Assembly (NCBI GenBank): GCA_937872175.1
Contig: CALMPI010000052.1
Location: 1-64,000, forward strand
DNA length: 64,000 nucleotides
Direction of reading: 5' to 3'
From: an uncultured Flavobacteriales bacterium
Lineage (GTDB): Bacteria; Bacteroidota; Bacteroidia; Flavobacteriales_F; PHOS-HE28
Below are positions 1 through 64,000 of this stretch, one piece after another; the first letter of the stretch is position 1; each line of letters begins with the position of its first letter. Below the pieces are notes generated by a model. That model saw nothing but the letters and a program-made list of their open reading frames with translations, was not told where the DNA came from and did not search any database. A program made the translations under genes and the position numbers.

Positions 1-73
1 GATCAAGGTTAGGTGTTTCTACTTTCACCTGCACCTGTTTCAGGGGGTGCTTACATATGGGTCAGGTGTTGGG

Positions 74-220
74 CTAGCTCGTACCTGCGAACACCCCCGC
101 CAATAGATCTGCCTGCCCCCGCCACCATTGCCGGTAGCTGAACATGAAGGCCACCACCCCGCCCAGCAGCGTCGCCACGCTGATGAGAACGTCCCAGGTG
201 TTCTTGATCGTATCGGTCAT
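74..220 (-). CDS. small single-pass membrane peptide, hypothetical
   Basis: A 48-residue reading frame starts with ATG at 220 and stops with TAG at 74. It begins MTDTIKNTWDVL and has one hydrophobic stretch (about residues 12-28) followed by an Arg/Trp-rich segment (SYRQWWRGQ), the look of a short single-pass membrane protein. It continues the minus-strand direction of the defence island, about 130 bases downstream of the next gene. I recognise no family. It could be the remnant of a longer gene. The start has no clear Shine-Dalgarno, which is common in Bacteroidota. Bases 1-73 show nothing I can identify. Confidence 0.4.
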   Translation of the reverse strand: MTDTIKNTWDVLISVATLLGGVVAFMFSYRQWWRGQADLLAGVFAGTS

Positions 221-353
221 GGGTCCGGGGGTTATGTCCACACCATCAGCAGCACTGGACCTTCGCCGCTCACGAGACTCAACTTGGTGCGCAACACGGG
301 CAGTAGACTCGCTATCGCGGGCAGCGTGAACACCTTAGCGACCGATAGGCTGG

Positions 354-1040
354 TCAGAAATCAACAGAGCCAACGTCTTTGCGCGGGATCACCTTGATGT
401 ATTCCTCCAACTCCGCCGTGGCCTTGCCCAGCAGCACATCATCCGTGCTCAGCGAATCGTGTTGTCCTGTGAAGAACGTTGTATCCCGAGCACCGATATA
501 GCGCAAGGAAAGACTTATCGGTTTATCGCTGCAATTCATCCGATACGTTCCATCCACAAAGACATCGGAACGATAGCGTTGCAAAAGCTGCCTCACCATG
601 TCCGCACTCTGAGCACTCGTAACCTTCACTGACCGGACCTTCACCCGAACACCGGCCAACTCGCGCTCGGACATGCGGTGCATCAGCGTTGACCGGACAT
701 CAGGCCATGTATCCAGACTGATGCACCTCTCAAGCCCTGTGAACGATCCGTAGATCACACGCACGTGATCATCGTTCAACCTCTGGAAGATCGACCCCGA
801 GAACCAGCCCATCATGTACAGCACATTGCTCGTCAACCCAACCAAAACCGCGCTCATCATAAAATTCATCATTATCTGTCGCCTTCGTTGATGGACATGG
901 CGAAGGAACCGGCCCTGCCGAAGAGACCGAACGGAAGAAATCCCTACTAATAGCGACGGAACAAGAACAAGGATGGCCATGGAAATGAACACGGCCCCAA
1001 GGTTATTCAAGAAACTTGGAAGGAGGCTACTGTCCATCAT
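354..1040 (-). CDS. hypothetical protein with two N-terminal membrane segments
   Basis: This 228-residue protein has hydrophobic segments at about residues 10-32 and 55-78, separated by a very basic loop (RFLRHVHQRRRQ). A soluble C-terminal part of about 150 residues follows and contains one Cys in the segment CISLDTWPDV. Its start overlaps the end of the upstream gene by 14 bases, so the two are probably translationally coupled and may act as a pair of membrane proteins. The base composition looks less GC-rich than most of the window, in keeping with an accessory gene. I do not recognise the family. Position at the end of the restriction-modification island hints at, but does not prove, a defence role. 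Confidence 0.7.
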   Translation of the reverse strand: MMDSSLLPSFLNNLGAVFISMAILVLVPSLLVGISSVRSLRQGRFLRHVHQRRRQIMMNFMMSAVLVGLTSNVLYMMGWFSGSIFQRLNDDHVRVIYGSFTGLERCISLDTWPDVRSTLMHRMSERELAGVRVKVRSVKVTSAQSADMVRQLLQRYRSDVFVDGTYRMNCSDKPISLSLRYIGARDTTFFTGQHDSLSTDDVLLGKATAELEEYIKVIPRKDVGSVDF

Positions 1041-1500
1041 TCCGCGGCGGTGTTGATTGATACTTCGCCATCACCGTGAAGGCCATACATACAAGAACAA
1101 AAACAAAGAAAGCACTCATCCGTTCCTCTTCTGCGATATCCAAAGGACCACCGGAACTGGACCCTTCAAGCTGATGGACCAGATGCGAGTACCACTCTAT
1201 GATCGCACCAAAAATGACGATAGGTATGAATGCGTACAGCGTGACAAAGTAAGTTGCCTTCACTCGCTTGATGGCATCACCGAGCCAAACATCGACCAAC
1301 GATGCTGCAACAATGCTGGAACAGAAGAACAGCATGCCACCACCGCCGACCACTTCATAGAACTCCAACATCGGATCACCCTCCTTCAACCAAACGCGGA
1401 ACAGGTCCGCCAACATCTGGAGCAGGGAGAAAAAGGTGACCATGACCATCCACAATGGGACGATACCGATACGTGATCTGACCCTCTTTAGGAGCGGCAT
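1027..1500 (-). CDS. hypothetical four-helix membrane protein
   Basis: This 157-residue protein has four hydrophobic segments at about residues 10-31, 48-70, 80-103 and 128-147, and short polar tails. The start at 1500 is followed by a basic N-terminus (MPLLKRVRSR), consistent with a cytoplasmic end. Its last codons overlap the start of the next minus-strand gene by 14 bases, so the two are probably co-expressed. No catalytic motif is visible and I recognise no family. It may be an accessory membrane component of the neighbouring defence genes, by proximity only. Confidence 0.65.
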   Translation of the reverse strand: MPLLKRVRSRIGIVPLWMVMVTFFSLLQMLADLFRVWLKEGDPMLEFYEVVGGGGMLFFCSSIVAASLVDVWLGDAIKRVKATYFVTLYAFIPIVIFGAIIEWYSHLVHQLEGSSSGGPLDIAEEERMSAFFVFVLVCMAFTVMAKYQSTPPRNDGQ

Positions 1501-1600
1501 GCGCCAATACTAGTAAAACCTGATCGAGCGCACAAGATTGCCCATTTCCATCGACATCACCAAGTGATGCGTCTTTCAACTGACGACATTGAGAGGCCCC

Positions 1601-1711
1601 CTACCCCCCCGCCAGCATCTCCGCCTGCCTTAACACCAGGTCCGTGGCCAGCTTCTGCATGTCGGGCGGGTAGTCGTTGTGGCGCAGGGTCCGATAGTTC
1701 TTCGTTCGCAT
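1601..1711 (-). pseudogene. 3' remnant of a second type I restriction (HsdR) gene
   Basis: Minus-strand codons from 1711 to the TAG at 1601 encode a 36-codon tail containing YRTLRHNDYPPDMQ and, further on, LATDLVLRQAEMLA. This resembles the extreme C-terminus of the DUF3387-type HsdR family, where a (K/R)xGYPPDxQ...LVLxQAE pattern is typical. The intact HsdR in this island ends differently (LFDKAYGYIREYY), so this is not its duplicate. The frame is continuous with the upstream TGA at 1721, so the scrap directly follows the end of the adjacent gene. I read it as what is left of an older or replaced restriction system. The assignment rests on motif recognition. Confidence 0.5.
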
Positions 1712-1720
1712 GGAATGAGC

Positions 1721-2296
1721 TCAGACCAACACCTCCTCGACACTCGTCCTGCCCGTCTTGTGGCAAAGTGTGAACACGAACCGGATCCCGGCGATCAAGG
1801 AGGCAATGATCCGCGATGGTTCCTTCTCGATATTCACCTCATGTGCCTCCTTGTTCCGGATGGACTTCAGGACTGACAGCAGGTGATAATCCTCTTGATC
1901 AAGCAGCCTGGACTCCTTGGCTCGTTCCAGTAGATCAGCGAGCGTAGGGCGCTTGCGGCCATGGGTTTTAGCGATCTCGGCCACGCGCTCATCTTTCCCG
2001 TAGATCTCCTTCAAGAGCTTCTCTACGACCTTGGTAAGCTTTACCATAGCCGACGTCTCTTCGTTGACGTTGATCAAGGATACGATGCTCGCTAACTCCT
2101 GCGCTATGTTCTGATCGCCTCGCTTGACCTTCTCGATCAATTCCAGAAGCATATCGCGCAACTCCTTGTTCAAGTCCTTGGTATCGCGAACTTGCTTGCG
2201 AAGGGCAGCCTTCTCCTCCTCGTCGAACAAGCTTTTCACGAGCAGGATAGCGATGATGATCACCGCAGCCGTAAGTAGTGCGTTCTTTCCGGACAT
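1721..2296 (-). CDS. membrane-anchored protein with HEPN-like R-N-x3-H motif (DUF4145-like)
   Basis: This 191-residue protein starts with a single membrane helix (about residues 7-24), followed by a charged, probably coiled-coil region (25-65) and an all-helical C-terminal domain. That domain holds the sequence SIRNKEAHEV, with R147, N148 and H152. This fits the R-x4-H signature of HEPN domains and the end of DUF4145-type domains often carried beside restriction-modification genes. HEPN proteins of defence islands are commonly RNases, but activity is not shown here. The gene starts 9 bases after the hsdR stop codon, so it is probably the last cistron of the restriction operon. The alternative is a non-catalytic helical scaffold. 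Confidence 0.6.
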   Translation of the reverse strand: MSGKNALLTAAVIIIAILLVKSLFDEEEKAALRKQVRDTKDLNKELRDMLLELIEKVKRGDQNIAQELASIVSLINVNEETSAMVKLTKVVEKLLKEIYGKDERVAEIAKTHGRKRPTLADLLERAKESRLLDQEDYHLLSVLKSIRNKEAHEVNIEKEPSRIIASLIAGIRFVFTLCHKTGRTSVEEVLV

Positions 2297-2305
2297 TGCT
2301 ATTCC

Positions 2306-5275
2306 TCAGTAATACTCCCTGATATACCCATACGCCTTATCAAAAAGCTCCTGGTCCCGGTGAAGCTGGTACTTCAGGAGCGACATGCGTAGCGCCTTCT
2401 GCACTTCGCGTTCGCCGGCGCTCGTGGTCTTCCAGCCATCGAAGCGGACCTTCTTCACGATCTCGTCGATGTCGGCGACGATGCGTTCCACGATCACCTG
2501 CGTGTTCTTGCCTTTCACCTCGTTGAAGAGCTCGGTGAGGGCTTCCTTGGCGCGGTCGCGTTCCTCTTCGGGGTCGGTGGCGTTCTCGGCCTCCACGGTG
2601 TCCTTGGCCAGGTCCAGGATCTCCTTCAGGAACTCGATGCTGGTGAGGATGCCTTGCTCGTGGCGCTCCTTGATGCGTTCCAAGCGTTTGCCGAGTTCGG
2701 TGAACTTGGCGTTGCCCTTGTGCTTCTGCAGGCGGGCCACCAGGCGGAGCTCGATCTCCTTGGCGCGCTTGTTCGCCTCCATCTCCTTCAGCACGCTCTC
2801 GATCTTGTCGGTGTCCAGCACCAGTTCCTCCAGGTCATCGCGGACGGCCTCCACGTGCACGTTCTCGTTGATCAGGTCGATGGTCTTGGCGCCGAGCATG
2901 TGCCAGAGCAACTTGCCGTTGCCGCTGGGGGGCTTCACGCTCTCGTACACCTTGGCCAGCCAGCGGTAGTCGTTGGCGTAGGGTGCCAGCACGGCGTCCG
3001 GGCTCAGCGCTTCCCAGATGCCAACCAGCACGGTGAACTGGCTGGCGAACTTGTCCTTCTTCGCGTTGTCCGGCAGGTGTTCCTGCGCGGCCATCAGGCC
3101 TTCGTAGCCGCCCACGGTGCGGTCCACGCCGGGGAAGAAGTCGAGGCAGGCCTGCATCTGGATGGGCAGGGCCTTGCGCATCTCGTCGATGTTGCTCACC
3201 ACCTGCTGCATGCTCTTCTCATCGAAGTGCAGGGCGCGGGCTACGTCGTCGAAGATGCCGATGAAGTCCACGATAAGGCCGTGGGTCTTGGCCTGACCGT
3301 ACACGCGGTTGGTGCGGCAGATGGCCTGCAGCAGGTTGTGGTCCTTCATCGGCTTGTCCAGGTACATGGCCTGGAGGATGGGCGCATCGAAGCCGGTGAG
3401 GAGCTTGTTGGTGACGATGAGGAATTGCAGCGGGTGCGCTGGGTCGCGGAAGTTGTCCAGTAGCTTCTCCTCGGCGTCCTTGTCGCGCTTGTGGGCCTCC
3501 CATTCCTTGGGGTCGCCCTGGGTGCCGCTGAACACGATGGCGCTTGCCTCAGCTGGCAGCAGCTCATCCATCACCTGCTTGTACAGCACGCAGCATTCGC
3601 GGTCGAAGGTGACCACCTGGGCCTTGAAGCCGTTGGGCTCCACCTTGCGCTGGAAGTGCTGCACGATGTAGTTCACCACGGCGCGCACGCGTTCCGGGTT
3701 CTTCACCAGCACGGCCATCTTGGCGGCGCGCTTGGCCAGGTCGTCGCGGTCCTGCTCGCTCAGTTCGTCGGTGATCTGCGCGTAGGCCTCATCGATGGCG
3801 GCCTGGTCGATCTTCAGTTTCACCGAGGGGGCCTCGAAGTGCAGGGGCAGCGTGGCCTTATCGCGGATGCTGTCCTGGAAACTGTAGCGGCTCATGTAGC
3901 CCTGCTCATCCTCGTCGGCACCGAAGGCCCAGAAGGTGTTCTTGTCGCTGCGGTTGATGGGTGTGCCGGTGAGGCCGAAGAGGAAGGCCTGTGGCAATGC
4001 GGCGCGCATCTGTCGGCCCAGGTCGCCTTCCTGGGTGCGGTGGGCCTCGTCCACCATCACGATGATGTTGCTGCGCTCGTTGAGCACGCCGCCCGCCTCG
4101 GCGAACTTGTGAATGGTGGTGATCAGCACTTTGCGCACGTCCTGCTTCAGCGCGTCGTGCAACTGTTGCCGGTCGGGCACGGCCACCATGTTGGGCACAT
4201 CGGCCGCGTTGAAGGTGGCGGTGATCTGCGTGTCCAGGTCGATGCGGTCCACCACGATCAGCACCGTGGGGTTGGCCAGCGCGGGGTGCAGGCGCAGCTT
4301 CTGTGCGGCGAAGACCATCAACAGGCTTTTGCCGCTGCCTTGGAAGTGCCAGATCAGGCCCTTCTTCGGGTGGCCGGCCACCACGCGCGCCACCATCTTG
4401 TTCACCGTATCGAACTGCTGGTAGCGGCAGATCTGTTTAATGCGCCTGTGCTTCTTGTCCGTGCTGAAGAGGGTGAAGTGCTGCAGGATGTCCAGCACCA
4501 CCTCGGGCCGCATCAGGCTTTCCACGGTGGCCTTCACGTGCTTCAGCTGGCCTTCCTCCTGGTTGTCCTCATCGCGCCACGGGCCCCACAGGTCCAGCGG
4601 CATGCGGATGCTGCCGTAGCGCAGCTTCTTGCCCTCGGTGGCGAAGCTGAACACGTTGGGCACGAACATGGCCGGCAATTCCTTTTCGTAGATCTCGTTC
4701 ACCTGCCACGCGCCATCGAACCAGGTCACGGAATCGCGCACGGGGGTCTTGGCCTCGCCGATCACCAGCGGTATGCCGTTCACCAGGAAGACCACATCGA
4801 AGCGCTTGTTCACGCTGCCCGCCACGTAGGTCCATTGGTTGGTGACGGTAAGGCGGTTGTTGCCGGGGTGCTCGCGGTCCAGCAGGCGGATGGGCACGTG
4901 CTCACCGTTGGGGCCGAAGGGCAGGGTCTTCTCTCCGCGCAGCCAGGCGGTGAAGTGCTCGTTGGCGCGCACCAGCCCATCACTATGCACGCTCAGCAGG
5001 ATGGCACGCAGCTGGTAGAAGACTTCATCGGCGCGGTCCGGTTGGGCGGCGATCTCGGGGTTCAGTTTCAGCAGGGCTTCGCGCAGCCAACTATCCACCA
5101 GCACATCGGCGGGTTGGCGCGGCACCTCTGTGGGCTTGGCGAAGGTCCAGCGTGTGGGTTCCAGCCGAATGCCATAGCCCGCCAGCGGCTCGGCCACTAC
5201 GTTGCCGCCCAGCCCGATGCGCGCCACGGCATCCAGGATCAGCTGCTCGACGGTGTTGGATTCGTTGAAACTCAT
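2306..5275 (-). CDS. hsdR: type I restriction enzyme R (motor/nuclease) subunit
   Basis: This 989-residue protein is the ATP-driven translocase and endonuclease subunit of a type I restriction-modification complex. The N-terminal nuclease has the D...ExK arrangement, with D160 in KRFDVVF and E174-A-K176 in VIGEAKTP. The helicase part shows Walker A GSGKS (313-317), a DEAH box (409-412, in VDEAHRT) and LTGTP (435-439), and later a second RecA-like domain including LLTGFDAP. The helical C-terminus ends in GYIREYY. Length is normal for the family. The ATG overlaps the hsdS stop in an ATGA, so R is coupled to S. It cuts DNA lacking the methylation set by the HsdM/HsdS pair. No frameshift or missing motif is seen. 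Confidence 0.95.
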   Translation of the reverse strand: MSFNESNTVEQLILDAVARIGLGGNVVAEPLAGYGIRLEPTRWTFAKPTEVPRQPADVLVDSWLREALLKLNPEIAAQPDRADEVFYQLRAILLSVHSDGLVRANEHFTAWLRGEKTLPFGPNGEHVPIRLLDREHPGNNRLTVTNQWTYVAGSVNKRFDVVFLVNGIPLVIGEAKTPVRDSVTWFDGAWQVNEIYEKELPAMFVPNVFSFATEGKKLRYGSIRMPLDLWGPWRDEDNQEEGQLKHVKATVESLMRPEVVLDILQHFTLFSTDKKHRRIKQICRYQQFDTVNKMVARVVAGHPKKGLIWHFQGSGKSLLMVFAAQKLRLHPALANPTVLIVVDRIDLDTQITATFNAADVPNMVAVPDRQQLHDALKQDVRKVLITTIHKFAEAGGVLNERSNIIVMVDEAHRTQEGDLGRQMRAALPQAFLFGLTGTPINRSDKNTFWAFGADEDEQGYMSRYSFQDSIRDKATLPLHFEAPSVKLKIDQAAIDEAYAQITDELSEQDRDDLAKRAAKMAVLVKNPERVRAVVNYIVQHFQRKVEPNGFKAQVVTFDRECCVLYKQVMDELLPAEASAIVFSGTQGDPKEWEAHKRDKDAEEKLLDNFRDPAHPLQFLIVTNKLLTGFDAPILQAMYLDKPMKDHNLLQAICRTNRVYGQAKTHGLIVDFIGIFDDVARALHFDEKSMQQVVSNIDEMRKALPIQMQACLDFFPGVDRTVGGYEGLMAAQEHLPDNAKKDKFASQFTVLVGIWEALSPDAVLAPYANDYRWLAKVYESVKPPSGNGKLLWHMLGAKTIDLINENVHVEAVRDDLEELVLDTDKIESVLKEMEANKRAKEIELRLVARLQKHKGNAKFTELGKRLERIKERHEQGILTSIEFLKEILDLAKDTVEAENATDPEEERDRAKEALTELFNEVKGKNTQVIVERIVADIDEIVKKVRFDGWKTTSAGEREVQKALRMSLLKYQLHRDQELFDKAYGYIREYY

Positions 5276-6486
5276 GTGACCGATGCTATCAGCGCCATGC
5301 GTTGGTTCAATAATGCCTTCTGTGCATTCTCCAGCGTTTGCGCCACTTCATCAAATTGCTTCATGTGCACGATGAAGCGTTCCTGTCCCTCGATCGTAGT
5401 TTGCGGTAGCGGGAAGTCCGTAAAGTCATCCATCATCAAACGCTTCGTGCCGTGAGAGGTCGTCGATGTCTTGCCCAGAATGGGTTTAGAGAGCCACTTG
5501 AACCAGTGGAACATGTACTCGACCTTGAACCGGTCATTCGGTATGAGAGTCTTCATATCCTGATTGAACGCCATATCCCGTGCTGTCATGCAAACCGGGA
5601 ATGTGTGCGCGAGTATCATCCCGCGAACAACGATCATCAAGCTCCCTGCTGGGACGACCGTAGCCAAGTCTACACCTTGCTCTGAAAGGTGGTCTTCGGT
5701 GTCGTGAAGCACGTCCACCTTCATGTCCTTGGGACTAACCCACGGATATTCACCAGTCCAATTTGCTGGATCTTGTCTTGATGGCGTGTTGCCTGTCACC
5801 CATTTGCCGGCTTCGGCTACGGATACAGTATCAGTCTCCTGGACCGCACGCTCGAAGTGAGCTTCCCGCAAACGCACTTGGGCAGAGTGATTTGCTAACC
5901 CAACGGCTCGATAGCCTTCCAGAGTCTCATCCACCGCCCACAGCACCTCGGCGATGCGGCGCTGCTGGTCGAGGGGCGGCAGGGCGAACTCGAACCAAGC
6001 GATGTCAGACCAGTTGATGTATGGATTCACACTACCCTTGCTTTCACGCACCGAGTGCTCAGTGAACTTATCCGAGAGCATGATCCAAGGCAAGAGATCT
6101 TGAAGGAGTCCTTCCTTGGCTTCGAGAACAAGGGTGGTGTTTGCCGTAACGCCATCAAAGTCCGCGACCGATACCTTCTTCAGGTACGTTCGGCGCGAGC
6201 CATAGAGCACTTGCCCCTTGCGGAAGCGACGGATGAACGCAGGCCCCAAATAGCCATCGCCAACTGTTCCCCAACGTCGGATATGCACATCTGCACTGTC
6301 CATGTGCTCGCCGGCCACATAGCGCTCCACCTCTCCGGACTCAGGGTCGACCTGTTCCTTCAGGCACTTGACCACATCACCAAACGTCACCGTCTCCCAC
6401 TTCGAGCGATCGAAGAGGGGGAGTTGGGCCCAGTTGGGGTTGGGCGACATGCTGTGCTGCACAAGGGTGGCGGAGGCTTGGCTCAT
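5272..6486 (-). CDS. hsdS: type I restriction enzyme specificity (S) subunit
   Basis: This 404-residue DNA-recognition subunit has the usual two target-recognition domains. The first covers about residues 20-150. The conserved spacer helix follows (PPLDQQRRIAEVLWAVDETLE, about 155-180), then the second domain (WVTGNTPSRQDPANW onward) and the distal conserved helix near the C-terminus (GQERFIVHMKQFDEV). I chose the ATG at 6486 over an upstream in-frame ATG at 6516 because it makes a 4-base ATGA overlap with the preceding gene, as elsewhere in this operon. It should assemble with HsdM to set the methylated sequence. Only one S gene serves two M genes in this island. The target sequence cannot be deduced by eye. 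Confidence 0.93.
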   Translation of the reverse strand: MSQASATLVQHSMSPNPNWAQLPLFDRSKWETVTFGDVVKCLKEQVDPESGEVERYVAGEHMDSADVHIRRWGTVGDGYLGPAFIRRFRKGQVLYGSRRTYLKKVSVADFDGVTANTTLVLEAKEGLLQDLLPWIMLSDKFTEHSVRESKGSVNPYINWSDIAWFEFALPPLDQQRRIAEVLWAVDETLEGYRAVGLANHSAQVRLREAHFERAVQETDTVSVAEAGKWVTGNTPSRQDPANWTGEYPWVSPKDMKVDVLHDTEDHLSEQGVDLATVVPAGSLMIVVRGMILAHTFPVCMTARDMAFNQDMKTLIPNDRFKVEYMFHWFKWLSKPILGKTSTTSHGTKRLMMDDFTDFPLPQTTIEGQERFIVHMKQFDEVAQTLENAQKALLNQRMALIASVT

Positions 6487-7523
6487 GATGCGTGCGGGTC
6501 CGTGCGTTGCACCCACTGATTGAATGTATCCTGAAAGTCTTGCGCCGCTTGCATGAGTTGCTCAAAGGTGGGCACTTCGCGGTAGATCATGGCGGCGCTG
6601 CGTTGGTAGTCGCCGCGCCAGTCGGGCAAAGCCTCCGCAGGCGGCACGATGGCAATGCCTGTGCGTAGCAGCGCGTCGTAGTCCAACTTGCCATAGCGGT
6701 AGAAGGTGCGCCGGTGCTGCACCACGGCTTCGAACAAGGCGCGGTCGGCCATGGCTTCGGCGCCATAGCCGCCGGCATCCAGCTTCAGCAGGTCGTAGTA
6801 GTGGCGGCTCTTGCGTTCGCTGCCCTTGTTGAAGCCGGCGATGGTCTCGTGCAGCAGCAGGGCTTTTTCCAGCAGGGTGCGCTGGGGTGCCAAGGTGGGC
6901 ACGTTGAAGGTGGCAGTACCCAAGGCTTCGGGCAGTGCTAGGTATACGAAGGGAGTAATAGGGCGCGGTGTGTTAGGCTCGTCATCGGCACGCGGCACCA
7001 GTTCTACCAGCACATGTTCTATCACGCCGACAAGGCCGTCCTTCAGGCTGCCGGGGTAGTTGAAGAGCAGGTTCGTTTCGTTGCCCTTGATGTGTGGGTC
7101 CAGCGACCATGTACCGCTGGGCAGTAGATCGTCCAGGCGTGTCCGGAGGGCGGGTAGCAGTGTGGTGGTGATCCATGTGGCGCAGCCGGCAGCAAGACGG
7201 TCCAGATACGCCTTGCGCTTGGTGTTGCTGAGGGCGGCCGGGTCGGTGGTCTCTTCGGGCAGCAACAGGGCGCGGTCCAGCACCAGGTCGATGTCCTCGG
7301 AGAAGCGGTCGATGAGGTCATAGCCCTTGGAAAGGGAGGTGCCCCCCTTGAATGTGAGGCGGCCCTTCGTTTCGGGCAATTCCATGATCACCTGCAGCAG
7401 CCAGCTCACCCAGAAGTCCTTTTCGATGACGGCCGCTGGGAGGGGGAAGGGCAACGCTTCCGTCGCCTGGCGGCAGTAGGTGGCGCGGTCCTCCGGAGAT
7501 AGGTCGATGAAGCTGCGCATCAT
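6483..7523 (-). CDS. abiEii: AbiEii/AbiGii-family nucleotidyltransferase toxin
   Basis: This 346-residue protein carries the hallmarks of the AbiEii nucleotidyltransferase-like toxins: GGTSLSKGYDLI at residues 60-71 and FSEDIDLVLD at 74-83, the metal-binding DxD-type motif. Members of the family transfer nucleotides to RNA and arrest growth, giving abortive phage infection when freed from the antitoxin. Its ATG overlaps the antitoxin stop in an ATGA, the standard AbiEi-AbiEii coupling. Its own stop overlaps the hsdS start, so toxin, S and R appear to be on one message. Both core motifs look intact. Confidence 0.88.
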   Translation of the reverse strand: MMRSFIDLSPEDRATYCRQATEALPFPLPAAVIEKDFWVSWLLQVIMELPETKGRLTFKGGTSLSKGYDLIDRFSEDIDLVLDRALLLPEETTDPAALSNTKRKAYLDRLAAGCATWITTTLLPALRTRLDDLLPSGTWSLDPHIKGNETNLLFNYPGSLKDGLVGVIEHVLVELVPRADDEPNTPRPITPFVYLALPEALGTATFNVPTLAPQRTLLEKALLLHETIAGFNKGSERKSRHYYDLLKLDAGGYGAEAMADRALFEAVVQHRRTFYRYGKLDYDALLRTGIAIVPPAEALPDWRGDYQRSAAMIYREVPTFEQLMQAAQDFQDTFNQWVQRTDPHAS

Positions 7524-8131
7524 GGGGCGGGCCTTTCGGCGAGGCGGGTAAGGATGCGCGCGATCCAGGCCGGGGCGTGGATGCGGTGCTTCAGCAGGAG
7601 CTTGCGGTCGCGGTCATCGAGCCGTGCGGCAATGCGGGCCAGGGTGTCCTCGTCCACGTTGCGCTGGCCCAGGTGGCGCAGGGCCTGGATGACGAGCCCG
7701 GCGGTGGTGCCGGCCGCGGCCATGTTGCGCGGGGTGGTGGGCTTCAGCAGGATCTCCTGTCGGCCGTAGCGGATCACCTTCTTCGGGCCGTTGGTGTAGA
7801 GTTCCACGCGCATGGGGATCTGCGAGGAAAGGCCCAGCAGGTTGGCGGCATAGGCACCGGTGGGTTGCACGGTGATGGCCTCCGACTCCTGAATGGCGCG
7901 GACCACATCATCCACCGAGGGCATCAGCGGACCCAGTTTGGGATGCAATTGGGGCAGGTCGTACAGGCCATGGGCCAAGCGGCGGATGGAGCCCTTTTTC
8001 GCCAGTCGGCCAAGCACCGAAGCCACGGCCTTCGGATCATCCGAAACGGCGGTGAAGAGCTTTGGCGTAAAGACCAAACCTCTCCCCCTGGCGCGCACCC
8101 TTGCTATTATCTGTCTTTCAGTGAGTTGCAC
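7520..8131 (-). CDS. abiEi: AbiEi-like antitoxin / DUF6088 transcriptional regulator
   Basis: This 203-residue protein has an N-terminal winged helix (LTERQIIARVRARGRGLVFTP through RRLAHGLYDLP, about residues 3-60). A C-terminal part follows with the YTNGPKKVIRYG segment typical of DUF6088/AbiEi-type antitoxins. In this class the antitoxin neutralises AbiEii without a stable complex and represses its own promoter by binding inverted repeats. A suitable inverted repeat lies 22 bases upstream of the start (8153-8180). The stop overlaps the toxin start. Start at 8131 gives the shortest complete helix-turn-helix. Assignment is by motif and by gene pairing. Confidence 0.82.
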   Translation of the reverse strand: MQLTERQIIARVRARGRGLVFTPKLFTAVSDDPKAVASVLGRLAKKGSIRRLAHGLYDLPQLHPKLGPLMPSVDDVVRAIQESEAITVQPTGAYAANLLGLSSQIPMRVELYTNGPKKVIRYGRQEILLKPTTPRNMAAAGTTAGLVIQALRHLGQRNVDEDTLARIAARLDDRDRKLLLKHRIHAPAWIARILTRLAERPAP

Positions 8132-8152
8132 GATGTATGCGCGAGTTTTCCG

Positions 8153-8180
8153 GTTGTAAATTACACTATCTTTTTACAAC
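8153..8180 (-). promoter_or_regulatory. inverted repeat, probable AbiEi operator
   Basis: A perfect 8-base inverted repeat, GTTGTAAA (8153-8160) and TTTACAAC (8173-8180), is separated by 12 bases of AT-rich DNA in an otherwise GC-rich setting. It sits just upstream of the antitoxin start at 8131. Known AbiEi antitoxins bind paired inverted repeats at their own promoter, so this is the obvious operator/promoter candidate. The role is inferred from position and symmetry. Confidence 0.55.
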
Positions 8181-8194
8181 GGAGGCAGGGTGTA

Positions 8195-8394
8195 CTGGAC
8201 CGCATGCGCTGACCGAAGGTCAGCGCATGCGGTCCAGCGCGCGTGGGCGCACACCCACGTGCGTACACGTGCGTGTGCAGGCACCCGCGCGCCCGCACAC
8301 GTCAGGGTTACTTCGTAACCCTGGCGGGCTTCTTCAAGAGCGTGGATCCAAGAGCACTGGGGCCCACGGACGCCGCGCTCCGCCAAGAGGAGCG
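8195..8394. repeat. cluster of perfect hairpins between hsdM and abiEi
   Basis: This gap holds no credible gene but at least four strong foldback structures. (1) 8195-8214 pairs with 8218-8237: 20 perfect base pairs with a GAA triloop. (2) 8238-8247 pairs with 8254-8263: ten pairs including one G-U. (3) 8303-8311 pairs with 8315-8323: nine perfect pairs with a TTC triloop, extendable to 12 with a wobble. (4) 8376-8381 pairs with 8389-8394: six pairs. None is followed by a T-run on the minus strand, so simple intrinsic termination is not obvious. A structured RNA, a mobile palindromic element or a processing/attenuation region are possible. Confidence 0.75.
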
Positions 8395-8436
8395 AATGGG
8401 GCCCACCAGAACGACGAACGAGGCGTGGAACTCCCA

Positions 8437-9933
8437 TCACCCCACGAGGCCTTTGTTCAGCGCTCCAAGGGCATTTCTCAGGCCTTGTGAACTCTTCAGC
8501 CAGCTATCCAGCACCACGGGTAGTTCGGGTGCGGTCCGTTCGTCCGATCCTGCTTGCGCGGTACCGGTCGGTGTAGCCACGTACAGGGCAATGTTCAAGC
8601 TCCCCTCCTTGCCGCGGATCTCTTCCAGCGGCGCCACATGCGCAAAGCCTGACTCTTCGGTGAAGTCACGGTACGCCTTCACAATGCGCTGCTGGTGCGC
8701 TTCGGTAAGAAAGCTCTGCGCCCGTTCGCGCGTTACCTCGTTCACGGCGTTGATGAAGAGCACCTTGCCCTTGCGGGCCTTGGGCTTCTTGCTGCGGCAG
8801 ATGACCACGCAGCTTTCCATGGGGCTGTTGTAGAAGAGGTTGGGCCCCAGGCCCAGCACGCACTCGATCAGGTCGGCCTCGATCAGCTTGCGGCGCATCT
8901 CCGCCTCCACATCGCGGAAGAGCACCCCGTGCGGGAAGAGGATGGCGCAGCGGCCGCTGTTGGCATCCATGCTGGCGAGGATGTGCTGGAAGAAGGCATA
9001 GTCCGCATTACCCTGCGGCGGTGTGCCATACAGGTTGCGCCCCCAGGGGTCGCTGGCCCACAGGGCACGATCCCACTGCTTGATGGAGTAGGGCGGGTTG
9101 GCCAGCACCACATCGAAGCGGCGCAGGCGGTCGCCCTCCAGCAACTTGGGTTGCGCCAGGGTATCGCCGCGCACGATCTGGAAATCCTCGATGCCGTGCA
9201 GGAAGCAGTTCATGCGGGCAATGGAGCTGGTCATGAGGTTGCGCTCCTGCCCGAAGAGGCCCACGTTGCGCCACTCCTTGCCCTGCTTCTTCAGGTGCGT
9301 GATCGCGCTGAGCAGCATGCCGCCGCTGCCGCAGGTGGGGTCGTAGATGCGTTCGCCGGGCTGGGGTTCCAGCAGCTCGGTCATCAGGTGCACCACGGTG
9401 CGGTTGGTGTAGAACTCGGCGGCGGTGTGCCCGCTGTCGTCCGCGAACTTCTTGATCAGGTACTCGTAGCCATTGCCCAGCTCATCCTCCGGCAGGTTGG
9501 CCACAGTGAGCTCCAGGGTGCTGAAGTGCTCGATGAGGTCGCGCAGCAGTGCATCGCTCAGGCGGTCCTTGTTGGTCCACTGCGCATCGCCGAAGATGCC
9601 TTGCAGCTTGTCCGGGTTGGCCGTTTCGATGGCGCGCATGCCGGCCTGCAAGGCGCGGCCCACGTTGGTGGTCACCTGGCGCACGGCGTTCCAATGCGCC
9701 TCGGCCGGGATCTGGAAACGGTGGATCTCCTTGAAGTCGTCGACACCTTCTTCCAGGCCCAGTTCCTCCTTGGCGGTGCGCGTCTCCTCATCGAATACAT
9801 CGCACACGCGCTTGTAGAACAGCAGCGGGAAGATGAACTGCTTGTAGTCGCCCGCGTCGATGGTGCCGCGCAGCAGCGTGGCCGCACCCCATAGGTAGGT
9901 CTCGAGTTGGGATTGGGGGATGCGGGTTGACAT
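8437..9933 (-). CDS. hsdM: type I restriction-modification M subunit (adenine methyltransferase), copy 1
   Basis: This 498-residue N6-adenine DNA methyltransferase has an N-terminal HsdM helical domain (LETYLWGAATLLRG onward). The S-adenosylmethionine motif is DPTCGSGG (198-205) and the catalytic motif IV is NPPY (279-282). A third conserved block reads AEFYTNRTVV (172-181), where the usual FYTP is FYTN. It is clearly paralogous to the larger HsdM at 11487-13313. Its ATG overlaps the kinase stop by one base (TGATG), so it is translated with the kinase. Both catalytic motifs are intact, so it should modify adenines together with HsdS. The hairpin cluster follows its stop. Confidence 0.95.
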   Translation of the reverse strand: MSTRIPQSQLETYLWGAATLLRGTIDAGDYKQFIFPLLFYKRVCDVFDEETRTAKEELGLEEGVDDFKEIHRFQIPAEAHWNAVRQVTTNVGRALQAGMRAIETANPDKLQGIFGDAQWTNKDRLSDALLRDLIEHFSTLELTVANLPEDELGNGYEYLIKKFADDSGHTAAEFYTNRTVVHLMTELLEPQPGERIYDPTCGSGGMLLSAITHLKKQGKEWRNVGLFGQERNLMTSSIARMNCFLHGIEDFQIVRGDTLAQPKLLEGDRLRRFDVVLANPPYSIKQWDRALWASDPWGRNLYGTPPQGNADYAFFQHILASMDANSGRCAILFPHGVLFRDVEAEMRRKLIEADLIECVLGLGPNLFYNSPMESCVVICRSKKPKARKGKVLFINAVNEVTRERAQSFLTEAHQQRIVKAYRDFTEESGFAHVAPLEEIRGKEGSLNIALYVATPTGTAQAGSDERTAPELPVVLDSWLKSSQGLRNALGALNKGLVG

Positions 9934-11009
9934 CAGTGTTCTTTTCCAGTCACAACATACTGCATGAAGCGGTGCTGTATGTCCATGGCATCTGTGCGGT
10001 TCAGGTCGCGGCTGCAGTAGTTGCTCACACGATTCTCATGGCCGGTCTTGCGGTGAAGGCAATAACCAACGAAGTTGAAGACCTTGCCATCTGTGTGGTC
10101 GATCTTATAACGGTAGACGTGCCTTTCTGTGTGCCCTTCCATCCCGTTAGGCGTCGCTATCCAATATCCAGGATAGTCCAGCGCCTCCAACGCGCGCTGC
10201 ATTTCCAATGGAGTTTCGTAACGGTCGGCGGGATCAACTGCCATTGCACGCGTAAGCACGCTTCGGACTTTACGAGGTATATGTGGCGGCCATTCATTCT
10301 TGCCAATAACCTTCCCTTGTGTGACTAGGTTATAGTACGCTCCATCACCAAGGTCTCTCTTCTTCCTCTTGATCACTTCTGTGCCCGATAACAATCGGTA
10401 GATCGTCATTCCTAGTTGATAAATATCTGTCTGCGGTAGCACTGCATTGTGCAGCAACATCTCTGGAGCGACATGGGGTCCATAGTGTCCGCGCAGGGGA
10501 ACAGGGCCACCACTAGGAGAGTGGACGGATATTCCGTAGTCAGTAAGCGCAGCTTGGCCATAGCCATTGATGAGGATGTTGCTCGGCTTCACGTCACCGT
10601 GAATCATCCCAAGGCCATGCAAGACACCTAGTCCTCTCAAAACTTCAATGCTGTATTTGAGCACGTTTGGCAGCCTGATCATCTGCGCGGGCTCCAGGTT
10701 GTGCACAAGCGATTTTCTCGGATGGTAGTCCATCGCTATGGCGACCAGTTTATGGGCACCGTGCTCGACAGCATCAGCGTAGTGGACACGTACCAGATTA
10801 GGATTCTTGAGTTGAATGCCGAGCTTGGCCTCGCGCAGGTGCTCATCAACGGCAGCCTCTGCCTGGTCCAGGAACTTTACCGCAAACTGATGATCGAGGT
10901 TCAAATCGTTGGCTAGCCACACTTGTCCATAGCCTCCCTTCCCAATGAACTCGATCAGCTCATGTTTGCCGACGCGCTCGCCAGCACTGAAAGAAATCGA
11001 GCTTGCCAT
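9933..11009 (-). CDS. Ser/Thr protein kinase embedded in the restriction-modification operon
   Basis: This 358-residue protein is an apparently active Hanks-type kinase: glycine loop GKGGYG (23-28), ATP lysine K45, alpha-C glutamate E60, catalytic HGDVKPSN (137-144, HRD present as HGD), metal-binding DYG (157-159, for DFG) and APE (181-183). A C-terminal extension of about 75 residues (284-358; it contains YWIATP and YCSRD) has no family I know. No membrane segment is present, so it acts in the cytoplasm. It begins directly after the stop of the RuvC-like gene and overlaps hsdM. Its bases look less GC-rich than the flanking hsdM genes, suggesting separate acquisition. Stk2-type and PglW-type kinases of phage defence are precedents for such a role. 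Confidence 0.9.
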   Translation of the reverse strand: MASSISFSAGERVGKHELIEFIGKGGYGQVWLANDLNLDHQFAVKFLDQAEAAVDEHLREAKLGIQLKNPNLVRVHYADAVEHGAHKLVAIAMDYHPRKSLVHNLEPAQMIRLPNVLKYSIEVLRGLGVLHGLGMIHGDVKPSNILINGYGQAALTDYGISVHSPSGGPVPLRGHYGPHVAPEMLLHNAVLPQTDIYQLGMTIYRLLSGTEVIKRKKRDLGDGAYYNLVTQGKVIGKNEWPPHIPRKVRSVLTRAMAVDPADRYETPLEMQRALEALDYPGYWIATPNGMEGHTERHVYRYKIDHTDGKVFNFVGYCLHRKTGHENRVSNYCSRDLNRTDAMDIQHRFMQYVVTGKEH

Positions 11010-11474
11010 CTAACTCTGCGTCACTTTGAATGCAACGGCTACAGCGTCCGCCATCTGCTCATTCCAGTACATTGTGGTCCTGCCCACCTTTGCCTCTGCA
11101 TAGGCCTTGACTTCCCGGCTGTTTGTACCAATCTGATTGTGGAAGAACGTATCGACTGGAATGCCCCACCGTCCAGCAGCGAGTAAAACGGCGGCATCGT
11201 AGTAGGCAGACTCCCGTGATGCGCTGCTTTCAGCACGACGCATTACGAACTCATTCACCTTAAGGGCGATTCGATCGAATGGTGGCTTCGCGCTTAAGAT
11301 GCGTTCCAGTTCTTGATCAAGGAAGTACAACTTGGCGGCATTCGTATGGGCTGAAGCAGGGAACGTCAGCCAACTCTCGCTACTGGTGTTCAATAGCGTT
11401 GCTTTGGTACCATTCCATTCAACAATCGCGTAGCGGATTTCCTGAGATGAGGTTCGTATGCCGAGAATGCGCAT
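11010..11474 (-). CDS. RuvC/DUF3010-like RNase H-fold protein
   Basis: This 154-residue protein starts MRILGIRTSSQEIRYAIVEW, the first strands of a RuvC/RNase H-like fold, and ends with NEQMADAVAVA, which resembles the last acidic helix of RuvC-type nucleases. The layout (LKVNEFVMRRAESSASRESAYYDAAVLLAA in the middle) recalls DUF3010 proteins. The first acidic residue expected after strand 1 is absent (GIRTSS), so nuclease activity is doubtful. The stop abuts the kinase start with no gap, so the two are expressed as a pair, possibly as kinase plus substrate or sensor. The family call is tentative. Confidence 0.55.
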   Translation of the reverse strand: MRILGIRTSSQEIRYAIVEWNGTKATLLNTSSESWLTFPASAHTNAAKLYFLDQELERILSAKPPFDRIALKVNEFVMRRAESSASRESAYYDAAVLLAAGRWGIPVDTFFHNQIGTNSREVKAYAEAKVGRTTMYWNEQMADAVAVAFKVTQS

Positions 11475-11486
11475 GGCTGTTAAGTA

Positions 11487-13313
11487 TCAGACAATGAGTA
11501 GCCCTTCCTTCTTCATCAACCCCACCAACCGCTCCTCCGCCTCAAAGGCCTTGGCGGCACTGGCCTTCAGTTGCGCCATGGCCTCCTCCACGCTAAGCGC
11601 CTGCTGCTGCACGGGCGGCTCCACATAGCGCGGTATGTTCAGGTTGTGGTCGTTGGCGGCGATCTCATCCAACATGACCACCTTGGCGATGCCTTCCACA
11701 TCGGTGTAGTCGCGGTACCACTGGAAGATCTGGTCCTCGTGCTCGGGCAGCATCTCGTTCTGCGCGCGGCCGGTCTTGAAGGTGCGGCTGGCATCCAGAA
11801 TAAGCACCTTCTTCTTGCGGTCCTTGGCCTTCTTCTGGCGCAGCACCAGGATGCACGCAGCGAGGCCGGTGCCATAGAAGAGGTTCGGCCCCAGGCCGAT
11901 CACGGCTTCCAGCAGGTCCATGTTCAGGATCTTCGCGCGGATGGCGCCCTCCTTGCCGCTGCGGAACAAAGCGCCGTGCGGCAACACCACGGCCATGCGG
12001 CCGCTGCCGGGCGCCATGCTCTTGATCATGTGCTGCACCCAGGCAAAGTCGCCGCTCTTGTCGGGCGGCATGCCGGCGAAGTTGCGGCCCCAGGGGTCGC
12101 TGGTCCATACTTCTTCGCCCCACTTCTTCAGACTGAAAGGCGGGTTGGCGATCACACAATCGAAGGTGGCGAGGCTGCCGCCGCTGTAGAAGGCGGGATC
12201 GCGCAACGTATCGCCGCGCACGATCTTGAAATCGCTGGCGCCGTGCAGAAAGAGGTTCATGCGCGCGATGGCGCTGGTGGTGAGGTTGCGCTCCTGCCCG
12301 TAGAGCTTGCCCCAGAGCGTGCGGTCGTCGCCGTGGTGCTCCTTCACGTGGTGGATGGCCTCCATGAGCATGCCGCCGGTGCCGCAGGCGGGGTCGTAGA
12401 TGCTCTCGCCCTCCTGCGGGTCCAGGATGTTCACCATCAGCCGCACCACGCTGCGCGGCGTGTAGAACTCGCCGGCCTTCTTGTTGGTGGCATCGGCGAA
12501 CTTCTTGATCAGGTATTCATAACTCTGCCCCAGCAGGTCGTTCTGGGCCACCGCATTGCCCAGCGGGATGCGCGAGAAGTGCTCGATGAGGTCGCGCAGC
12601 AGCGCATCGCTGAGGCGTTCCTTGTTGGTCCACTGCGCATCGCCGAAGATGCCGTAGAGCGTTTCGGGGTTGGCCTGCTCGATGCCACGCAAGGCCTTTT
12701 GCAGCCGCTGCCCCACGTTGGTGGTGGTGGCGCGCACATCGTTCCAATGGCAACCCTCGGGCACCTGGAAGCGGTAGTGCTGCGGGAAGCTGGCGTACTC
12801 GGTATCGCCCCCGCCCTCCACCAAGGCGGCTTCCCGTTCCTCATCGAACACATCGCTGATGCGCTTGAAGAAGAGCAAGGGAAAGATGAAGGTCTTGAAG
12901 TCGGAGGCGTCGACGGCGCCGCGCAGGATGTTGGCGCTGGCCCAGAGGTGGGATTCGAGTTGGCCTAAGGTGAGTTGGTCGGGGTCGAGAGGCTCAGAGG
13001 CTTTCGGCTTGGAGGCTTGTAGGCCATTGGCTTGTGGGCCTGTGGGCTCAGAGGCCTTAGGCTTGGAGGCCTTGGGGCTCTTAGGCTTGTTGGCTTTCTG
13101 GCCTGTAGGCTTGCCAGCGCCCTGGTGACTGGCAGCCACCCGCACGCTCCCCCCCCGCCCCGGCCCCAGCACCAGCAGGCCTTGGGCCACCAGCGCATCG
13201 CGTACCGCGCGGTACTGGTCCTCGTTCCACCCGAGGGTGGCGCGGGCCTTCTGGTTGCCCATGCGCCCGGTGCGTTGCACCAGGTCCACCAGCTGCTGTT
13301 CGTCGCTCGTCAT
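11487..13313 (-). CDS. hsdM: type I restriction-modification M subunit, copy 2, with N-terminal helix-turn-helix and repeat linker
   Basis: This 608-residue adenine methyltransferase has three parts. The first is a winged-helix-like domain (residues 1-60: VDLVQRTGRMGNQKARATLG and a PGRGGSVRV wing). The second is a Lys/Pro/Ala/Ser linker built from ASKPKASEP-like units (about 66-110). The third is a complete HsdM core, with SAM motif DPACGTGG (307-314), GEFYTPR (281-287) and catalytic NPPF (390-393). The core is an obvious paralogue of copy 1, over 100 residues longer overall. It is the first gene of the cluster and ends 12 bases before the RuvC-like gene. No second hsdS is present, so which M pairs with the single S is unclear. 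Confidence 0.93.
   Translation of the reverse strand: MTSDEQQLVDLVQRTGRMGNQKARATLGWNEDQYRAVRDALVAQGLLVLGPGRGGSVRVAASHQGAGKPTGQKANKPKSPKASKPKASEPTGPQANGLQASKPKASEPLDPDQLTLGQLESHLWASANILRGAVDASDFKTFIFPLLFFKRISDVFDEEREAALVEGGGDTEYASFPQHYRFQVPEGCHWNDVRATTTNVGQRLQKALRGIEQANPETLYGIFGDAQWTNKERLSDALLRDLIEHFSRIPLGNAVAQNDLLGQSYEYLIKKFADATNKKAGEFYTPRSVVRLMVNILDPQEGESIYDPACGTGGMLMEAIHHVKEHHGDDRTLWGKLYGQERNLTTSAIARMNLFLHGASDFKIVRGDTLRDPAFYSGGSLATFDCVIANPPFSLKKWGEEVWTSDPWGRNFAGMPPDKSGDFAWVQHMIKSMAPGSGRMAVVLPHGALFRSGKEGAIRAKILNMDLLEAVIGLGPNLFYGTGLAACILVLRQKKAKDRKKKVLILDASRTFKTGRAQNEMLPEHEDQIFQWYRDYTDVEGIAKVVMLDEIAANDHNLNIPRYVEPPVQQQALSVEEAMAQLKASAAKAFEAEERLVGLMKKEGLLIV
12984..13118 (-). repeat. low-complexity repeat encoding the HsdM linker
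   Basis: The DNA here is a string of related short units (plus-strand GGCTTGGAGGC-like, including AGGCTTGGAGGC and AGGCTTGTTGGC) that encode KPKASEP/ASKPKA. The unit number probably changes easily by slippage. The units look to be multiples of three bases, so changes would alter linker length rather than reading frame. Confidence 0.6.
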
Positions 13314-13661
13314 CGCGGTGGGAAATTATCCGGTGCCGGGGAACCGGGGAAACGGTGGTTGCGGCCGTTCGTCCCAACAGGCCGGTGGACCGCACGGGCT
13401 CCGCCTGCCTGCGGACCGCTCTACCTGGAACCCCAAACCCCAGCCTGCCCGCGCCGGGCGCGGGCCCTGGACCGAGGGCCGGGGCCGCCACGCCAGTGGC
13501 GGGCGGCACCTTGGGACCGACCACCGGTGGCCTTGGAGCATCCCTTGATCTCGGGGCGGTGGCGGGTGCTGGTCCTGCGTGGTGCTCCTGGTTCGGGGTG
13601 GGTACTCGCCCCATCTGGCCGGCGGAGTCATTAGGGCTCCAAGCGGCCACCAGCGTAAGGG
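13314..13661. other. gap between the defence island and the outer-membrane gene; no gene seen
   Basis: These 348 bases are very GC-rich and contain only shadow frames. The part next to 13313 should hold the promoter of the hsdM-kinase operon. A short AT-rich stretch (GGATAATTTCCC on the minus strand, about 13326-13334) is the only candidate for a -7 element. A small foldback (CGCCAC/GTGGCG) lies near 13489-13504. No repeat or attachment site could be supported. Confidence 0.4.
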
Positions 13662-15017
13662 TCATCCACGACCGGTCACCGGCGCGAAGAAATTGCCCAG
13701 GTTCTTGAAGTTGATGGCCTTCGACAGCGTGACCACATAGTAGGGCTGCGGATGGAACCAGCTGTTGGCGATCTCAGCTTGCAATGTCAATCCACTATGG
13801 GGTTCCGTGATCCAGAGCCGCCCGGAAAAGTACCAGTCGAACAACCGTCCGTACTCTACCTCACCGACCAAACCGCTAGGTCGACCTTGTGGTATATACA
13901 GCGTACTGAAGCCCGTATTCATATACAAGTGCACACTGATCCGGTCGTTGTCGTGTGCGATGAATGCGCCTGGCCCGATCTTGAACTCGAACCGATTCTC
14001 ACGTTCAACATAAGCACTTGGGAACGTGGCCGGTGCACCTATCGAACCGGCATAGGTGATCGTATCCAACGGAACATCATCCGAGAAGGTGGTGTTGCGC
14101 AGAACACGTCTCCAAATGAACTCCGCTGCAGGTGCCAGGGAGCAGGTCACTGTACGCTTTTTGATGGAACCGATACGAATTAGCGGGGCGTAATACGCTC
14201 CAATGTTGTCAGCAACGTACTCGGTCACCCGCTTGGATTCCGTGCGGAACAATTGATAGGTGGTATCCGTGAGCGGCCGACCTCCGGAAAGCCTCACGAC
14301 GGTCCCCGACGAGTCAATGGTGGTGAAGGCCCTATTGCCATATAGACTGATGAAATGACCGATCCGAAGATCGCTTTTCGAAGGCAGATAGGTATTGACC
14401 GCCAGGAACAGATTCTTGGCCTGGACACCATCGACCAGATCAAAATTGGTTCCCACGTACGCCAGGTAGTTGTAGCCATCAAGTTCGGGCCCTGCTGGTT
14501 TCACCGTCACTTTCAACACGGTCTTGGCGGCTGCGTTCTTGATCACTACGTCATCTTCCACCGCCGACACCTCCACCTTCAAGGCAAGTGTCTGATCCCT
14601 TCCTGGAAGAGCATCCGGAGCGAGCGTGAGGTATGTTCTACGTTCGATCTTCGACCCTGTCCCTTCCAACGTACTGAAGGGTACTTCCAAGGTATAGGCC
14701 GATCCATGCAGGTCGGTACCATCGGCTTCCCTGATGACAATATTGTACTTGCGACCTTGTTCCAAGCCGTCGGCCTCCAATTCAAGCCCGACCAATGTGC
14801 CAGACCCCGATCGCTGCACCGTGAGCTCGGAAACCTTGAACTGTATGCTGACCACGTCGGTATCATTCACGGCGACGGGCGAGGGGGTTGTGGCTAATGG
14901 GTCCGTCGCATTCACAACGGGGACTGAATCAGTTGCCTGTGTTGCCGGTGTTGAGTCGGTCTGCGCCATGATCGACGAGGTCAGCGCCGACAGGCAGATG
15001 TGGATGAGGGTCCTCAT
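13662..15017 (-). CDS. outer-membrane/secreted protein, hypothetical
   Basis: I start this at 15017, giving 451 residues with a clear signal peptide (MRTLIHICLSALTSSIMAQ); a longer in-frame extension upstream lacks signal-like character. After cleavage comes a Thr/Pro/Ala-rich stretch, then a region that reads like a beta-sandwich (VSIQFKVSELTVQRSG to LKVTVKPAGP). The second half has alternating aromatic and polar strands (IGHFISLYGN, LLQAEIANSWF-like) as in outer-membrane barrels. No family is recognised. It is transcribed away from the lipoprotein at 15163, with which it shares a promoter region. It probably sits in or on the outer membrane. Function unknown. Confidence 0.75.
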   Translation of the reverse strand: MRTLIHICLSALTSSIMAQTDSTPATQATDSVPVVNATDPLATTPSPVAVNDTDVVSIQFKVSELTVQRSGSGTLVGLELEADGLEQGRKYNIVIREADGTDLHGSAYTLEVPFSTLEGTGSKIERRTYLTLAPDALPGRDQTLALKVEVSAVEDDVVIKNAAAKTVLKVTVKPAGPELDGYNYLAYVGTNFDLVDGVQAKNLFLAVNTYLPSKSDLRIGHFISLYGNRAFTTIDSSGTVVRLSGGRPLTDTTYQLFRTESKRVTEYVADNIGAYYAPLIRIGSIKKRTVTCSLAPAAEFIWRRVLRNTTFSDDVPLDTITYAGSIGAPATFPSAYVERENRFEFKIGPGAFIAHDNDRISVHLYMNTGFSTLYIPQGRPSGLVGEVEYGRLFDWYFSGRLWITEPHSGLTLQAEIANSWFHPQPYYVVTLSKAINFKNLGNFFAPVTGRG

Positions 15018-15162
15018 GGCACGGTGTGTTTTGGTCCTGCAAACCACGGTGCCTGCTCCGTGCCCGAACAGGTGGTTTTTCACCTCCCCCACCCCCCTGT
15101 TTTTCACCTGGTGGGGGTGCGGACGGTTGGTTTGCTTTGCGGATCACCAACACCACCCCGAA

Positions 15163-16143
15163 ATGTTCCGCGCTCGCTCCTCTTCACCGGTGAAGGCCGT
15201 AGCCATCGCCCTGTTGCTCATCCCCATCATCGGTTGCACCGACCGCGACGCCCCGGGTGGCGGCGGTCGCGCACCGCAAGACCCTGAAGGGGACCGATCC
15301 GTGGCGATCGACCCGCGGTCGCCTGGGTTCCAGCTCCCCAAGGAGCTGCTCGGCCACCTCACCGTGCGCGAGAGCCGGAAGTTCATCGAGCCGCGGGTGA
15401 TCCAATCCGACCTGGCCTGCGCGGAAGCCGAGCTCGACACCGTGGTCCACTACGGAACCCCCGCCCAACACCAACCCCTATCTCCTCATACCATCCAGTT
15501 CACCCGACAGAGCTATGAGGAGATCCGCAACGACTTCACCCCCGGCCAATGCGAGCCTGAGCGCTCCGGTCTGGCGATCCTGTACGGCTTCGATGCGGAG
15601 GCCCATCACGTGGTATGTGCCTTCAGCTTCGTGTGCATGGACCTGGTGAACGACATCGGCCCGTACACGATCCCGCAAACCCCGCTCTACACGATCCAGA
15701 ACAACGCCCTGACGGCCACGACGATGACGCTGGACCAGTGGTGGACCGGTCCCGGACAGGCATTCCAGGAGAACATCGTGGTGGACAGGTACGACAACGA
15801 CGCGTTCCAGTCCATCTACACGGACCAGCGACCCCACATGGTCTACAAGCTGGAGCAGGTCGATTCGCTGATCGCAGACAATCACCTGGGCGAAGCGGAC
15901 CGGGTCGAGGTGGTCCTGGTGGCGGAGCCCCAGGCCTGGTCAAAGCTGGACCGCGGCGCGCTCTTCAGCATGAAGACCTGCCTGGTGGCCGTGAACGAGA
16001 CCGGTCGGCTTATCGGGAATGAATCGAACAACGGCACCTACGCGATGCGCGGGGCCGATCTGGGCTCCGCCTGCCCGCCGATGTGCGCGGACATCGCGGT
16101 GTTCCAAGGACGCGGGGTGGACGTGCGCGCCAGTTGCAAGTAG
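15163..16143 (+). CDS. lipoprotein, hypothetical
   Basis: This 326-residue protein starts at 15163 with a typical lipoprotein signal: a basic N-terminus, a hydrophobic run KAVAIALLLIPII, then GC with the lipid-anchored Cys at residue 25. The mature part begins TDRDAPGGGG, a flexible tether, followed by a mostly soluble domain with several Cys (AYLLCxD-like pairs are absent, but SACPPMCADI is near the end). No family is recognised. Twelve bases separate it from the next membrane gene, so it may be co-transcribed with the downstream histidine kinase and regulator. An envelope sensor role is only a guess. Confidence 0.75.
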   Translation: MFRARSSSPVKAVAIALLLIPIIGCTDRDAPGGGGRAPQDPEGDRSVAIDPRSPGFQLPKELLGHLTVRESRKFIEPRVIQSDLACAEAELDTVVHYGTPAQHQPLSPHTIQFTRQSYEEIRNDFTPGQCEPERSGLAILYGFDAEAHHVVCAFSFVCMDLVNDIGPYTIPQTPLYTIQNNALTATTMTLDQWWTGPGQAFQENIVVDRYDNDAFQSIYTDQRPHMVYKLEQVDSLIADNHLGEADRVEVVLVAEPQAWSKLDRGALFSMKTCLVAVNETGRLIGNESNNGTYAMRGADLGSACPPMCADIAVFQGRGVDVRASCK

Positions 16144-16155
16144 AGCTTTCGCGCG

Positions 16156-16818
16156 ATGTCCACGCTGCTCCTCTCCTCCTTGCTGCTGTCCGTCGCGATG
16201 GCCACCGCGCTGGTGGCCTGGTGGCGGGCGCGCGGCCTCGGCGGCGCCTTTCTGCGCTGGAGCGGGGTGCTGGTGGTGGTGGCCTTCGCGGTGGAAACGG
16301 CCGGCGTGGTGATCCGCACCGCAGGGCACCCCAACACCTGGCTCTACAACAGCTTCACAGTGGTGGAGTTCCTGCTGATGCTGCGGCTGGTGGCCTGCCT
16401 GCTTCCGCAACGGCGGTCGGCGCTGGCCGTGACGGCGGCGCTCGGTCTGCTGGCCATGGGCGCCGCCTACCTGCGCTCGGGCTCCACCGTCTTCCTGCTG
16501 GGGGAAGGCATCATCCTGCTGGCGGCCATCACCTGCGGCTGGTCATTGGCCACCCTGTGGAGCGTGGCGCAGCGCGTGGACCGGTCCATCGTCGGCTCGC
16601 CCTCCTTCTGGTTCTTCCTGGGCACCCTGGCGTACTTCGGCGGCATCGTGCCCTTCGTGGGCATGATGCGGCTGCTGTACCGCAACGATCCGGAGCTGAC
16701 CCGTGTGATGTACTGGATCATCATCGTATTGGCCATCGTGCGTTATTTGCTGGCAGCCTTCGCCTTCCATGTGGCACGTCGGCAGGGCGGCTGGGATGAA
16801 CACCGACCCCGTGCATGA
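16156..16818 (+). CDS. multi-pass membrane protein, hypothetical
   Basis: This 220-residue protein is almost wholly hydrophobic, with about six or seven predicted helices (for example residues 4-22, 35-52, 62-80, 88-105, 111-130, 147-167 and 183-205) and a short basic C-terminal tail. It overlaps the start of the histidine kinase by 23 bases in another frame, a strong sign of joint expression. It may be the sensing membrane partner of that kinase, whose own sensor part is minimal. I know no named family. Confidence 0.8.
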   Translation: MSTLLLSSLLLSVAMATALVAWWRARGLGGAFLRWSGVLVVVAFAVETAGVVIRTAGHPNTWLYNSFTVVEFLLMLRLVACLLPQRRSALAVTAALGLLAMGAAYLRSGSTVFLLGEGIILLAAITCGWSLATLWSVAQRVDRSIVGSPSFWFFLGTLAYFGGIVPFVGMMRLLYRNDPELTRVMYWIIIVLAIVRYLLAAFAFHVARRQGGWDEHRPRA

Positions 16819-17596
16819 GCTCTTCGTCCCGGTGCTGGTGGCCACCGGCCTGCTGGTGCTGCTCTTCGCCGTTGTGGCCATGCTGCTGGTGGTGAACGCC
16901 AACCGCCGCCACCGGCACCGCGCCGAGCTGGCCGAGCTGCACCTGCAGCGTGATGCCGAGCTGCGCCGCGCCGAACGCGAGGCCACCGAGCACACCCTCA
17001 CCGAGGTGGGCCGCGAGCTGCACGACAACGTGGGCCAGCTGCTCACCGTGGCGCAGCTGGGCCTGCTGGACCATCTGGCCGATGCGGCCAAGGCCCATCC
17101 GCGCGTGGCCACCGCGCTGGAGGCCCTGGACCAGGGCATGGAGGAGGTGCGCCGCCTGGGGCGCAGCCTCAACCACGACCACTGGCGCCACCTGCGGCTG
17201 GCCCAGGCGCTGGAGCTGGAGGCCACCCGCCTGGAACGCCTCGGCAAAGCCCGTGTCCACCTGCGGATCAGCGACCCGATGCACGACCCCCCGGCCGACG
17301 CGAAGACGATCCTGTTCCGCGCCTTCCAGGAAGTGGTGGCCAACGCCTTGCGCCACAGCGGCGCCCGCACCCTCACCATCGCACTGGACGGCACACCGCC
17401 CACGCTGCGGGTGCACGACGACGGCCGCGGCTTCGATCCCGAGGCACCGCGAACGGGCAGCGGGCTCACCAACATCATCACCCGCTGCCGCCTCATCGGC
17501 TACACCGCCACCATCTACACGGCGCCCGGCGACGGGTGCAGCTGGACCTTCACCCCCGACACCGCCCATGACCCATCCCGTCGTCCTGGTGGATGA
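16796..17596 (+). CDS. NarL-type sensor histidine kinase
   Basis: This 266-residue kinase has one membrane helix (about residues 9-33), a coiled segment, and a HisKA_3 dimerisation domain with the phospho-acceptor H76 in RELHDNVGQ. The ATP-binding domain follows, with N183 (VVANALRHS), DDGRGFD (208-214) and GSGLTNI (221-227). I prefer the start at 16796 (MNTDPVHELF) to the longer frame because it gives a clean membrane N-terminus. It lacks any periplasmic sensor domain, so the signal may come from the overlapping membrane protein. Its last 29 bases overlap the response regulator start. Phosphate should pass to D56 of that regulator. Confidence 0.9.
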   Translation: MNTDPVHELFVPVLVATGLLVLLFAVVAMLLVVNANRRHRHRAELAELHLQRDAELRRAEREATEHTLTEVGRELHDNVGQLLTVAQLGLLDHLADAAKAHPRVATALEALDQGMEEVRRLGRSLNHDHWRHLRLAQALELEATRLERLGKARVHLRISDPMHDPPADAKTILFRAFQEVVANALRHSGARTLTIALDGTPPTLRVHDDGRGFDPEAPRTGSGLTNIITRCRLIGYTATIYTAPGDGCSWTFTPDTAHDPSRRPGG

Positions 17597-18230
17597 CCAC
17601 CACATGGTGCGCGAAGGCCTCGCCGCCACCATCGATGCCTTCGATGACTATGCCGTGGTGCTGCAGGCCGCCAACGGCCGCGAGCTGATCGACGCGATCG
17701 ACGGCATCCCCGATCCCGCCATCGCCATCGTGGACCTGCACATGCCGGTGATGGACGGCTACGCCACCATCGCCTGGCTGAAGGCCCACCGGCCGGCCGT
17801 GCTGCCCCTGGCCCTCACGTTCGACGCCAGCGAAGAGGCCCTGATGCGGGCGATACGCGCCGGCGCCCGGGGCTTCCTCGGCAAGAACGCGCGCAGTGCC
17901 GTGCTGAAGCATGCGCTCGACAGCCTGGTGCGCACCGGCTACTTCCAGACGAGCGAAGCCCGGCTGGAGCTGCTGGACCGCAACGGCGTGCGCTCGCGCA
18001 CCGAGCAGGAGCGCGACGCCATCCTCGCCCAGATCACCCCGCGCGAACTGGACCTCCTGCGCCTGGTGTGCTCCGACGAGGAGCTCACGTACGAACAGAT
18101 CGCCGGCCTCATGAAGCTATCGGTGCACACGGTGGACAACTACCGCGTGAACCTCTTCGAGAAGTTCGGCATCAAGAGCAAGGCGGGCCTGGTGCTCTTC
18201 GCCTACAAATGGCGCATCGTGGAGCCGTGA
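17568..18230 (+). CDS. NarL/LuxR-type response regulator
   Basis: This 220-residue regulator has a receiver domain with acidic pair D9-D10, phospho-acceptor D56 (IVDLHMP), T84 and K106. A LuxR-type helix-turn-helix follows (about residues 155-212: ITPRELDLLRLV...YEQIAGLMKLSVHTVDNYRVNLFEKFGI). The start at 17568 overlaps the kinase end by 29 bases. It should be activated by that kinase and bind DNA as a dimer. The targets are unknown. The protease at 18337 lies downstream and could be one. Confidence 0.92.
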   Translation: MTHPVVLVDDHHMVREGLAATIDAFDDYAVVLQAANGRELIDAIDGIPDPAIAIVDLHMPVMDGYATIAWLKAHRPAVLPLALTFDASEEALMRAIRAGARGFLGKNARSAVLKHALDSLVRTGYFQTSEARLELLDRNGVRSRTEQERDAILAQITPRELDLLRLVCSDEELTYEQIAGLMKLSVHTVDNYRVNLFEKFGIKSKAGLVLFAYKWRIVEP

Positions 18231-18336
18231 ACCGGCGCGTTCATTGTGCAGGGATCGTGAACATCTCCAGTGCGCTTCCTGCGCCAATGGGCTGATCCCT
18301 GCTTCTCTTCGCCACACCATCACCCTCCATACCCCC

Positions 18337-21300
18337 ATGACGATGAAGTGTCCTCCGCACCGGCGCGCGGTGCTGCTGTTCGCCGCCTTCTGTGGCCTGA
18401 CCGCCACCCCTTTGCTGGCCCAGCAGGCCGGCGGCCTTCCCGCCAACGGCTGCGGCTTCGACCACGGCCACCAGGAGCTGATGCGCGACGACCGCGGATA
18501 CCGGCAGCGTGTGCTCGACTTCAACGAGGCGGCGCGCGTGGCCCCTCCCGGCATCGAGCGCGACCTCAACACCTTCAAGGTGCCGGTGGTGGTGCACGTG
18601 ATGGACATCGGCACCGCGGCCACGGCCGTCACCGACGACCAGATCCGCGCGGGCATCAAGCTCACCAACCAGTACTGGCGCAAGGTGGCCGGATCGGCCG
18701 GTGACGGGTCGGGTGTGGACATGGGCATCGAGTTCGTGCTCGCCGTGCGCGATCCACAGGGCAACTGCACATCGGGCATCGACCGGGTGGACATGAGCGC
18801 CGTGGCGGACTATGTGAACTACGGCGTGGCCTACGACGGGGCGCTGGGCCTGCCGGACGCCGCGTTGAAGGCGACCCGCACCTGGGACCAGACGCAGTAC
18901 TACAACATCTGGCTGGTGGGCGAGATCGACAACGGCGGACCGGTGGCCGGCTATGCCTACTTCGCGGGCAGCCATGGCTCGGCCATCGACGGCACGGTGA
19001 TGCTCGCCGCCTACATGAACAGCAGCGTGCTCGCGCACGAGCTCGGCCACGCCTTCAACCTGTACCACACCTTCCAAGGCGACAACAACGGCACGCAATG
19101 CCCGGGCAACGGCACCTGCGCCGCCGATGGCGACCAGGTGTGCGACACGCCGCCGCATATCCGGCCGGCGAGCTGCAACCCCGCGGGCACCAACAGCTGC
19201 GACGGCAACTCGTCCAACAGCCTGCACCTGTACAACTACATGAACTACACGCCCTGCGCGGACAACATGTTCACCGCCGGCCAGCGCACCCGGGCCCAGC
19301 TGGCCATGACCAGCCAGCGCGGCTCCTTCCTGGCGGCGAACGGGAACCTGGCCCTGGTGCCGCCCGCAGCGCCGCAGCTCGACTTCATGGCCGGCGCCAG
19401 CCTGCTGTGCGGCACCGGACAGACCGTGACGCTCGAGGACCGTTCCTCGTGCCTGCCGAACACCTACCTGGACGATGCGGAGTTCCCCGGCATCACCTAT
19501 GCGTGGTCCATCACCAACGGCATCGTCACCTACAATTCCACCGCGCGCCGGCCCACCTTCACGCTCAACAGCACCGGGGTGTACAATGTGACACTTACCG
19601 TCACCACCGCCCTGGGCACCCATGTGCGCACCGAGAACGGCGTGGTGGTGGTGGCCGCAGCCCCGGTGGCCGCCTGCACCCCCACCACCAGCAACGCCTG
19701 CAACTGCGCACAGACCGTGAACAACGTGGTCTTCAACACCATCTCGAACGCGACGAGCACGATCAACAACGTGGCCTACACGGATCTCGCCTGCACGCAC
19801 AACACGGTGCTCGGCGCCGGAGGCACTTACCCGCTGTCCGTCACCATCCGCGCCGGGGGCAGCGGCGCCGAATCGCTGAACGGCTACATCGACTACAACA
19901 ACAACGGCGTGTTCGAGGACCCGGCGGAGCTGGTGATCTCCGGAAGCACACCGGCCAGCACAAGCGCCACGATCAATGCCAACGTCACCATCCCCGGCGG
20001 TGCGGTGACGAACACGCTGCTGCGCATGCGCCTCTACGGCGAGGCCGGCACGCTGAGCGCCAACGAGCGCAACTGCCTCGCCGCCACCTTCATCGGCGAT
20101 GTGGAGGACTACGGCGTGTACATCAGCACCAGCGTGGCCGGGGTGAGCATCGCCGCGGCGCCTGGCACCACCATCACCTACGGCACCAACGTCACCTTCA
20201 CCCCCACCCCGGTGAACGGTGGCGCGGCGCCCGTGTACACCTGGTTCCGCAACGGCGCGCCCGTGGGCACCGGCGCCACCTACGCGGCGAACGACCTGCT
20301 GCCGGGCGAGACGGTCCATTGCGAAATGGCCTCCTCCCTCGCGGGCGTCCTCTCCTCCCCGGCCCTGTCCAACACGCTCGCCATGACGGTGACCGGCCCG
20401 CCCCTGAGCGACTTCACCGCGGACCGCACGAGCCTGTGCGCCGGGGGCACCGTGACCTTCGACGACCTCTCGCTGCTGAGCCCCACCACCTGGAGCTGGA
20501 GCTTCCCGGGCGGCACGCCCTCCTCCTCCACCGCGGCGAACCCCGTGGTGACCTACACCACGCCGGGCACCTATGCGGTGACCCTCACCGCGTCCAATGT
20601 GAACGGCTCCGGCAGCACGATGACGAAGCCGGGATACATCACCGTGTTCGCCGCGCCCACCACGGGCTGCTCGGTGACCCGGACGGAAACGCCCGCCGTG
20701 AACATCGGCATCTTCAACGTGGCCTTCCACACCATCGACCACGCCACGGCGTGGGACGGCCCGGTGATGAACGACTACAGCTGTACCCAGATCGCCCAGC
20801 TGCAGCCCAACACGAACTATCCGATCGCGGTGACGGTGGGGGCCTTCAACACGCAGTGGGTACGGGTGTACATCGACTACAACGGCAACGGCGTGTTCAC
20901 CGATGCGGGGGAGCTGGTCTTCACGCCGTCCAACGGCACCGGCGTGCGCAGTGGCAGCTTCACCACGCCCGCAGCGCCCACCACGGGCGTGCTGCGCCGG
21001 ATGCGGGTGATCTCCGACTTCGTGAACACGACGCCCGGTCCCTGCACCAGCCCGGTGCAGTACGGCCAGGTGGAGGACTATGGCGTGGTCTTCACCCCGG
21101 CTCCGGGCATTGCGGTGGCGCCGCGCGTCCACCTGGAAGGTGCGTACAGCGCCACCACCGGCCTGATGAGCGATGCGTTGCGCAGCAGTGGTCTGGTGCC
21201 GCTCGCGGAACCCTACACGACGCTCGGCTATGCCTTCACGGGCGGCGGCGGTGAAAGCACCACGGCCCCGGTGCTGGCCGTCACCGGCAGCAACGCCATC

Positions 21301-21852
21301 GTGGACTGGGTGCTGGTGGAACTGCGCAGCGACGCCAGCCCCACCACCGTGCTGGCCAGCAAGGCCGCCCTGCTGCAGCGCGACGGGGATGTGGTGGGCA
21401 CGGACGGCACCTCGCCCGTCAGCTTCAGCCAGAGCGCCGGCACCTACCGCATCGCCATCCGCCACCGCAACCACCTGCCCGCGATGACGCTGAACGGCGT
21501 GGCGCTCTCGAGCTCGCCCGCCCCGGTGGACCTCACCGTGGGCACCACGGCCACCTTCGGCACCGACGCCCGCAAGAGCATCACCGGCACCTTCCCCGCG
21601 CTGGTCCTCTGGGCCGGCGATGTCACCTTCAACGGCCAGGTGAAGTACGCCGGTGGCGGCAATGACCGGGATCCCATCCTGGTGCGCATCGGCGGCACGG
21701 TGCCCACCAACACCGCCAACGGCTACTATCCCGAGGACGTGAACCTCAACGGCCAGGTGAAGTACGCCGGCAGCGCCAACGACCGCGATCCCATCCTGGT
21801 CAACATCGGCGGCACGGTGCCCACGGCGGTGCGGAACGCGCAGCTGCCCTGA
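18337..21852 (+). CDS. secreted M43 (pappalysin-type) metalloprotease with GEVED, PKD and dockerin-like C-terminal module
   Basis: This 1171-residue secreted protein has a signal peptide ending TPLLAQQ. The zinc site HELGHAFNLYH (residues 234-244, ligands H234, H238 and H244, catalytic E235) and a Met-turn region (MNYTPCADNMFTAGQRTRAQ) mark an M43 peptidase. Downstream are two GEVED-type domains (about 470-600 and 800-925, each with a YIDYNxNGxF motif) flanking a PKD domain (about 690-770, SWSFPGGTPSS). The recurring module that ends in two NGQVKYAG...NDRDPIL loops follows from about 930 to the end. There is no standard type IX sorting tail. A near full-length paralogue begins at 61194. Activation by pro-region removal is likely but not visible. 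Confidence 0.92.
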   Translation: MTMKCPPHRRAVLLFAAFCGLTATPLLAQQAGGLPANGCGFDHGHQELMRDDRGYRQRVLDFNEAARVAPPGIERDLNTFKVPVVVHVMDIGTAATAVTDDQIRAGIKLTNQYWRKVAGSAGDGSGVDMGIEFVLAVRDPQGNCTSGIDRVDMSAVADYVNYGVAYDGALGLPDAALKATRTWDQTQYYNIWLVGEIDNGGPVAGYAYFAGSHGSAIDGTVMLAAYMNSSVLAHELGHAFNLYHTFQGDNNGTQCPGNGTCAADGDQVCDTPPHIRPASCNPAGTNSCDGNSSNSLHLYNYMNYTPCADNMFTAGQRTRAQLAMTSQRGSFLAANGNLALVPPAAPQLDFMAGASLLCGTGQTVTLEDRSSCLPNTYLDDAEFPGITYAWSITNGIVTYNSTARRPTFTLNSTGVYNVTLTVTTALGTHVRTENGVVVVAAAPVAACTPTTSNACNCAQTVNNVVFNTISNATSTINNVAYTDLACTHNTVLGAGGTYPLSVTIRAGGSGAESLNGYIDYNNNGVFEDPAELVISGSTPASTSATINANVTIPGGAVTNTLLRMRLYGEAGTLSANERNCLAATFIGDVEDYGVYISTSVAGVSIAAAPGTTITYGTNVTFTPTPVNGGAAPVYTWFRNGAPVGTGATYAANDLLPGETVHCEMASSLAGVLSSPALSNTLAMTVTGPPLSDFTADRTSLCAGGTVTFDDLSLLSPTTWSWSFPGGTPSSSTAANPVVTYTTPGTYAVTLTASNVNGSGSTMTKPGYITVFAAPTTGCSVTRTETPAVNIGIFNVAFHTIDHATAWDGPVMNDYSCTQIAQLQPNTNYPIAVTVGAFNTQWVRVYIDYNGNGVFTDAGELVFTPSNGTGVRSGSFTTPAAPTTGVLRRMRVISDFVNTTPGPCTSPVQYGQVEDYGVVFTPAPGIAVAPRVHLEGAYSATTGLMSDALRSSGLVPLAEPYTTLGYAFTGGGGESTTAPVLAVTGSNAIVDWVLVELRSDASPTTVLASKAALLQRDGDVVGTDGTSPVSFSQSAGTYRIAIRHRNHLPAMTLNGVALSSSPAPVDLTVGTTATFGTDARKSITGTFPALVLWAGDVTFNGQVKYAGGGNDRDPILVRIGGTVPTNTANGYYPEDVNLNGQVKYAGSANDRDPILVNIGGTVPTAVRNAQLP
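21124..21849 (+). repeat. dockerin-like C-terminal module, copy 1
   Basis: Codes for LEGAYSATTGLMSDALRS through the two terminal loops (NGQVKYAGGGNDRDPIL and NGQVKYAGSANDRDPIL). Bases 21190-21788 look identical by eye to 43599-44197 in another gene. Confidence 0.9.
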
Positions 21853-21865
21853 GCTATTCTCCAGC

Positions 21866-21904
21866 AACGTTCGAAGCCCGGCGATGAGCCGGGCTTCGAA
21901 CGTT
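21866..21904 (+). terminator. rho-independent terminator after the M43 protease
   Basis: A 17-base-pair perfect stem (21866-21882 with 21888-21904) has a GATGA loop and is followed by further T residues. It lies 14 bases after the stop. The core arms AAGCCCGG/CCGGGCTT recur in the terminator after 31713. Confidence 0.85.
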
Positions 21905-22024
21905 TTACACCGTCACGATCCCACCCTTTTTACGAAGCAGATTAAGGAAAGGAAATTGTGGGGTTTGTCTGGTGAATGCCAAATGCAAAGGCTGCATGCC
22001 CATCAATCCAGTTCTTAAAGCTGA

Positions 22025-23665
22025 TCAGATCCCCGCCAAGGCAGCGCCGAGATCATCCTCTTCGCCTAATCCCAACTTCAACTTCAACCGGTACTTGGCC
22101 ACGCGCACGCTGGTGGGGGCGATGTGCCGAAGCTCGGCGATGGTGGCGTTGTTCAGGCCGGAGCGCACCATGCCGCACAGTTCCAGTTCCTTGTCCGTAA
22201 GGTCCGGCTGGCGCGTCCTCAACCGCTCGTAGAAGGCGGTGTTCACCACCTCCACTTCGCGGTACAGCCATTCACGCTGCTCGTCCACGCGCAACTGGGA
22301 CCGCACGTTGTCCTTGAGCAGTTCCACCTTCGCCGTCACCTCGGCCTTCACCGGCTTGGCGCGGATGATGTCACCTGCGGCATCCAATACCTCGCGCGTC
22401 CACTGCTGCTTGCGGTTCAGGTCCTGGGCGATCTGCTGGATGTCCTTCCGTTTGTTCGCCAGTTCGGTCTCCACCTGCTGTTTCTCCAGCTGCTTGCGGC
22501 GGATACGCGATCGGAAAAAGCCGGCCAGGGCGAGCAGGGATACCGTGGCAAGCACCCCTACGAGCCAGAGGATGATCGTGCGGGAACGGGTGCGGGCCTC
22601 CGCTGCGGTCACCCGCGCTTGGTCCAAGGCAGCTTGCGCGGCCAGTTCGGCCTTCATGCGCCGCACCCCGAAGGCGGTGACCGCCCCCAGGGTGGCCTGC
22701 CGTTCCCTGCGCCGAACCTGGTCCAGGCTGTCGTTCAGGGCGAGCAGCAAGCGGGAGGCGCGGGCCTCGCGCACCGGGTCACCCACGGCCCTCGCCAGCC
22801 GGTGGTCCAGCCGCAGCAGCTCCATCCGCGCCTGCTGCCGGATGCCTGCGGGCATCTGTGCCAGATCGGCCCGGAGCGCGTCCAGCACCGCCCCGGCCTC
22901 CAGGGGCTCATGCGCATCCAGCCAGAGCGAGGCCAGCTTGATGCTGTACCGCCGGTACCGGTCCATCAGGTCGATGTCGCTCGACCCGTGTGCGCGGAGC
23001 AGCGACACGTTCTGCGCCACCCACGCGCGGGCCTGTGCATCCTCCCCCCGTAGCAAGGCGGCATCGGCCCGGTTGTCGCGCTGGCTGAACTGGATGTCCA
23101 CCCACGGGTTCACCTGTCCTTGCTCCAGCAGGGTGACCACCGTATCCAGGTAGCGGTCGGCCAGGTCGGGCTCCCGGCGGTCCAGGTGCAGGATGGCCAG
23201 GTTGTTATACAGGCCGGCCAGCGTGTAGGGGTCGTGGCGCGGGGCCAGCCGAAGGCTCCACTGCATGTAGTGGGCCGCGCTGTCCCACTGCTGCTGGTCC
23301 AGGTAGCGGGCTCCGATGCCGGACACAGCCCGGGCGGTGCTCACCGTGTCGCCTCCATCCTGCGCGGCCTCCAGCTCCAGGTACATCTGCTCGAAGGCCA
23401 GTTCCTCCGCATTCAGCGTATACAGCAAGGTGCCCAGCTCGCGGTGGATGTCCCAGCGGACCATGGGGGAAGTGGAAGCGGTGATGGCGCCATCGGCGCG
23501 GAAGAGGAGTTCCAGCCGGCTCTCCACGCCGGCGGTATCGCGCACGTCCTGATAGCTTCGGAGTAGCGCTTCCGCCGCCTCAAGGGTGGAGGTCTGCTGG
23601 GCCTGTATGCAGGGTGGCAGGGCCACCATCCGTATAAAGGCGCTGAACAGCAGGACATTGCGCAT
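22025..23665 (-). CDS. membrane-anchored TPR regulator with C-terminal LuxR-type helix-turn-helix
   Basis: This 546-residue protein has a signal-like N-terminus (to about residue 23, ending IQAQ), a series of TPR-like helical repeats (about 30-330), a membrane helix (about 365-388, IILWLVGVLATVSLLALAGFF), a coiled coil (about 395-440) and a C-terminal helix-turn-helix (about 485-535: LTDKELELCGMVRSGLNN). This is the layout of Bacteroidota one-component membrane regulators that sense outside the membrane and bind DNA inside. It is divergent from the three fibre genes starting at 23815 and may control them. No kinase or receiver domain is present. Confidence 0.85.
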   Translation of the reverse strand: MRNVLLFSAFIRMVALPPCIQAQQTSTLEAAEALLRSYQDVRDTAGVESRLELLFRADGAITASTSPMVRWDIHRELGTLLYTLNAEELAFEQMYLELEAAQDGGDTVSTARAVSGIGARYLDQQQWDSAAHYMQWSLRLAPRHDPYTLAGLYNNLAILHLDRREPDLADRYLDTVVTLLEQGQVNPWVDIQFSQRDNRADAALLRGEDAQARAWVAQNVSLLRAHGSSDIDLMDRYRRYSIKLASLWLDAHEPLEAGAVLDALRADLAQMPAGIRQQARMELLRLDHRLARAVGDPVREARASRLLLALNDSLDQVRRRERQATLGAVTAFGVRRMKAELAAQAALDQARVTAAEARTRSRTIILWLVGVLATVSLLALAGFFRSRIRRKQLEKQQVETELANKRKDIQQIAQDLNRKQQWTREVLDAAGDIIRAKPVKAEVTAKVELLKDNVRSQLRVDEQREWLYREVEVVNTAFYERLRTRQPDLTDKELELCGMVRSGLNNATIAELRHIAPTSVRVAKYRLKLKLGLGEEDDLGAALAGI

Positions 23666-23710
23666 GGACGCGGGCGTGAGGGGTCAAGGCAAAGAAACGC
23701 CGGACACCCT

Positions 23711-23742
23711 CAAATTTAGAGTATGTATACGCTTTGTATACG
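23711..23742. promoter_or_regulatory. divergent promoter region with -7 element and GTATAC direct repeat
   Basis: On the minus strand TAAATTTG (23711-23718) matches the Bacteroidota -7 consensus TAnnTTTG and lies 46 bases before the regulator start at 23665. Next to it TGTATACG occurs twice (23724-23731 and 23735-23742), spaced 11 bases, one DNA turn, and each core GTATAC is itself palindromic. This looks like a regulator-binding site between the TPR regulator and the fibre genes. Confidence 0.5.
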
Positions 23743-23814
23743 CACGAAAATGGCGTTCGGTCGTGCGGTGCTCTATTCTCGCACCAGATAATAGAGCACC
23801 ATCCTGTACACGCC

Positions 23815-24918
23815 ATGAAACACCCGCTCCGGACCCCCTGCATCCCCTTCGTCCGGATGCTCACGCCAATTTTGCTCTTGTCTGGCATTCAGGCACTTGC
23901 CCAGACCCCCGAGGCCTTCCGCTACCAGGCCGTGGCGCGCGATGGCGGCGGCCAGCTGGTGGTGAACACCGCCGTGGGCGTGCAGTTCCAGCTGCACCAG
24001 GGCAGTGCCAGCGGTACGGTGGTGTATGCCGAAACCCACAGCCCCACCACCAACGCGCAGGGCCTCTTCACCGTGGGCGTAGGCGAGGGCAGCCCCACCA
24101 GCGGCACCTTCAGCGCCATCGACTGGAGCACCGGGCCCTACTTCGTGGAGGTGGGGCTGGACCCTGCGGGCGGCACGGCCTACAGCTCCATCGGTGTGCA
24201 GCAGCTGCTGAGCGTGCCCTATGCCCTGTACGCCACCAAGGCCGGCCCTCCTGGCAGTGCGGCGGGCGAGATCCGGTATTGGAACGGCACGGACTGGGTT
24301 TCGCTGCCGCCGGGTACCAATGGCCAGACGCTCACCTTCTGCAACGGCTCGGTGCGCTGGGGGAACTGCCCGGTGCAAGAGCGCCTGAACAACGGTGAAA
24401 CTCCCTGCGCCATCGCCAATAGCGGCATGCCGCTGGATTCGCTCTGGGGCAAGAGCTACCTGGGCGGGCTTATCGCCTACCTGGACCCCAACACTTGCCA
24501 GGGCTTTGTGGCCTCGATGACCAGCGACGTTAGTTATTGGGTGTATGGAAATTCTCAAGGGGCTGAATACGGGGATTGCCCGTTCACCCTCTTCGGCACA
24601 AGCACCGCTCTGTTCACGGGTGCGGCGAATTCGGACCTCATCGCCTCCTCGCCGTGCAATGACGGAAGTGCCGTCAATACCGTGCGGGGCCTCATAGGCC
24701 CCGCGTGGTCGTTGCCTTCGAAGGATGAACTGGCCCAGGTGTATGCCCACCTGCACCTGAACGGCTACGGTGGGTTCCTGGCGACCCCATACTGGAGTTC
24801 CTCAGAAAATGGACCCTCCTCAGCGTGGGCGATCGACTTTGCCAATGGGTCGAGCTTATCCGCAGGTAAGGATGACACTAATGCTTATTTCTGGTGCATG
24901 GGCGTCAAGTACTTCTGA
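23815..24918 (+). CDS. secreted fibre-like protein with DUF1566-type C-terminal domain, copy 1
   Basis: This 367-residue protein starts at 23815 with a signal peptide ending IQALAQ. The N-terminal domain (about 30-145; TPEAFRYQAVARDGGG to [12 protein letters not shown]) is the module shared by seven proteins in this window. A short GPPGSAAGEIRYWNG linker leads to a C-terminal domain with WSLPSKDELAQVYAHL and YWSSSENG, characteristic of DUF1566, a lectin-like fold often used for display or binding. No sorting tail is evident. It is the first of three tandem paralogues. Most of it is nearly identical to copy 2, except for one segment of about 185 bases (24521-24705). Confidence 0.85.
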   Translation: MKHPLRTPCIPFVRMLTPILLLSGIQALAQTPEAFRYQAVARDGGGQLVVNTAVGVQFQLHQGSASGTVVYAETHSPTTNAQGLFTVGVGEGSPTSGTFSAIDWSTGPYFVEVGLDPAGGTAYSSIGVQQLLSVPYALYATKAGPPGSAAGEIRYWNGTDWVSLPPGTNGQTLTFCNGSVRWGNCPVQERLNNGETPCAIANSGMPLDSLWGKSYLGGLIAYLDPNTCQGFVASMTSDVSYWVYGNSQGAEYGDCPFTLFGTSTALFTGAANSDLIASSPCNDGSAVNTVRGLIGPAWSLPSKDELAQVYAHLHLNGYGGFLATPYWSSSENGPSSAWAIDFANGSSLSAGKDDTNAYFWCMGVKYF

Positions 24919-25027
24919 AGACGAACACCGCAACACACCGATGAACCTCTCCCGCACCTGCTCCCCGCACCGCACGTACCGCCCCATGGCCGGCACCTGC
25001 CTGATGCTCACCCTGATGCTCTGGGCC
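24706..25027 (+). repeat. 322-base direct repeat joining tandem paralogues (partner 25898-26219)
   Basis: The end of copy 1, the 22-base gap and the start of copy 2 look identical by eye to 25898-26219, the end of copy 2, the gap and the start of copy 3. The offset is 1192 bases. It marks a recent tandem duplication or continuing gene conversion. Confidence 0.85.
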
Positions 25028-26110
25028 GCGCACGGCCTGGCCCAGACCCCCGAGGCCTTCCGCTACCAGGCCGTGGCCCGCGATGGCGGCGGCCAGCTGG
25101 TGGTGAACACCGCCGTGGGCCTGCAGTTCCAGCTGCACCAGGGCAGCGCCAGCGGTACGGTGGTGTATGCCGAAACGCACAGCCCCACCACCAACGCGCA
25201 GGGCCTCTTCACCGTGGGCGTGGGCGAGGGCAGCCCCACCAGCGGCACCTTCAGTGCCATCGATTGGAGCACCGGGCCCTACTTCGTGGAGGTGGGGCTG
25301 GACCCTGCGGGCGGCACGACCTACAGCTCCATCGGTGTGCAGCAGCTGCTGAGCGTGCCCTATGCCTTGCAGGCGAAGGAGGCGGACACGGCAGGGCACG
25401 CCACCACATCGGATACCGCCTCCTATGCCGCTCAGGCAGGCCCCCCGGGCAGTGCGGCGGGCGAGATCCGGTATTGGAACGGAACGGCCTGGGTTTCGCT
25501 GCCCCCAGGGAGCAACGGACAACCCTTGGTCTTCTGCAACGGTGCAGTGCGCTGGGGGAACTGCCCGGTGCAGGCACGCCTGAACAACGGTGAAACTCCC
25601 TGCGCCATCGCCAATAGCGGCATGCCGCTGGATTCGCTCTGGGGCAAGAGCTACCTGGGCGGGCTTATCGCTTACCTGGACCCCAACACCTGCCAGGGCT
25701 TTGTGGCCTCGATGAACGCTACCGAAGCTGTCTGGATGGTTCAAAGTTCTAGCTCGTCTAATCCCAGTGACTGCGCGATCACGTATTTCGGTACCTCCAC
25801 CGACCTGTTCACCGGCGCGGCGAATTCGGCACTAATCGACGCCCCCCCGTGCAACACAAATGCCGTCCATGATCTGCACGTTGTCGTAGGCCCCGCTTGG
25901 TCGTTGCCTTCGAAGGATGAACTGGCCCAGGTGTATGCCCACCTGCACCTGAACGGCTACGGTGGGTTCCTGGCGACCCCATACTGGAGTTCCTCAGAAA
26001 ATGGACCCTCCTCAGCGTGGGCGATCGACTTTGCCAATGGGTCGAGCTTATCCGCAGGTAAGGATGACACTAATGCTTATTTCTGGTGCATGGGCGTCAA
26101 GTACTTCTGA
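24941..26110 (+). CDS. secreted fibre-like protein with DUF1566-type C-terminal domain, copy 2
   Basis: This 389-residue protein starts at 24941 (MNLSRTCSPHRTYRPMAG), 22 bases after copy 1, with a signal peptide ending HGLAQ. It has the same shared N-terminal domain and DUF1566-type end as copy 1, plus an extra Ala/Asp-rich insertion (AKEADTAGHATTSDTASYAA, about residues 146-165) before the GPPGSAAGEIRYWNG linker. Its variable segment (25716-25897; NATEAVWMVQSS...) is unlike that of copy 1, while DNA on both sides is nearly identical. It is probably co-transcribed with its neighbours and exposed at the cell surface. Confidence 0.85.
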   Translation: MNLSRTCSPHRTYRPMAGTCLMLTLMLWAAHGLAQTPEAFRYQAVARDGGGQLVVNTAVGLQFQLHQGSASGTVVYAETHSPTTNAQGLFTVGVGEGSPTSGTFSAIDWSTGPYFVEVGLDPAGGTTYSSIGVQQLLSVPYALQAKEADTAGHATTSDTASYAAQAGPPGSAAGEIRYWNGTAWVSLPPGSNGQPLVFCNGAVRWGNCPVQARLNNGETPCAIANSGMPLDSLWGKSYLGGLIAYLDPNTCQGFVASMNATEAVWMVQSSSSSNPSDCAITYFGTSTDLFTGAANSALIDAPPCNTNAVHDLHVVVGPAWSLPSKDELAQVYAHLHLNGYGGFLATPYWSSSENGPSSAWAIDFANGSSLSAGKDDTNAYFWCMGVKYF

Positions 26111-26132
26111 AGACGAACACCGCAACACACCG

Positions 26133-27254
26133 ATGAACCTCTCCCGCACCTGCTCCCCGCACCGCACGTACCGCCCCATGGCCGGCACCTGCCTGATGCT
26201 CACCCTGATGCTCTGGGCCTCGCACGGCCTGGCCCAGACCCCCGAGGCCTTCCGCTACCAGGCCGTGGCGCGCGATGGCGGCGGCCAGCTGGTGGTGAAT
26301 ACCGCCGTGGGCGTGCAGTTCCAGCTGCACCAGGGCAGCGCCAGCGGCACGGTGGTGTACGCCGAAACGCACAGCCCCACCACCAACGCGCAGGGCCTCT
26401 TCACCGTGGGCGTGGGCGAGGGCAGCCCCACCAGCGGCACCTTCAGCGCCATCGACTGGAGCGCCGGGCCCTACTTCGTGGAAGTGGGGCTGGACCCTGC
26501 CGGCGGCACGGCCTACAGCTCCATCGGTGTACAGCAGCTGCTGAGCGTGCCCTATGCCCTGTACGCCACCAAGGCCGGCCCTCCGGGCAGTGCGGCGGGC
26601 GAGATCCGGTATTGGAACGGCACGGACTGGGTATCGCTTCCTCCGCCCACTTCCGTCAACCGCTCGCTGACCTATTGCGGCGAGGGTGTATTGCGCTGGG
26701 GCCCTTGCCCGGTGCAGGAGCTCCTGAACGGGGGTGCCACGCCGTGCCAGCTGGTCGCGGAGGGCGTGCCGCTGGATTCCCTCTGGGGCAAGAATTACCT
26801 GGGCGGCCTGATCGCCTACCCGGACACCAACACCTGCCAGGGATTCGTGGCCGCCACGACCGATCTTTTCCCCATCCCTCGGGAATGGGTCAATGATGCG
26901 GGCTGTGCGAACACGTTGATCGGGGGCACATCCACGGACTTGTTCACGGGCGGGAACAACACCACCCTAATTGCTGCGCACCCCGTCTGTGGACCGGTCA
27001 CCCTGGCCGCTGACGTCCTATCCTCCGCACCCCCGGGTTGGTACCTGCCCTCGCGGGATGAGGTGCTCCAGTTCTATACCCATCTCCACCTCAACGGCGT
27101 TGGTGGTTTCGGCACCGACTTCTACTGCACTTCTTCGGAAGAAAGCGCAAGCACCGCCTATTACATCAGGTTCCTCAATGGCACCGGTGGCAACTTCGGC
27201 GATGTCAAATACAACGGTGCTAGCGGCCGGGTCCGTACGATCAAATACTTCTGA
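26133..27254 (+). CDS. secreted fibre-like protein with DUF1566-like C-terminal domain, copy 3
   Basis: This 373-residue protein starts at 26133 with the same first residues as copy 2. The signal peptide and N-terminal shared domain are almost identical to copy 2 at the DNA level to about 26552. The C-terminal half has diverged throughout (TSVNRSLTYCGEGVLRWG; YLPSRDEVLQFYTHLHL; FYCTSSEESAS), yet keeps the DUF1566-like order of motifs. The strong contrast between the two halves suggests that the front was recently copied onto an older C-terminal domain. The large BspA-type gene follows 19 bases later. Confidence 0.85.
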   Translation: MNLSRTCSPHRTYRPMAGTCLMLTLMLWASHGLAQTPEAFRYQAVARDGGGQLVVNTAVGVQFQLHQGSASGTVVYAETHSPTTNAQGLFTVGVGEGSPTSGTFSAIDWSAGPYFVEVGLDPAGGTAYSSIGVQQLLSVPYALYATKAGPPGSAAGEIRYWNGTDWVSLPPPTSVNRSLTYCGEGVLRWGPCPVQELLNGGATPCQLVAEGVPLDSLWGKNYLGGLIAYPDTNTCQGFVAATTDLFPIPREWVNDAGCANTLIGGTSTDLFTGGNNTTLIAAHPVCGPVTLAADVLSSAPPGWYLPSRDEVLQFYTHLHLNGVGGFGTDFYCTSSEESASTAYYIRFLNGTGGNFGDVKYNGASGRVRTIKYF

Positions 27255-27273
27255 CCACACTCCCCACCCCCCC

Positions 27274-30200
27274 ATGAACCGACTCCGATCCTTCCTCCTC
27301 ACCCTGGGCCTGCTGGCCGCCACCTGGGCGGCGAACGCCCAATCGGTGAGCCCCACCGTGGTGGCCAACGCGGGTGGCACCGGCACCGCCGGGAACATGA
27401 CCCTGGACTGGACCCTCGGGGAGCCGATGGTGACCACCCTGGACAACGGCCTGCTGGTGCTCACACAGGGATTCCACCAGCCCGGCGGTGTGCTCACGAG
27501 CAACCTGCCCGCTCCCTTCATCACCACCTGGAACACGGCGAACGCCGGTGTCTCCGGCGCCACATCGATCACCATCCCCACCACGGGAGGGGGCTACCTC
27601 TACGACGTGGACTGGAACAACGACGGGGTGTATGACCAGTTCAACGTGACCGGCAGCGTGACCCACGATTTCGGTGTGTCGGGCACCTACACCATCCGCA
27701 TCGCCGGGGCGTTTCCGCGCATCTTCTTCAACGGGGCGGGCGACCGCTTGAAGCTGCTTTCCGTGGACCAATGGGGGGCTACGCCATGGACCTCGATGGT
27801 GGGCGCCTTCAAGGGCTGCAGCAACATGAACATCACCGCCACGGATGCGCCGGACCTCTCCAGCGTCACCGACCTGACCGAATGTTTCATGGATTGCATC
27901 GCGTTCACCGCGGACCTGGACCAATGGGACGTGCTGGGCATCACCACCATGACGCGCCTGTTCCGGGGCTGCACCCTGTTCAACGGGGACGTGACCACGT
28001 GGGCCACCGACAGCGTGACCGACATGGGGGGGCTGTTCCAGCTGGCCGGAACCTTCAACCGGGACATCTCCGGATGGAACACCTCCAAGGTAACGACCAT
28101 GACAAGCATGTTCGCCAATGCGGACAGCTTCGATCAGCCCATCGGCGTATGGGACGTGGGGCAGGTGCAGCAATTCGGCACCATGTTCATCCAGAACGAT
28201 GCGTTCGACCAACCCCTGAACGCCTGGGATGTGCATAGCGCTGTGAACTTCAGCTCCATGTTCTCGCAGACCACCGCCTTCAACCAACCGCTCGACCAAT
28301 GGACCCTTGGTGCGGTGAGCCTCAGTGCCATGTTCAGTCAGGCCACCGCGTTCGACCAGGACCTGGGGGCCTGGGACATCAGCCAGGTGATCAACTTCTC
28401 CAACGCGTTGAGCAATTGCGGAATGTCCACGGCCAACTATGACGCCACCCTGATCGGGTGGAGCACCCTGGACGCGGGTGAAACGCAGATCCCTGCGAAC
28501 AAGACATTCGGCGCCACGGGCCTGACCTACTGCCTGGGCGAAGCGGCTCGTAACACGCTCACCGGAACCTACGGCTGGACGATCAACGATGCGGGCCCGG
28601 ACCTGATCTGCCAATCCCAGGGGCACTTCGTCACCACCTGGCAGACCGACAATCCAGGCATTTCCGATCCCCTTTCCATTACGATCCCCACCTTCCCCGG
28701 GGAGACCTATAACTACGATGTGGACTGGGACAACGACGGCACCTTTGATCAATTCGGACTGACCGGGGACGTGACGCACACCTATCCGTCACCGGGCACA
28801 TACACCATCCGGATCCGGGGTGCTTTTCCTGCGATCCATTTCGCGTATTCCGGTGACAACGAAAAACTGCTCTCAGTGGATCAATGGGGTACGATGGCCT
28901 GGACCACTATGGAAGCCGCTTTCGCCGGGTGCGGCAACCTCCAGGTAACCGCTGCGGATGTGCCCGATCTGTCCGGAGCGACCAGCCTTCAGGAAATGTT
29001 CGCCAGTTGCGCCAATTTCAATGCAGACATCAATTCATGGGACGTCAGCCAGGTCACGAACATGAGGGACATGTTCGTGGGTGCGGTAGCGTTCAACCAG
29101 GACCTCAGCAGCTGGGAGGTTGGCAACGTGACGAACATGGGTGGCATGTTCAGTGATACTGAGGCATTTGATCAGCCATTGGACGCATGGGACGTCAGTA
29201 ACGTGACCGATATGTCCATCATGTTCGGTGGCGCCTTGCAGTTCGATCAGGATATTTCATCCTGGGCGGTGGGTAATGTAACGGACATGGCTGGAATGTT
29301 CATTAATACGGCAGCATTCAACCAGGACCTCAGCAGCTGGGATGTTGGCAGCGTAACGAACATGTTCGGCATGTTCCTGGACGCCACCGCGTTCGACCAG
29401 GATCTGGGCAGCTGGGATATCAGCAATGTGACGAACATGGAGCTCATGTTGGACAATTGCGGAATGTCCACCGCCAACTATGACGCCACCCTGATGGGGT
29501 GGAGTACCCTGGACGCGGGTGAAACGCAGATCCCCACGAACATTTTACTTAACGCCATGGGCCTGACCTATTGCCTGGGCGAAGCGGCGCGCAACACGCT
29601 CATCGGAACCTACGGATGGACGATCACGGACGCGGGCCCGGACCTGGCCTGCCTATACCCGGAGCACTTCGTGACCACCTGGAAGACCGACCAACCCTTC
29701 GGCAGCTCCAATCCCAGTTCCATCATCATTTCCACGGCCCCTGGGGAGACCTATAACTACGACGTGGACTGGAACAACGACGGGGTGTTCGATGACCTGG
29801 GCGTATCCGGGGACATCACCCACGACTATGGCTCTCCCGACACCGTGACCATCCGCATACGGGGCACCTTCCCGCGTATCTACATCGGGGGCGGAGGTGA
29901 TAGTCGGAAGCTCCACTCGGTCGATCAGTGGGGAAGCACTGCCTGGACCTCGATGTTCAGGGCCTTTCAGTCCTGCACTAACCTGAAGGCCATTCCTTCC
30001 GATCCTCCTGATCTTTCGGCTTGTTCGTCCTTGCGGTTCATGTTCGATGGGTGTTCGAATTTCAATGCGGACATTTCCATGTGGGATGTGGGTCAGGTGA
30101 CGGACATGGGCTTTATGTTCCGCGGTTCAGCCTTCAACCAGGACATTTCGTCCTGGAATGTGGGTCAGGTGACGAACATGAGCTTCATGTTCCGCGGTTC

Positions 30201-31713
30201 ATCCTTCAACCAGGATATCGGCGGATGGAACGTGGCCAATGTGACGGTCATGCAAGCAATGTTCTGGGGCAGTCCCTTCGATCAGGATATCAGTGGTTGG
30301 AACGTAGGGCAGGTAACGACGATGGAAGACATGTTCAGGGGAACGCCTTTCGATCAGGATATATCATCCTGGAACGTGGGCGCTGTGACCCTTATGGGCA
30401 ACATGTTCCAAGGATCACTCTTCAACCACGATATCGGTTCATGGAACGTCAGCAACGTGACCGATATGTATGGCATGTTCGAACTTTCACCCTTCAACCA
30501 GGATATCAGTGGTTGGAATGTGAGCAACGTGCAGTATATGGATGGCATGTTCTACGCTTCATCCTTCAACCAGGATATCGGCAGTTGGAATACGAGCGCT
30601 GTGACCGATATGGGCTACATGTTCTACGGATCACCCTTCAACCAGGATATTTCATCCTGGAATGTGAGCGCTGTATCCAATATGGAGGGCATGTTCAACG
30701 GGGCCACCTCCTTTGACCAGGACCTGGGCGGCTGGGATGTGAGCAATGTGACGAACATGACCAACATGCTCGACAACTCCGGGCTCTCCACTGCTCACTA
30801 TGACGCTACCCTGATCGGTTGGGCCACGCTCGATGCCGGTGAAACGCAGATCCCGAGCGGCATTTCGCTCGGCGCGGCCGGGCTGACCTATTGCGCCGGT
30901 GAGGCCGCGCGCACCGCGCTCACCGGAACCTACGGATGGACGATCAACGATGCGGGACAAGATCCGGGGTGTGCTGGTGTTTCGCTCGCCTTGCGCGCCT
31001 TCCTGCAAGGACCTTACATCAGCGGCACCGGCCTGATGAACGACGGCCTCCGCGCCAATGGTTTGGTGCCGCTCAGCGAGCCGTACACGGCCTTGGGCTG
31101 GACCCAGGTTACCGGTGGCGGAGAGACCACCACCGCGCCCGTGCTCGCCGTCACCGGCGACGATGCGATCGTGGACTGGGTCTACCTGCAGCTGCGCGAC
31201 AAGAGCGACAACACCCTGGTGCTCGAAACGCGTTGCGCCCTTGTACAGCGTGACGGCGACATCGTGGATACCGATGGTGTCTCTCCGGTCAGCTTCAGCA
31301 GTCCGAGCGATAGCTACTACATCGCGGTCTTCCACCGCAACCACCTGGGCGCGATGACGCTGAACAGCGTGGCATTGTCAAGTACAGCGGCCGGTGTCGA
31401 TCTGACCACAGGAGCCACGGCAACCTACGGCACCGATGCGCAGGCCGACCTGAGCGGTGTGAAACTGCTTTGGGCCGGGGATGTGACGAGCGATGGCCTG
31501 GTCAAATACGCCGGTGGTGGCAACGACCGCGACCCCATCCTGGTGCGCATCGGCGGCCTTGTGCCCACGGCCACGGTGAACGGCTACTACCCTGAAGATG
31601 TGAACCTCAACGGCCAGGTGAAATACGCCGGCAGCGCCAACGACCGCGATCCCATCCTGGTGAACATCGGTGGGGTGGTGCCCACGGCCGTGCGGAACGC
31701 GCAGCTGCCCTGA
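27274..31713 (+). CDS. giant BspA-type (DUF285) repeat surface protein with dockerin-like module
   Basis: This 1479-residue protein begins with a signal peptide ending WAANAQ and a short SxSPTVVANAGG...TLGEP...LTQGFHQP segment common before Bacteroidota sorting domains. Three large units follow (from about 27532, 28621 and 29651). Each opens with a YDVDWNNDGxFD/SVDQWG beta domain, continues with DUF285 repeats (AFNQDLSSWEVGNVTNMGGMF-like, about 25 residues; 24 residues, 72 bases, in the third unit), and closes with GLTYCLGEAARNTLTGTYGW. The C-terminal module starts at 30991. DUF285 repeats are surface leucine-rich-type repeats linked to adhesion. No enzyme motif is seen. Confidence 0.9.
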   Translation: MNRLRSFLLTLGLLAATWAANAQSVSPTVVANAGGTGTAGNMTLDWTLGEPMVTTLDNGLLVLTQGFHQPGGVLTSNLPAPFITTWNTANAGVSGATSITIPTTGGGYLYDVDWNNDGVYDQFNVTGSVTHDFGVSGTYTIRIAGAFPRIFFNGAGDRLKLLSVDQWGATPWTSMVGAFKGCSNMNITATDAPDLSSVTDLTECFMDCIAFTADLDQWDVLGITTMTRLFRGCTLFNGDVTTWATDSVTDMGGLFQLAGTFNRDISGWNTSKVTTMTSMFANADSFDQPIGVWDVGQVQQFGTMFIQNDAFDQPLNAWDVHSAVNFSSMFSQTTAFNQPLDQWTLGAVSLSAMFSQATAFDQDLGAWDISQVINFSNALSNCGMSTANYDATLIGWSTLDAGETQIPANKTFGATGLTYCLGEAARNTLTGTYGWTINDAGPDLICQSQGHFVTTWQTDNPGISDPLSITIPTFPGETYNYDVDWDNDGTFDQFGLTGDVTHTYPSPGTYTIRIRGAFPAIHFAYSGDNEKLLSVDQWGTMAWTTMEAAFAGCGNLQVTAADVPDLSGATSLQEMFASCANFNADINSWDVSQVTNMRDMFVGAVAFNQDLSSWEVGNVTNMGGMFSDTEAFDQPLDAWDVSNVTDMSIMFGGALQFDQDISSWAVGNVTDMAGMFINTAAFNQDLSSWDVGSVTNMFGMFLDATAFDQDLGSWDISNVTNMELMLDNCGMSTANYDATLMGWSTLDAGETQIPTNILLNAMGLTYCLGEAARNTLIGTYGWTITDAGPDLACLYPEHFVTTWKTDQPFGSSNPSSIIISTAPGETYNYDVDWNNDGVFDDLGVSGDITHDYGSPDTVTIRIRGTFPRIYIGGGGDSRKLHSVDQWGSTAWTSMFRAFQSCTNLKAIPSDPPDLSACSSLRFMFDGCSNFNADISMWDVGQVTDMGFMFRGSAFNQDISSWNVGQVTNMSFMFRGSSFNQDIGGWNVANVTVMQAMFWGSPFDQDISGWNVGQVTTMEDMFRGTPFDQDISSWNVGAVTLMGNMFQGSLFNHDIGSWNVSNVTDMYGMFELSPFNQDISGWNVSNVQYMDGMFYASSFNQDIGSWNTSAVTDMGYMFYGSPFNQDISSWNVSAVSNMEGMFNGATSFDQDLGGWDVSNVTNMTNMLDNSGLSTAHYDATLIGWATLDAGETQIPSGISLGAAGLTYCAGEAARTALTGTYGWTINDAGQDPGCAGVSLALRAFLQGPYISGTGLMNDGLRANGLVPLSEPYTALGWTQVTGGGETTTAPVLAVTGDDAIVDWVYLQLRDKSDNTLVLETRCALVQRDGDIVDTDGVSPVSFSSPSDSYYIAVFHRNHLGAMTLNSVALSSTAAGVDLTTGATATYGTDAQADLSGVKLLWAGDVTSDGLVKYAGGGNDRDPILVRIGGLVPTATVNGYYPEDVNLNGQVKYAGSANDRDPILVNIGGVVPTAVRNAQLP
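30991..31710 (+). repeat. dockerin-like C-terminal module, copy 2
   Basis: Codes for LRAFLQGPYISGTGLMNDGL through VKYAGSANDRDPIL. It is the most diverged of the six: the first loop is SDGLVKYAGGGNDRDPIL with Asp in place of Asn, closer to classic dockerin loops. Confidence 0.88.
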
Positions 31714-31730
31714 GCAAGCAAGCCCTCAAC

Positions 31731-31761
31731 GGAGAAGCCCGGGGATGAGCCGGGCTTCTCT
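31731..31761. terminator. terminator between convergent genes
   Basis: An 11-base-pair stem (31732-31742 with 31750-31760) with a 7-base loop lies between the BspA-type gene and the oppositely oriented regulator, and could serve both. The arms resemble the terminator at 21866. Confidence 0.65.
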
Positions 31762-31782
31762 CCGTGTACGTGGGTTTGATAT

Positions 31783-32418
31783 TCACACCAGCCCCTCGCG
31801 CAGCGCCACCTTCACGGCGCTGGCCACGGAGGCCACGTGCAGCTTTTTGTAGATACGCGTGACGTGCGCGTTCACGGTGGAGTAGGTGATGGAATGCTTG
31901 GCCGCGATCATCTTGTAGGTGAGGCCATCGACCAGGCCGCGCAGGATATCCAACTCGCGCTCGCTCAGGTCGAAGTCATTCTTGGCGGCAGTGGTCGCGC
32001 GCTTGTTGAAGAAGGTGAGCACCTTGCGCGCCACGATGGGCGTCATGGGCGAACCGCCTTCGGCCACTTCCTTCAGGCTTTCCATGAGGCGCGTGGGCGT
32101 GGTCTGCTTCAGCAGGTAGCCATCGGCGCCGGCGAGCACGGCGGCGAAGACCTTGTCCTCGTCCTCGAAGACCGTTTGCATGAGCACGCGCACTTCGGGG
32201 AACTGGCTCTTGATCAGCTCCACGCCGCGGATGCCGTCCACGTGCGGCATGTCGATGTCCATGAGCACCACGTCGGGCTCCGTCTCGGCCACATGGCGCA
32301 GCACCTCACGGCAATCGGGGTACTCCCCTACGCACCGCATTTCCGGGTCTGTGGCGATGAGCCGCGCGAGGCCGCTGCGCCGGGCCAGGTTGTCGTCGTA
32401 GATGGACACCTTCAGCAT
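31783..32418 (-). CDS. NarL/LuxR-type response regulator 1
   Basis: This 211-residue regulator starts at 32418 (MLKVSIYDDN); the upstream extension of the frame is not signal- or domain-like. The receiver has D8-D9, the phospho-acceptor D54 (VLMDIDMPHVDG) and a late Lys in YLLKQTTPTRL. The LuxR helix-turn-helix is at about 145-205 (LSERELDILRGLVDGLTYKMIAAKHSITYSTVNAHVTRIY). It follows its sensor kinase by 62 bases on the same strand. It is a close paralogue of the regulator at 49655-50293. It probably controls surface genes. Confidence 0.92.
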   Translation of the reverse strand: MLKVSIYDDNLARRSGLARLIATDPEMRCVGEYPDCREVLRHVAETEPDVVLMDIDMPHVDGIRGVELIKSQFPEVRVLMQTVFEDEDKVFAAVLAGADGYLLKQTTPTRLMESLKEVAEGGSPMTPIVARKVLTFFNKRATTAAKNDFDLSERELDILRGLVDGLTYKMIAAKHSITYSTVNAHVTRIYKKLHVASVASAVKVALREGLV

Positions 32419-32479
32419 CGGTGACAAAACTAGGAACGCCGAACGCGGCGCGCGTGTAGTGGAAACAACGGATCGCGGT

Positions 32480-35400
32480 TCATGGCTTGAAGCGGAGTTG
32501 AACGCGCGTGCCCGTCCCCGTTCGTGTTTCCACCCGGATGGTGCCCTTGATCTCCGCCGCGCGCGCTTGCATGCTTTCCAAGCCGTTCCCACCGCGCGCA
32601 TCGGTACTCGCCCCGGCCATGGCATGATCGAAGCCCACGCCATCGTCCTCCACCGTGAGCACCAGCTCGCCCTCCTCTCGCTCCAGCCGCACGCTCAACT
32701 TGCTTCCGCCCGAGTACTTCGCCGCGTTGTTCACCGCCTCCTTGAACACGAGGTAGAGGTTCTTGCGCTGCACCATGCTGAGCGGGCGGCTGGTGAGCGC
32801 CTCGTCCACCTGGAAGTCGAGCATGAGGTCGGCGCCCTCGGCCATGCGCGCGGCGAAAGCCCTCATGCGCTGCACCACATGCAGCAGGTCATCGTTCCGG
32901 CTGTTCACGGCCCACACGATGTCGTTCATGCTCTCCATCATCTCGCTCGTGCTCTCGCTGATGCGGGCAAGCGTCGCGGCATGACCATTGGCACCCTTCG
33001 GCCCCTCCCGCAAAGCCACCTCACTGTGCAGCGCCACGCTGCTGAGGGTGCTGCCGATCTCGTCGTGCAGGTCGCGGGCGATGCGGTCGCGCACATGTGC
33101 CAAGCGCAGCTGTTGCGCCAGCCGGTAGCGGTACAAGGCGTACAACGCACCAGCCACCACGAGCACGAGCAGCGCCCGGAACCACCAGGTGCCCCACCAG
33201 GGCGGTGTGACCACCAGCAGCACCGAGGCGCCCACGGGATCCCAGACGCCCATGCTGTTACGCCCCTGCACACGGAACGTGTAGCTGCCCGGATCGAGGT
33301 TGGTGAAGGTGGCCTCGCGCGCGGTACCGCTCTCCACCCATTCGTCGATCGCTCCTTCCAGCATGTAGCGGAAGCTATTGCGTGCCGCTGCCGAATGATC
33401 CATGCTGGAGAACGTGAAGGCGACCATGCGTTCGTCGTAGGGCAGCTCGATGCGCTCAACGAAGGGCATGTAGGTCCGCAGCAGATCGGGCCGCGAAACG
33501 CGGTCCACGCGCTGGTTGCGCAATCGCAGGCTGGTGATCACCGTGGGCGAAGGCAGCGTATCGGCCAGGAAGTCCGCGGGGTCGAAGTCCACGGCACCAC
33601 TCATACCACCGAAGGTGAGCGTGCCATCCATGCTCTGCAACGCACTGTACCGGTTGAACTCGTTGCCTGGCAGACCTTGGGCAGTGGTGAAGTTGCGCGT
33701 GGCGCCCGTCCGCGGCTCGAACCGGCACAGGCCCTGGTTGGTGCTGAGCCAGAGCTCGCCCGCCGCACCGGGCAGGATACCGTAGATCACGTTGTTGGGC
33801 AGGCCCCCCTCCGTGGTATACCGCGTGAACTTCCGCGTTCGGCGGTCATACACGGCCAGGCCATTCCCTTCCGTGCCCACCCAAACGCGCTCGTCCGGCT
33901 CGGAAGGATCAAGGCAGGTGGCGAGCACCATGTTCCCAGGCAGCGACAGGGGATCGAGGGGAGTGTTCACGAACGTCTCCCATTCGCCGGTGCGGGTGTC
34001 CAGGCAGAGCAGGCCCTCATACGTGCCGAGCCACAGGCGTCCATCCGAAGTCCAACTGCACGAGCCGATGGGGCGGTAGTCCACATTGAGCATCGGACGT
34101 GGCAGCGCGTACCGCGCGGTGACCTTGAGCGTGAGGGGATCCAGCTCCGCCAGATGGTCCACCATCGCACCACCCCTGTTGCCGCAGCCAACGAGCAGAT
34201 CGCCATTCCGGCCTGGCAGCAACTGGCTGGGTGTGCCTGACCCGCCCAGCGATGGCCTGAACAACTGACCAAGGGTATCCAGGATGAGCAGTTCCGCATC
34301 AAAGCCGCGGTCGGGACGAGCGATGATGCAGAGCTGCTCGGACCTCTGGAGCGCGAACGCCTCGTGCACGATGCGATAGCCCAGCTCGCTCAGTCGGCGG
34401 CGCAACGGCTCAGGCGTTCGTGATCCGTCGCTGATCGTGAGTTCGAACGCTCCCACCTCCAACGCGCCCAATGCCTTGGAACGGACGGGGACACCTGCAC
34501 CCGGGATCGCACGGAAGCGCTGGGCGCTTGCGGACAGGCAGGTGGCCCCGAAGCCGGAGCTCGTGAACCAGATGGCCCCATTGCGGTCCTGCAACACGCC
34601 ACTGCCCACGGGCCGCTCACTTCCTGCGGCAGCATTGGCAACGATGAGCTGGATGCGCTCGGCGACCCCCGTGCCCAGGTCCAGGCGCACGGTGCTCGCG
34701 TCCTCCAGATTGCACCATAAGCGACCCTCGCGGTCCACCAGCTCGCAGCGCCACAGGTACAGGCCGGCCGTCGCCATGGGATCGCTGAGCTGCCCCGTGA
34801 CCGGATCGATGTCGAACACCTCGCGGCTGTTCACGAGGAGCAATCGGTGCGCGTCGGGTACTTCCACCAGCTGTTGCAGCGGACGTTCATTGATCCCGGG
34901 TTCGTGGCTGGGAACAACAACGGTGCGATCGATGACATATCCGCCGGACCTGTCCGGCAGAAAGGCGAGCAGGTGTTCATGGCCCATCGCCCACACACGC
35001 CCCGACGCATCGGTGCCAAGATCCCCGAGCTTCCTCATGTCGGGCAGGGTCGCGCAGAGACCTGCCAACGGCTGAAAGCCCTGTTCAACGGAGCCCAGCA
35101 CGTGGATGGCCCCACCATCATCCACCATCCAGATCGCCCCACGGCCGTCCTGAAGCAACTTCCGCGGTGATAAGGGGGATATGTGTCGGGCAATGCCGGT
35201 GCGCGGGTCGAGCAAGCATGTACCGTTCGAAAGCGTGCCTACCCAGATGTGGCCATCGCGGTCCTCCAGCAGGCTGATGATGTGGTTGCCGCAGAGGCTC
35301 GTGCTGTCCGCGGCATCGTGGCGGAAGACCTTGAAGCTGTACCCATCATAGCGTGCCAGGCCATCCTTCGTGCCGAACCAGAGGAAGCCGGTGCGGTCCT

Positions 35401-35551
35401 CCAGGATGGCCGTGACCTGGCCTTGCGGCAGGCCATCCTCCACGGTAAGGGCCGTAACGTGCATGCGCACGTCGCGGACGCCCCCCTGCGCCATGCAGAC
35501 CGCTGCAAGGCACACGCACACAGCCGCCACTGAACATCGGCCTTTGCCCAT
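32480..35551 (-). CDS. beta-propeller sensor histidine kinase 1
   Basis: This 1023-residue kinase starts at 35551 with a signal peptide ending AAVCMAQ. It then has a large periplasmic beta-propeller region (about 30-700; DGLPQGQVTAILEDRTGFLWFGTKDGLARYDGY and later repeats), a Y_Y_Y domain (NSFRYMLEGAIDEWVESGT to [14 protein letters not shown]), one membrane helix, and a HisKA_3 domain with H829 ([13 protein letters not shown]). The ATPase domain has NNAAKYS, DDGVGFD and GGNGLESM. It has no receiver domain, so it passes phosphate to the regulator just downstream. Propeller/Y_Y_Y kinases of Bacteroidota usually sense extracellular polymers. The promoter probably lies near 35572-35579 (TATTTTCC on the minus strand). 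Confidence 0.92.
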   Translation of the reverse strand: MGKGRCSVAAVCVCLAAVCMAQGGVRDVRMHVTALTVEDGLPQGQVTAILEDRTGFLWFGTKDGLARYDGYSFKVFRHDAADSTSLCGNHIISLLEDRDGHIWVGTLSNGTCLLDPRTGIARHISPLSPRKLLQDGRGAIWMVDDGGAIHVLGSVEQGFQPLAGLCATLPDMRKLGDLGTDASGRVWAMGHEHLLAFLPDRSGGYVIDRTVVVPSHEPGINERPLQQLVEVPDAHRLLLVNSREVFDIDPVTGQLSDPMATAGLYLWRCELVDREGRLWCNLEDASTVRLDLGTGVAERIQLIVANAAAGSERPVGSGVLQDRNGAIWFTSSGFGATCLSASAQRFRAIPGAGVPVRSKALGALEVGAFELTISDGSRTPEPLRRRLSELGYRIVHEAFALQRSEQLCIIARPDRGFDAELLILDTLGQLFRPSLGGSGTPSQLLPGRNGDLLVGCGNRGGAMVDHLAELDPLTLKVTARYALPRPMLNVDYRPIGSCSWTSDGRLWLGTYEGLLCLDTRTGEWETFVNTPLDPLSLPGNMVLATCLDPSEPDERVWVGTEGNGLAVYDRRTRKFTRYTTEGGLPNNVIYGILPGAAGELWLSTNQGLCRFEPRTGATRNFTTAQGLPGNEFNRYSALQSMDGTLTFGGMSGAVDFDPADFLADTLPSPTVITSLRLRNQRVDRVSRPDLLRTYMPFVERIELPYDERMVAFTFSSMDHSAAARNSFRYMLEGAIDEWVESGTAREATFTNLDPGSYTFRVQGRNSMGVWDPVGASVLLVVTPPWWGTWWFRALLVLVVAGALYALYRYRLAQQLRLAHVRDRIARDLHDEIGSTLSSVALHSEVALREGPKGANGHAATLARISESTSEMMESMNDIVWAVNSRNDDLLHVVQRMRAFAARMAEGADLMLDFQVDEALTSRPLSMVQRKNLYLVFKEAVNNAAKYSGGSKLSVRLEREEGELVLTVEDDGVGFDHAMAGASTDARGGNGLESMQARAAEIKGTIRVETRTGTGTRVQLRFKP

Positions 35552-35699
35552 CCGGATCGCGCTCACCGGGGGAAAATACCCCGTTCTCCTGATACGCCCC
35601 GCCAACCCGAGGGGAGGGCGCCTCCGATCAGATGTAGTGATTCCAACAATTGATGCGCGCGACCGTCCTCCGGTGCTTTGCCAACACAAGACCCATGAC

Positions 35700-37724
35700 A
35701 TGGTACGCACGAACAAGATCCTGATCCCCCTGCTGCTCGGTGCTGCGCTGTTCAGCACCGCGCTCTCCGCCCAGACCAACTTCAGTGGCTTCAACTACCA
35801 GGCGGTGGTGCGCGATACGAACGGCGACCCCCTGCCCAACCAGAACGTCGGGGTCCAGCTCGTGATCAGCTGCGGCATCCTGCAACCCTATGTGGAAGAC
35901 CATTCGGTCACCACGGATGCCAATGGCCTCATGGACCTGGTGATCGGCGAGGGCACTCCGGTCTTCGGATCGGCGCCGTTCAACACGATCGATTGGAGCG
36001 GGTGCGGGACCTGGACCTGGAACGTCACGGTCTCGATGGACATCACCGGCGGTACTAATTACAGCCTGCTCGGCTCGCAGCAGATGAAAGCGGTGCCCTT
36101 TGCGCTCAATGCCCTTTCCACGGCCAACCCGCCACTGACCGGCTGGGCGCTGGTGGGCAATGATGTGCACAACACGAACACCGGCAACGTGGGGGTCGGC
36201 ACCAGCACACCTGCGCACAAGCTGGATGTACAAGGGTCGATCAACGCCGGAGGCGGGCTCTACGTGGGCGATGAGCAGACCATCACCTACGATGGCGCGG
36301 GCCGGACGGAGTTCTTCGACGAAGCGGGGATCGAGCACATGGAGTTCAATGGGTACAACACCACGTTCGGGGCGCAACCGACCTACATCACGGACCAGTT
36401 CGCGATCGGGCTGGATCCCGCATTGGAGTTACCTGCCGCCGATCTGCATGTGAAAGGCACCTTCCGCCTGGAGGATGGCAACGAGGCGGCCGGCAAGGTG
36501 CTCACGAGCGATGCGGACGGGAATGCGTCGTGGGGACCAGCCGCCGCTGCGACCGGATGGGCATTGAACGGCGCCGACCTGCACAACACGAACAACGGGA
36601 ATGTAGGCATCGGAACCTCTACTCCGACGAGTCGGTTGACACTATCGCGGGATGTCGGTGCCACCACCGGTCAGCTGGAACTGAGCCAGACGCATGGGAT
36701 CACCGATGGCGAGTACGATGGGCTATTCTTCAAGCAGCGTTACCCCGGCTCCCCAGTGACGGACTTGGGCAGTTTTCGCCTGGTGAACAAAAGCAGTGGG
36801 TACCCGGACCTGGCGTTCTACACCCGGAATTCGGGCACCAATAACGAGCTTGAGCGAATGAGGATCATGGGCAATGGCAACGTGGGCATTGGCACCAGCA
36901 CCCCATCGAACCGCCTGACCGTAAGTGGCCATTTCGGCATCGGCACCTTGATGAACCTGGAACAGGTCACTCCCTCTTGGGGAAGCCCGGCCTTGTTCAC
37001 AGCACATCGGTACATACAGACCAACACGGCCGCGACCGATGGAAACTGGAAGCAGTTCAATGTAGGGGCTGGTGGCGTGTCCATCGGATTCTCAGAAGTA
37101 CCGGCGTACGCCAGCACGGATGCACTCTACGTGAACGGACGTGTAGGGATCGGGACCAATGGGCCGGGAGCCGATCTGGAAATAGTGGAGCCCACAGATG
37201 CAAATGGCGCCATAGTCCTGAAGTTGAACAACCCGAGCCAGCGCCGATTGGAGGTGTACTCGCCGGGATCGGACGTCAATGCGCCGTGGGTCTTTGATAC
37301 ACCCAATTCGATCAAGTTCAGGGCAGATGGCAACGACATCAAGAGCCTCTACCTGGACCCCAACGGCAACGTGGGCATCGGGACGCTAAGTCCGCAATCG
37401 AAGCTGGCCGTGAACGGCAAGATCACCTGCAAAGAGGTGGAGGTGACCCTGGCCAACTTCCCGGACTATGTGTTCGATGAAGGCTACGATCTAATGACCT
37501 TGGACGAGGTGGCCGCCTATATCCGACAACACGGCCACCTGCCCAATGTGCCCAGCGCCTGCGAGGTGGAAGAGAATGGTCTGGGGCTTGGCGAGATGAA
37601 CCGGATCCTGCTGGAGAAGGTGGAGGAGTTGACCCTGCACTTGATCGAGAAGGACCGCCAGCTGAAGCGGTTCGAGGAACGTCTCGCGATCACGGAGCAA
37701 CGGTTTGGCACAACACGTTACTGA
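35700..37724 (+). CDS. secreted fibre-like protein with tail-fibre-type C-terminus
   Basis: This 674-residue protein starts at 35700 with a signal peptide ending TALSAQ. The shared N-terminal domain (NFSGFNYQAVVRDTNGDPLPNQNVGVQ) is followed by repeated GNVGIGTSTPxxxLxV motifs, the beta-rich units seen in phage-tail-like and surface fibres. The C-terminal region (KITCKEVEVTLANFPDYVF ... HLPNVPSACEVEENGLGLGE ... ILLEKVEELTLHLIEKD) ends in a coiled coil likely to trimerise the fibre. It lacks the S-D-x-R-x-K of S74 chaperones. A metalloprotease gene follows after 7 bases. Confidence 0.85.
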   Translation: MVRTNKILIPLLLGAALFSTALSAQTNFSGFNYQAVVRDTNGDPLPNQNVGVQLVISCGILQPYVEDHSVTTDANGLMDLVIGEGTPVFGSAPFNTIDWSGCGTWTWNVTVSMDITGGTNYSLLGSQQMKAVPFALNALSTANPPLTGWALVGNDVHNTNTGNVGVGTSTPAHKLDVQGSINAGGGLYVGDEQTITYDGAGRTEFFDEAGIEHMEFNGYNTTFGAQPTYITDQFAIGLDPALELPAADLHVKGTFRLEDGNEAAGKVLTSDADGNASWGPAAAATGWALNGADLHNTNNGNVGIGTSTPTSRLTLSRDVGATTGQLELSQTHGITDGEYDGLFFKQRYPGSPVTDLGSFRLVNKSSGYPDLAFYTRNSGTNNELERMRIMGNGNVGIGTSTPSNRLTVSGHFGIGTLMNLEQVTPSWGSPALFTAHRYIQTNTAATDGNWKQFNVGAGGVSIGFSEVPAYASTDALYVNGRVGIGTNGPGADLEIVEPTDANGAIVLKLNNPSQRRLEVYSPGSDVNAPWVFDTPNSIKFRADGNDIKSLYLDPNGNVGIGTLSPQSKLAVNGKITCKEVEVTLANFPDYVFDEGYDLMTLDEVAAYIRQHGHLPNVPSACEVEENGLGLGEMNRILLEKVEELTLHLIEKDRQLKRFEERLAITEQRFGTTRY

Positions 37725-37731
37725 TACTACC

Positions 37732-39237
37732 ATGCGCTACATCCTTCCTTCATCATCAACGCTGGTGGTCGTCATATCGGCCTGCACCACCGTGTATTCA
37801 CTCCGCGCTCAAGAGGTATTCCAAGGACGTCAGGTGCAAACCGCGCCGGGCACCGAGGAGGTGCTTGGCAAACTCTTCTCCGAGGTGACCGTGGTCAGCC
37901 TGGACGCGGGCGCCATTCACGCATTCGTGCGCTCGCATCCAGAGCACAGCGCCTTCACGCTGGACCTCGGGGAAGGACATCGATACGGGATCGATCTGCA
38001 CGAACACGACCTGCGCTCGCCGGATTACCTCGCGCAAGAGACCGGGCCCATGGGGCTGGTCACCCTGGAAAGAACACCGTGCGTGACCTACGCCGGTTAC
38101 TTGCACGGTGCTGCTGGCACGAGTGTCAGGCTGAACATACAGGCCCACCGTATCTGGGGGCACCTGCGCTCCAAGGCAGGGGTCGTTCATTTGGAACCTC
38201 TGCAGAACATCATCCCGGATGCGCCACAGGAAGTGCATGTGTTGTACCAAGGCAAGGATATCATCGCCGAGTCTCCAGGTGAATGCGGCGCCACTGCCGA
38301 GCCACAGGGGCCCGATCCGCTGAAAGGCGGCGTCGCCGGACAGGTGAAAATGACGGGCGATGACTGTCGGAAACTGGATATCGCGACGGAATCAGACTGG
38401 GAGTTCTACAGTGGTGGCGAAACATTCGCAGATATCCAGGGCAACCTGAACCTTGTGGAGGACATCTACTACAGCTACTTCAACACGGCATTCAAGATCA
38501 GGTACCAGCATCAATGGACCACATCCGCCGATCCCTATAGCAACAACAACAGCGGTTGTTCGGATCCCGGTGAGTTGCAGGAGTTCGAAGCCCACTGGCG
38601 GAACAACTTCGCCCACATCCGGCGCGATATCAGCGTACTCTATACCGAAAAGGACTATGCAGGATCTACGGTCGGGTGCGCCAATGTAAGCACCTTCGGC
38701 AACGGGATCACCAACAACGGGACTGTGCAGAACAGTGGTGCTTATAGCGTGAACATGTGGCTCGATGATGTCATTCATGTTCAAGCGCATCGCACGCAGC
38801 TCATCGCACATGAGATGGGCCATAATTTCGGCGCGACACATGATGACTCGAATTGTGGGTTCTTCGAGTCCGGCAATATCATGTGCTCCGGCGGTCTGTG
38901 GGTGAATCTGGATTTTCTGCCCCAGGCCGTTGCCCAGATCGAGGCGGACATGAACCATACAACGGGCAATGCGGAGCACGATGGCCGCCGTGCCATGCGA
39001 GAGCGCCACGCCCCTGCCAACGCACTTGGGTCCTTTGAAATGTCCGTCCCATCAAGCTTTGGGGGGAATGTCTTGATCATGGATGGACCCTGCGCATTCT
39101 CTAACACAACGGCAGGTCAATTCACGTTCCCCGCCACAGAAACGGTGAAGCTGCTTCCCGGCTTCAGCACAGCGGCGCAGACGGGCCAAAGTGTCCTCAT
39201 GTTCGCAAGCTCCACTTGCCAGCTCTTCAACCCTTGA
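37732..39237 (+). CDS. secreted reprolysin-like (M12-type) zinc metalloprotease
   Basis: This 501-residue protein starts at 37732 with a signal peptide ending YSLRAQ. A long pro-region comes first. The catalytic motif is HEMGHNFGATHD (H360, E361, H364, G367, H370), followed by a Met-turn in NIMCSGG, as in ADAM/reprolysin-type and related metzincins. The C-terminal segment (FPATETVKLLPGFSTAAQTGQSV) resembles the small beta domain (GxxVxLLPGFxxxxGxxF) that ends many Bacteroidota secreted proteins and also appears in the protein at 46004. It lies 7 bases after a fibre gene and 3 before a module-only protein. It may process surface proteins or degrade external protein. Confidence 0.88.
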   Translation: MRYILPSSSTLVVVISACTTVYSLRAQEVFQGRQVQTAPGTEEVLGKLFSEVTVVSLDAGAIHAFVRSHPEHSAFTLDLGEGHRYGIDLHEHDLRSPDYLAQETGPMGLVTLERTPCVTYAGYLHGAAGTSVRLNIQAHRIWGHLRSKAGVVHLEPLQNIIPDAPQEVHVLYQGKDIIAESPGECGATAEPQGPDPLKGGVAGQVKMTGDDCRKLDIATESDWEFYSGGETFADIQGNLNLVEDIYYSYFNTAFKIRYQHQWTTSADPYSNNNSGCSDPGELQEFEAHWRNNFAHIRRDISVLYTEKDYAGSTVGCANVSTFGNGITNNGTVQNSGAYSVNMWLDDVIHVQAHRTQLIAHEMGHNFGATHDDSNCGFFESGNIMCSGGLWVNLDFLPQAVAQIEADMNHTTGNAEHDGRRAMRERHAPANALGSFEMSVPSSFGGNVLIMDGPCAFSNTTAGQFTFPATETVKLLPGFSTAAQTGQSVLMFASSTCQLFNP

Positions 39238-39240
39238 CCC

Positions 39241-40269
39241 ATGGCCATGCACGCGATGAAGAACGGATCGGGTCGGCCCGGTCGGCATCTCGAATGCTTT
39301 GAGAACCGCGCATCCCGGCACTGGCAGCGCCTTTTCCTACATGGATTCCTGCTCTGCTTGGCCGGGTCGGACCTTGCCGCCCAAACCCTCGTCTCCTCCG
39401 CCGGCACCTCGGCCACCCTCCCCACCGGCTCCATCAGCTGGTCCATGGGCGAGCCGATCATCGGCACCGCCATCGTGCCCGGAGGCGTCGTTACACAAGG
39501 CTTCCAGCAACCCGGCGTCGTGAAGGTGCGACTAAGGCTCGGCGCTATCCTGGAGGGTCCGTACGCCTCGGCCACCGGTCTGATGAACGACGCGCTCCGC
39601 AGCACCGGTGTCCTTCCCTTGAGCGAGCCCTACTCGGCGCTCGGCTACGCGTTCGAAGGTGGCGGTGGTGAGACGACGACGGCACCCGTCCTGGCCGTTG
39701 TGGGTAGCGATGCCATTGTGGACTGGGTAGTGGTTGAACTGCGTGACCCGATCGACCCGACCGTGATCGTCGCATCGCGCAGCGCACTGCTTCAACGCGA
39801 TGGGGACATCGTTGAATTGGACGGGGTATCCCCGGTCGGCATCAGCGCCTCAGCGGGTGACTATCACATCGCCGTGCGCCACCGCAATCACCTGGCGGTG
39901 ATGAGCGCTTCACCGTACGCGCTGGATGCGGTCCCGAACGTGATCAACTTCAGCCTGGCAGGAACGCCCGCCTACGGCACGAACGCCCGCAAGAGCATCA
40001 CCGGCACCTTCCCCGCGCTGGTGCTCTGGGCCGGCGACGTCACCTTCAACGGCCAGGTGAAGTACGCCGGTGGCGGCAATGACCGGGATCCCATCCTGGT
40101 GCGCATCGGCGGCACGGTGCCCACCAACACCGCCAACGGTTACTTCCCCGAGGACGTCAACCTCAACGGCCAGGTGAAATACGCTGGCAGCGCCAACGAC
40201 CGCGATCCCATCCTGGTGAACGTCGGTGGGGTGGTGCCCACGAACACGCGGGTGGAGCAGGTGCCGTAG
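39241..40269 (+). CDS. short secreted protein carrying only an N-terminal SxGE motif and the dockerin-like module
   Basis: This frame gives 342 residues; ATGs at 39241 and 39256 are both possible starts. The signal-like part ends GSDLAAQ. It is followed by TLVSSAGTSATL...SWSMGEPIIGT...VTQGFQQPG, the segment that often precedes a type IX sorting domain. The rest is the recurring C-terminal module (from about 39532). No enzyme or binding domain lies between. Two similar short proteins are at 48608 and 59740. It could be a free adaptor or decoy for whatever binds the module. Confidence 0.85.
   Translation: MAMHAMKNGSGRPGRHLECFENRASRHWQRLFLHGFLLCLAGSDLAAQTLVSSAGTSATLPTGSISWSMGEPIIGTAIVPGGVVTQGFQQPGVVKVRLRLGAILEGPYASATGLMNDALRSTGVLPLSEPYSALGYAFEGGGGETTTAPVLAVVGSDAIVDWVVVELRDPIDPTVIVASRSALLQRDGDIVELDGVSPVGISASAGDYHIAVRHRNHLAVMSASPYALDAVPNVINFSLAGTPAYGTNARKSITGTFPALVLWAGDVTFNGQVKYAGGGNDRDPILVRIGGTVPTNTANGYFPEDVNLNGQVKYAGSANDRDPILVNVGGVVPTNTRVEQVP
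39532..40266 (+). repeat. dockerin-like C-terminal module, copy 3
   Basis: Codes for LGAILEGPYASATGLMNDALRS through VKYAGSANDRDPILVNVGG. From about 39978 the DNA is nearly identical to copies 1, 4 and 5. The front is distinct. Confidence 0.9.
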
Positions 40270-40310
40270 AGCCCCCCCCCCTCTGCTGAACACCCCGCAC
40301 GTCCTGCGAA

Positions 40311-40334
40311 AGCCCCGGCACCTCGGCCGGGGCT
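40311..40334 (+). terminator. probable terminator
   Basis: A nine-base-pair perfect stem (40311-40319 with 40326-40334) with a 6-base loop, followed by CTTC, lies 42 bases after the stop at 40269. No long T-run follows, so strength is uncertain. Confidence 0.5.
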
Positions 40335-40448
40335 CTTCGCGTTCGGGGGCCGGCCCGGCACGCACCCCTAACAAAGGTTCTATTGCGTACCGGACCCTGA
40401 AGGCCAAGTTTTGCCCGGACCCCTTCAACGCCCCGCGCACCCTCTTCC

Positions 40449-42026
40449 ATGAACCCCCTTCTCCACCGCCTATCCCCCGTCCTGTTCACCGCCGTTGCCT
40501 TATGCTCCGGCGCGCAGGCCAACAACATCCAGGTGAGCAACGCCACGCTCACCGGCAACGACGGCACCGCCGGCATTTGCTTTGTCCAGTTCGACCTGAG
40601 CTGGCAGAACTCGTGGCGCGGCGGCGGCGCGACGAACAATGATGCCGCGTGGGTCTTCGCCAAGTTCAAGACCGGTGCGGGCGTGTGGCACCATGTGCGA
40701 TTGAGCAATACCGGCCATGTGGCGCCTTCGGGCAGCCAGATCGACCTGGGCCTGCTGACCCCCGGCTCGGCGTTCAACGCCACCACGAACCCGGTGCTCG
40801 GCACCTTCATCCGGCGCAACGCGGAAGGCACCGGCACCTTCACGGCCACAGGGGTGCAGCTGCGCTGGACCTATGGCGCGCAAGGTCTTGCCTTCAATGA
40901 CATTACGGAGCTGCGTGTGTACGCCATCGAGATGGTGCTGGTGAACGGCGGTGCTTTTGCGGCAGGCTCCGGTGGAACGGCACCGAACGAGTTCACGCTC
41001 ACCACCATCACCACGGCCAATGCATCCACGGCGCCCAGCGGGACGGGAGCGCTCGGAGGACAGGCCGGCGGCCACCCCACGGGGTCTTCTCCCGGCGGGA
41101 ACGCGGCCTATCCGAACGGCTTCAATGCGTACTACTGCATGAAGTATGAGATCAGCCAGCAGCAGTACGTGGAATTCCTGAATACGCTTACCCGCGGTCA
41201 GCAGGACACCCGGACCGGCACCGCGCTGGGGGCCGCCGTAACGAGCGTCACCAACCGCTTCGTGATGTCGAACAGTGCCACGCAGCAGAACCGCAACGGG
41301 ATCCGATGCGATGCTACCGTAGCGGCCAACGACCCGATCGTGTTCTACTGCGATGCGGACGGCAACGGCACGGGTGGCGAAGCCCCCGACGGCTTGTGGC
41401 TCGCGTGCAACTTCCTGAGCTGGCCTGATGTGGGTGCCTACCTGGACTGGAGCGGCCTGCGTCCGATGAGCGAGCTGGAGTACGAGAAGGCCTGTCGTGG
41501 CGGCCTGCCACCGGTGGCCCAGGAGTTCGCCTGGGGCACCACGACCATTGCACTTGCCTCGTACTTTCTGGCTAACGACGGTAGATCCCAGGAAACCATC
41601 GAATTCAACTACTCGCTGACCGGTGGCAATTGCAATCGTGGAACGCCGGGCAACTTCATCAATGGACCTGTTCGGGTGGGCATCTTCGCCGCGAACGGCT
41701 CGAACACGGGCCGGATGACCGCCGGGGCCGGGGCACCGGGCATTATGGAACTCAGCGGCAACGTGAGCGAGTTCGTCGTGGACCTGTTCGATCTCGGGGT
41801 CAGTTACACCGGTCTGCACGGGGATGGCATCCTACAGGCCGATGGTGGCCACACGACGGCCCAGTGGCCCAACAACGTCTCGGGTGACGGCGCCACGATC
41901 CGCGGGGGGGGCTTCGCCGCTTCATCCGGCCCGCTGCGCACATCCGACCGCAGCAGCATCCTGAGCACGGGCTGGGGTACCCGGTTCAGTTCAGCGGGCG
42001 GCCGCGGCGCACGCACGGCACCTTGA
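40449..42026 (+). CDS. secreted formylglycine-generating-enzyme-like (FGE-sulfatase) domain protein
   Basis: This 525-residue protein has a signal peptide ending CSGAQA. The N-terminal half (about 25-190) is a beta-rich region of no known family with AVEMVLVNGGAF-like text at its end. The C-terminal half (about 220-520) is an FGE-sulfatase/SUMF1-like domain with YYCMKYEISQQQYVEFLNTL, RPMSELEYEKACRGG and GIMELSGNVSEFV. Such domains outside true sulfatase-activating enzymes often serve as binding scaffolds with a lectin-like fold. Catalytic Cys pairs of the true enzyme are not evident. There is no dockerin-like module. Neighbours are surface proteins. Confidence 0.85.
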   Translation: MNPLLHRLSPVLFTAVALCSGAQANNIQVSNATLTGNDGTAGICFVQFDLSWQNSWRGGGATNNDAAWVFAKFKTGAGVWHHVRLSNTGHVAPSGSQIDLGLLTPGSAFNATTNPVLGTFIRRNAEGTGTFTATGVQLRWTYGAQGLAFNDITELRVYAIEMVLVNGGAFAAGSGGTAPNEFTLTTITTANASTAPSGTGALGGQAGGHPTGSSPGGNAAYPNGFNAYYCMKYEISQQQYVEFLNTLTRGQQDTRTGTALGAAVTSVTNRFVMSNSATQQNRNGIRCDATVAANDPIVFYCDADGNGTGGEAPDGLWLACNFLSWPDVGAYLDWSGLRPMSELEYEKACRGGLPPVAQEFAWGTTTIALASYFLANDGRSQETIEFNYSLTGGNCNRGTPGNFINGPVRVGIFAANGSNTGRMTAGAGAPGIMELSGNVSEFVVDLFDLGVSYTGLHGDGILQADGGHTTAQWPNNVSGDGATIRGGGFAASSGPLRTSDRSSILSTGWGTRFSSAGGRGARTAP

Positions 42027-42065
42027 ACCATGGTACCCTACGCACCTGCGGTACCCCCAGGGACC

Positions 42066-44261
42066 ATGGAATACGCGATATCATTCACCATTACCCGGTT
42101 CGTGAACGGACTGGCGGGAATGCTCCTGGCCCTGGGGCTGGTCGTGCCCTTGGTACCTGCCAATGCCCAATGCTTCGGAGGCTTCCAATTCCCCAGCGCC
42201 ACGATCGTTCCCGATGACACCGGTATAGCTACGACCATCAGCACGGCCAGCTTCGCGGGCGATCGTGCCAGGATCTCGCTCATCGCCGGGCGCACCTATC
42301 GATTCACCAGTAGCGTGCCTGCGGACTTCATCACGGTCTCGGAGACCGCCACCTCCGGTGCCCTGGTCTTCGGCACCCAACCGCTCTTCTTCACCGCCAC
42401 GGTCACGCAGGACCACTTCGTCCACTTCCACACCAACTCCGCTTGCGGCACACAGAACAGTGCACGCACCACCACGGTCACGCGTACCTATTGCGCGGCC
42501 GGTGCCAATAGCTGCGGGGGAGGCGACGAGTCCATCCTGAAGGTGAGCATGGGCGGCATCAACAACAGCTCGGGCGGCTGCGGTGGCAATGGCTATTCGG
42601 ATTTCAGCCAACAGGTCACCGGGGTGTTCACCGGGCAGGCCGAAACGATCACGGTGACCAATAGCAATGGGTTCTCCGGCGACCAGGTACGTGTGTTCGT
42701 GGACTGGAACCGGAACTTCAGCCTTTCGGATGCGGGCGAGGAGTTCATCCTCACCACCACGGACAACCTCTCGTTCACAGGTAGCATTACAGCCCCACCG
42801 GGCACCTTGCCGGGCAACGTGCGCATGCGCGTGCGCCTCATGTTCCTCGGCACCGTCCAGCCTTGCGGCTTCACTTCCATCGGCGAGGTGGAGGACTACA
42901 CACTGAACGTAGGCACCTTCGGCAATGGCGTATACGAGGGAGGGACAGGTCGCGGTGACGCGCAGGCGACCATCACGCCCGCGCCGATCGCTTCCAGCAT
43001 TTACGAAGGCGGAAGCGGCCGTGGGGATGTGACCGCGGCCATCACGCCGGCCCCGATCGCCTCCAGCATCTACGCGGGTGGTAGCGGCCGTGGCGACATC
43101 CAGGCACGCTTCGTCGTTGGCCTCTTCGACCTGTGTGAAGAGCCTGACACGGTATCGGTCTTTCCATTCGGCACGTGCGCTCCAACGCTGGGCACCACTG
43201 CGGAGGCCACACAGGACGGCGACCCGCCGAACTGCGACAGCGACGGAAGCTGGCCGGACGTGTGGTTCACGGTGAACACGGGGCCCAACTCCACCCTCAT
43301 CGTCACCGTGGAGAAGGGTACGGCCCAGGACATCGTGTTCCAGGTGCTCACCGGGGCATGTCCCGGACAATCGATCGGCTGTGGCATCCTGTCCTCGGGT
43401 CCGTTCTCGCTCCCTGTAGCGGTTACCCCGTTCACTGATGTGCGGATCCGGGTCATGACGAACACCTTGTTCGGCCTACCCGGGACCTTCACCCTGTGTG
43501 TGACGGAGCCCGAACCCGTGCGTCTTGCACTCCGCGCCTTCCTGGAAGGGCCGTACAACGCCACCACCGGCCTGATGAACGACGCCCTACGCAGCAGCGG
43601 TCTGGTGCCGCTCGCGGAACCCTACACGACGCTCGGCTATGCCTTCACGGGCGGCGGCGGTGAAAGCACCACGGCCCCGGTGCTGGCCGTCACCGGCAGC
43701 AACGCCATCGTGGACTGGGTGCTGGTGGAACTGCGCAGCGACGCCAGCCCCACCACCGTGCTGGCCAGCAAGGCCGCCCTGCTGCAGCGCGACGGGGATG
43801 TGGTGGGCACGGACGGCACCTCGCCCGTCAGCTTCAGCCAGAGCGCCGGCACCTACCGCATCGCCATCCGCCACCGCAACCACCTGCCCGCGATGACGCT
43901 GAACGGCGTGGCGCTCTCGAGCTCGCCCGCCCCGGTGGACCTCACCGTGGGCACCACGGCCACCTTCGGCACCGACGCCCGCAAGAGCATCACCGGCACC
44001 TTCCCCGCGCTGGTCCTCTGGGCCGGCGATGTCACCTTCAACGGCCAGGTGAAGTACGCCGGTGGCGGCAATGACCGGGATCCCATCCTGGTGCGCATCG
44101 GCGGCACGGTGCCCACCAACACCGCCAACGGCTACTATCCCGAGGACGTGAACCTCAACGGCCAGGTGAAGTACGCCGGCAGCGCCAACGACCGCGACCC
44201 CATCCTGGTGAACATCGGCGGCACGGTGCCCACGGCGGTGCGGAACGCGCAGTTGCCGTAA
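42066..44261 (+). CDS. secreted GEVED-domain protein with YxGGxGRGD repeats and dockerin-like module
   Basis: This 731-residue protein starts at 42066 (MEYAISF; 42030 is an alternative), with a signal peptide ending VPANAQ. A beta-rich N-terminal region is followed by a GEVED-type domain (RVFVDWNRNFSLSDAGEEF to IGEVEDYTLNV). Then come three 23-residue repeats (starting at 42933, 43002 and 43071) of the form Y(E/A)GGxGRGD...ITPAPIASSI, a PPC-like beta domain (TVSVFPFGTC...VWFTVNTG) and the recurring C-terminal module from 43521. The 3' 600 bases look identical to the end of the M43 protease gene 22 kb away. A role in adhesion or surface display is likely but not shown. Confidence 0.85.
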   Translation: MEYAISFTITRFVNGLAGMLLALGLVVPLVPANAQCFGGFQFPSATIVPDDTGIATTISTASFAGDRARISLIAGRTYRFTSSVPADFITVSETATSGALVFGTQPLFFTATVTQDHFVHFHTNSACGTQNSARTTTVTRTYCAAGANSCGGGDESILKVSMGGINNSSGGCGGNGYSDFSQQVTGVFTGQAETITVTNSNGFSGDQVRVFVDWNRNFSLSDAGEEFILTTTDNLSFTGSITAPPGTLPGNVRMRVRLMFLGTVQPCGFTSIGEVEDYTLNVGTFGNGVYEGGTGRGDAQATITPAPIASSIYEGGSGRGDVTAAITPAPIASSIYAGGSGRGDIQARFVVGLFDLCEEPDTVSVFPFGTCAPTLGTTAEATQDGDPPNCDSDGSWPDVWFTVNTGPNSTLIVTVEKGTAQDIVFQVLTGACPGQSIGCGILSSGPFSLPVAVTPFTDVRIRVMTNTLFGLPGTFTLCVTEPEPVRLALRAFLEGPYNATTGLMNDALRSSGLVPLAEPYTTLGYAFTGGGGESTTAPVLAVTGSNAIVDWVLVELRSDASPTTVLASKAALLQRDGDVVGTDGTSPVSFSQSAGTYRIAIRHRNHLPAMTLNGVALSSSPAPVDLTVGTTATFGTDARKSITGTFPALVLWAGDVTFNGQVKYAGGGNDRDPILVRIGGTVPTNTANGYYPEDVNLNGQVKYAGSANDRDPILVNIGGTVPTAVRNAQLP
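43521..44258 (+). repeat. dockerin-like C-terminal module, copy 4
   Basis: Codes for LALRAFLEGPYNATTGLMNDALRS to the last VNIGGTVPTAVRNAQLP. Bases 43599-44197 look identical to 21190-21788. First differences are T/C at 44198 and, upstream, the codon before 43599. Confidence 0.9.
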
Positions 44262-44302
44262 GGTGGGCGGCGCACCTCTACGCCCGGACCATCGATCAGC
44301 GC

Positions 44303-44320
44303 ATCATTGGTTCCAATGAT
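44303..44320. promoter_or_regulatory. 18-bp palindrome, site A of a putative regulon
   Basis: ATCATTGGTTCCAATGAT has perfect 8-base arms around TT and lies 95 bases before the fibre gene start at 44416. Close variants occur at 50328-50345 and 53529-53546, all outside or at the very ends of genes. Likely operator of a NarL-type regulator. Confidence 0.6.
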
Positions 44321-44415
44321 ACGGGCGCGTCAACATCATTGGGATCCTCGACAGGGCGGGTCGCTTGAATACCTGAACCTTGCTCGGCGACCGACCCTCG
44401 AACACCGCCGCTCCC

Positions 44416-45996
44416 ATGCGCATCCGAACCACCTTCATTGCCTTCGCGCTCGTGATCACCGTCCCGAGCTTGGCCCAGAACTACGACGGATTCAACTACC
44501 AAGCGGTGATCCGCAACGCAGCCGGCGATCCATTGCCCAACCAGGCCGTAGGGGTCCGCGTGCAGATCAACCCAGGCATTGCAGCCGGCTACAGTGAAAC
44601 CCATAGCGTGACCACCGATGCGCGCGGCATCATCAACCTTGTCATCGGTCAAGGTACACCGGAGGTGGGTTCCGTCATCCCCACCTTTTCCGCACTGGAC
44701 TGGACCGGTAGTGTGATGAACTACACCGTGTCCGTGGACATCACCGGGGGCACCGATTATGCAGTTCTGGGTGATGCTGTCTTCAAGGCCGTCCCCTTCG
44801 CCATGCACGCCCTTTCCAGCGGGAGCGGTGGTTCCGGATGGTCGCTCCTGGGCAACGACCTGAGCAACACGAACACGGGCAACGTGGGCATCGGCACCAC
44901 CGTCCCGGAGTCCGCGCTGGACCTGCATGGTGGGAACCTGCGGGTGACGGGTGATGGGTCCTCCGCAGCCATGGACCTCACGCCTTTCAGTCCGTCCGGC
45001 AACGATCCCGGAGCACGCGTGCAAGCGACCGATGATGGTGGGTTCGGTGCGCATCTGGACTTCTTTGCCAAACCGATCGGCGACATCACCAACACCCTTC
45101 AGCACCGGATGCGGATCCAGAGCGATGGCCTTGTGGGCATCGGCACCACTGCCCCCGAGTCCGCGCTGGACCTGCATGGTGGGAACCTGCGGGTGACGGG
45201 TGATGGGCTCTCCGCGGCTTTGGACCTCACGCCTTTCAGTCCGTCCGGCAACGATCCCGGAGCGCGCGTGCAAGCGAGCGATGATGGTGGGTTCGGTGCG
45301 CATCTGGACTTCTTTGTCAAACCGATCGGCAGCCTCACCAATACGCTTGAGAACCGGATGCGGATCGAAAGCAACGGCAACGTGGGCATCGGCACCACCA
45401 CGCCCGAGAGCATGCTGCAAGTGGGCTCATACGGGGGTGCGGTGGACCGGTACATCACCGTGGCCTCGCAGGGGGGCAATACCCAGCGCAGCGGCATCAA
45501 GCTCCGCCACTTCAATACCAGCTACGGGTACACCATCGAGAGCGACGAGCGGATCGCTTCGGAAGGCTTCCATATCCTGGAGCACTTCGCGAACCCCACC
45601 GGGACTTCGGTGATGTACATCCAAAAATTCAGCGGTAACGTGGGCATCGGCACCACCACGCCACAATCCAAGCTCGCGGTGAACGGCAGGATCACCTGCA
45701 AGGAAGTGGAAGTGTCCCTGGTCGGCTTCCCGGATTATGTCTTCGCGAAGGATTACCGCCTGATGCCACTGGCCGAAGTGGAACGGTACATCGCGGCCAA
45801 TGGCCACCTGCCCAACGTGCCCAGCGCCTGCGAGGTGGAGGAGAACGGACTTGGCCTGGGCGAGTTGAACAAGATCCTGCTGGAGAAGGTGGAAGAGCTC
45901 ACGCTGCACTTGATCGAGAAGGACCAAGAGGTGGACGCACTGCAACGTGAAGTGCGCCAGTTGCGCGGTATGATCCTGGAACTCCACGCCAAGTAA
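44416..45996 (+). CDS. secreted fibre-like protein with tail-fibre-type C-terminus
   Basis: This 526-residue protein starts at 44416 with a signal peptide ending VPSLAQ. The shared N-terminal domain (NYDGFNYQAVIRNAAGDPLPNQAVGVR) is followed by two nearly identical 79-codon blocks, each starting GNVGIGTT/VGIGTTxPESALDLHGGNLRV. More [10 protein letters not shown] motifs come next, then the coiled-coil end (HLPNVPSACEVEENGLGLGELNKILLEKVEELTLHLIEKD). It is a paralogue of the protein at 35700 and like it has no S74 domain. The 18-bp palindrome at 44303 precedes it. The next gene starts 7 bases later, so they may form an operon. Confidence 0.85.
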   Translation: MRIRTTFIAFALVITVPSLAQNYDGFNYQAVIRNAAGDPLPNQAVGVRVQINPGIAAGYSETHSVTTDARGIINLVIGQGTPEVGSVIPTFSALDWTGSVMNYTVSVDITGGTDYAVLGDAVFKAVPFAMHALSSGSGGSGWSLLGNDLSNTNTGNVGIGTTVPESALDLHGGNLRVTGDGSSAAMDLTPFSPSGNDPGARVQATDDGGFGAHLDFFAKPIGDITNTLQHRMRIQSDGLVGIGTTAPESALDLHGGNLRVTGDGLSAALDLTPFSPSGNDPGARVQASDDGGFGAHLDFFVKPIGSLTNTLENRMRIESNGNVGIGTTTPESMLQVGSYGGAVDRYITVASQGGNTQRSGIKLRHFNTSYGYTIESDERIASEGFHILEHFANPTGTSVMYIQKFSGNVGIGTTTPQSKLAVNGRITCKEVEVSLVGFPDYVFAKDYRLMPLAEVERYIAANGHLPNVPSACEVEENGLGLGELNKILLEKVEELTLHLIEKDQEVDALQREVRQLRGMILELHAK

Positions 45997-46003
45997 GAAC
46001 ACC

Positions 46004-48547
46004 ATGGTGAAGCTGGACATCACGCCCTCCGCATCCAAGGGCTTGCGCGCCTTGGTGGCCGGCACAGCCATATGCGCACTGCTGTCGCACCCTTGGTCCT
46101 ACGCACTCGGACAATCGGTTGACCGCTACTATTACCTGCAGCCTGCCACCGATGATTTCGAAACGGTGCGACAGGAGATGGAGGCCTACTACGCGAACCG
46201 GGACAAAGGAAAAGGAACCGGCTACAAACAGTGGAAGCGCTGGGAATACACGCAGCGCAGCCGATTGACCCCGGACGGCAAGATCATCAACTCCAGCCAG
46301 AAGAACCTGGAGGAATTCCAGCCCTACCAGGAACTGCTGGACTTCCAACGCGGCCCCTCCTCTGCATTCGGCAACTGGACCTTCATGGGCCCTACTGATG
46401 TGGTGAACGGCCAGAGCGGCTACTCACCCGGCCTTGGGCGCATGAACGTGGTGGGCTTCCATCCTACCGATGTGAACACCCTGTACGTGGGTGCTCCCGC
46501 CGGTGGCCTTTGGCGCAGCACGAACAACGGTCTGTCCTGGACCCCGCTCACCGACGGCTTTCCCAATCTCGGCATTTCCGGCATCGCCGTGGATCCCACC
46601 AACGCGAACACCATCTACATCCTTACCGGAGATGGCGATGGGGGTGTGACCCAATCGCTCGGTGTGTACAAGTCCACCAACAACGGGGCCTCCTGGGCTG
46701 TTGCCGGTCTATCCTGGACCGTGCAGCAATTCGTGCGAGGGTACAAGCTCCTCATTCACCCCACGAACGGGAACATCCTGTTCGCGGCCACCACCCAAGG
46801 CATCTACCGCACCCTCAATGGCGGCAGCTCTTGGACCAACGTGGTCTCCGGATCCTTTCAGGACATCGAGTTCAAACCGGGCGATCCCAGCATCGTCTAC
46901 GCGTCGAGCAATGGGACTTTCCACCGCTCCACGAACACAGGCGGTACATGGACGCAGATCACCGCAGGGATGCCCACCAACGCGAACCGCATCGCCATCG
47001 CGGTCTCACCGGCCATGGCTTCCCAGGTGATGCTGCTTTGCGGACCGGCCACGGGTGTTGGCACCTTCAAAGGCGTATACCGATCCACGGATTCCGGCTT
47101 GAACTTCTCCCTGACCTCCTCCACACCGAACATCCTTGGCGGCAGTGAGACAGGGCAGGATGCACTGGACCAGTCGGGGTACGACCTGGCCTTCGTGGCG
47201 CATCCCACGTACGCTCCACGGACCATGGCCGGTGGGGTGGACATGTGGGTGTCCTTGAACTATGGGGCCAGCTACTCCAACCATTGCCATTGGGCGATCC
47301 CCTTCGGATCGCAACCCGGCACGGACTACGTGCATGCCGACATCCATGATCTGGCCAACAGCCCTCACAGTGATTTCTTCGTGTACTGTGCCAGCGACGG
47401 CGGTTTCTTCTGGAGCCCGGACAATGGCAACAACTGGTACAGCCGGTCCGCAGGCCTCAGTACCACCATGTTCTACCGCATCGCCGATCACGATCCGGAC
47501 CCCGGACTTTACATCGGGGGCACCCAGGACAATGGCTCGACCAAACTCACTGGCGGCAGTACGATCATGACGCAGATGTGGGGCGGGGATGGGATGGATT
47601 GCATCATCCATCCCACGGATCCCATGAAAATGGTCTACTCCGCCCAATCCGGAGCGGTCTATCGCTCGACCGACGGTGGTGCCACATTGTACGGCATCAC
47701 GCCGCCCGGCGTATCAGGCCCCTGGCTCACTCCTTTGTGCATGGACCCCGGTTCGCCTTCCACCCTCTATGGGGGTTGGAACACCCTGTACAAGAGCACG
47801 GATGATGGGGCGAACTGGACGAACCTCGGTGTGCCTTGCTCGGACGAGCTGGTGATCTGCCAGAACGCTCCGGACCGCATCTACTGCTCCAGCGGTAGCA
47901 CCATCAGCACCAGTGCCAACGGTGGCGCTTCATTCACCAACATCAGCGCCGGCCTTTCCGGTCAGTTCATCACCGGCATCGCCGTGAACCCGAACTACCA
48001 GTGGGAGGTCTTCGTGACCGTGGGCAATTTCACCGCTGGCCAGAAGGTGTACTACTCCTCCAATGCCGGTTCCAGCTGGACCAACATCACCGGTTCCCTG
48101 CCCAACATCATTGTGAACTGCATCGGCTATGATGCGAACGTGGGGCTGCCTGATGATCAACTCTATATCGGCACGGATGTCGGGGTGTTCTACCGCGACA
48201 ACACGCTGGGTGATTGGGTGCCTTTCAACACGAACCTGCCCGCTGTGCGCGTGGAGGATATCGAGTTCAACGAGGCCGACGGCACCATCGCCATCGGCAC
48301 CTTCGGACGGGGGATCTGGCGCTCGGAACTCTACGGTTGCCTCACGAGCGTAAGCCTTTCCGGTGCTGCTCCTGGGGGCACCACGCTCAACACAGCCGGG
48401 AACATCACGTCCACGCAAACCATCACCACCGGTCCGGGGCAGGATGTCACTTACAAAGGCGGGCATACGATCCTGATGTCACCGCCGTTCAAGGTCCACA
48501 ATGGTTCAACCTTCCATGGAACCATAAACGGCTGCGGACCGGATTGA
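46004..48547 (+). CDS. secreted BNR/Asp-box beta-propeller protein (sortilin-like)
   Basis: This 847-residue protein has a signal sequence near residues 14-36 (ending YALGQ), a charged linker, and a long beta-propeller region with at least ten Asp-box motifs (STNNGLSW, STNNGASW, TLNGGSSW, STNTGGTW, STDSGLNF, SPDNGNNW, STDGGATL, STDDGANW, SANGGASF, SNAGSSW). This is the VPS10/sialidase-like BNR layout common in Bacteroidota secreted proteins. The end (TITTGPGQDVTYKGGHTILMSPPFKVHNGSTF) is the small beta domain also seen in the protease at 37732. No glycosidase active-site set was found, so it is probably a binding or scaffold protein. Confidence 0.87.
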   Translation: MVKLDITPSASKGLRALVAGTAICALLSHPWSYALGQSVDRYYYLQPATDDFETVRQEMEAYYANRDKGKGTGYKQWKRWEYTQRSRLTPDGKIINSSQKNLEEFQPYQELLDFQRGPSSAFGNWTFMGPTDVVNGQSGYSPGLGRMNVVGFHPTDVNTLYVGAPAGGLWRSTNNGLSWTPLTDGFPNLGISGIAVDPTNANTIYILTGDGDGGVTQSLGVYKSTNNGASWAVAGLSWTVQQFVRGYKLLIHPTNGNILFAATTQGIYRTLNGGSSWTNVVSGSFQDIEFKPGDPSIVYASSNGTFHRSTNTGGTWTQITAGMPTNANRIAIAVSPAMASQVMLLCGPATGVGTFKGVYRSTDSGLNFSLTSSTPNILGGSETGQDALDQSGYDLAFVAHPTYAPRTMAGGVDMWVSLNYGASYSNHCHWAIPFGSQPGTDYVHADIHDLANSPHSDFFVYCASDGGFFWSPDNGNNWYSRSAGLSTTMFYRIADHDPDPGLYIGGTQDNGSTKLTGGSTIMTQMWGGDGMDCIIHPTDPMKMVYSAQSGAVYRSTDGGATLYGITPPGVSGPWLTPLCMDPGSPSTLYGGWNTLYKSTDDGANWTNLGVPCSDELVICQNAPDRIYCSSGSTISTSANGGASFTNISAGLSGQFITGIAVNPNYQWEVFVTVGNFTAGQKVYYSSNAGSSWTNITGSLPNIIVNCIGYDANVGLPDDQLYIGTDVGVFYRDNTLGDWVPFNTNLPAVRVEDIEFNEADGTIAIGTFGRGIWRSELYGCLTSVSLSGAAPGGTTLNTAGNITSTQTITTGPGQDVTYKGGHTILMSPPFKVHNGSTFHGTINGCGPD

Positions 48548-48607
48548 TCCCCTCTGCCCCACCGAGACGAATGCGCGGATCATCGAACCGAAAGCGATAC
48601 GACCCCC

Positions 48608-49576
48608 ATGTCAAGCCCTTTCACATCCCTTCTTGTCCGCACTACGTTGTGCGCTTTGGCTTTCTGTTGTGCCAAGCGGCTGTTCCCCCAAACCCTCGTC
48701 TCGTCCGGCGGTGGCACCGGTAACATCCCCGGCGGCTCGGCCAGCTGGTCCGTGGGTGAGGGGGTCATCGGCACAGGCACGGTATCCGGCGGCATCATCA
48801 CACAAGGCTTCCAGCAGCCCGCTACGTTGAAGCTGCGCTTGAACCTCTCGGCCTTCCTGGAGGGGCCCTATGTGACCTCCACCGGCTTGATGAACGATGC
48901 GCTCCGCAGCAACGGCATCCTCCCCCTCAGCGAACCGTACAGTGCGCTCGGCTACGCGTTCGAAGGCGGCGGTGGGGAGACGACCACCGCACCTGTCCTG
49001 GCCATCATCGGCAACGATGCCATCGTGGACTGGGTGGTCGTGGAATTGCGCGGCACGGGCAACACCGCACTGGTGCTCGAGTCGCGCAGCGGTCTGCTGC
49101 AGCGGGATGGGGATGTGGTCGGCATGGATGGCACCTCGGCCCTGGCCTTCGACCAGCCAGCGGGCAACTACCACGTGGTGGTGCGCCATCGCAACCACCT
49201 CGCGTGCATGACGCTCGATCCCGTGGCCATGAACAGTGCGCCGGTAAGCGTGGACCTGACGGATGCCGCCACCATCACCTTCGGCACGAACGCCCGCAAG
49301 AACATCACCGGCACCTTCCCCGCGCTGGTCCTCTGGGCCGGCGATGTCACCTTCAACGGCCAGGTGAAGTACGCCGGTGGCGGCAATGACCGGGATCCCA
49401 TCCTGGTGCGCATCGGCGGCACGGTGCCCACCAACACCGCCAACGGCTACTATCCCGAGGACGTGAACCTCAACGGCCAGGTGAAGTACGCCGGCAGCGC
49501 CAACGACCGCGACCCCATCCTGGTGAACATCGGCGGCACGGTGCCCACCAACACGCGGACTGAGCAGCTGCCCTGA
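48608..49576 (+). CDS. short secreted protein carrying only an N-terminal SxGE motif and the dockerin-like module
   Basis: This 322-residue protein has a signal peptide (MSSPFTSLLVRTTLCALAFC) and then TLVSSGGGTGNIPGGSASWSVGEGVIGT...ITQGFQQP. The rest is the recurring module from about 48835. Its DNA from about 48899 to 49241 looks identical to 60016-60352 in the protein at 59740, and its last part matches copies 1 and 3. It may be an adaptor or a donor of module DNA. It is the last plus-strand gene before the second kinase pair, with which it is convergent. Confidence 0.85.
   Translation: MSSPFTSLLVRTTLCALAFCCAKRLFPQTLVSSGGGTGNIPGGSASWSVGEGVIGTGTVSGGIITQGFQQPATLKLRLNLSAFLEGPYVTSTGLMNDALRSNGILPLSEPYSALGYAFEGGGGETTTAPVLAIIGNDAIVDWVVVELRGTGNTALVLESRSGLLQRDGDVVGMDGTSALAFDQPAGNYHVVVRHRNHLACMTLDPVAMNSAPVSVDLTDAATITFGTNARKNITGTFPALVLWAGDVTFNGQVKYAGGGNDRDPILVRIGGTVPTNTANGYYPEDVNLNGQVKYAGSANDRDPILVNIGGTVPTNTRTEQLP
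48835..49573 (+). repeat. dockerin-like C-terminal module, copy 5
   Basis: A mosaic: the front half matches copy 6 (59944-60690) and the last 270 bases match copies 1 and 3. It ends TNTRTEQLP. Confidence 0.9.
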
Positions 49577-49654
49577 ACGAACAGCCTCGACGGGATAACG
49601 GGTAAGGCCCGGCGAAGAGCATGCGCGGCTCCTGAAAGGGGGCCGTTCGTGCGT

Positions 49655-50293
49655 TCAGACCAGTCCCTCTTGCATGGCCACCTTCACTGCGGCAACCACG
49701 GAATCAACGTGCAGCTTCTGGTAGATGTGCGTGACGTGGGTGTTCACCGTCGCATAGCTGATGTCGCAGCGCGTGGCGATGGCCTTGTAGCCCAGACCAT
49801 CCACGAGCAATCCCAGGATCTCCTGCTCGCGTGGGGTCAGGTGGAAGTCTGCAGACACACCGATCCTGCTGGAACGTACCCCCACCAGTTGCAGCACCTT
49901 CCGAGCGATCGTCGGGGTCATCGGGGCGCCCCCGCCATCCACTTCACGAATGCTCTCGATCAGTCGTTCGGGTGTGGTCTGCTTGAGCAGGTAGCCATCG
50001 GCACCCGCCACGATGGAGGCGAAGAGCCGCTCGTTGTCCTCCAGCACGGTCTGCATCAGGATCTTCACGTCCTTGAACTGTTTGCGCAGCAGGGTCACGC
50101 CCTCCACACCATCCACGTGCGGCATGTCGATGTCCATGAGGATCACGCGCGGAGCACATTCCACCACGTTCTTCACTACGTTCCGGCAATCCGGAAAAGC
50201 ACCCACACAGGTCATGCCGTCCGTGGCATCGATCAGCATGCGCAGACTTTCCCTGCGCTGCGTATGATCATCGAATACGGCCACGCGGAGCAT
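49655..50293 (-). CDS. NarL/LuxR-type response regulator 2
   Basis: This 212-residue regulator has a receiver with D8-D9, the phospho-acceptor D54 (ILMDIDMPHVDG) and YLLKQTTPERL, and a LuxR-type helix-turn-helix at about 145-205 (LTPREQEILGLLVDGLGYKAIATRCDISYATVNTHVTHIYQKL). It is a close paralogue of the regulator at 31783. It starts 35 bases after its kinase ends. An 18-bp palindrome (50328-50345) overlaps the kinase stop and lies just upstream of its start, so it may regulate itself. Confidence 0.92.
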   Translation of the reverse strand: MLRVAVFDDHTQRRESLRMLIDATDGMTCVGAFPDCRNVVKNVVECAPRVILMDIDMPHVDGVEGVTLLRKQFKDVKILMQTVLEDNERLFASIVAGADGYLLKQTTPERLIESIREVDGGGAPMTPTIARKVLQLVGVRSSRIGVSADFHLTPREQEILGLLVDGLGYKAIATRCDISYATVNTHVTHIYQKLHVDSVVAAVKVAMQEGLV

Positions 50294-50327
50294 GGGACGA
50301 AAGTAGGGTCGCTACGCACCCCCGTTC

Positions 50328-50345
50328 CTCATTGTATCCAATGAG
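50328..50345. promoter_or_regulatory. 18-bp near-palindrome, site B of a putative regulon
   Basis: CTCATTGTATCCAATGAG matches site A at 13 of the 16 arm positions. It sits at the kinase/regulator junction, 35 bases before the regulator start at 50293, and overlaps the kinase stop codon. Confidence 0.5.
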
Positions 50346-53300
50346 ATGCACCCGTACGCACCAGGTCCCGCGACAGGAATGCAACAGTGGTACCCTCCCC
50401 CGGAAGCGAGGTGATGGTGCATACACCGCCCGCATCGGCCGCTCGCTTCCGCATGTTGTCCAGGCCGTTCCCCCCAAGTCCATTCCCCAGCATGGCATGC
50501 GGATCGAAGCCGCGCCCATCATCGGTCACCATCAGCCTGAAGCCTTTATCGACCGTGGTGATGCGCACCGTGATCGTGGTGCATTCGGCGTATTTCACCG
50601 CGTTGTTCACCGCCTCCTTGTAGAGCAGGTAGATGTTCTTTCGCTGGCCCATGTCCATTCGCCCGGCGAGCAACGCTGCATCCACGTCGAAATCGAGAGC
50701 GACACCGCGTGCCTCGCAGATCTGCGTCGCATAGCTCTGCATCCGTTCCGCCATGTCCGCCATGCTGTCCTTGGCCGCATTCACGGTCCACACGATGTCG
50801 TTCATGGACTCCATGGCACTGGTGGTGCCCTCACTGATCCGCTCGAGCAGTCGCCCGCTCTCCGGACTGATGGCCGCGATCTTCTTCTTCGCCACCGCAC
50901 CGTACAGCGCCACGCTGCTCAAGGTGCTGCCGATCTCATCGTGCAGATCCCGTGCGATGTGCTCCCTGAGGCGCACCACGCGCAGTTGCTGCTGCAAGCG
51001 CAGGCGGTGCGCGGTGTACAGGAGGGCCAGGATGAGCACCAGCGCCGCACCGCGCGCCAACCAGGTGCCCCACCACGGCGGGGTCACGATCAGGAGCAAT
51101 GAGGCGCCCTTGCCGTCGCGCAGCCCTGCACTGTTGCTCCCTTCCACCACGAAGGTGTATGAACCCGGATCAAGGTTGGTGAAGGTGGCCTCGTAGCGCG
51201 TGCCCGAATCTATCCACCCTTCGGTGTATCCCTCCAGGCGATATCTGAACCTGTTGCGCTGCGGAGCGGTATGGTCCATGAGCGCGAACCGGATGGTGAC
51301 CAGCGGCTCGTCATAGGGTACCGTGAGCGTATAGGATGATGCGTGCGCGCTATCCCACAAGGCATGCATGGGCAGATCCCGTGAGGCCAGCCGAACACCG
51401 GTAAGAACGGTCGGTGCGGCCACATCATCCTCCTTCAGATCACCCGGCATGAAACGGGTGCCACCATCCATGCCATCGAAGAACAGGGAACCATCGAGCA
51501 TCGGGACCGCACCGTAGCGGTTGAACTCATTGCCGGCGATCCCGTCCGCTTGCGTGAAGGTGCGCACGGCGCCGCTCGCAGGATCGAAGCGGCAAAGCCC
51601 GTTGTTGGTGGCCACCCATAGCCGCCCGTCGGCACCCGGAAGAATGCTGTAGACCACATTGTTCGGCAGGCCCTGGCGGGTGGTGTAGCGCTCGCACTGC
51701 CCGCTCTCCTTGTCGAACCGGACCATGCCCTTGCCCTCCGTGCCCAGCCAGAGGAAGCGCTCCGGCTGTTCCGGATCAGGGCACAGGCTGAAGAGCAGAT
51801 CGTGCGGAATGGAAGTGGGATCCCTGGGGTCGTGCTGGAACACGCGCCAGTTCCCTGTGCCTGGATCGAGTGCGAGCAAGCCCTCGATCGTGGCCATCCA
51901 GATCACGCCGTCCGGGGCGATGGACCACTGCGAGATGGGCCAGTACTTGCTCAGCAGGAAATCGACCGGGAACTGATAGCGACCGGTCACTGCCATCCGA
52001 CGGGTATCGATGCGCAAGAGTCCGTTCCGCACATTGGAAGGTCCTCCGTCGGTGGCGGTCGTCACCCAGATCTCATCGCCCCGCCCATGCAGCACACGGT
52101 TCGGCGTTTCCTTCAGATCGATGCCGGTGGCTCGATACTTCGTCCCCGCAGCATCGATGTAGCACAGATACCGCGGCTCCAGATCTCCGCGCGTGAGCAG
52201 GCCCCAGGTGCGTCCCTGCGAATCGGTGGCGGCACCTTCCCAGTTGCGTTCACCGGCTGGCGTGCCGAAACCGTTGCGCTCGGGTTCGTGGGGCGATGGA
52301 TACGGCAGCAGTCCCAAGCGGTGCCGCGTCATGGCGAACTGCCGGCACCCGAGCACCTCGTACTGGTCCACGTAATAGCCCACGATCGGGTCGGCCGGCC
52401 GCGTGCTGAACCGCGTGCTGTTCCGCCCAAGCTTCAGCATGCCGAAGCCCTTGGTGCCACCCCAGATGTTCCCCTGCCGGTCCTTGCAGCTGAAGAAGAC
52501 GGTCTGCATGTGCGCGTACACGTCCTGTTCGTCGGCCGTGAAGGTGAAGTGCTCCAATGCTCCCGTTCCCAGGTCAAGGCCGCGCACCACCCCATCGTCA
52601 CAGCGGTACCACAAGCGGTCGGCCTCATCCACCAGCTGCATCTCCATGAGCCTGGGTAGTGCGGGCACAGGCAGGCTGTCCAGCACTTCGCCCGTGGCGG
52701 TGGCGATGCGCAGAAAGTGCCCCGGTAAGCCGAGCACGAGCTCACCTTCCTGCTCCCGATGCAGCAGTTGGTGCGGCTCCAATTCACCCACCGCTGATAG
52801 CGTGGGGCGTGGCAGAGCGCGGTCCGGTATGGTCCGGGGTTCGGTGGCTTGCAATGGGATCGCCAGGAGCCGGTCATCGGTCACCGCCCAGAGCAGATCC
52901 TTGCTGAAGGTGAAGGTGCTGATGCCCACTGGCAGCCCGGCGCGCGGATGTATCGCCGCCGCAGGACGCAGGGTAAGAGGATCCTGCCGATCGACCACCA
53001 CCACGCACAGATCCCGATAACCGGAAACGCACCAGATGTTCCCATCGGGCGCCTCTTCGATATGGGTGAGCGCGTCGTAAGCCGTTCGTGGCACATCCGG
53101 CCCCATGCGCACGTGCTCGAAAACGCCTTTGCGCGGATCGTAGCGATCCAGCCCCACACCGAAGACGGCCACCCAGATGAAGCCCTGCTCATCCTCGTAG
53201 AGCAGGTTCGTATGGTCGCCCGCGATGCTCGTGCTGTCGTTCGCATCGTGCTTGAAGATGGTGAAGGCATAACCATCGCTGCGGGCAAGGCCGTCCTTGG

Positions 53301-53484
53301 TGGTGCACCATAGGTAGCCCTGCCGGTCCTGCAGGATGTCCTGCACCATGCCCTGCGGCAGGCCATCCGCGGTGGTGATGCGGTCCAGCGCGAACTGCCT
53401 GACGACCTCCTGCGCCGCCGCGCGCGGGACGATCAGAAGTCCGATCAGCCATGGGAGGAAAGCAGGGCGAAGCAAGGCGAGCAT
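50329..53484 (-). CDS. beta-propeller sensor histidine kinase 2
   Basis: This 1051-residue kinase has a signal peptide ending RAAAQ, a periplasmic beta-propeller region (about 30-720; [33 protein letters not shown] and later [30 protein letters not shown]), and a Y_Y_Y domain ([19 protein letters not shown]). A membrane helix, HisKA_3 with H848 ([13 protein letters not shown]) and an ATPase domain with NNAVKYA, DDGRGFD and GGNGLDNM follow. It is a paralogue of the kinase at 32480-35551 with the same gene order. It should signal to the regulator 35 bases downstream. Site C of the palindrome lies 45 bases before its start. Confidence 0.93.
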
Positions 53485-53528
53485 CGGATGCTCACGAAAA
53501 TAGGCCTCCTGCAGGAAAATGGCCGGAT

Positions 53529-53546
53529 ATCATTAGACCCAATGAT
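53529..53546. promoter_or_regulatory. 18-bp near-palindrome, site C of a putative regulon
   Basis: ATCATTAGACCCAATGAT differs from site A by one arm base and the spacer. It lies in the divergent gap, 45 bases before the kinase start (53484) and 110 bases before the fibre gene start (53656), so it could control both. Confidence 0.6.
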
Positions 53547-53655
53547 TGCGCCTCACCGGAGATCAAAGGTGCTTTGTCATGCTGGATCGCTGAAGGCCGA
53601 CCATATCCAGGTGATCAAGCGATCGAGCAACGAACAACACGACAAGCGCATTCCC

Positions 53656-56334
53656 GTGAAAGCGATCCTCGCCACCACACGTCTACTGATCGGTGTTCTA
53701 TGCATGCTGCTCGGAGCCGGCCTGTTCGCCCAGACCCCCGAGGCCTTCAGCTACCAGGCCGTGGCCCGCGATGCGGGCGGCGATGCCCTGGCGAACACCG
53801 CCATCGGTGTGCAGTTCCAGCTGCACCAGGGCACGGCCGTGGGCACGGTGGTGTACAGCGAAACACACAGTCCCACCACCAACGAGCTGGGCCTCTTCAG
53901 CGTGGCCATCGGCAACGGCACACCGGGCACGGGCACCTTCGCGGCCATCGACTGGAGCGCCGGCCCCTATTACCTGGAGGTGGGGATGGACCCTGCGGGT
54001 GGGAGCAGCTATACCAGCGTGGGCACCCAGCAGCTATTGAGCGTGCCCTACGCGCTGCATGCCACACGTGTTGAACAGGTGGGATTGAACGCCCTGCTGG
54101 GCAGCAGCTATGTTCCCGCTCCTGAGTTGGTCTGTCCGAACCTCTTGGCGACCATTCAAACAGGGAATTGGTTGAACGGTATCGCATTGGGCACTGGCCG
54201 CTTCTATGTATTGGATGATGACGGCGTATTAGCGGTTCAGGCGCCGCCGTCCGCGACCACGGTGCTGAACCCACCTGCGGGTCCCTATATGTTCAAAGCC
54301 ATTGCCTCGACCGACCGCCTGTTCGGGATAGGTCAAGGATCAGCGCTGCACGTGGTCGATATCAGCGATCCGCAGAACATTTCCACCATCACAAGCATCA
54401 CCGCTGCGAATGCGGCCACCGAGATCGTCCTGGCCGACAACGGCGCTGCATATATCCTTCGTCCCATCAGTGGGGTTCTGCAGAGGATCAATGGACCCTT
54501 CAGCAATACCCCCCTTTTTTCGACCACCGTGAGTGTAGGCAACCTAGCACGTGGACTGGCTACCCAAGGCGACTACGCCTATCTGACCGCTGAATCCGGT
54601 GGATCCAAACTGCGCATCGTGCAGCTTTCCACCTCGACGGTCACCGGTAGTGTGGCCGTGGGACCCCAACCTACTGCGCTGGCTGTTTCCGGGCAGTATG
54701 CCTATGTGGTGGACATGGGCAGCAACGACCTCAAGGTCATCGATGTGAGCGACCCAGCGGCTCCACAGGTCATGGGATCAGTGCAGGTATTCTCCACGCC
54801 AACCGCTATCACGGTGCAAGGCGACCTGGCCTATGTGCTGGACCTGGACCTGAACCAGTTGCTGATCATTGACGTGTCCGATCCAACAGCACCGGAGCTG
54901 AAGAACGTGCTGGCCGTGGGGGATGACCCCCTGGCCCTTTCCGTTTCCGATCGCTACCTGTATGTCGGTGATGTTCAGAGCGATCAAGTGAGCGTGTTCG
55001 ATCTGCAGTGCGTTCCTGCCATCGCGATCGATCCCGGGACCGGAGAACTGACCACTACGAACCTGAATTCGAACGGGAACGCGGTGGGTCCACAAGGCCT
55101 TGCGGGCCCTGAGGGTCCGCAAGGTCCGCCGGGTGCGCTCGGGCCTCAGGGCCCCATCGGACCACAAGGGATCCAAGGCATACAAGGGGTGCAAGGGCCG
55201 CAAGGGCCGCAGGGTGATCCCGGCGGCGCAGTGAACGCCAATGGCACACTGAACCACCTGGCCAAGTTCGAGGTCAGCGGCAACAGCCTTACCGAAGCCT
55301 TCCTCTATGAGGACACCGTGGGCAACGTGGGCATCGGCACCACCACGCCCACTGCCAAGCTTGAAGTGCGCGATAACAGCGCCAGCGAGTTCCGGTTGAG
55401 CCTGTCCAATTCGCACTGGAGCAAGCTCCGCTTCTCATCCAGCGAAGGGTTGCGCATCGAGGCGAAGAACGAAGGCATCGAGTTCCGCCCCTTGCTCCTG
55501 ATCGGCTCTGAACTGAAGTTCTATTCCGGCGTGGGTACCACCCCGGAACGCATGCGATTGGCATCCAACGGGTTCCTGGGCATCGGAACAGATGCGCCCA
55601 GCGCAAAGCTCCACACCAGCATAATCGCATCACCGGGGGCCACCATACTTCAGCGCACGGGATTGTTCCTGGACAATGCGGCGCAGAATGGAACTTTCCC
55701 CAACAATACCAACGAGGTTGCACTGGTCTTCGGTGAGAACGGGATCCCGAAACAGGCCATTGTCGGTGCCACCTACGCGAACGACCATTTGCGTTTCTAC
55801 ACCGGTGCGGATTTCACGAACTCCAGGATCGCCATTGCGACGAATGGGAACGTGGGTGTGGGTACTGACGCACCAACCGCCAAGCTCAGCGTGAACGGAA
55901 CGGCCAACAACAGCACCGGCAGCTGGGGCGTGTTCAGCGATGCGCGCATCAAGACCGTGCAACGTGAGTTCACCGATGGCCTCTCGGTCATCGACCGCCT
56001 GCGCCCGGTGGTGTTCACGTACAACTCCGATGCGCCGTTCGACGCTGAAGGCGAGCAGGTGGGCATCATCGCGCAGGAACTGGAGGAGCTGGCGCCTTAC
56101 ATGGTGAGCACCACCGAGCACGGTGATATCGAAGGCCTGCGCGAGGTGAACAACCAGGCCTATGTGTTCCTGCTGATCAATGCGGTAAAGGAGTTGAAGG
56201 CGGAGAACGACCGCTTGAAAGCGGACAACGTGCTGTTGCATTCGGACAATGCAGCGCAACAGAAGCTGATCGAAGCCAACACGGTACTGATGCAGGAACT
56301 GCAGAGCGTGTTGAGCGCGCAAACAAAGCAATGA
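53656..56334 (+). CDS. secreted fibre protein with beta-propeller, collagen-like stalk and S74 chaperone
   Basis: I start this at the GTG at 53656, giving 892 residues, because it yields a normal signal peptide ([19 protein letters not shown]...AGLFAQ); the longer ATG frame has a non-signal N-terminus. Next come the shared N-terminal domain ([16 protein letters not shown]), a YVTN/LVIVD-like propeller (about 160-455), a Gly-Pro-Gln collagen-like stretch (about 477-526), [10 protein letters not shown] fibre units, and an S74 (endosialidase-type) intramolecular chaperone with [12 protein letters not shown] (S761). S74 domains trimerise a fibre and then cut themselves off at the Ser. A coiled coil ends the protein. 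Palindrome site C is upstream. Confidence 0.87.
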
Positions 56335-59300
56335 GAACCGATCCGATGAAGATGCAGAACGCCCTCACTGCCGCAGCACTGCAATTGCTCTGCTCCGGCC
56401 TTTTCGCCCAGGCCCCCGAGGCCTTCAATTACCAGGGCGTGGCCCGCGATGCGGGTGGCGATGCGCTTGCCAACACCTCCGTGGGTGTGCAGTTCCAGCT
56501 GCACCAGGGCACGGCCGTGGGCACGGTGGTGTACAGCGAAACACACAGCCCCACCACCAACGAGCTGGGCCTCTTCAGCGTGGCCATCGGCAACGGCACG
56601 CCGGGCACCGGCACCTTCGCGGCCATCGACTGGAGCGCCGGCCCCTACTTCCTGGAAGTGGGCCTGGACCCTGCGGGCGGGAGCAGCTATACCGGTGTAG
56701 GTACCCAGCAGCTGTTGAGCGTACCCTACGCGTTGCATGCGAAAACCGCCGACATGGCCGATGATGGCGACTGGGTGCTGAGCGGTGATACCGTGCACAA
56801 CAATGGCAGGCGGGTGGGTATCGGTACCAGCGCCCCCAGCCGAGACCTGGATGTGGAAGGCAGCTTCCAACTGAAGGATGGCACTCAGGGCGACAAGAAG
56901 ATCCTGACCAGCGATGCGGATGGGAACGCGAGTTGGCAGGAGTTGAGTCCGGAGGTGCTGTTCGGTGCTGGCAATGTACCTGGCGGTGATCTGACCTGCT
57001 TGGATGTGGCCGCCACGATCGCCACTGGTCAGAATCCCTATTCAGTGGCTGTTTCGGGCGACCATGCCTATGTTGTGGGCAGCCTTAACGGCGGCATGAT
57101 GGTGTTCGACATCAGCACACCGGCCTCGCCCAGCCTCATCGCCACGATCGCCGCGGGTAGCTTACCCCTTTCGGTTGCAGTTTCGGGCGAACACGCGTAC
57201 GTAGTGGACGCTTCAAACAGCAACTTGATGGTATACGACGTCAGCACGCCCGCCTCGCCGAGTCTCAGTGCAACTATCGCTACAGGCTCTGGTGCGGGAT
57301 TCGTCGCTGTTTCGGACGACCATGCCTATGTGGTTAACTATTTCAGCAGCAACATGATGGTGTTCGACATCAGTACCCCTGCCTCACCCAGCCTCAGTGC
57401 CACGATTGCCACAGGTAATGGTCCCTATTCAGTGTCTGTTTCTGGCGACCATGCCTTTGTGGTGAATAGCAACAGTGACAATATGACGGTTTACGACGTC
57501 ACCACGCCCGCCTCACCTAATCTGAGTGCAACTATCGCTACAGGTGACAATCCCCGATCAGTGGCCGTTTCGGGCGACCATGCCTTTGTGGTGAACCGTT
57601 CCAGTAACAACATGATGGTGTTCGACATCAGCACCCCCGCCTCACCCAGCCTCAGTGCCACGATCGCTACCGGTGCTTCCCCGTCTTCAGTGTCCATTTC
57701 TGGCGGCTATGCCTTTGCGGTGAATGAAGACAATGACAACATGATGGTGTTCGACATCAGCACACCCACCTCACCCAGCCTCAGTGCCACGATCGCTACC
57801 GGGGCTTCCCCGTCTTCAATCGTTGTTTCTGACAGCCATGCCTATGTGGTGAATGCAAGCAGCGACAACATGATGGTCTTCGAGCTGTTCTGTCCAGCAC
57901 AACAGCAGGTGACCTATGATCCGGCGACCGGGGAATTCAGTAGCGCAGACCAGCTCTGGCAATTGGACGGGGATACCATCAGCAGCTCAACGAGCCATCG
58001 CATCCAGGCCAATACAGGCGCATTCAACCTCTGGGGGGCGGGCCCCCTGGGTGCCGGCTCCCGTTTGATCTTCGGCGATGACTATTTCAGTAGCACCGGT
58101 ATCGTGAACACCTTCATTGGTGAGGCCGGATGGCAGAATGAACTGGATACGGATGAACTTCAATTACACGGAAAGATCGGGGTGGCGCTGACCTATGGTG
58201 CCGGAACCGCAGGGGATCCGATCAAGCCTGGCCTTCGCTTGTTCAACGACGGTACGGTGGCTGTCGGCCAGGATACACCGATCGATTACAAGTTCACCAG
58301 CAAGTCGGATGGGGTCGGCCTGGCACATGTGAGCGGAGATGGCACGATACACCTGGGGACGTACGCGGACAATGCGTTTGGCGCCTTCTTTCAGACCCAT
58401 ACGAACCACCCGCTCCATTTCACGACCAACAACGGGGATGCCCAAATGACCCTGCTACAGAGCGGCAACCTGGGTATCGGCACGGATGCACCTGTGGCGA
58501 AGCTCCATTCAAGCATCAACGCCGCACCGGGATCCAGCATCCAACAAAGGACAGGGGTGTTCATTGACAATTCCAATACATCCGGTGTCCTGTTAGATCC
58601 TTCCGAGGTGGCCTTGGCATTCGGTGAGAACGGCGTGGCCAAGCAGGCCATTGTTGGAGCCACCTACGGCAACGATCACTTGCGGTTCTACACCGGTTCG
58701 AACTTCACCACCCCCAGGATGGCCATCAACGCTGCCGGCAATGTGGGCATCGGCACCGGTTCACCGGTCAACCGACTGGATGTGGAAGGAGGCCTGGCCG
58801 TTGGCGCATCCTATTCCGGCATCAGCACGGCTCCGGCCAATGGCGCGATCGTTCAAGGCAATGTGGGCATCGGTACCGATTCGCCGGTCAACCGACTGGA
58901 TGTGGAAGGAGGCCTGGCCATTGGCGCGTCGTATTCCGGCACCAGCGCGGCTCCCGCCAATGGCGCGATCGTCCAGGGCAGCGTGGGCATCGGAACCACA
59001 GCGCCCGAGTACACATTGCACATCAGCAACGGGGCCAATACGGGTTCGGGTTCGTTCGGCCGCGGGCTGAAGATCACGGATGCGACCCCGCGGATCTACT
59101 TCGAAGAAAGCGACGCGGCCGTGAACCAGAAGGTGATGTTCCTTGAAAAGATCGACGATGGGATCTCCTTTTCATCCGTCATCGATAATGCGACTTTGTT
59201 CCTCCAGCAGCATATCCTGTTCGTGAAGGGTTCGGGTAGCGTTGGCATTGGCACATCGGCACCCACCGCCAAACTTTCCGTGAACGGCAACGCCAACAAC

Positions 59301-59723
59301 AGCACCGGCAGCTGGGGCGTGTTCAGCGATGCGCGCATCAAGACCGTGCAACGTGAGTTCACCGATGGCCTCTCGGTCATCGACCGCCTGCGCCCGGTGG
59401 TGTTCACGTACAACTCCGATGCGCCGTTCGACGCTGAAGGCGAGCAGGTGGGCATCATCGCGCAGGAACTGGAGGAGCTGGCGCCCTACATGGTGAGCAC
59501 CACCGAGCACGGTGATATCGAAGACCTGCGCGAAGTGAACAACCAGGCCTACGTGTTCCTGCTGATCAATGCCGTGAAGGAGTTGAGCGCGAAGGTGGAC
59601 GAGCTACAGGCCGAGAACGTCGGCCTGCGGAACAGCGATGCCGACCTACGCGCCCAATTGAAGGAGAACAGCCAGTTGCTGGCCGCCGTCCAACGTCTGC
59701 TTGACGCGCAAACCTCACGATGA
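56331..59723 (+). CDS. secreted fibre protein with seven-repeat beta-propeller and S74 chaperone
   Basis: This 1130-residue protein starts in an ATGA overlap with the preceding fibre gene. It has a signal peptide ending SGLFAQ and the shared N-terminal domain ([16 protein letters not shown]). Seven 43-residue YVTN-like repeats follow (57003-57880; [23 protein letters not shown]...[15 protein letters not shown]), probably one closed propeller. After these come repeated VGIGT(D/T)xP fibre units, two nearly identical [18 protein letters not shown] blocks, and the S74 chaperone (S999 in [10 protein letters not shown]) with a coiled-coil end. The S74 DNA is nearly identical to that of the upstream gene, so one probably arose by duplication or conversion. 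Confidence 0.88.
57003..57880 (+). repeat. seven 129-base tandem repeats coding for propeller blades
   Basis: Units start near 57012, 57141, 57270 and so on, spaced 129 bases. The fifth to seventh (CAGCCTCAGTGCCACGATCG shared) are the most alike, pointing to recent unit duplication. Confidence 0.8.
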
Positions 59724-59739
59724 TCCTCGCACCACGACC

Positions 59740-60693
59740 ATGAGAACCTGTATCCTTTCATTCACCCTTCTTGCTTCGACGCTGCTTTCGGCGCAATCCA
59801 TCAGCCCCTCGGTCATCGCTTCCGCCGGAGGCTCGGGTGCTGCAGGTTCCACAACGCTGAGCTGGACGGTCGGTGAGGTGGCCGTGAGCACCCTGGACAA
59901 CGGCAGCAACCTCCTCACCCAGGGCTTCCACCAGGGCGATCCGGTTCGGCTGAAGGTGAACATCGCCGCCTTCTTGGAGGGCCCGTACAGCAGCGGCACC
60001 GGCACGATGAACGATGCGCTCCGCAGCAACGGCATCCTCCCCCTCAGCGAACCGTACAGTGCGCTCGGCTACGCGTTCGAAGGCGGCGGTGGGGAGACGA
60101 CCACCGCACCTGTCCTGGCCATCATCGGCAACGATGCCATCGTGGACTGGGTGGTCGTGGAATTGCGCGGCACGGGCAACACCGCACTGGTGCTCGAGTC
60201 GCGCAGCGGTCTGCTGCAGCGGGATGGGGATGTGGTCGGCATGGATGGCACCTCGGCCCTGGCCTTCGACCAGCCAGCGGGCAACTACCACGTGGTGGTG
60301 CGCCATCGCAACCACCTCGCGTGCATGACGCTCGATCCCGTGGCCATGACCAGTGCGCCGGTGAGCGTGGACCTGACGGATGCCGCCACCACCGCCTACG
60401 GCACGAACGCCCGCAAGAGCATCAGCGGCACCTTCCCGGCGCTGGTGCTGTGGGCCGGTGACGTCACCTTCAACGGCCAGGTGAAGTACGCCGGTGGCGG
60501 CAACGACCGCGACCCGATCCTGGTGCGCATCGGCGGTACGGTGCCCACGAACACCGCCAACGGATACTACCCGGAGGATGTGAACCTCAACGGCCAGGTG
60601 AAGTACGCCGGCAGCGCCAACGACCGCGACCCCATCCTGGTGAACATCGGCGGCACGGTGCCCACGGCCGTGCGGAACGCGCAGCTGCCGTAA
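59740..60693 (+). CDS. short secreted protein carrying only an N-terminal SxGE motif and the dockerin-like module
   Basis: This 317-residue protein starts at 59740 with a signal peptide (MRTCILSFTLLASTLLSAQ). It continues SISPSVIASAGG...LSWTVGEVAVSTLDN...LLTQGFHQ, like the front of the giant protein at 27274, and then the recurring module. It starts 16 bases after the fibre gene stop and so is likely on the same message. Compare 39241 and 48608, which have the same minimal build. Confidence 0.87.
   Translation: MRTCILSFTLLASTLLSAQSISPSVIASAGGSGAAGSTTLSWTVGEVAVSTLDNGSNLLTQGFHQGDPVRLKVNIAAFLEGPYSSGTGTMNDALRSNGILPLSEPYSALGYAFEGGGGETTTAPVLAIIGNDAIVDWVVVELRGTGNTALVLESRSGLLQRDGDVVGMDGTSALAFDQPAGNYHVVVRHRNHLACMTLDPVAMTSAPVSVDLTDAATTAYGTNARKSISGTFPALVLWAGDVTFNGQVKYAGGGNDRDPILVRIGGTVPTNTANGYYPEDVNLNGQVKYAGSANDRDPILVNIGGTVPTAVRNAQLP
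59944..60690 (+). repeat. dockerin-like C-terminal module, copy 6
   Basis: The front (60011-60352) looks identical to copy 5 except for scattered bases. The loop pair is the same at protein level but differs in codons from copies 1 and 3-5. Confidence 0.9.
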
Positions 60694-61193
60694 GGCCCGC
60701 CGCCTCGTGCGACGCCCGGGACGCCGAACAGGTGTTCCGGGCGCTACGCGTTGGCCCGGCCCATGGCCATGGGTGCGTGATCCGGAAGGTCGGTGGATGC
60801 CTGGCCGCGACCGCCCCGCCGGAGGTGGACCGGACCATTCCAGAGGCTGTCCCAAAAGTGCTTTCGGAAGCGAGCGAGCGGTACTTCGCGACCAGGCGAG
60901 GCGCAGGAACCGAGCATGGTCCGGTGCTCTGTGAGGCTTCCGTCAACGATGCATGGGCGTGAAAGACCCTCGCGCAGCGCGCCGTCGCTGAAGCTATGGC
61001 GCAAGCGACCCGAAGGGTGTTCTTGAGATCGCCTCTGATGAAGAACAGGTGTTTCTACGCATGTGTCTTTCACCGATCTGGTCGTGCTTCGTGCGGTCAA
61101 GGGATGAACAGCTCGGGGGCGATGGCCCGCTGAACGGATCATCACCGCCGACCGCAGGTTGAACGCCCGACCACACCATCACCCATCGCTCCC
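60694..61193. other. 500-base gap, no convincing gene; contains an IS-end-like motif
   Basis: Only shadow frames occur here. GAGGCTGTCCCAAAAG at 60843-60858 resembles the outer end of some transposon families (terminal repeats of the form GGGCTGTCCCAAAA), but no matching opposite end or transposase is visible in the window. The part before 61194 should contain the promoter of the second M43 protease. No clear -7 element was found. Confidence 0.35.
60713..60743 (+). terminator. possible terminator after the module protein
   Basis: A seven-base-pair stem, CGCCCGG (60713-60719) with CCGGGCG (60737-60743), encloses an inner GAACA/TGTTC pairing. It has no clear T-run, so support is moderate. Confidence 0.4.
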
Positions 61194-64000
61194 ATGAGAC
61201 CGATCATCATCCGTCCGACCTTCATCGCCATCACCGTGCTCGCCACCATGATGTGCACCACCGGACCAGCAGGTGCACAGCCCATGCCTGTGCGCCAGGA
61301 TCCGTCGCGCAGGGAACAATGCGGGTTCGACCACCAGCATGACCGCCTCATGCTGACCGACCGGGCCTACCGCGATCGTGTGAACGACTTCGACGGATCG
61401 GCCGCACGTGCCCCCCGGATCGACGACCGGGACATCAACACCTACAAGGTGCCGGTGGTCTTCCACATCATGGATGATGGCAACGTGGAGATGGACCTGA
61501 CCGATGATCAGGTGCGCGCGGCGATCAGGGAGTTGAACAAGAGCTTCCGCAAGGTGGCGGGCTCGTTCTATGATGGGGCCGGGGTGGATATGGGCATCGA
61601 GTTCGCCCTGGCCGTGCGCGACCCGCAGGGCAACTGCACCACGGGCATCACCCGCACGGACTTGAGCTGGAGCGCCGACTTTGTCGCCTACGGCATTCAG
61701 TATTACAACACCCAGGGCATGACGGAGGCGGAAATGATGGGCTACGCCGCCTGGGATCCCACCCAGTACTACAACATCTACCTGGTGAGGCAGATCGATG
61801 GCGGTGCGGGCCCGGCGGCCTTCACCGATCCCGCCACGGCGCACGGATCCCCGACGGATGGCATGGTGATCCAGCCGCCTGCGGTAACGGGAGCCGTGTC
61901 CCGGGTCTTCACCCATGAGATGGGCCATGCGTTCAACCTGCTCCATACCTACAATGGCTCCTCCGGGACGACCTGCCCCGCCAATGCGGACTGTACGGTG
62001 GATGGGGACAAGGTGTGTGACACGCCGCCGCACTACCAGGTAGGTCCCTGCACGGGTACGAACAGTTGCACTGGGGGCTCTATTGCCGCGGTCCAGAGCA
62101 ATTTCATGAACAACGCGTTGATGTGCGACTGGACCATGTTCACCGCCGGGCAGCGCACGCGCGCGCAACTGGCCCTCACCACCCTTCGAGCCTCCTATCT
62201 CGCCGCGAACGGCAATATGTCGTTGGTACCGCCTGGCGCTCCCCAGCTCGACTTCAGCAGCAGCGCCACACTGCTCTGCGGGACCGGCCAGACCGTGACC
62301 TTCGAAGACCTCTCGACCTGCCTCCCCAACACATTCCTGGACGATGCCGCTTTCCCGGGCATCACCTTCGGATGGTCCCTTTCCAACGGCATCAATACCT
62401 ACACCTCCAGCGCCCGCCGGCCGACCTTCACCCTGGGCAGCACAGGCACGTACAACATGACGCTAACGGTGACCACCTCCCTCGGCACGTACACCCGCAC
62501 AGAGAACGGCGTGGTGGTGGTGGCGAACGCCCCGCTGGCCGGTTGCACACCGCCGACCTCCCAGAACATCGGGAACTTCGCACATACGGTGAACAACGTG
62601 ACCTTCAACACGATCAACAACTCCACGAACCTGGTCGCCAATGCGGGTTACACGGACTACGCGTGCACCAATACGACCATGCTCATTGCAGGAGGCACTT
62701 ACCCGATGTCGGTCAGCATCCGCTCCAGTGTGGGACTTAGCGAAACGGTGAACGGATACATCGACTACAACAACAACGGGGTGTTCGAGGATCCGAGCGA
62801 ACGCGTGATCACCGGCTCCACGACTACGAACGCGGTGATCAATGCGAATGTGACCATCCCCGGAGGAGTGGTCACCAACACGCTGTTGCGCATGCGGATC
62901 TATGGCGAGGCCGTGGAACTGACCGCTGATGAGCGGAACTGCGCATCGCCCACGTACATCGGTGATATTGAGGACTACGGGGTGTACATCGCGAGCAATT
63001 TGGCCGCTGTGAGCATCGCCGCATCGCCCGGCACCACCATCACTTACGGCACCAATGTCACCTTCACGCCCACACCGGTGAACGGTGGCTCCTCGCCCGT
63101 ATACACCTGGTACCGCAACGGCGTGCCCGTGGGGAACGGGGCCACCTACCAGAGCAACAACCTGTTGCCCGGTGAGACCATTCAGTGCGAGATGGCCTCG
63201 AACCTGGCCGGAGTGATCGCCTCCCCGGCGCTCTCGAACACGCTCACCATGACCGTGACCGGTCCGCCGGTATCGGACTTCACCTCCACGCTGCCCAGGA
63301 AGTTCTGCTCGGGCGGCACGGTCACGTACACGGACGCCTCCTTGCTCTCGCCCACCAGTTGGGCGTGGACATTCCCCGGAGGAACCCCTTCATCCTCCAC
63401 CGCCCAGAACCCCGTGGTCACCTACAACACGCCGGGTACTTATAGCGTCACGCTTACCGCCACCAACGCCAGTGGCCCGGGTACGACGATGACCAAGACC
63501 GGCTACATCACGGTGTTCACGGCTCCCGCTGCGGCCTGTACACATACGCGCACTGGAAGTCCCAATACCATCGGCATCGTCAACGTCACCTTGAACACCA
63601 TCAACAACTCCACGACCCATGGCGGTCCAGCGATGAACGACTACACCTGCTCGGAGATCACAGTGCTGCAGGCCTCCACACCGTACGCGATCTCCGTGCA
63701 GACGCCGACGGCACAAGACCAGTGGCTCCGTGTGTACATCGACTACAACAACAACGGGCTGTTCACCGATGCGGGCGAACTGGTGTTCGCTCCGGCCGAT
63801 GGACATGGTACCATCAGCGGAACCATCACCACGCCCGCATCGCCCCTGCAGAACACCCTCCTGCGCATGCGGGTGATCTCGGATTATTATGACTACGTAA
63901 CGCCAGGGCCATGTACGAACGTGGGATACGGTGAATCCGAGGATTACGGGATCTACTTCACCACATCCGCTCCCGTCGCATCAGTGAGCATTGCGGCGTC
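61194..64000 (+). CDS. secreted M43 metalloprotease, paralogue of the one at 18337; 3' end outside the window
   Basis: The frame is open from the ATG at 61194 to the window end (935 codons seen). A signal peptide (MRPIIIRPTFIAITVLATMM, ending AGAQ) leads to a pro-region with CGFDHQHDRLM, then the zinc site HEMGHAFNLLH (H241, E242, H245, H251) and the Met-turn region WTMFTAGQRTRAQ. GEVED (NGYIDYNNNGVFEDP), PKD-type (AWTFPGGTPSS) and a second GEVED (VYIDYNNNGLFTDAGELVF) domain follow in the same order as in the 18337 paralogue. By analogy the missing end should carry the dockerin-like module. Confidence 0.9.
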   Translation, partial: MRPIIIRPTFIAITVLATMMCTTGPAGAQPMPVRQDPSRREQCGFDHQHDRLMLTDRAYRDRVNDFDGSAARAPRIDDRDINTYKVPVVFHIMDDGNVEMDLTDDQVRAAIRELNKSFRKVAGSFYDGAGVDMGIEFALAVRDPQGNCTTGITRTDLSWSADFVAYGIQYYNTQGMTEAEMMGYAAWDPTQYYNIYLVRQIDGGAGPAAFTDPATAHGSPTDGMVIQPPAVTGAVSRVFTHEMGHAFNLLHTYNGSSGTTCPANADCTVDGDKVCDTPPHYQVGPCTGTNSCTGGSIAAVQSNFMNNALMCDWTMFTAGQRTRAQLALTTLRASYLAANGNMSLVPPGAPQLDFSSSATLLCGTGQTVTFEDLSTCLPNTFLDDAAFPGITFGWSLSNGINTYTSSARRPTFTLGSTGTYNMTLTVTTSLGTYTRTENGVVVVANAPLAGCTPPTSQNIGNFAHTVNNVTFNTINNSTNLVANAGYTDYACTNTTMLIAGGTYPMSVSIRSSVGLSETVNGYIDYNNNGVFEDPSERVITGSTTTNAVINANVTIPGGVVTNTLLRMRIYGEAVELTADERNCASPTYIGDIEDYGVYIASNLAAVSIAASPGTTITYGTNVTFTPTPVNGGSSPVYTWYRNGVPVGNGATYQSNNLLPGETIQCEMASNLAGVIASPALSNTLTMTVTGPPVSDFTSTLPRKFCSGGTVTYTDASLLSPTSWAWTFPGGTPSSSTAQNPVVTYNTPGTYSVTLTATNASGPGTTMTKTGYITVFTAPAAACTHTRTGSPNTIGIVNVTLNTINNSTTHGGPAMNDYTCSEITVLQASTPYAISVQTPTAQDQWLRVYIDYNNNGLFTDAGELVFAPADGHGTISGTITTPASPLQNTLLRMRVISDYYDYVTPGPCTNVGYGESEDYGIYFTTSAPVASVSIAA

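Follow-up and report, generated by a model that had tools for sequence, protein, structure and literature searches.

Kinases already figure among bacterial phage defence systems, and two-gene kinase modules are known. For example, PD-T4-6 is a single-gene defence kinase with a Hanks-type domain, the MADS system places a kinase (MAD6) beside type I-like methylation genes (methyltransferase MAD2), and DS-6 joins a HipA-like kinase, which is needed for protection, to a DUF3037/DUF1829 partner that is predicted to bind both the kinase and DNA (PMC13092281). Phage defence systems have also been described as stored in chromosomal integrons (Darracq et al., as cited in PMC13092281). Among proteins with resolvase-like folds, DUF3010 (PF11215) is a single-domain RNase H-like family that is related to junction resolvases and is reported to conserve its active-site residues (PMC3985635). 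Here we describe a gene pair from an uncultured Flavobacteriales bacterium that is assembled from such known parts, a Hanks-type Ser/Thr kinase and a RuvC fold, and in which the new element is a charge-reversed RuvC coupled to a kinase. No description of this pair was found in a literature search whose coverage lay mostly outside subscription journals.

The window analysed, a stretch of 64,000 nucleotides, carries the pair within a tightly packed operon in the order hsdM1, RuvC-like gene, kinase gene, hsdM2, AbiEi/AbiEii-type genes, hsdS and hsdR (Table 1). HsdM1 ends 12 nt before the start of the RuvC-like gene, the gap between the RuvC-like and kinase genes is 0 nt, and the kinase and HsdM2 genes share 1 nt, where the stop of the former meets the start of the latter. 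The first-pass annotation had described a gapless pair between two hsdM genes; its coordinates proved exact, and both flanking genes encode type I HsdM. The host operon as a whole (2306-13313) is a twin-hsdM type I system (M1-M2-S-R). As a single HsdS is accompanied by two different HsdM subunits, which are 53% identical, a heterodimeric methyltransferase is suggested.

Table 1. Coordinates of the gene pair, its key codons and the surrounding operon in the window.
Feature	Position	Strand	Length, role and evidence
RuvC-fold protein gene	11010..11474	(-)	154 aa, first of pair; ORF, AlphaFold2 model, RuvC fold match
R7 codon	11454-11456		
K72 codon	11259-11261		
D143 codon	11046-11048		
Ser/Thr kinase gene (Hanks-type, non-RD)	9933..11009	(-)	358 aa, second of pair; Pkinase PF00069, E 1.4e-32
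Kinase C-terminal domain, residues 277-358	9936..10181	(-)	structure model
HsdM1, upstream neighbour of pair	11487..13313	(-)	N6_Mtase + HsdM_N
HsdM2, downstream neighbour of pair	8437..9933	(-)	N6_Mtase + HsdM_N
AbiEi / DUF6088 protein, first of AbiE pair	7520..8131	(-)	PF19570, E 3.7e-38; PADLOC AbiEi
AbiEii nucleotidyltransferase, second of AbiE pair	6483..7523	(-)	PF08843, E 7.2e-32
HsdS, host restriction operon	5272..6516	(-)	PF01420
HsdR, host restriction operon	2306..5275	(-)	TIGR00348, 504.9 bits

Relatives were gathered with the RuvC-like protein as the only query, which yielded 15 full-length proteins from Alpha-, Beta- and Gammaproteobacteria, Thermodesulfobacteriota and Bacteroidota. 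In all 15 the kinase gene directly follows the RuvC-like gene, mostly with a short overlap. One more relative is truncated and lies beside hsdS with no kinase in the 1.8 kb remaining on its contig, and is probably a decayed copy. The two proteins have diverged together (r = 0.95 between RuvC-like and kinase protein distances over the 16 pairs, the window's included), both genes are under purifying selection (dN/dS ~0.07-0.08 between the pairs of Limnobacter, L008, and Halomonas, L016), and in scans of 335 and 299 genomes (634 altogether) the C-terminal domain of the kinase was confined to genomes bearing the pair. The pair is rare: there were 2 convincing matches among 395 Bacteroidota genomes, and two classes of proteobacteria gave 2/369 and 1/385, the genome that supplied the query being counted each time.

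The AlphaFold2 model of the RuvC-like protein (pLDDT 91.6, pTM 0.88) finds its best solved fold matches exclusively among RuvC resolvases (Z 17-19 over ~143 residues; the next group reaches Z ~14). The top match, a RuvC with Z 18.6, covers 145 of the 154 residues, and the whole-chain fold is thus common to this protein and the resolvases of D. radiodurans (7xhj), T. thermophilus (4ld0) and E. coli (1hjr); two rows from plasmid records were left out of the structure jobs. In contrast to those resolvases, the window protein is not recognised by the RuvC Pfam model, carries R7, K72 and Q140, and is invariably coupled with a kinase. A PDB search with a profile built from the family's sequences gave no match, and a phage RuvC-like resolvase family was matched by 6 of the 16 members (best E 3e-5). 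The label DUF3010-like, given in the first-pass annotation, was not supported as family membership: DUF3010 is likewise a single-domain RNase H-like protein of similar size, but PF11215 does not match the window protein and reaches one of the 16 members (best E 0.066), and the closest fold is RuvC itself. PDC-M62B (PADLOC, two members) was also rejected, as this model aligns to the L009 pair over only 42 of its 401 positions (E 0.008) and scores better elsewhere.

In a global profile alignment to Bacteroidota RuvC, which as evidence of homology is of low probability and was read together with strand positions in the model, R7 takes the place of the first catalytic Asp, K72 that of the fourth-strand Glu (the second acid) and Q140 that of the third acid, while D143 aligns with the last acid, so that only D143 remains of the four acids of a RuvC resolvase. 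R7 lies within modelled strand 2-8 and K72 at the end of strand 68-72. R7, K72, E75 and D143 are invariant in all 16 members, and the invariance of R7 and K72 at former acid positions points to a pocket that has been conserved with reversed charge and is not decaying. The family is also basic (pI 7.8-9.5), whereas near-neutral values were seen for the Bacteroidota RuvC proteins used for comparison. With the acids replaced and the charge of the pocket reversed, loss of cleavage is predicted, and the protein probably no longer cuts DNA; a phosphate-binding role for the pocket would be a guess. The loss of the first acidic residue, noted in the first-pass annotation, is confirmed by R7 and had been understated, since K72 and Q140 replace two more acids, while the inactivity of the nuclease fold, also proposed there, stands as a prediction supported by fold plus residues. 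A part as sensor or as substrate of the kinase, suggested in the same annotation, is more tentative. An active RuvC was rejected because Arg and Lys are invariant at two principal acid positions. That the protein remains a nuclease through other residues, with the kinase controlling its cutting, could draw on the full RuvC fold and on the invariant E75 and D143, but is highly improbable given Arg and Lys at two principal metal-ligand positions in 16/16 members.

The kinase, by comparison, appears complete. K45, D139, K141, N144 and D157 are all present in the window protein, in agreement with the earlier statement that it keeps its catalytic residues, and all 16 kinases retain the catalytic Lys together with intact HxDxKxxN and DYG motifs. 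The HRD Arg is replaced, giving HGD in the window and HND in the other 15, as in a non-RD kinase. The basic C-terminal ~80 residues are modelled as five strands and a helix, mostly at pLDDT 87-97. This domain matched no Pfam family and no PDB sequence relative, and a fold search with the whole kinase, in which the best-ranked matches were kinase domains, left it without a family name.

The nearest defence models of the kinase are PD-T4-6 and MAD6. The PD-T4-6 profile matches all 16 kinases strongly (E down to 6.5e-49 in the family), though over the general kinase domain only; the module differs from PD-T4-6 in having two genes and in its distinct kinase C-terminal domain, which lies outside the match. 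The resemblance to MADS lies in the kinase domain (E 1.4e-40) and in its setting next to methylation genes of type I-like character, but membership was rejected, with MAD6 scoring 111 bits against a cut-off of 460 and no MADS model matching the RuvC-like protein. DS-6 is likewise a two-gene module with a kinase, but its kinase family and partner fold are different. The likeness to defence kinases does not extend beyond the kinase domain that they share with other kinases, a point that counts against a role in defence.

Half of the 16 pairs, namely that of the window and those of seven relatives, lie inside type I restriction operons, where the genes overlap or abut. The pair comes right after hsdS in six of these relatives (L005, L006, L009, L012, L013 and L015) and two genes downstream of hsdS in L007, and hsdR follows the pair in all seven. 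A SprT-family metalloprotease gene lies after hsdR in each of these seven loci. Because the junction used in the relatives differs from the M1/M2 junction of the window, the insertions look independent. The other eight pairs lie outside restriction systems, with no hsd genes in the flanks examined (up to 10 kb, some shorter on one side). Along the tree there are three switches between restriction and non-restriction contexts, and well-supported branches force at least two of them. As pairs exist outside restriction loci, the module does not need restriction genes.

These contexts bear on the proposal that the pair regulates restriction, with the kinase phosphorylating HsdM, HsdS or HsdR and the RuvC-like protein reading the state of the DNA, so as to tune restriction or protect the host during establishment. 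HsdM phosphopeptides have been listed in other bacteria (PMC4754617), and with half of the pairs closely packed into type I operons this is a serious alternative for the copies that sit within restriction operons. However, the free-standing copies oppose it as the core function, the position within the operon varies between the M1/M2 junction and the site after hsdS, and twin-hsdM systems occur without the pair, and overall we consider it unlikely.

Several of the free-standing copies are associated with mobile elements. In Limnobacter (L008) the pair belongs to an array of integron cassettes whose genes end in attC-like sites; one such site (L008 9922-9976) immediately precedes the pair and a hairpin whose boxes are near consensus (z -3.4) immediately follows it, which is the arrangement of an integron gene cassette, flanked by attC on both sides within an attC-separated array. 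The pair in Halomonas (L016) is closely similar to it (91-92% protein identity) and has the same cassette end, while attC-like remnants are kept in L010 and L019, and on the contig that carries the L010 pair a decayed integron integrase is found 2.3 kb away. The L014 pair has a phage-type integrase just upstream of it and a relaxase downstream. The pair is therefore a mobile two-gene module that is independent of restriction genes. The window itself was rejected as an integron, no attC-like site having been found beside the pair, and a phage origin was rejected because neither phage records nor viral contigs gave a match.

Defence genes also occur next to the pair. A PDC-S21/DUF4917 protein (SIR2-like) is encoded directly after the kinase in L011 (11529-12611) and L012 (11535-12617), and an AlbA-Schlafen protein in L013 (1756-3468), and this third gene may be an exchangeable partner. 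An LmuA-like gene lies close to the pair in L010, and L016 has a DUF4011-REase helicase in the neighbourhood. To some extent such neighbours are to be expected, as restriction operons make up half of the loci.

The arrival of the pair in the window operon was assessed against two comparators. A plasmid of Streptomyces hirsutus (L074) carries a twin-hsdM operon with a separate ortholog for each HsdM of the window (M1 59%, M2 63%, with M1/M2 cross-comparisons at 49-50%; HsdR 52%), in which the two hsdM genes share a 4-nt overlap and no other gene separates them. A plasmid of Exiguobacterium aurantiacum (L078) has the same gene order with the hsdM genes 9 nt apart. The HsdM1 of the window has an N-terminal extension of ~110 aa (12980-13313) with a low-complexity KPKASEP-like repeat, which the S. 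hirsutus ortholog does not have. The AbiE genes are absent from both comparator operons; in the window the AbiEi/AbiEii-type pair (6483-8131) sits between hsdM2 and hsdS as a second two-gene module. At two of its gene junctions the window operon thus appears to have gained separate two-gene modules, one being the kinase pair and the other the AbiE pair. A search of 57 other genomes from the genus and class turned up no copy of the RuvC-like gene, and on the tree the window pair forms a long branch of unsure exact placement, apart from other Bacteroidota pairs, which fits acquisition from elsewhere.

Base composition differs in the same direction. The kinase gene (GC 52.4%, GC3 0.588) and the RuvC-like gene (52.0%, 0.574) are lower in GC than HsdM2 (63.3%, 0.856) and HsdM1 (64.1%, 0.870), as the first-pass annotation had remarked, though HsdS in the same operon is also AT-rich (55.7%, 0.658) and the pair is therefore not singled out by composition alone. 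The two comparators together with the AT-rich composition suggest a polarity of insertion in the window rather than loss elsewhere. The initial proposal of a transferred two-gene cassette thus gains from two empty sites, from the absence of the RuvC-like gene in 57 relatives, from the tree position of the window pair, and from copies without restriction genes, including the one in an integron array; equal composition with the flanking genes and no co-occurrence elsewhere, which would have spoken against it, were each contradicted.

What the pair does is a matter of more tentative interpretation. The organisation of a small protein gene first and an enzyme second, translationally coupled and paired in every full-length case, with copies in an integron array and beside an integrase, would suit a toxin-antitoxin module in which the kinase is toxic alone, the RuvC-like protein is an antitoxin through binding or being phosphorylated, and defence is a by-product of element maintenance. 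The RuvC-like protein, however, is without the DNA-binding autoregulator domain of usual antitoxins, and its conserved RuvC-fold pocket suggests ligand binding beyond inhibition, making this account rather improbable. In broad terms the pair is best read as a portable unit of defence or toxin-antitoxin-like type. The more exact explanation that we favour, with slightly less than even confidence, is that it is a self-contained, horizontally mobile and probably anti-phage module whose effector would be the kinase, under the control of a RuvC-like protein that does not cut. It draws on the constant pairing (15/15) and joint divergence, the eight pairs outside restriction loci, the empty sites, the strength of the fold match, the invariant R7 and K72, the proximity of the kinase to PD-T4-6 and MAD6, the adjacent defence genes and the dN/dS values.

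Under this anti-phage explanation, the exchange of its metal-binding acids for Arg and Lys would leave the RuvC-fold protein unable to cleave DNA, yet it might still bind a ligand rich in phosphate, for instance a phosphorylated residue or DNA that is branched or damaged. As the product of the first gene, coupled to the kinase, it would contact and control that enzyme, either by restraining it up to the point at which infection or DNA damage is perceived, or by activating it once the trigger is bound. The active kinase would then phosphorylate host or phage proteins and phage growth would stop. In the window, the module between the hsdM genes would share the expression of the restriction operon and could act as a second layer if restriction fails. 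A more specific proposal, possible but doubtful, is that of a new immune or stress switch, in which the non-cutting RuvC is a receptor for DNA structure (or a phospho-residue) that gates the Ser/Thr kinase, borne on integron cassettes and spliced into the junctions of restriction operons.

If the anti-phage explanation is true, a two-gene kinase system would be added to bacterial defence, in a 1.5-kb unit small enough for direct laboratory testing, and RuvC, a repair enzyme of most bacteria, would have been turned into the non-cutting partner of a signalling enzyme. In addition, with the kinase pair and the AbiE pair placed at two junctions of one operon and empty-site comparators for both, the junctions of type I restriction operons appear to collect intact two-gene modules.
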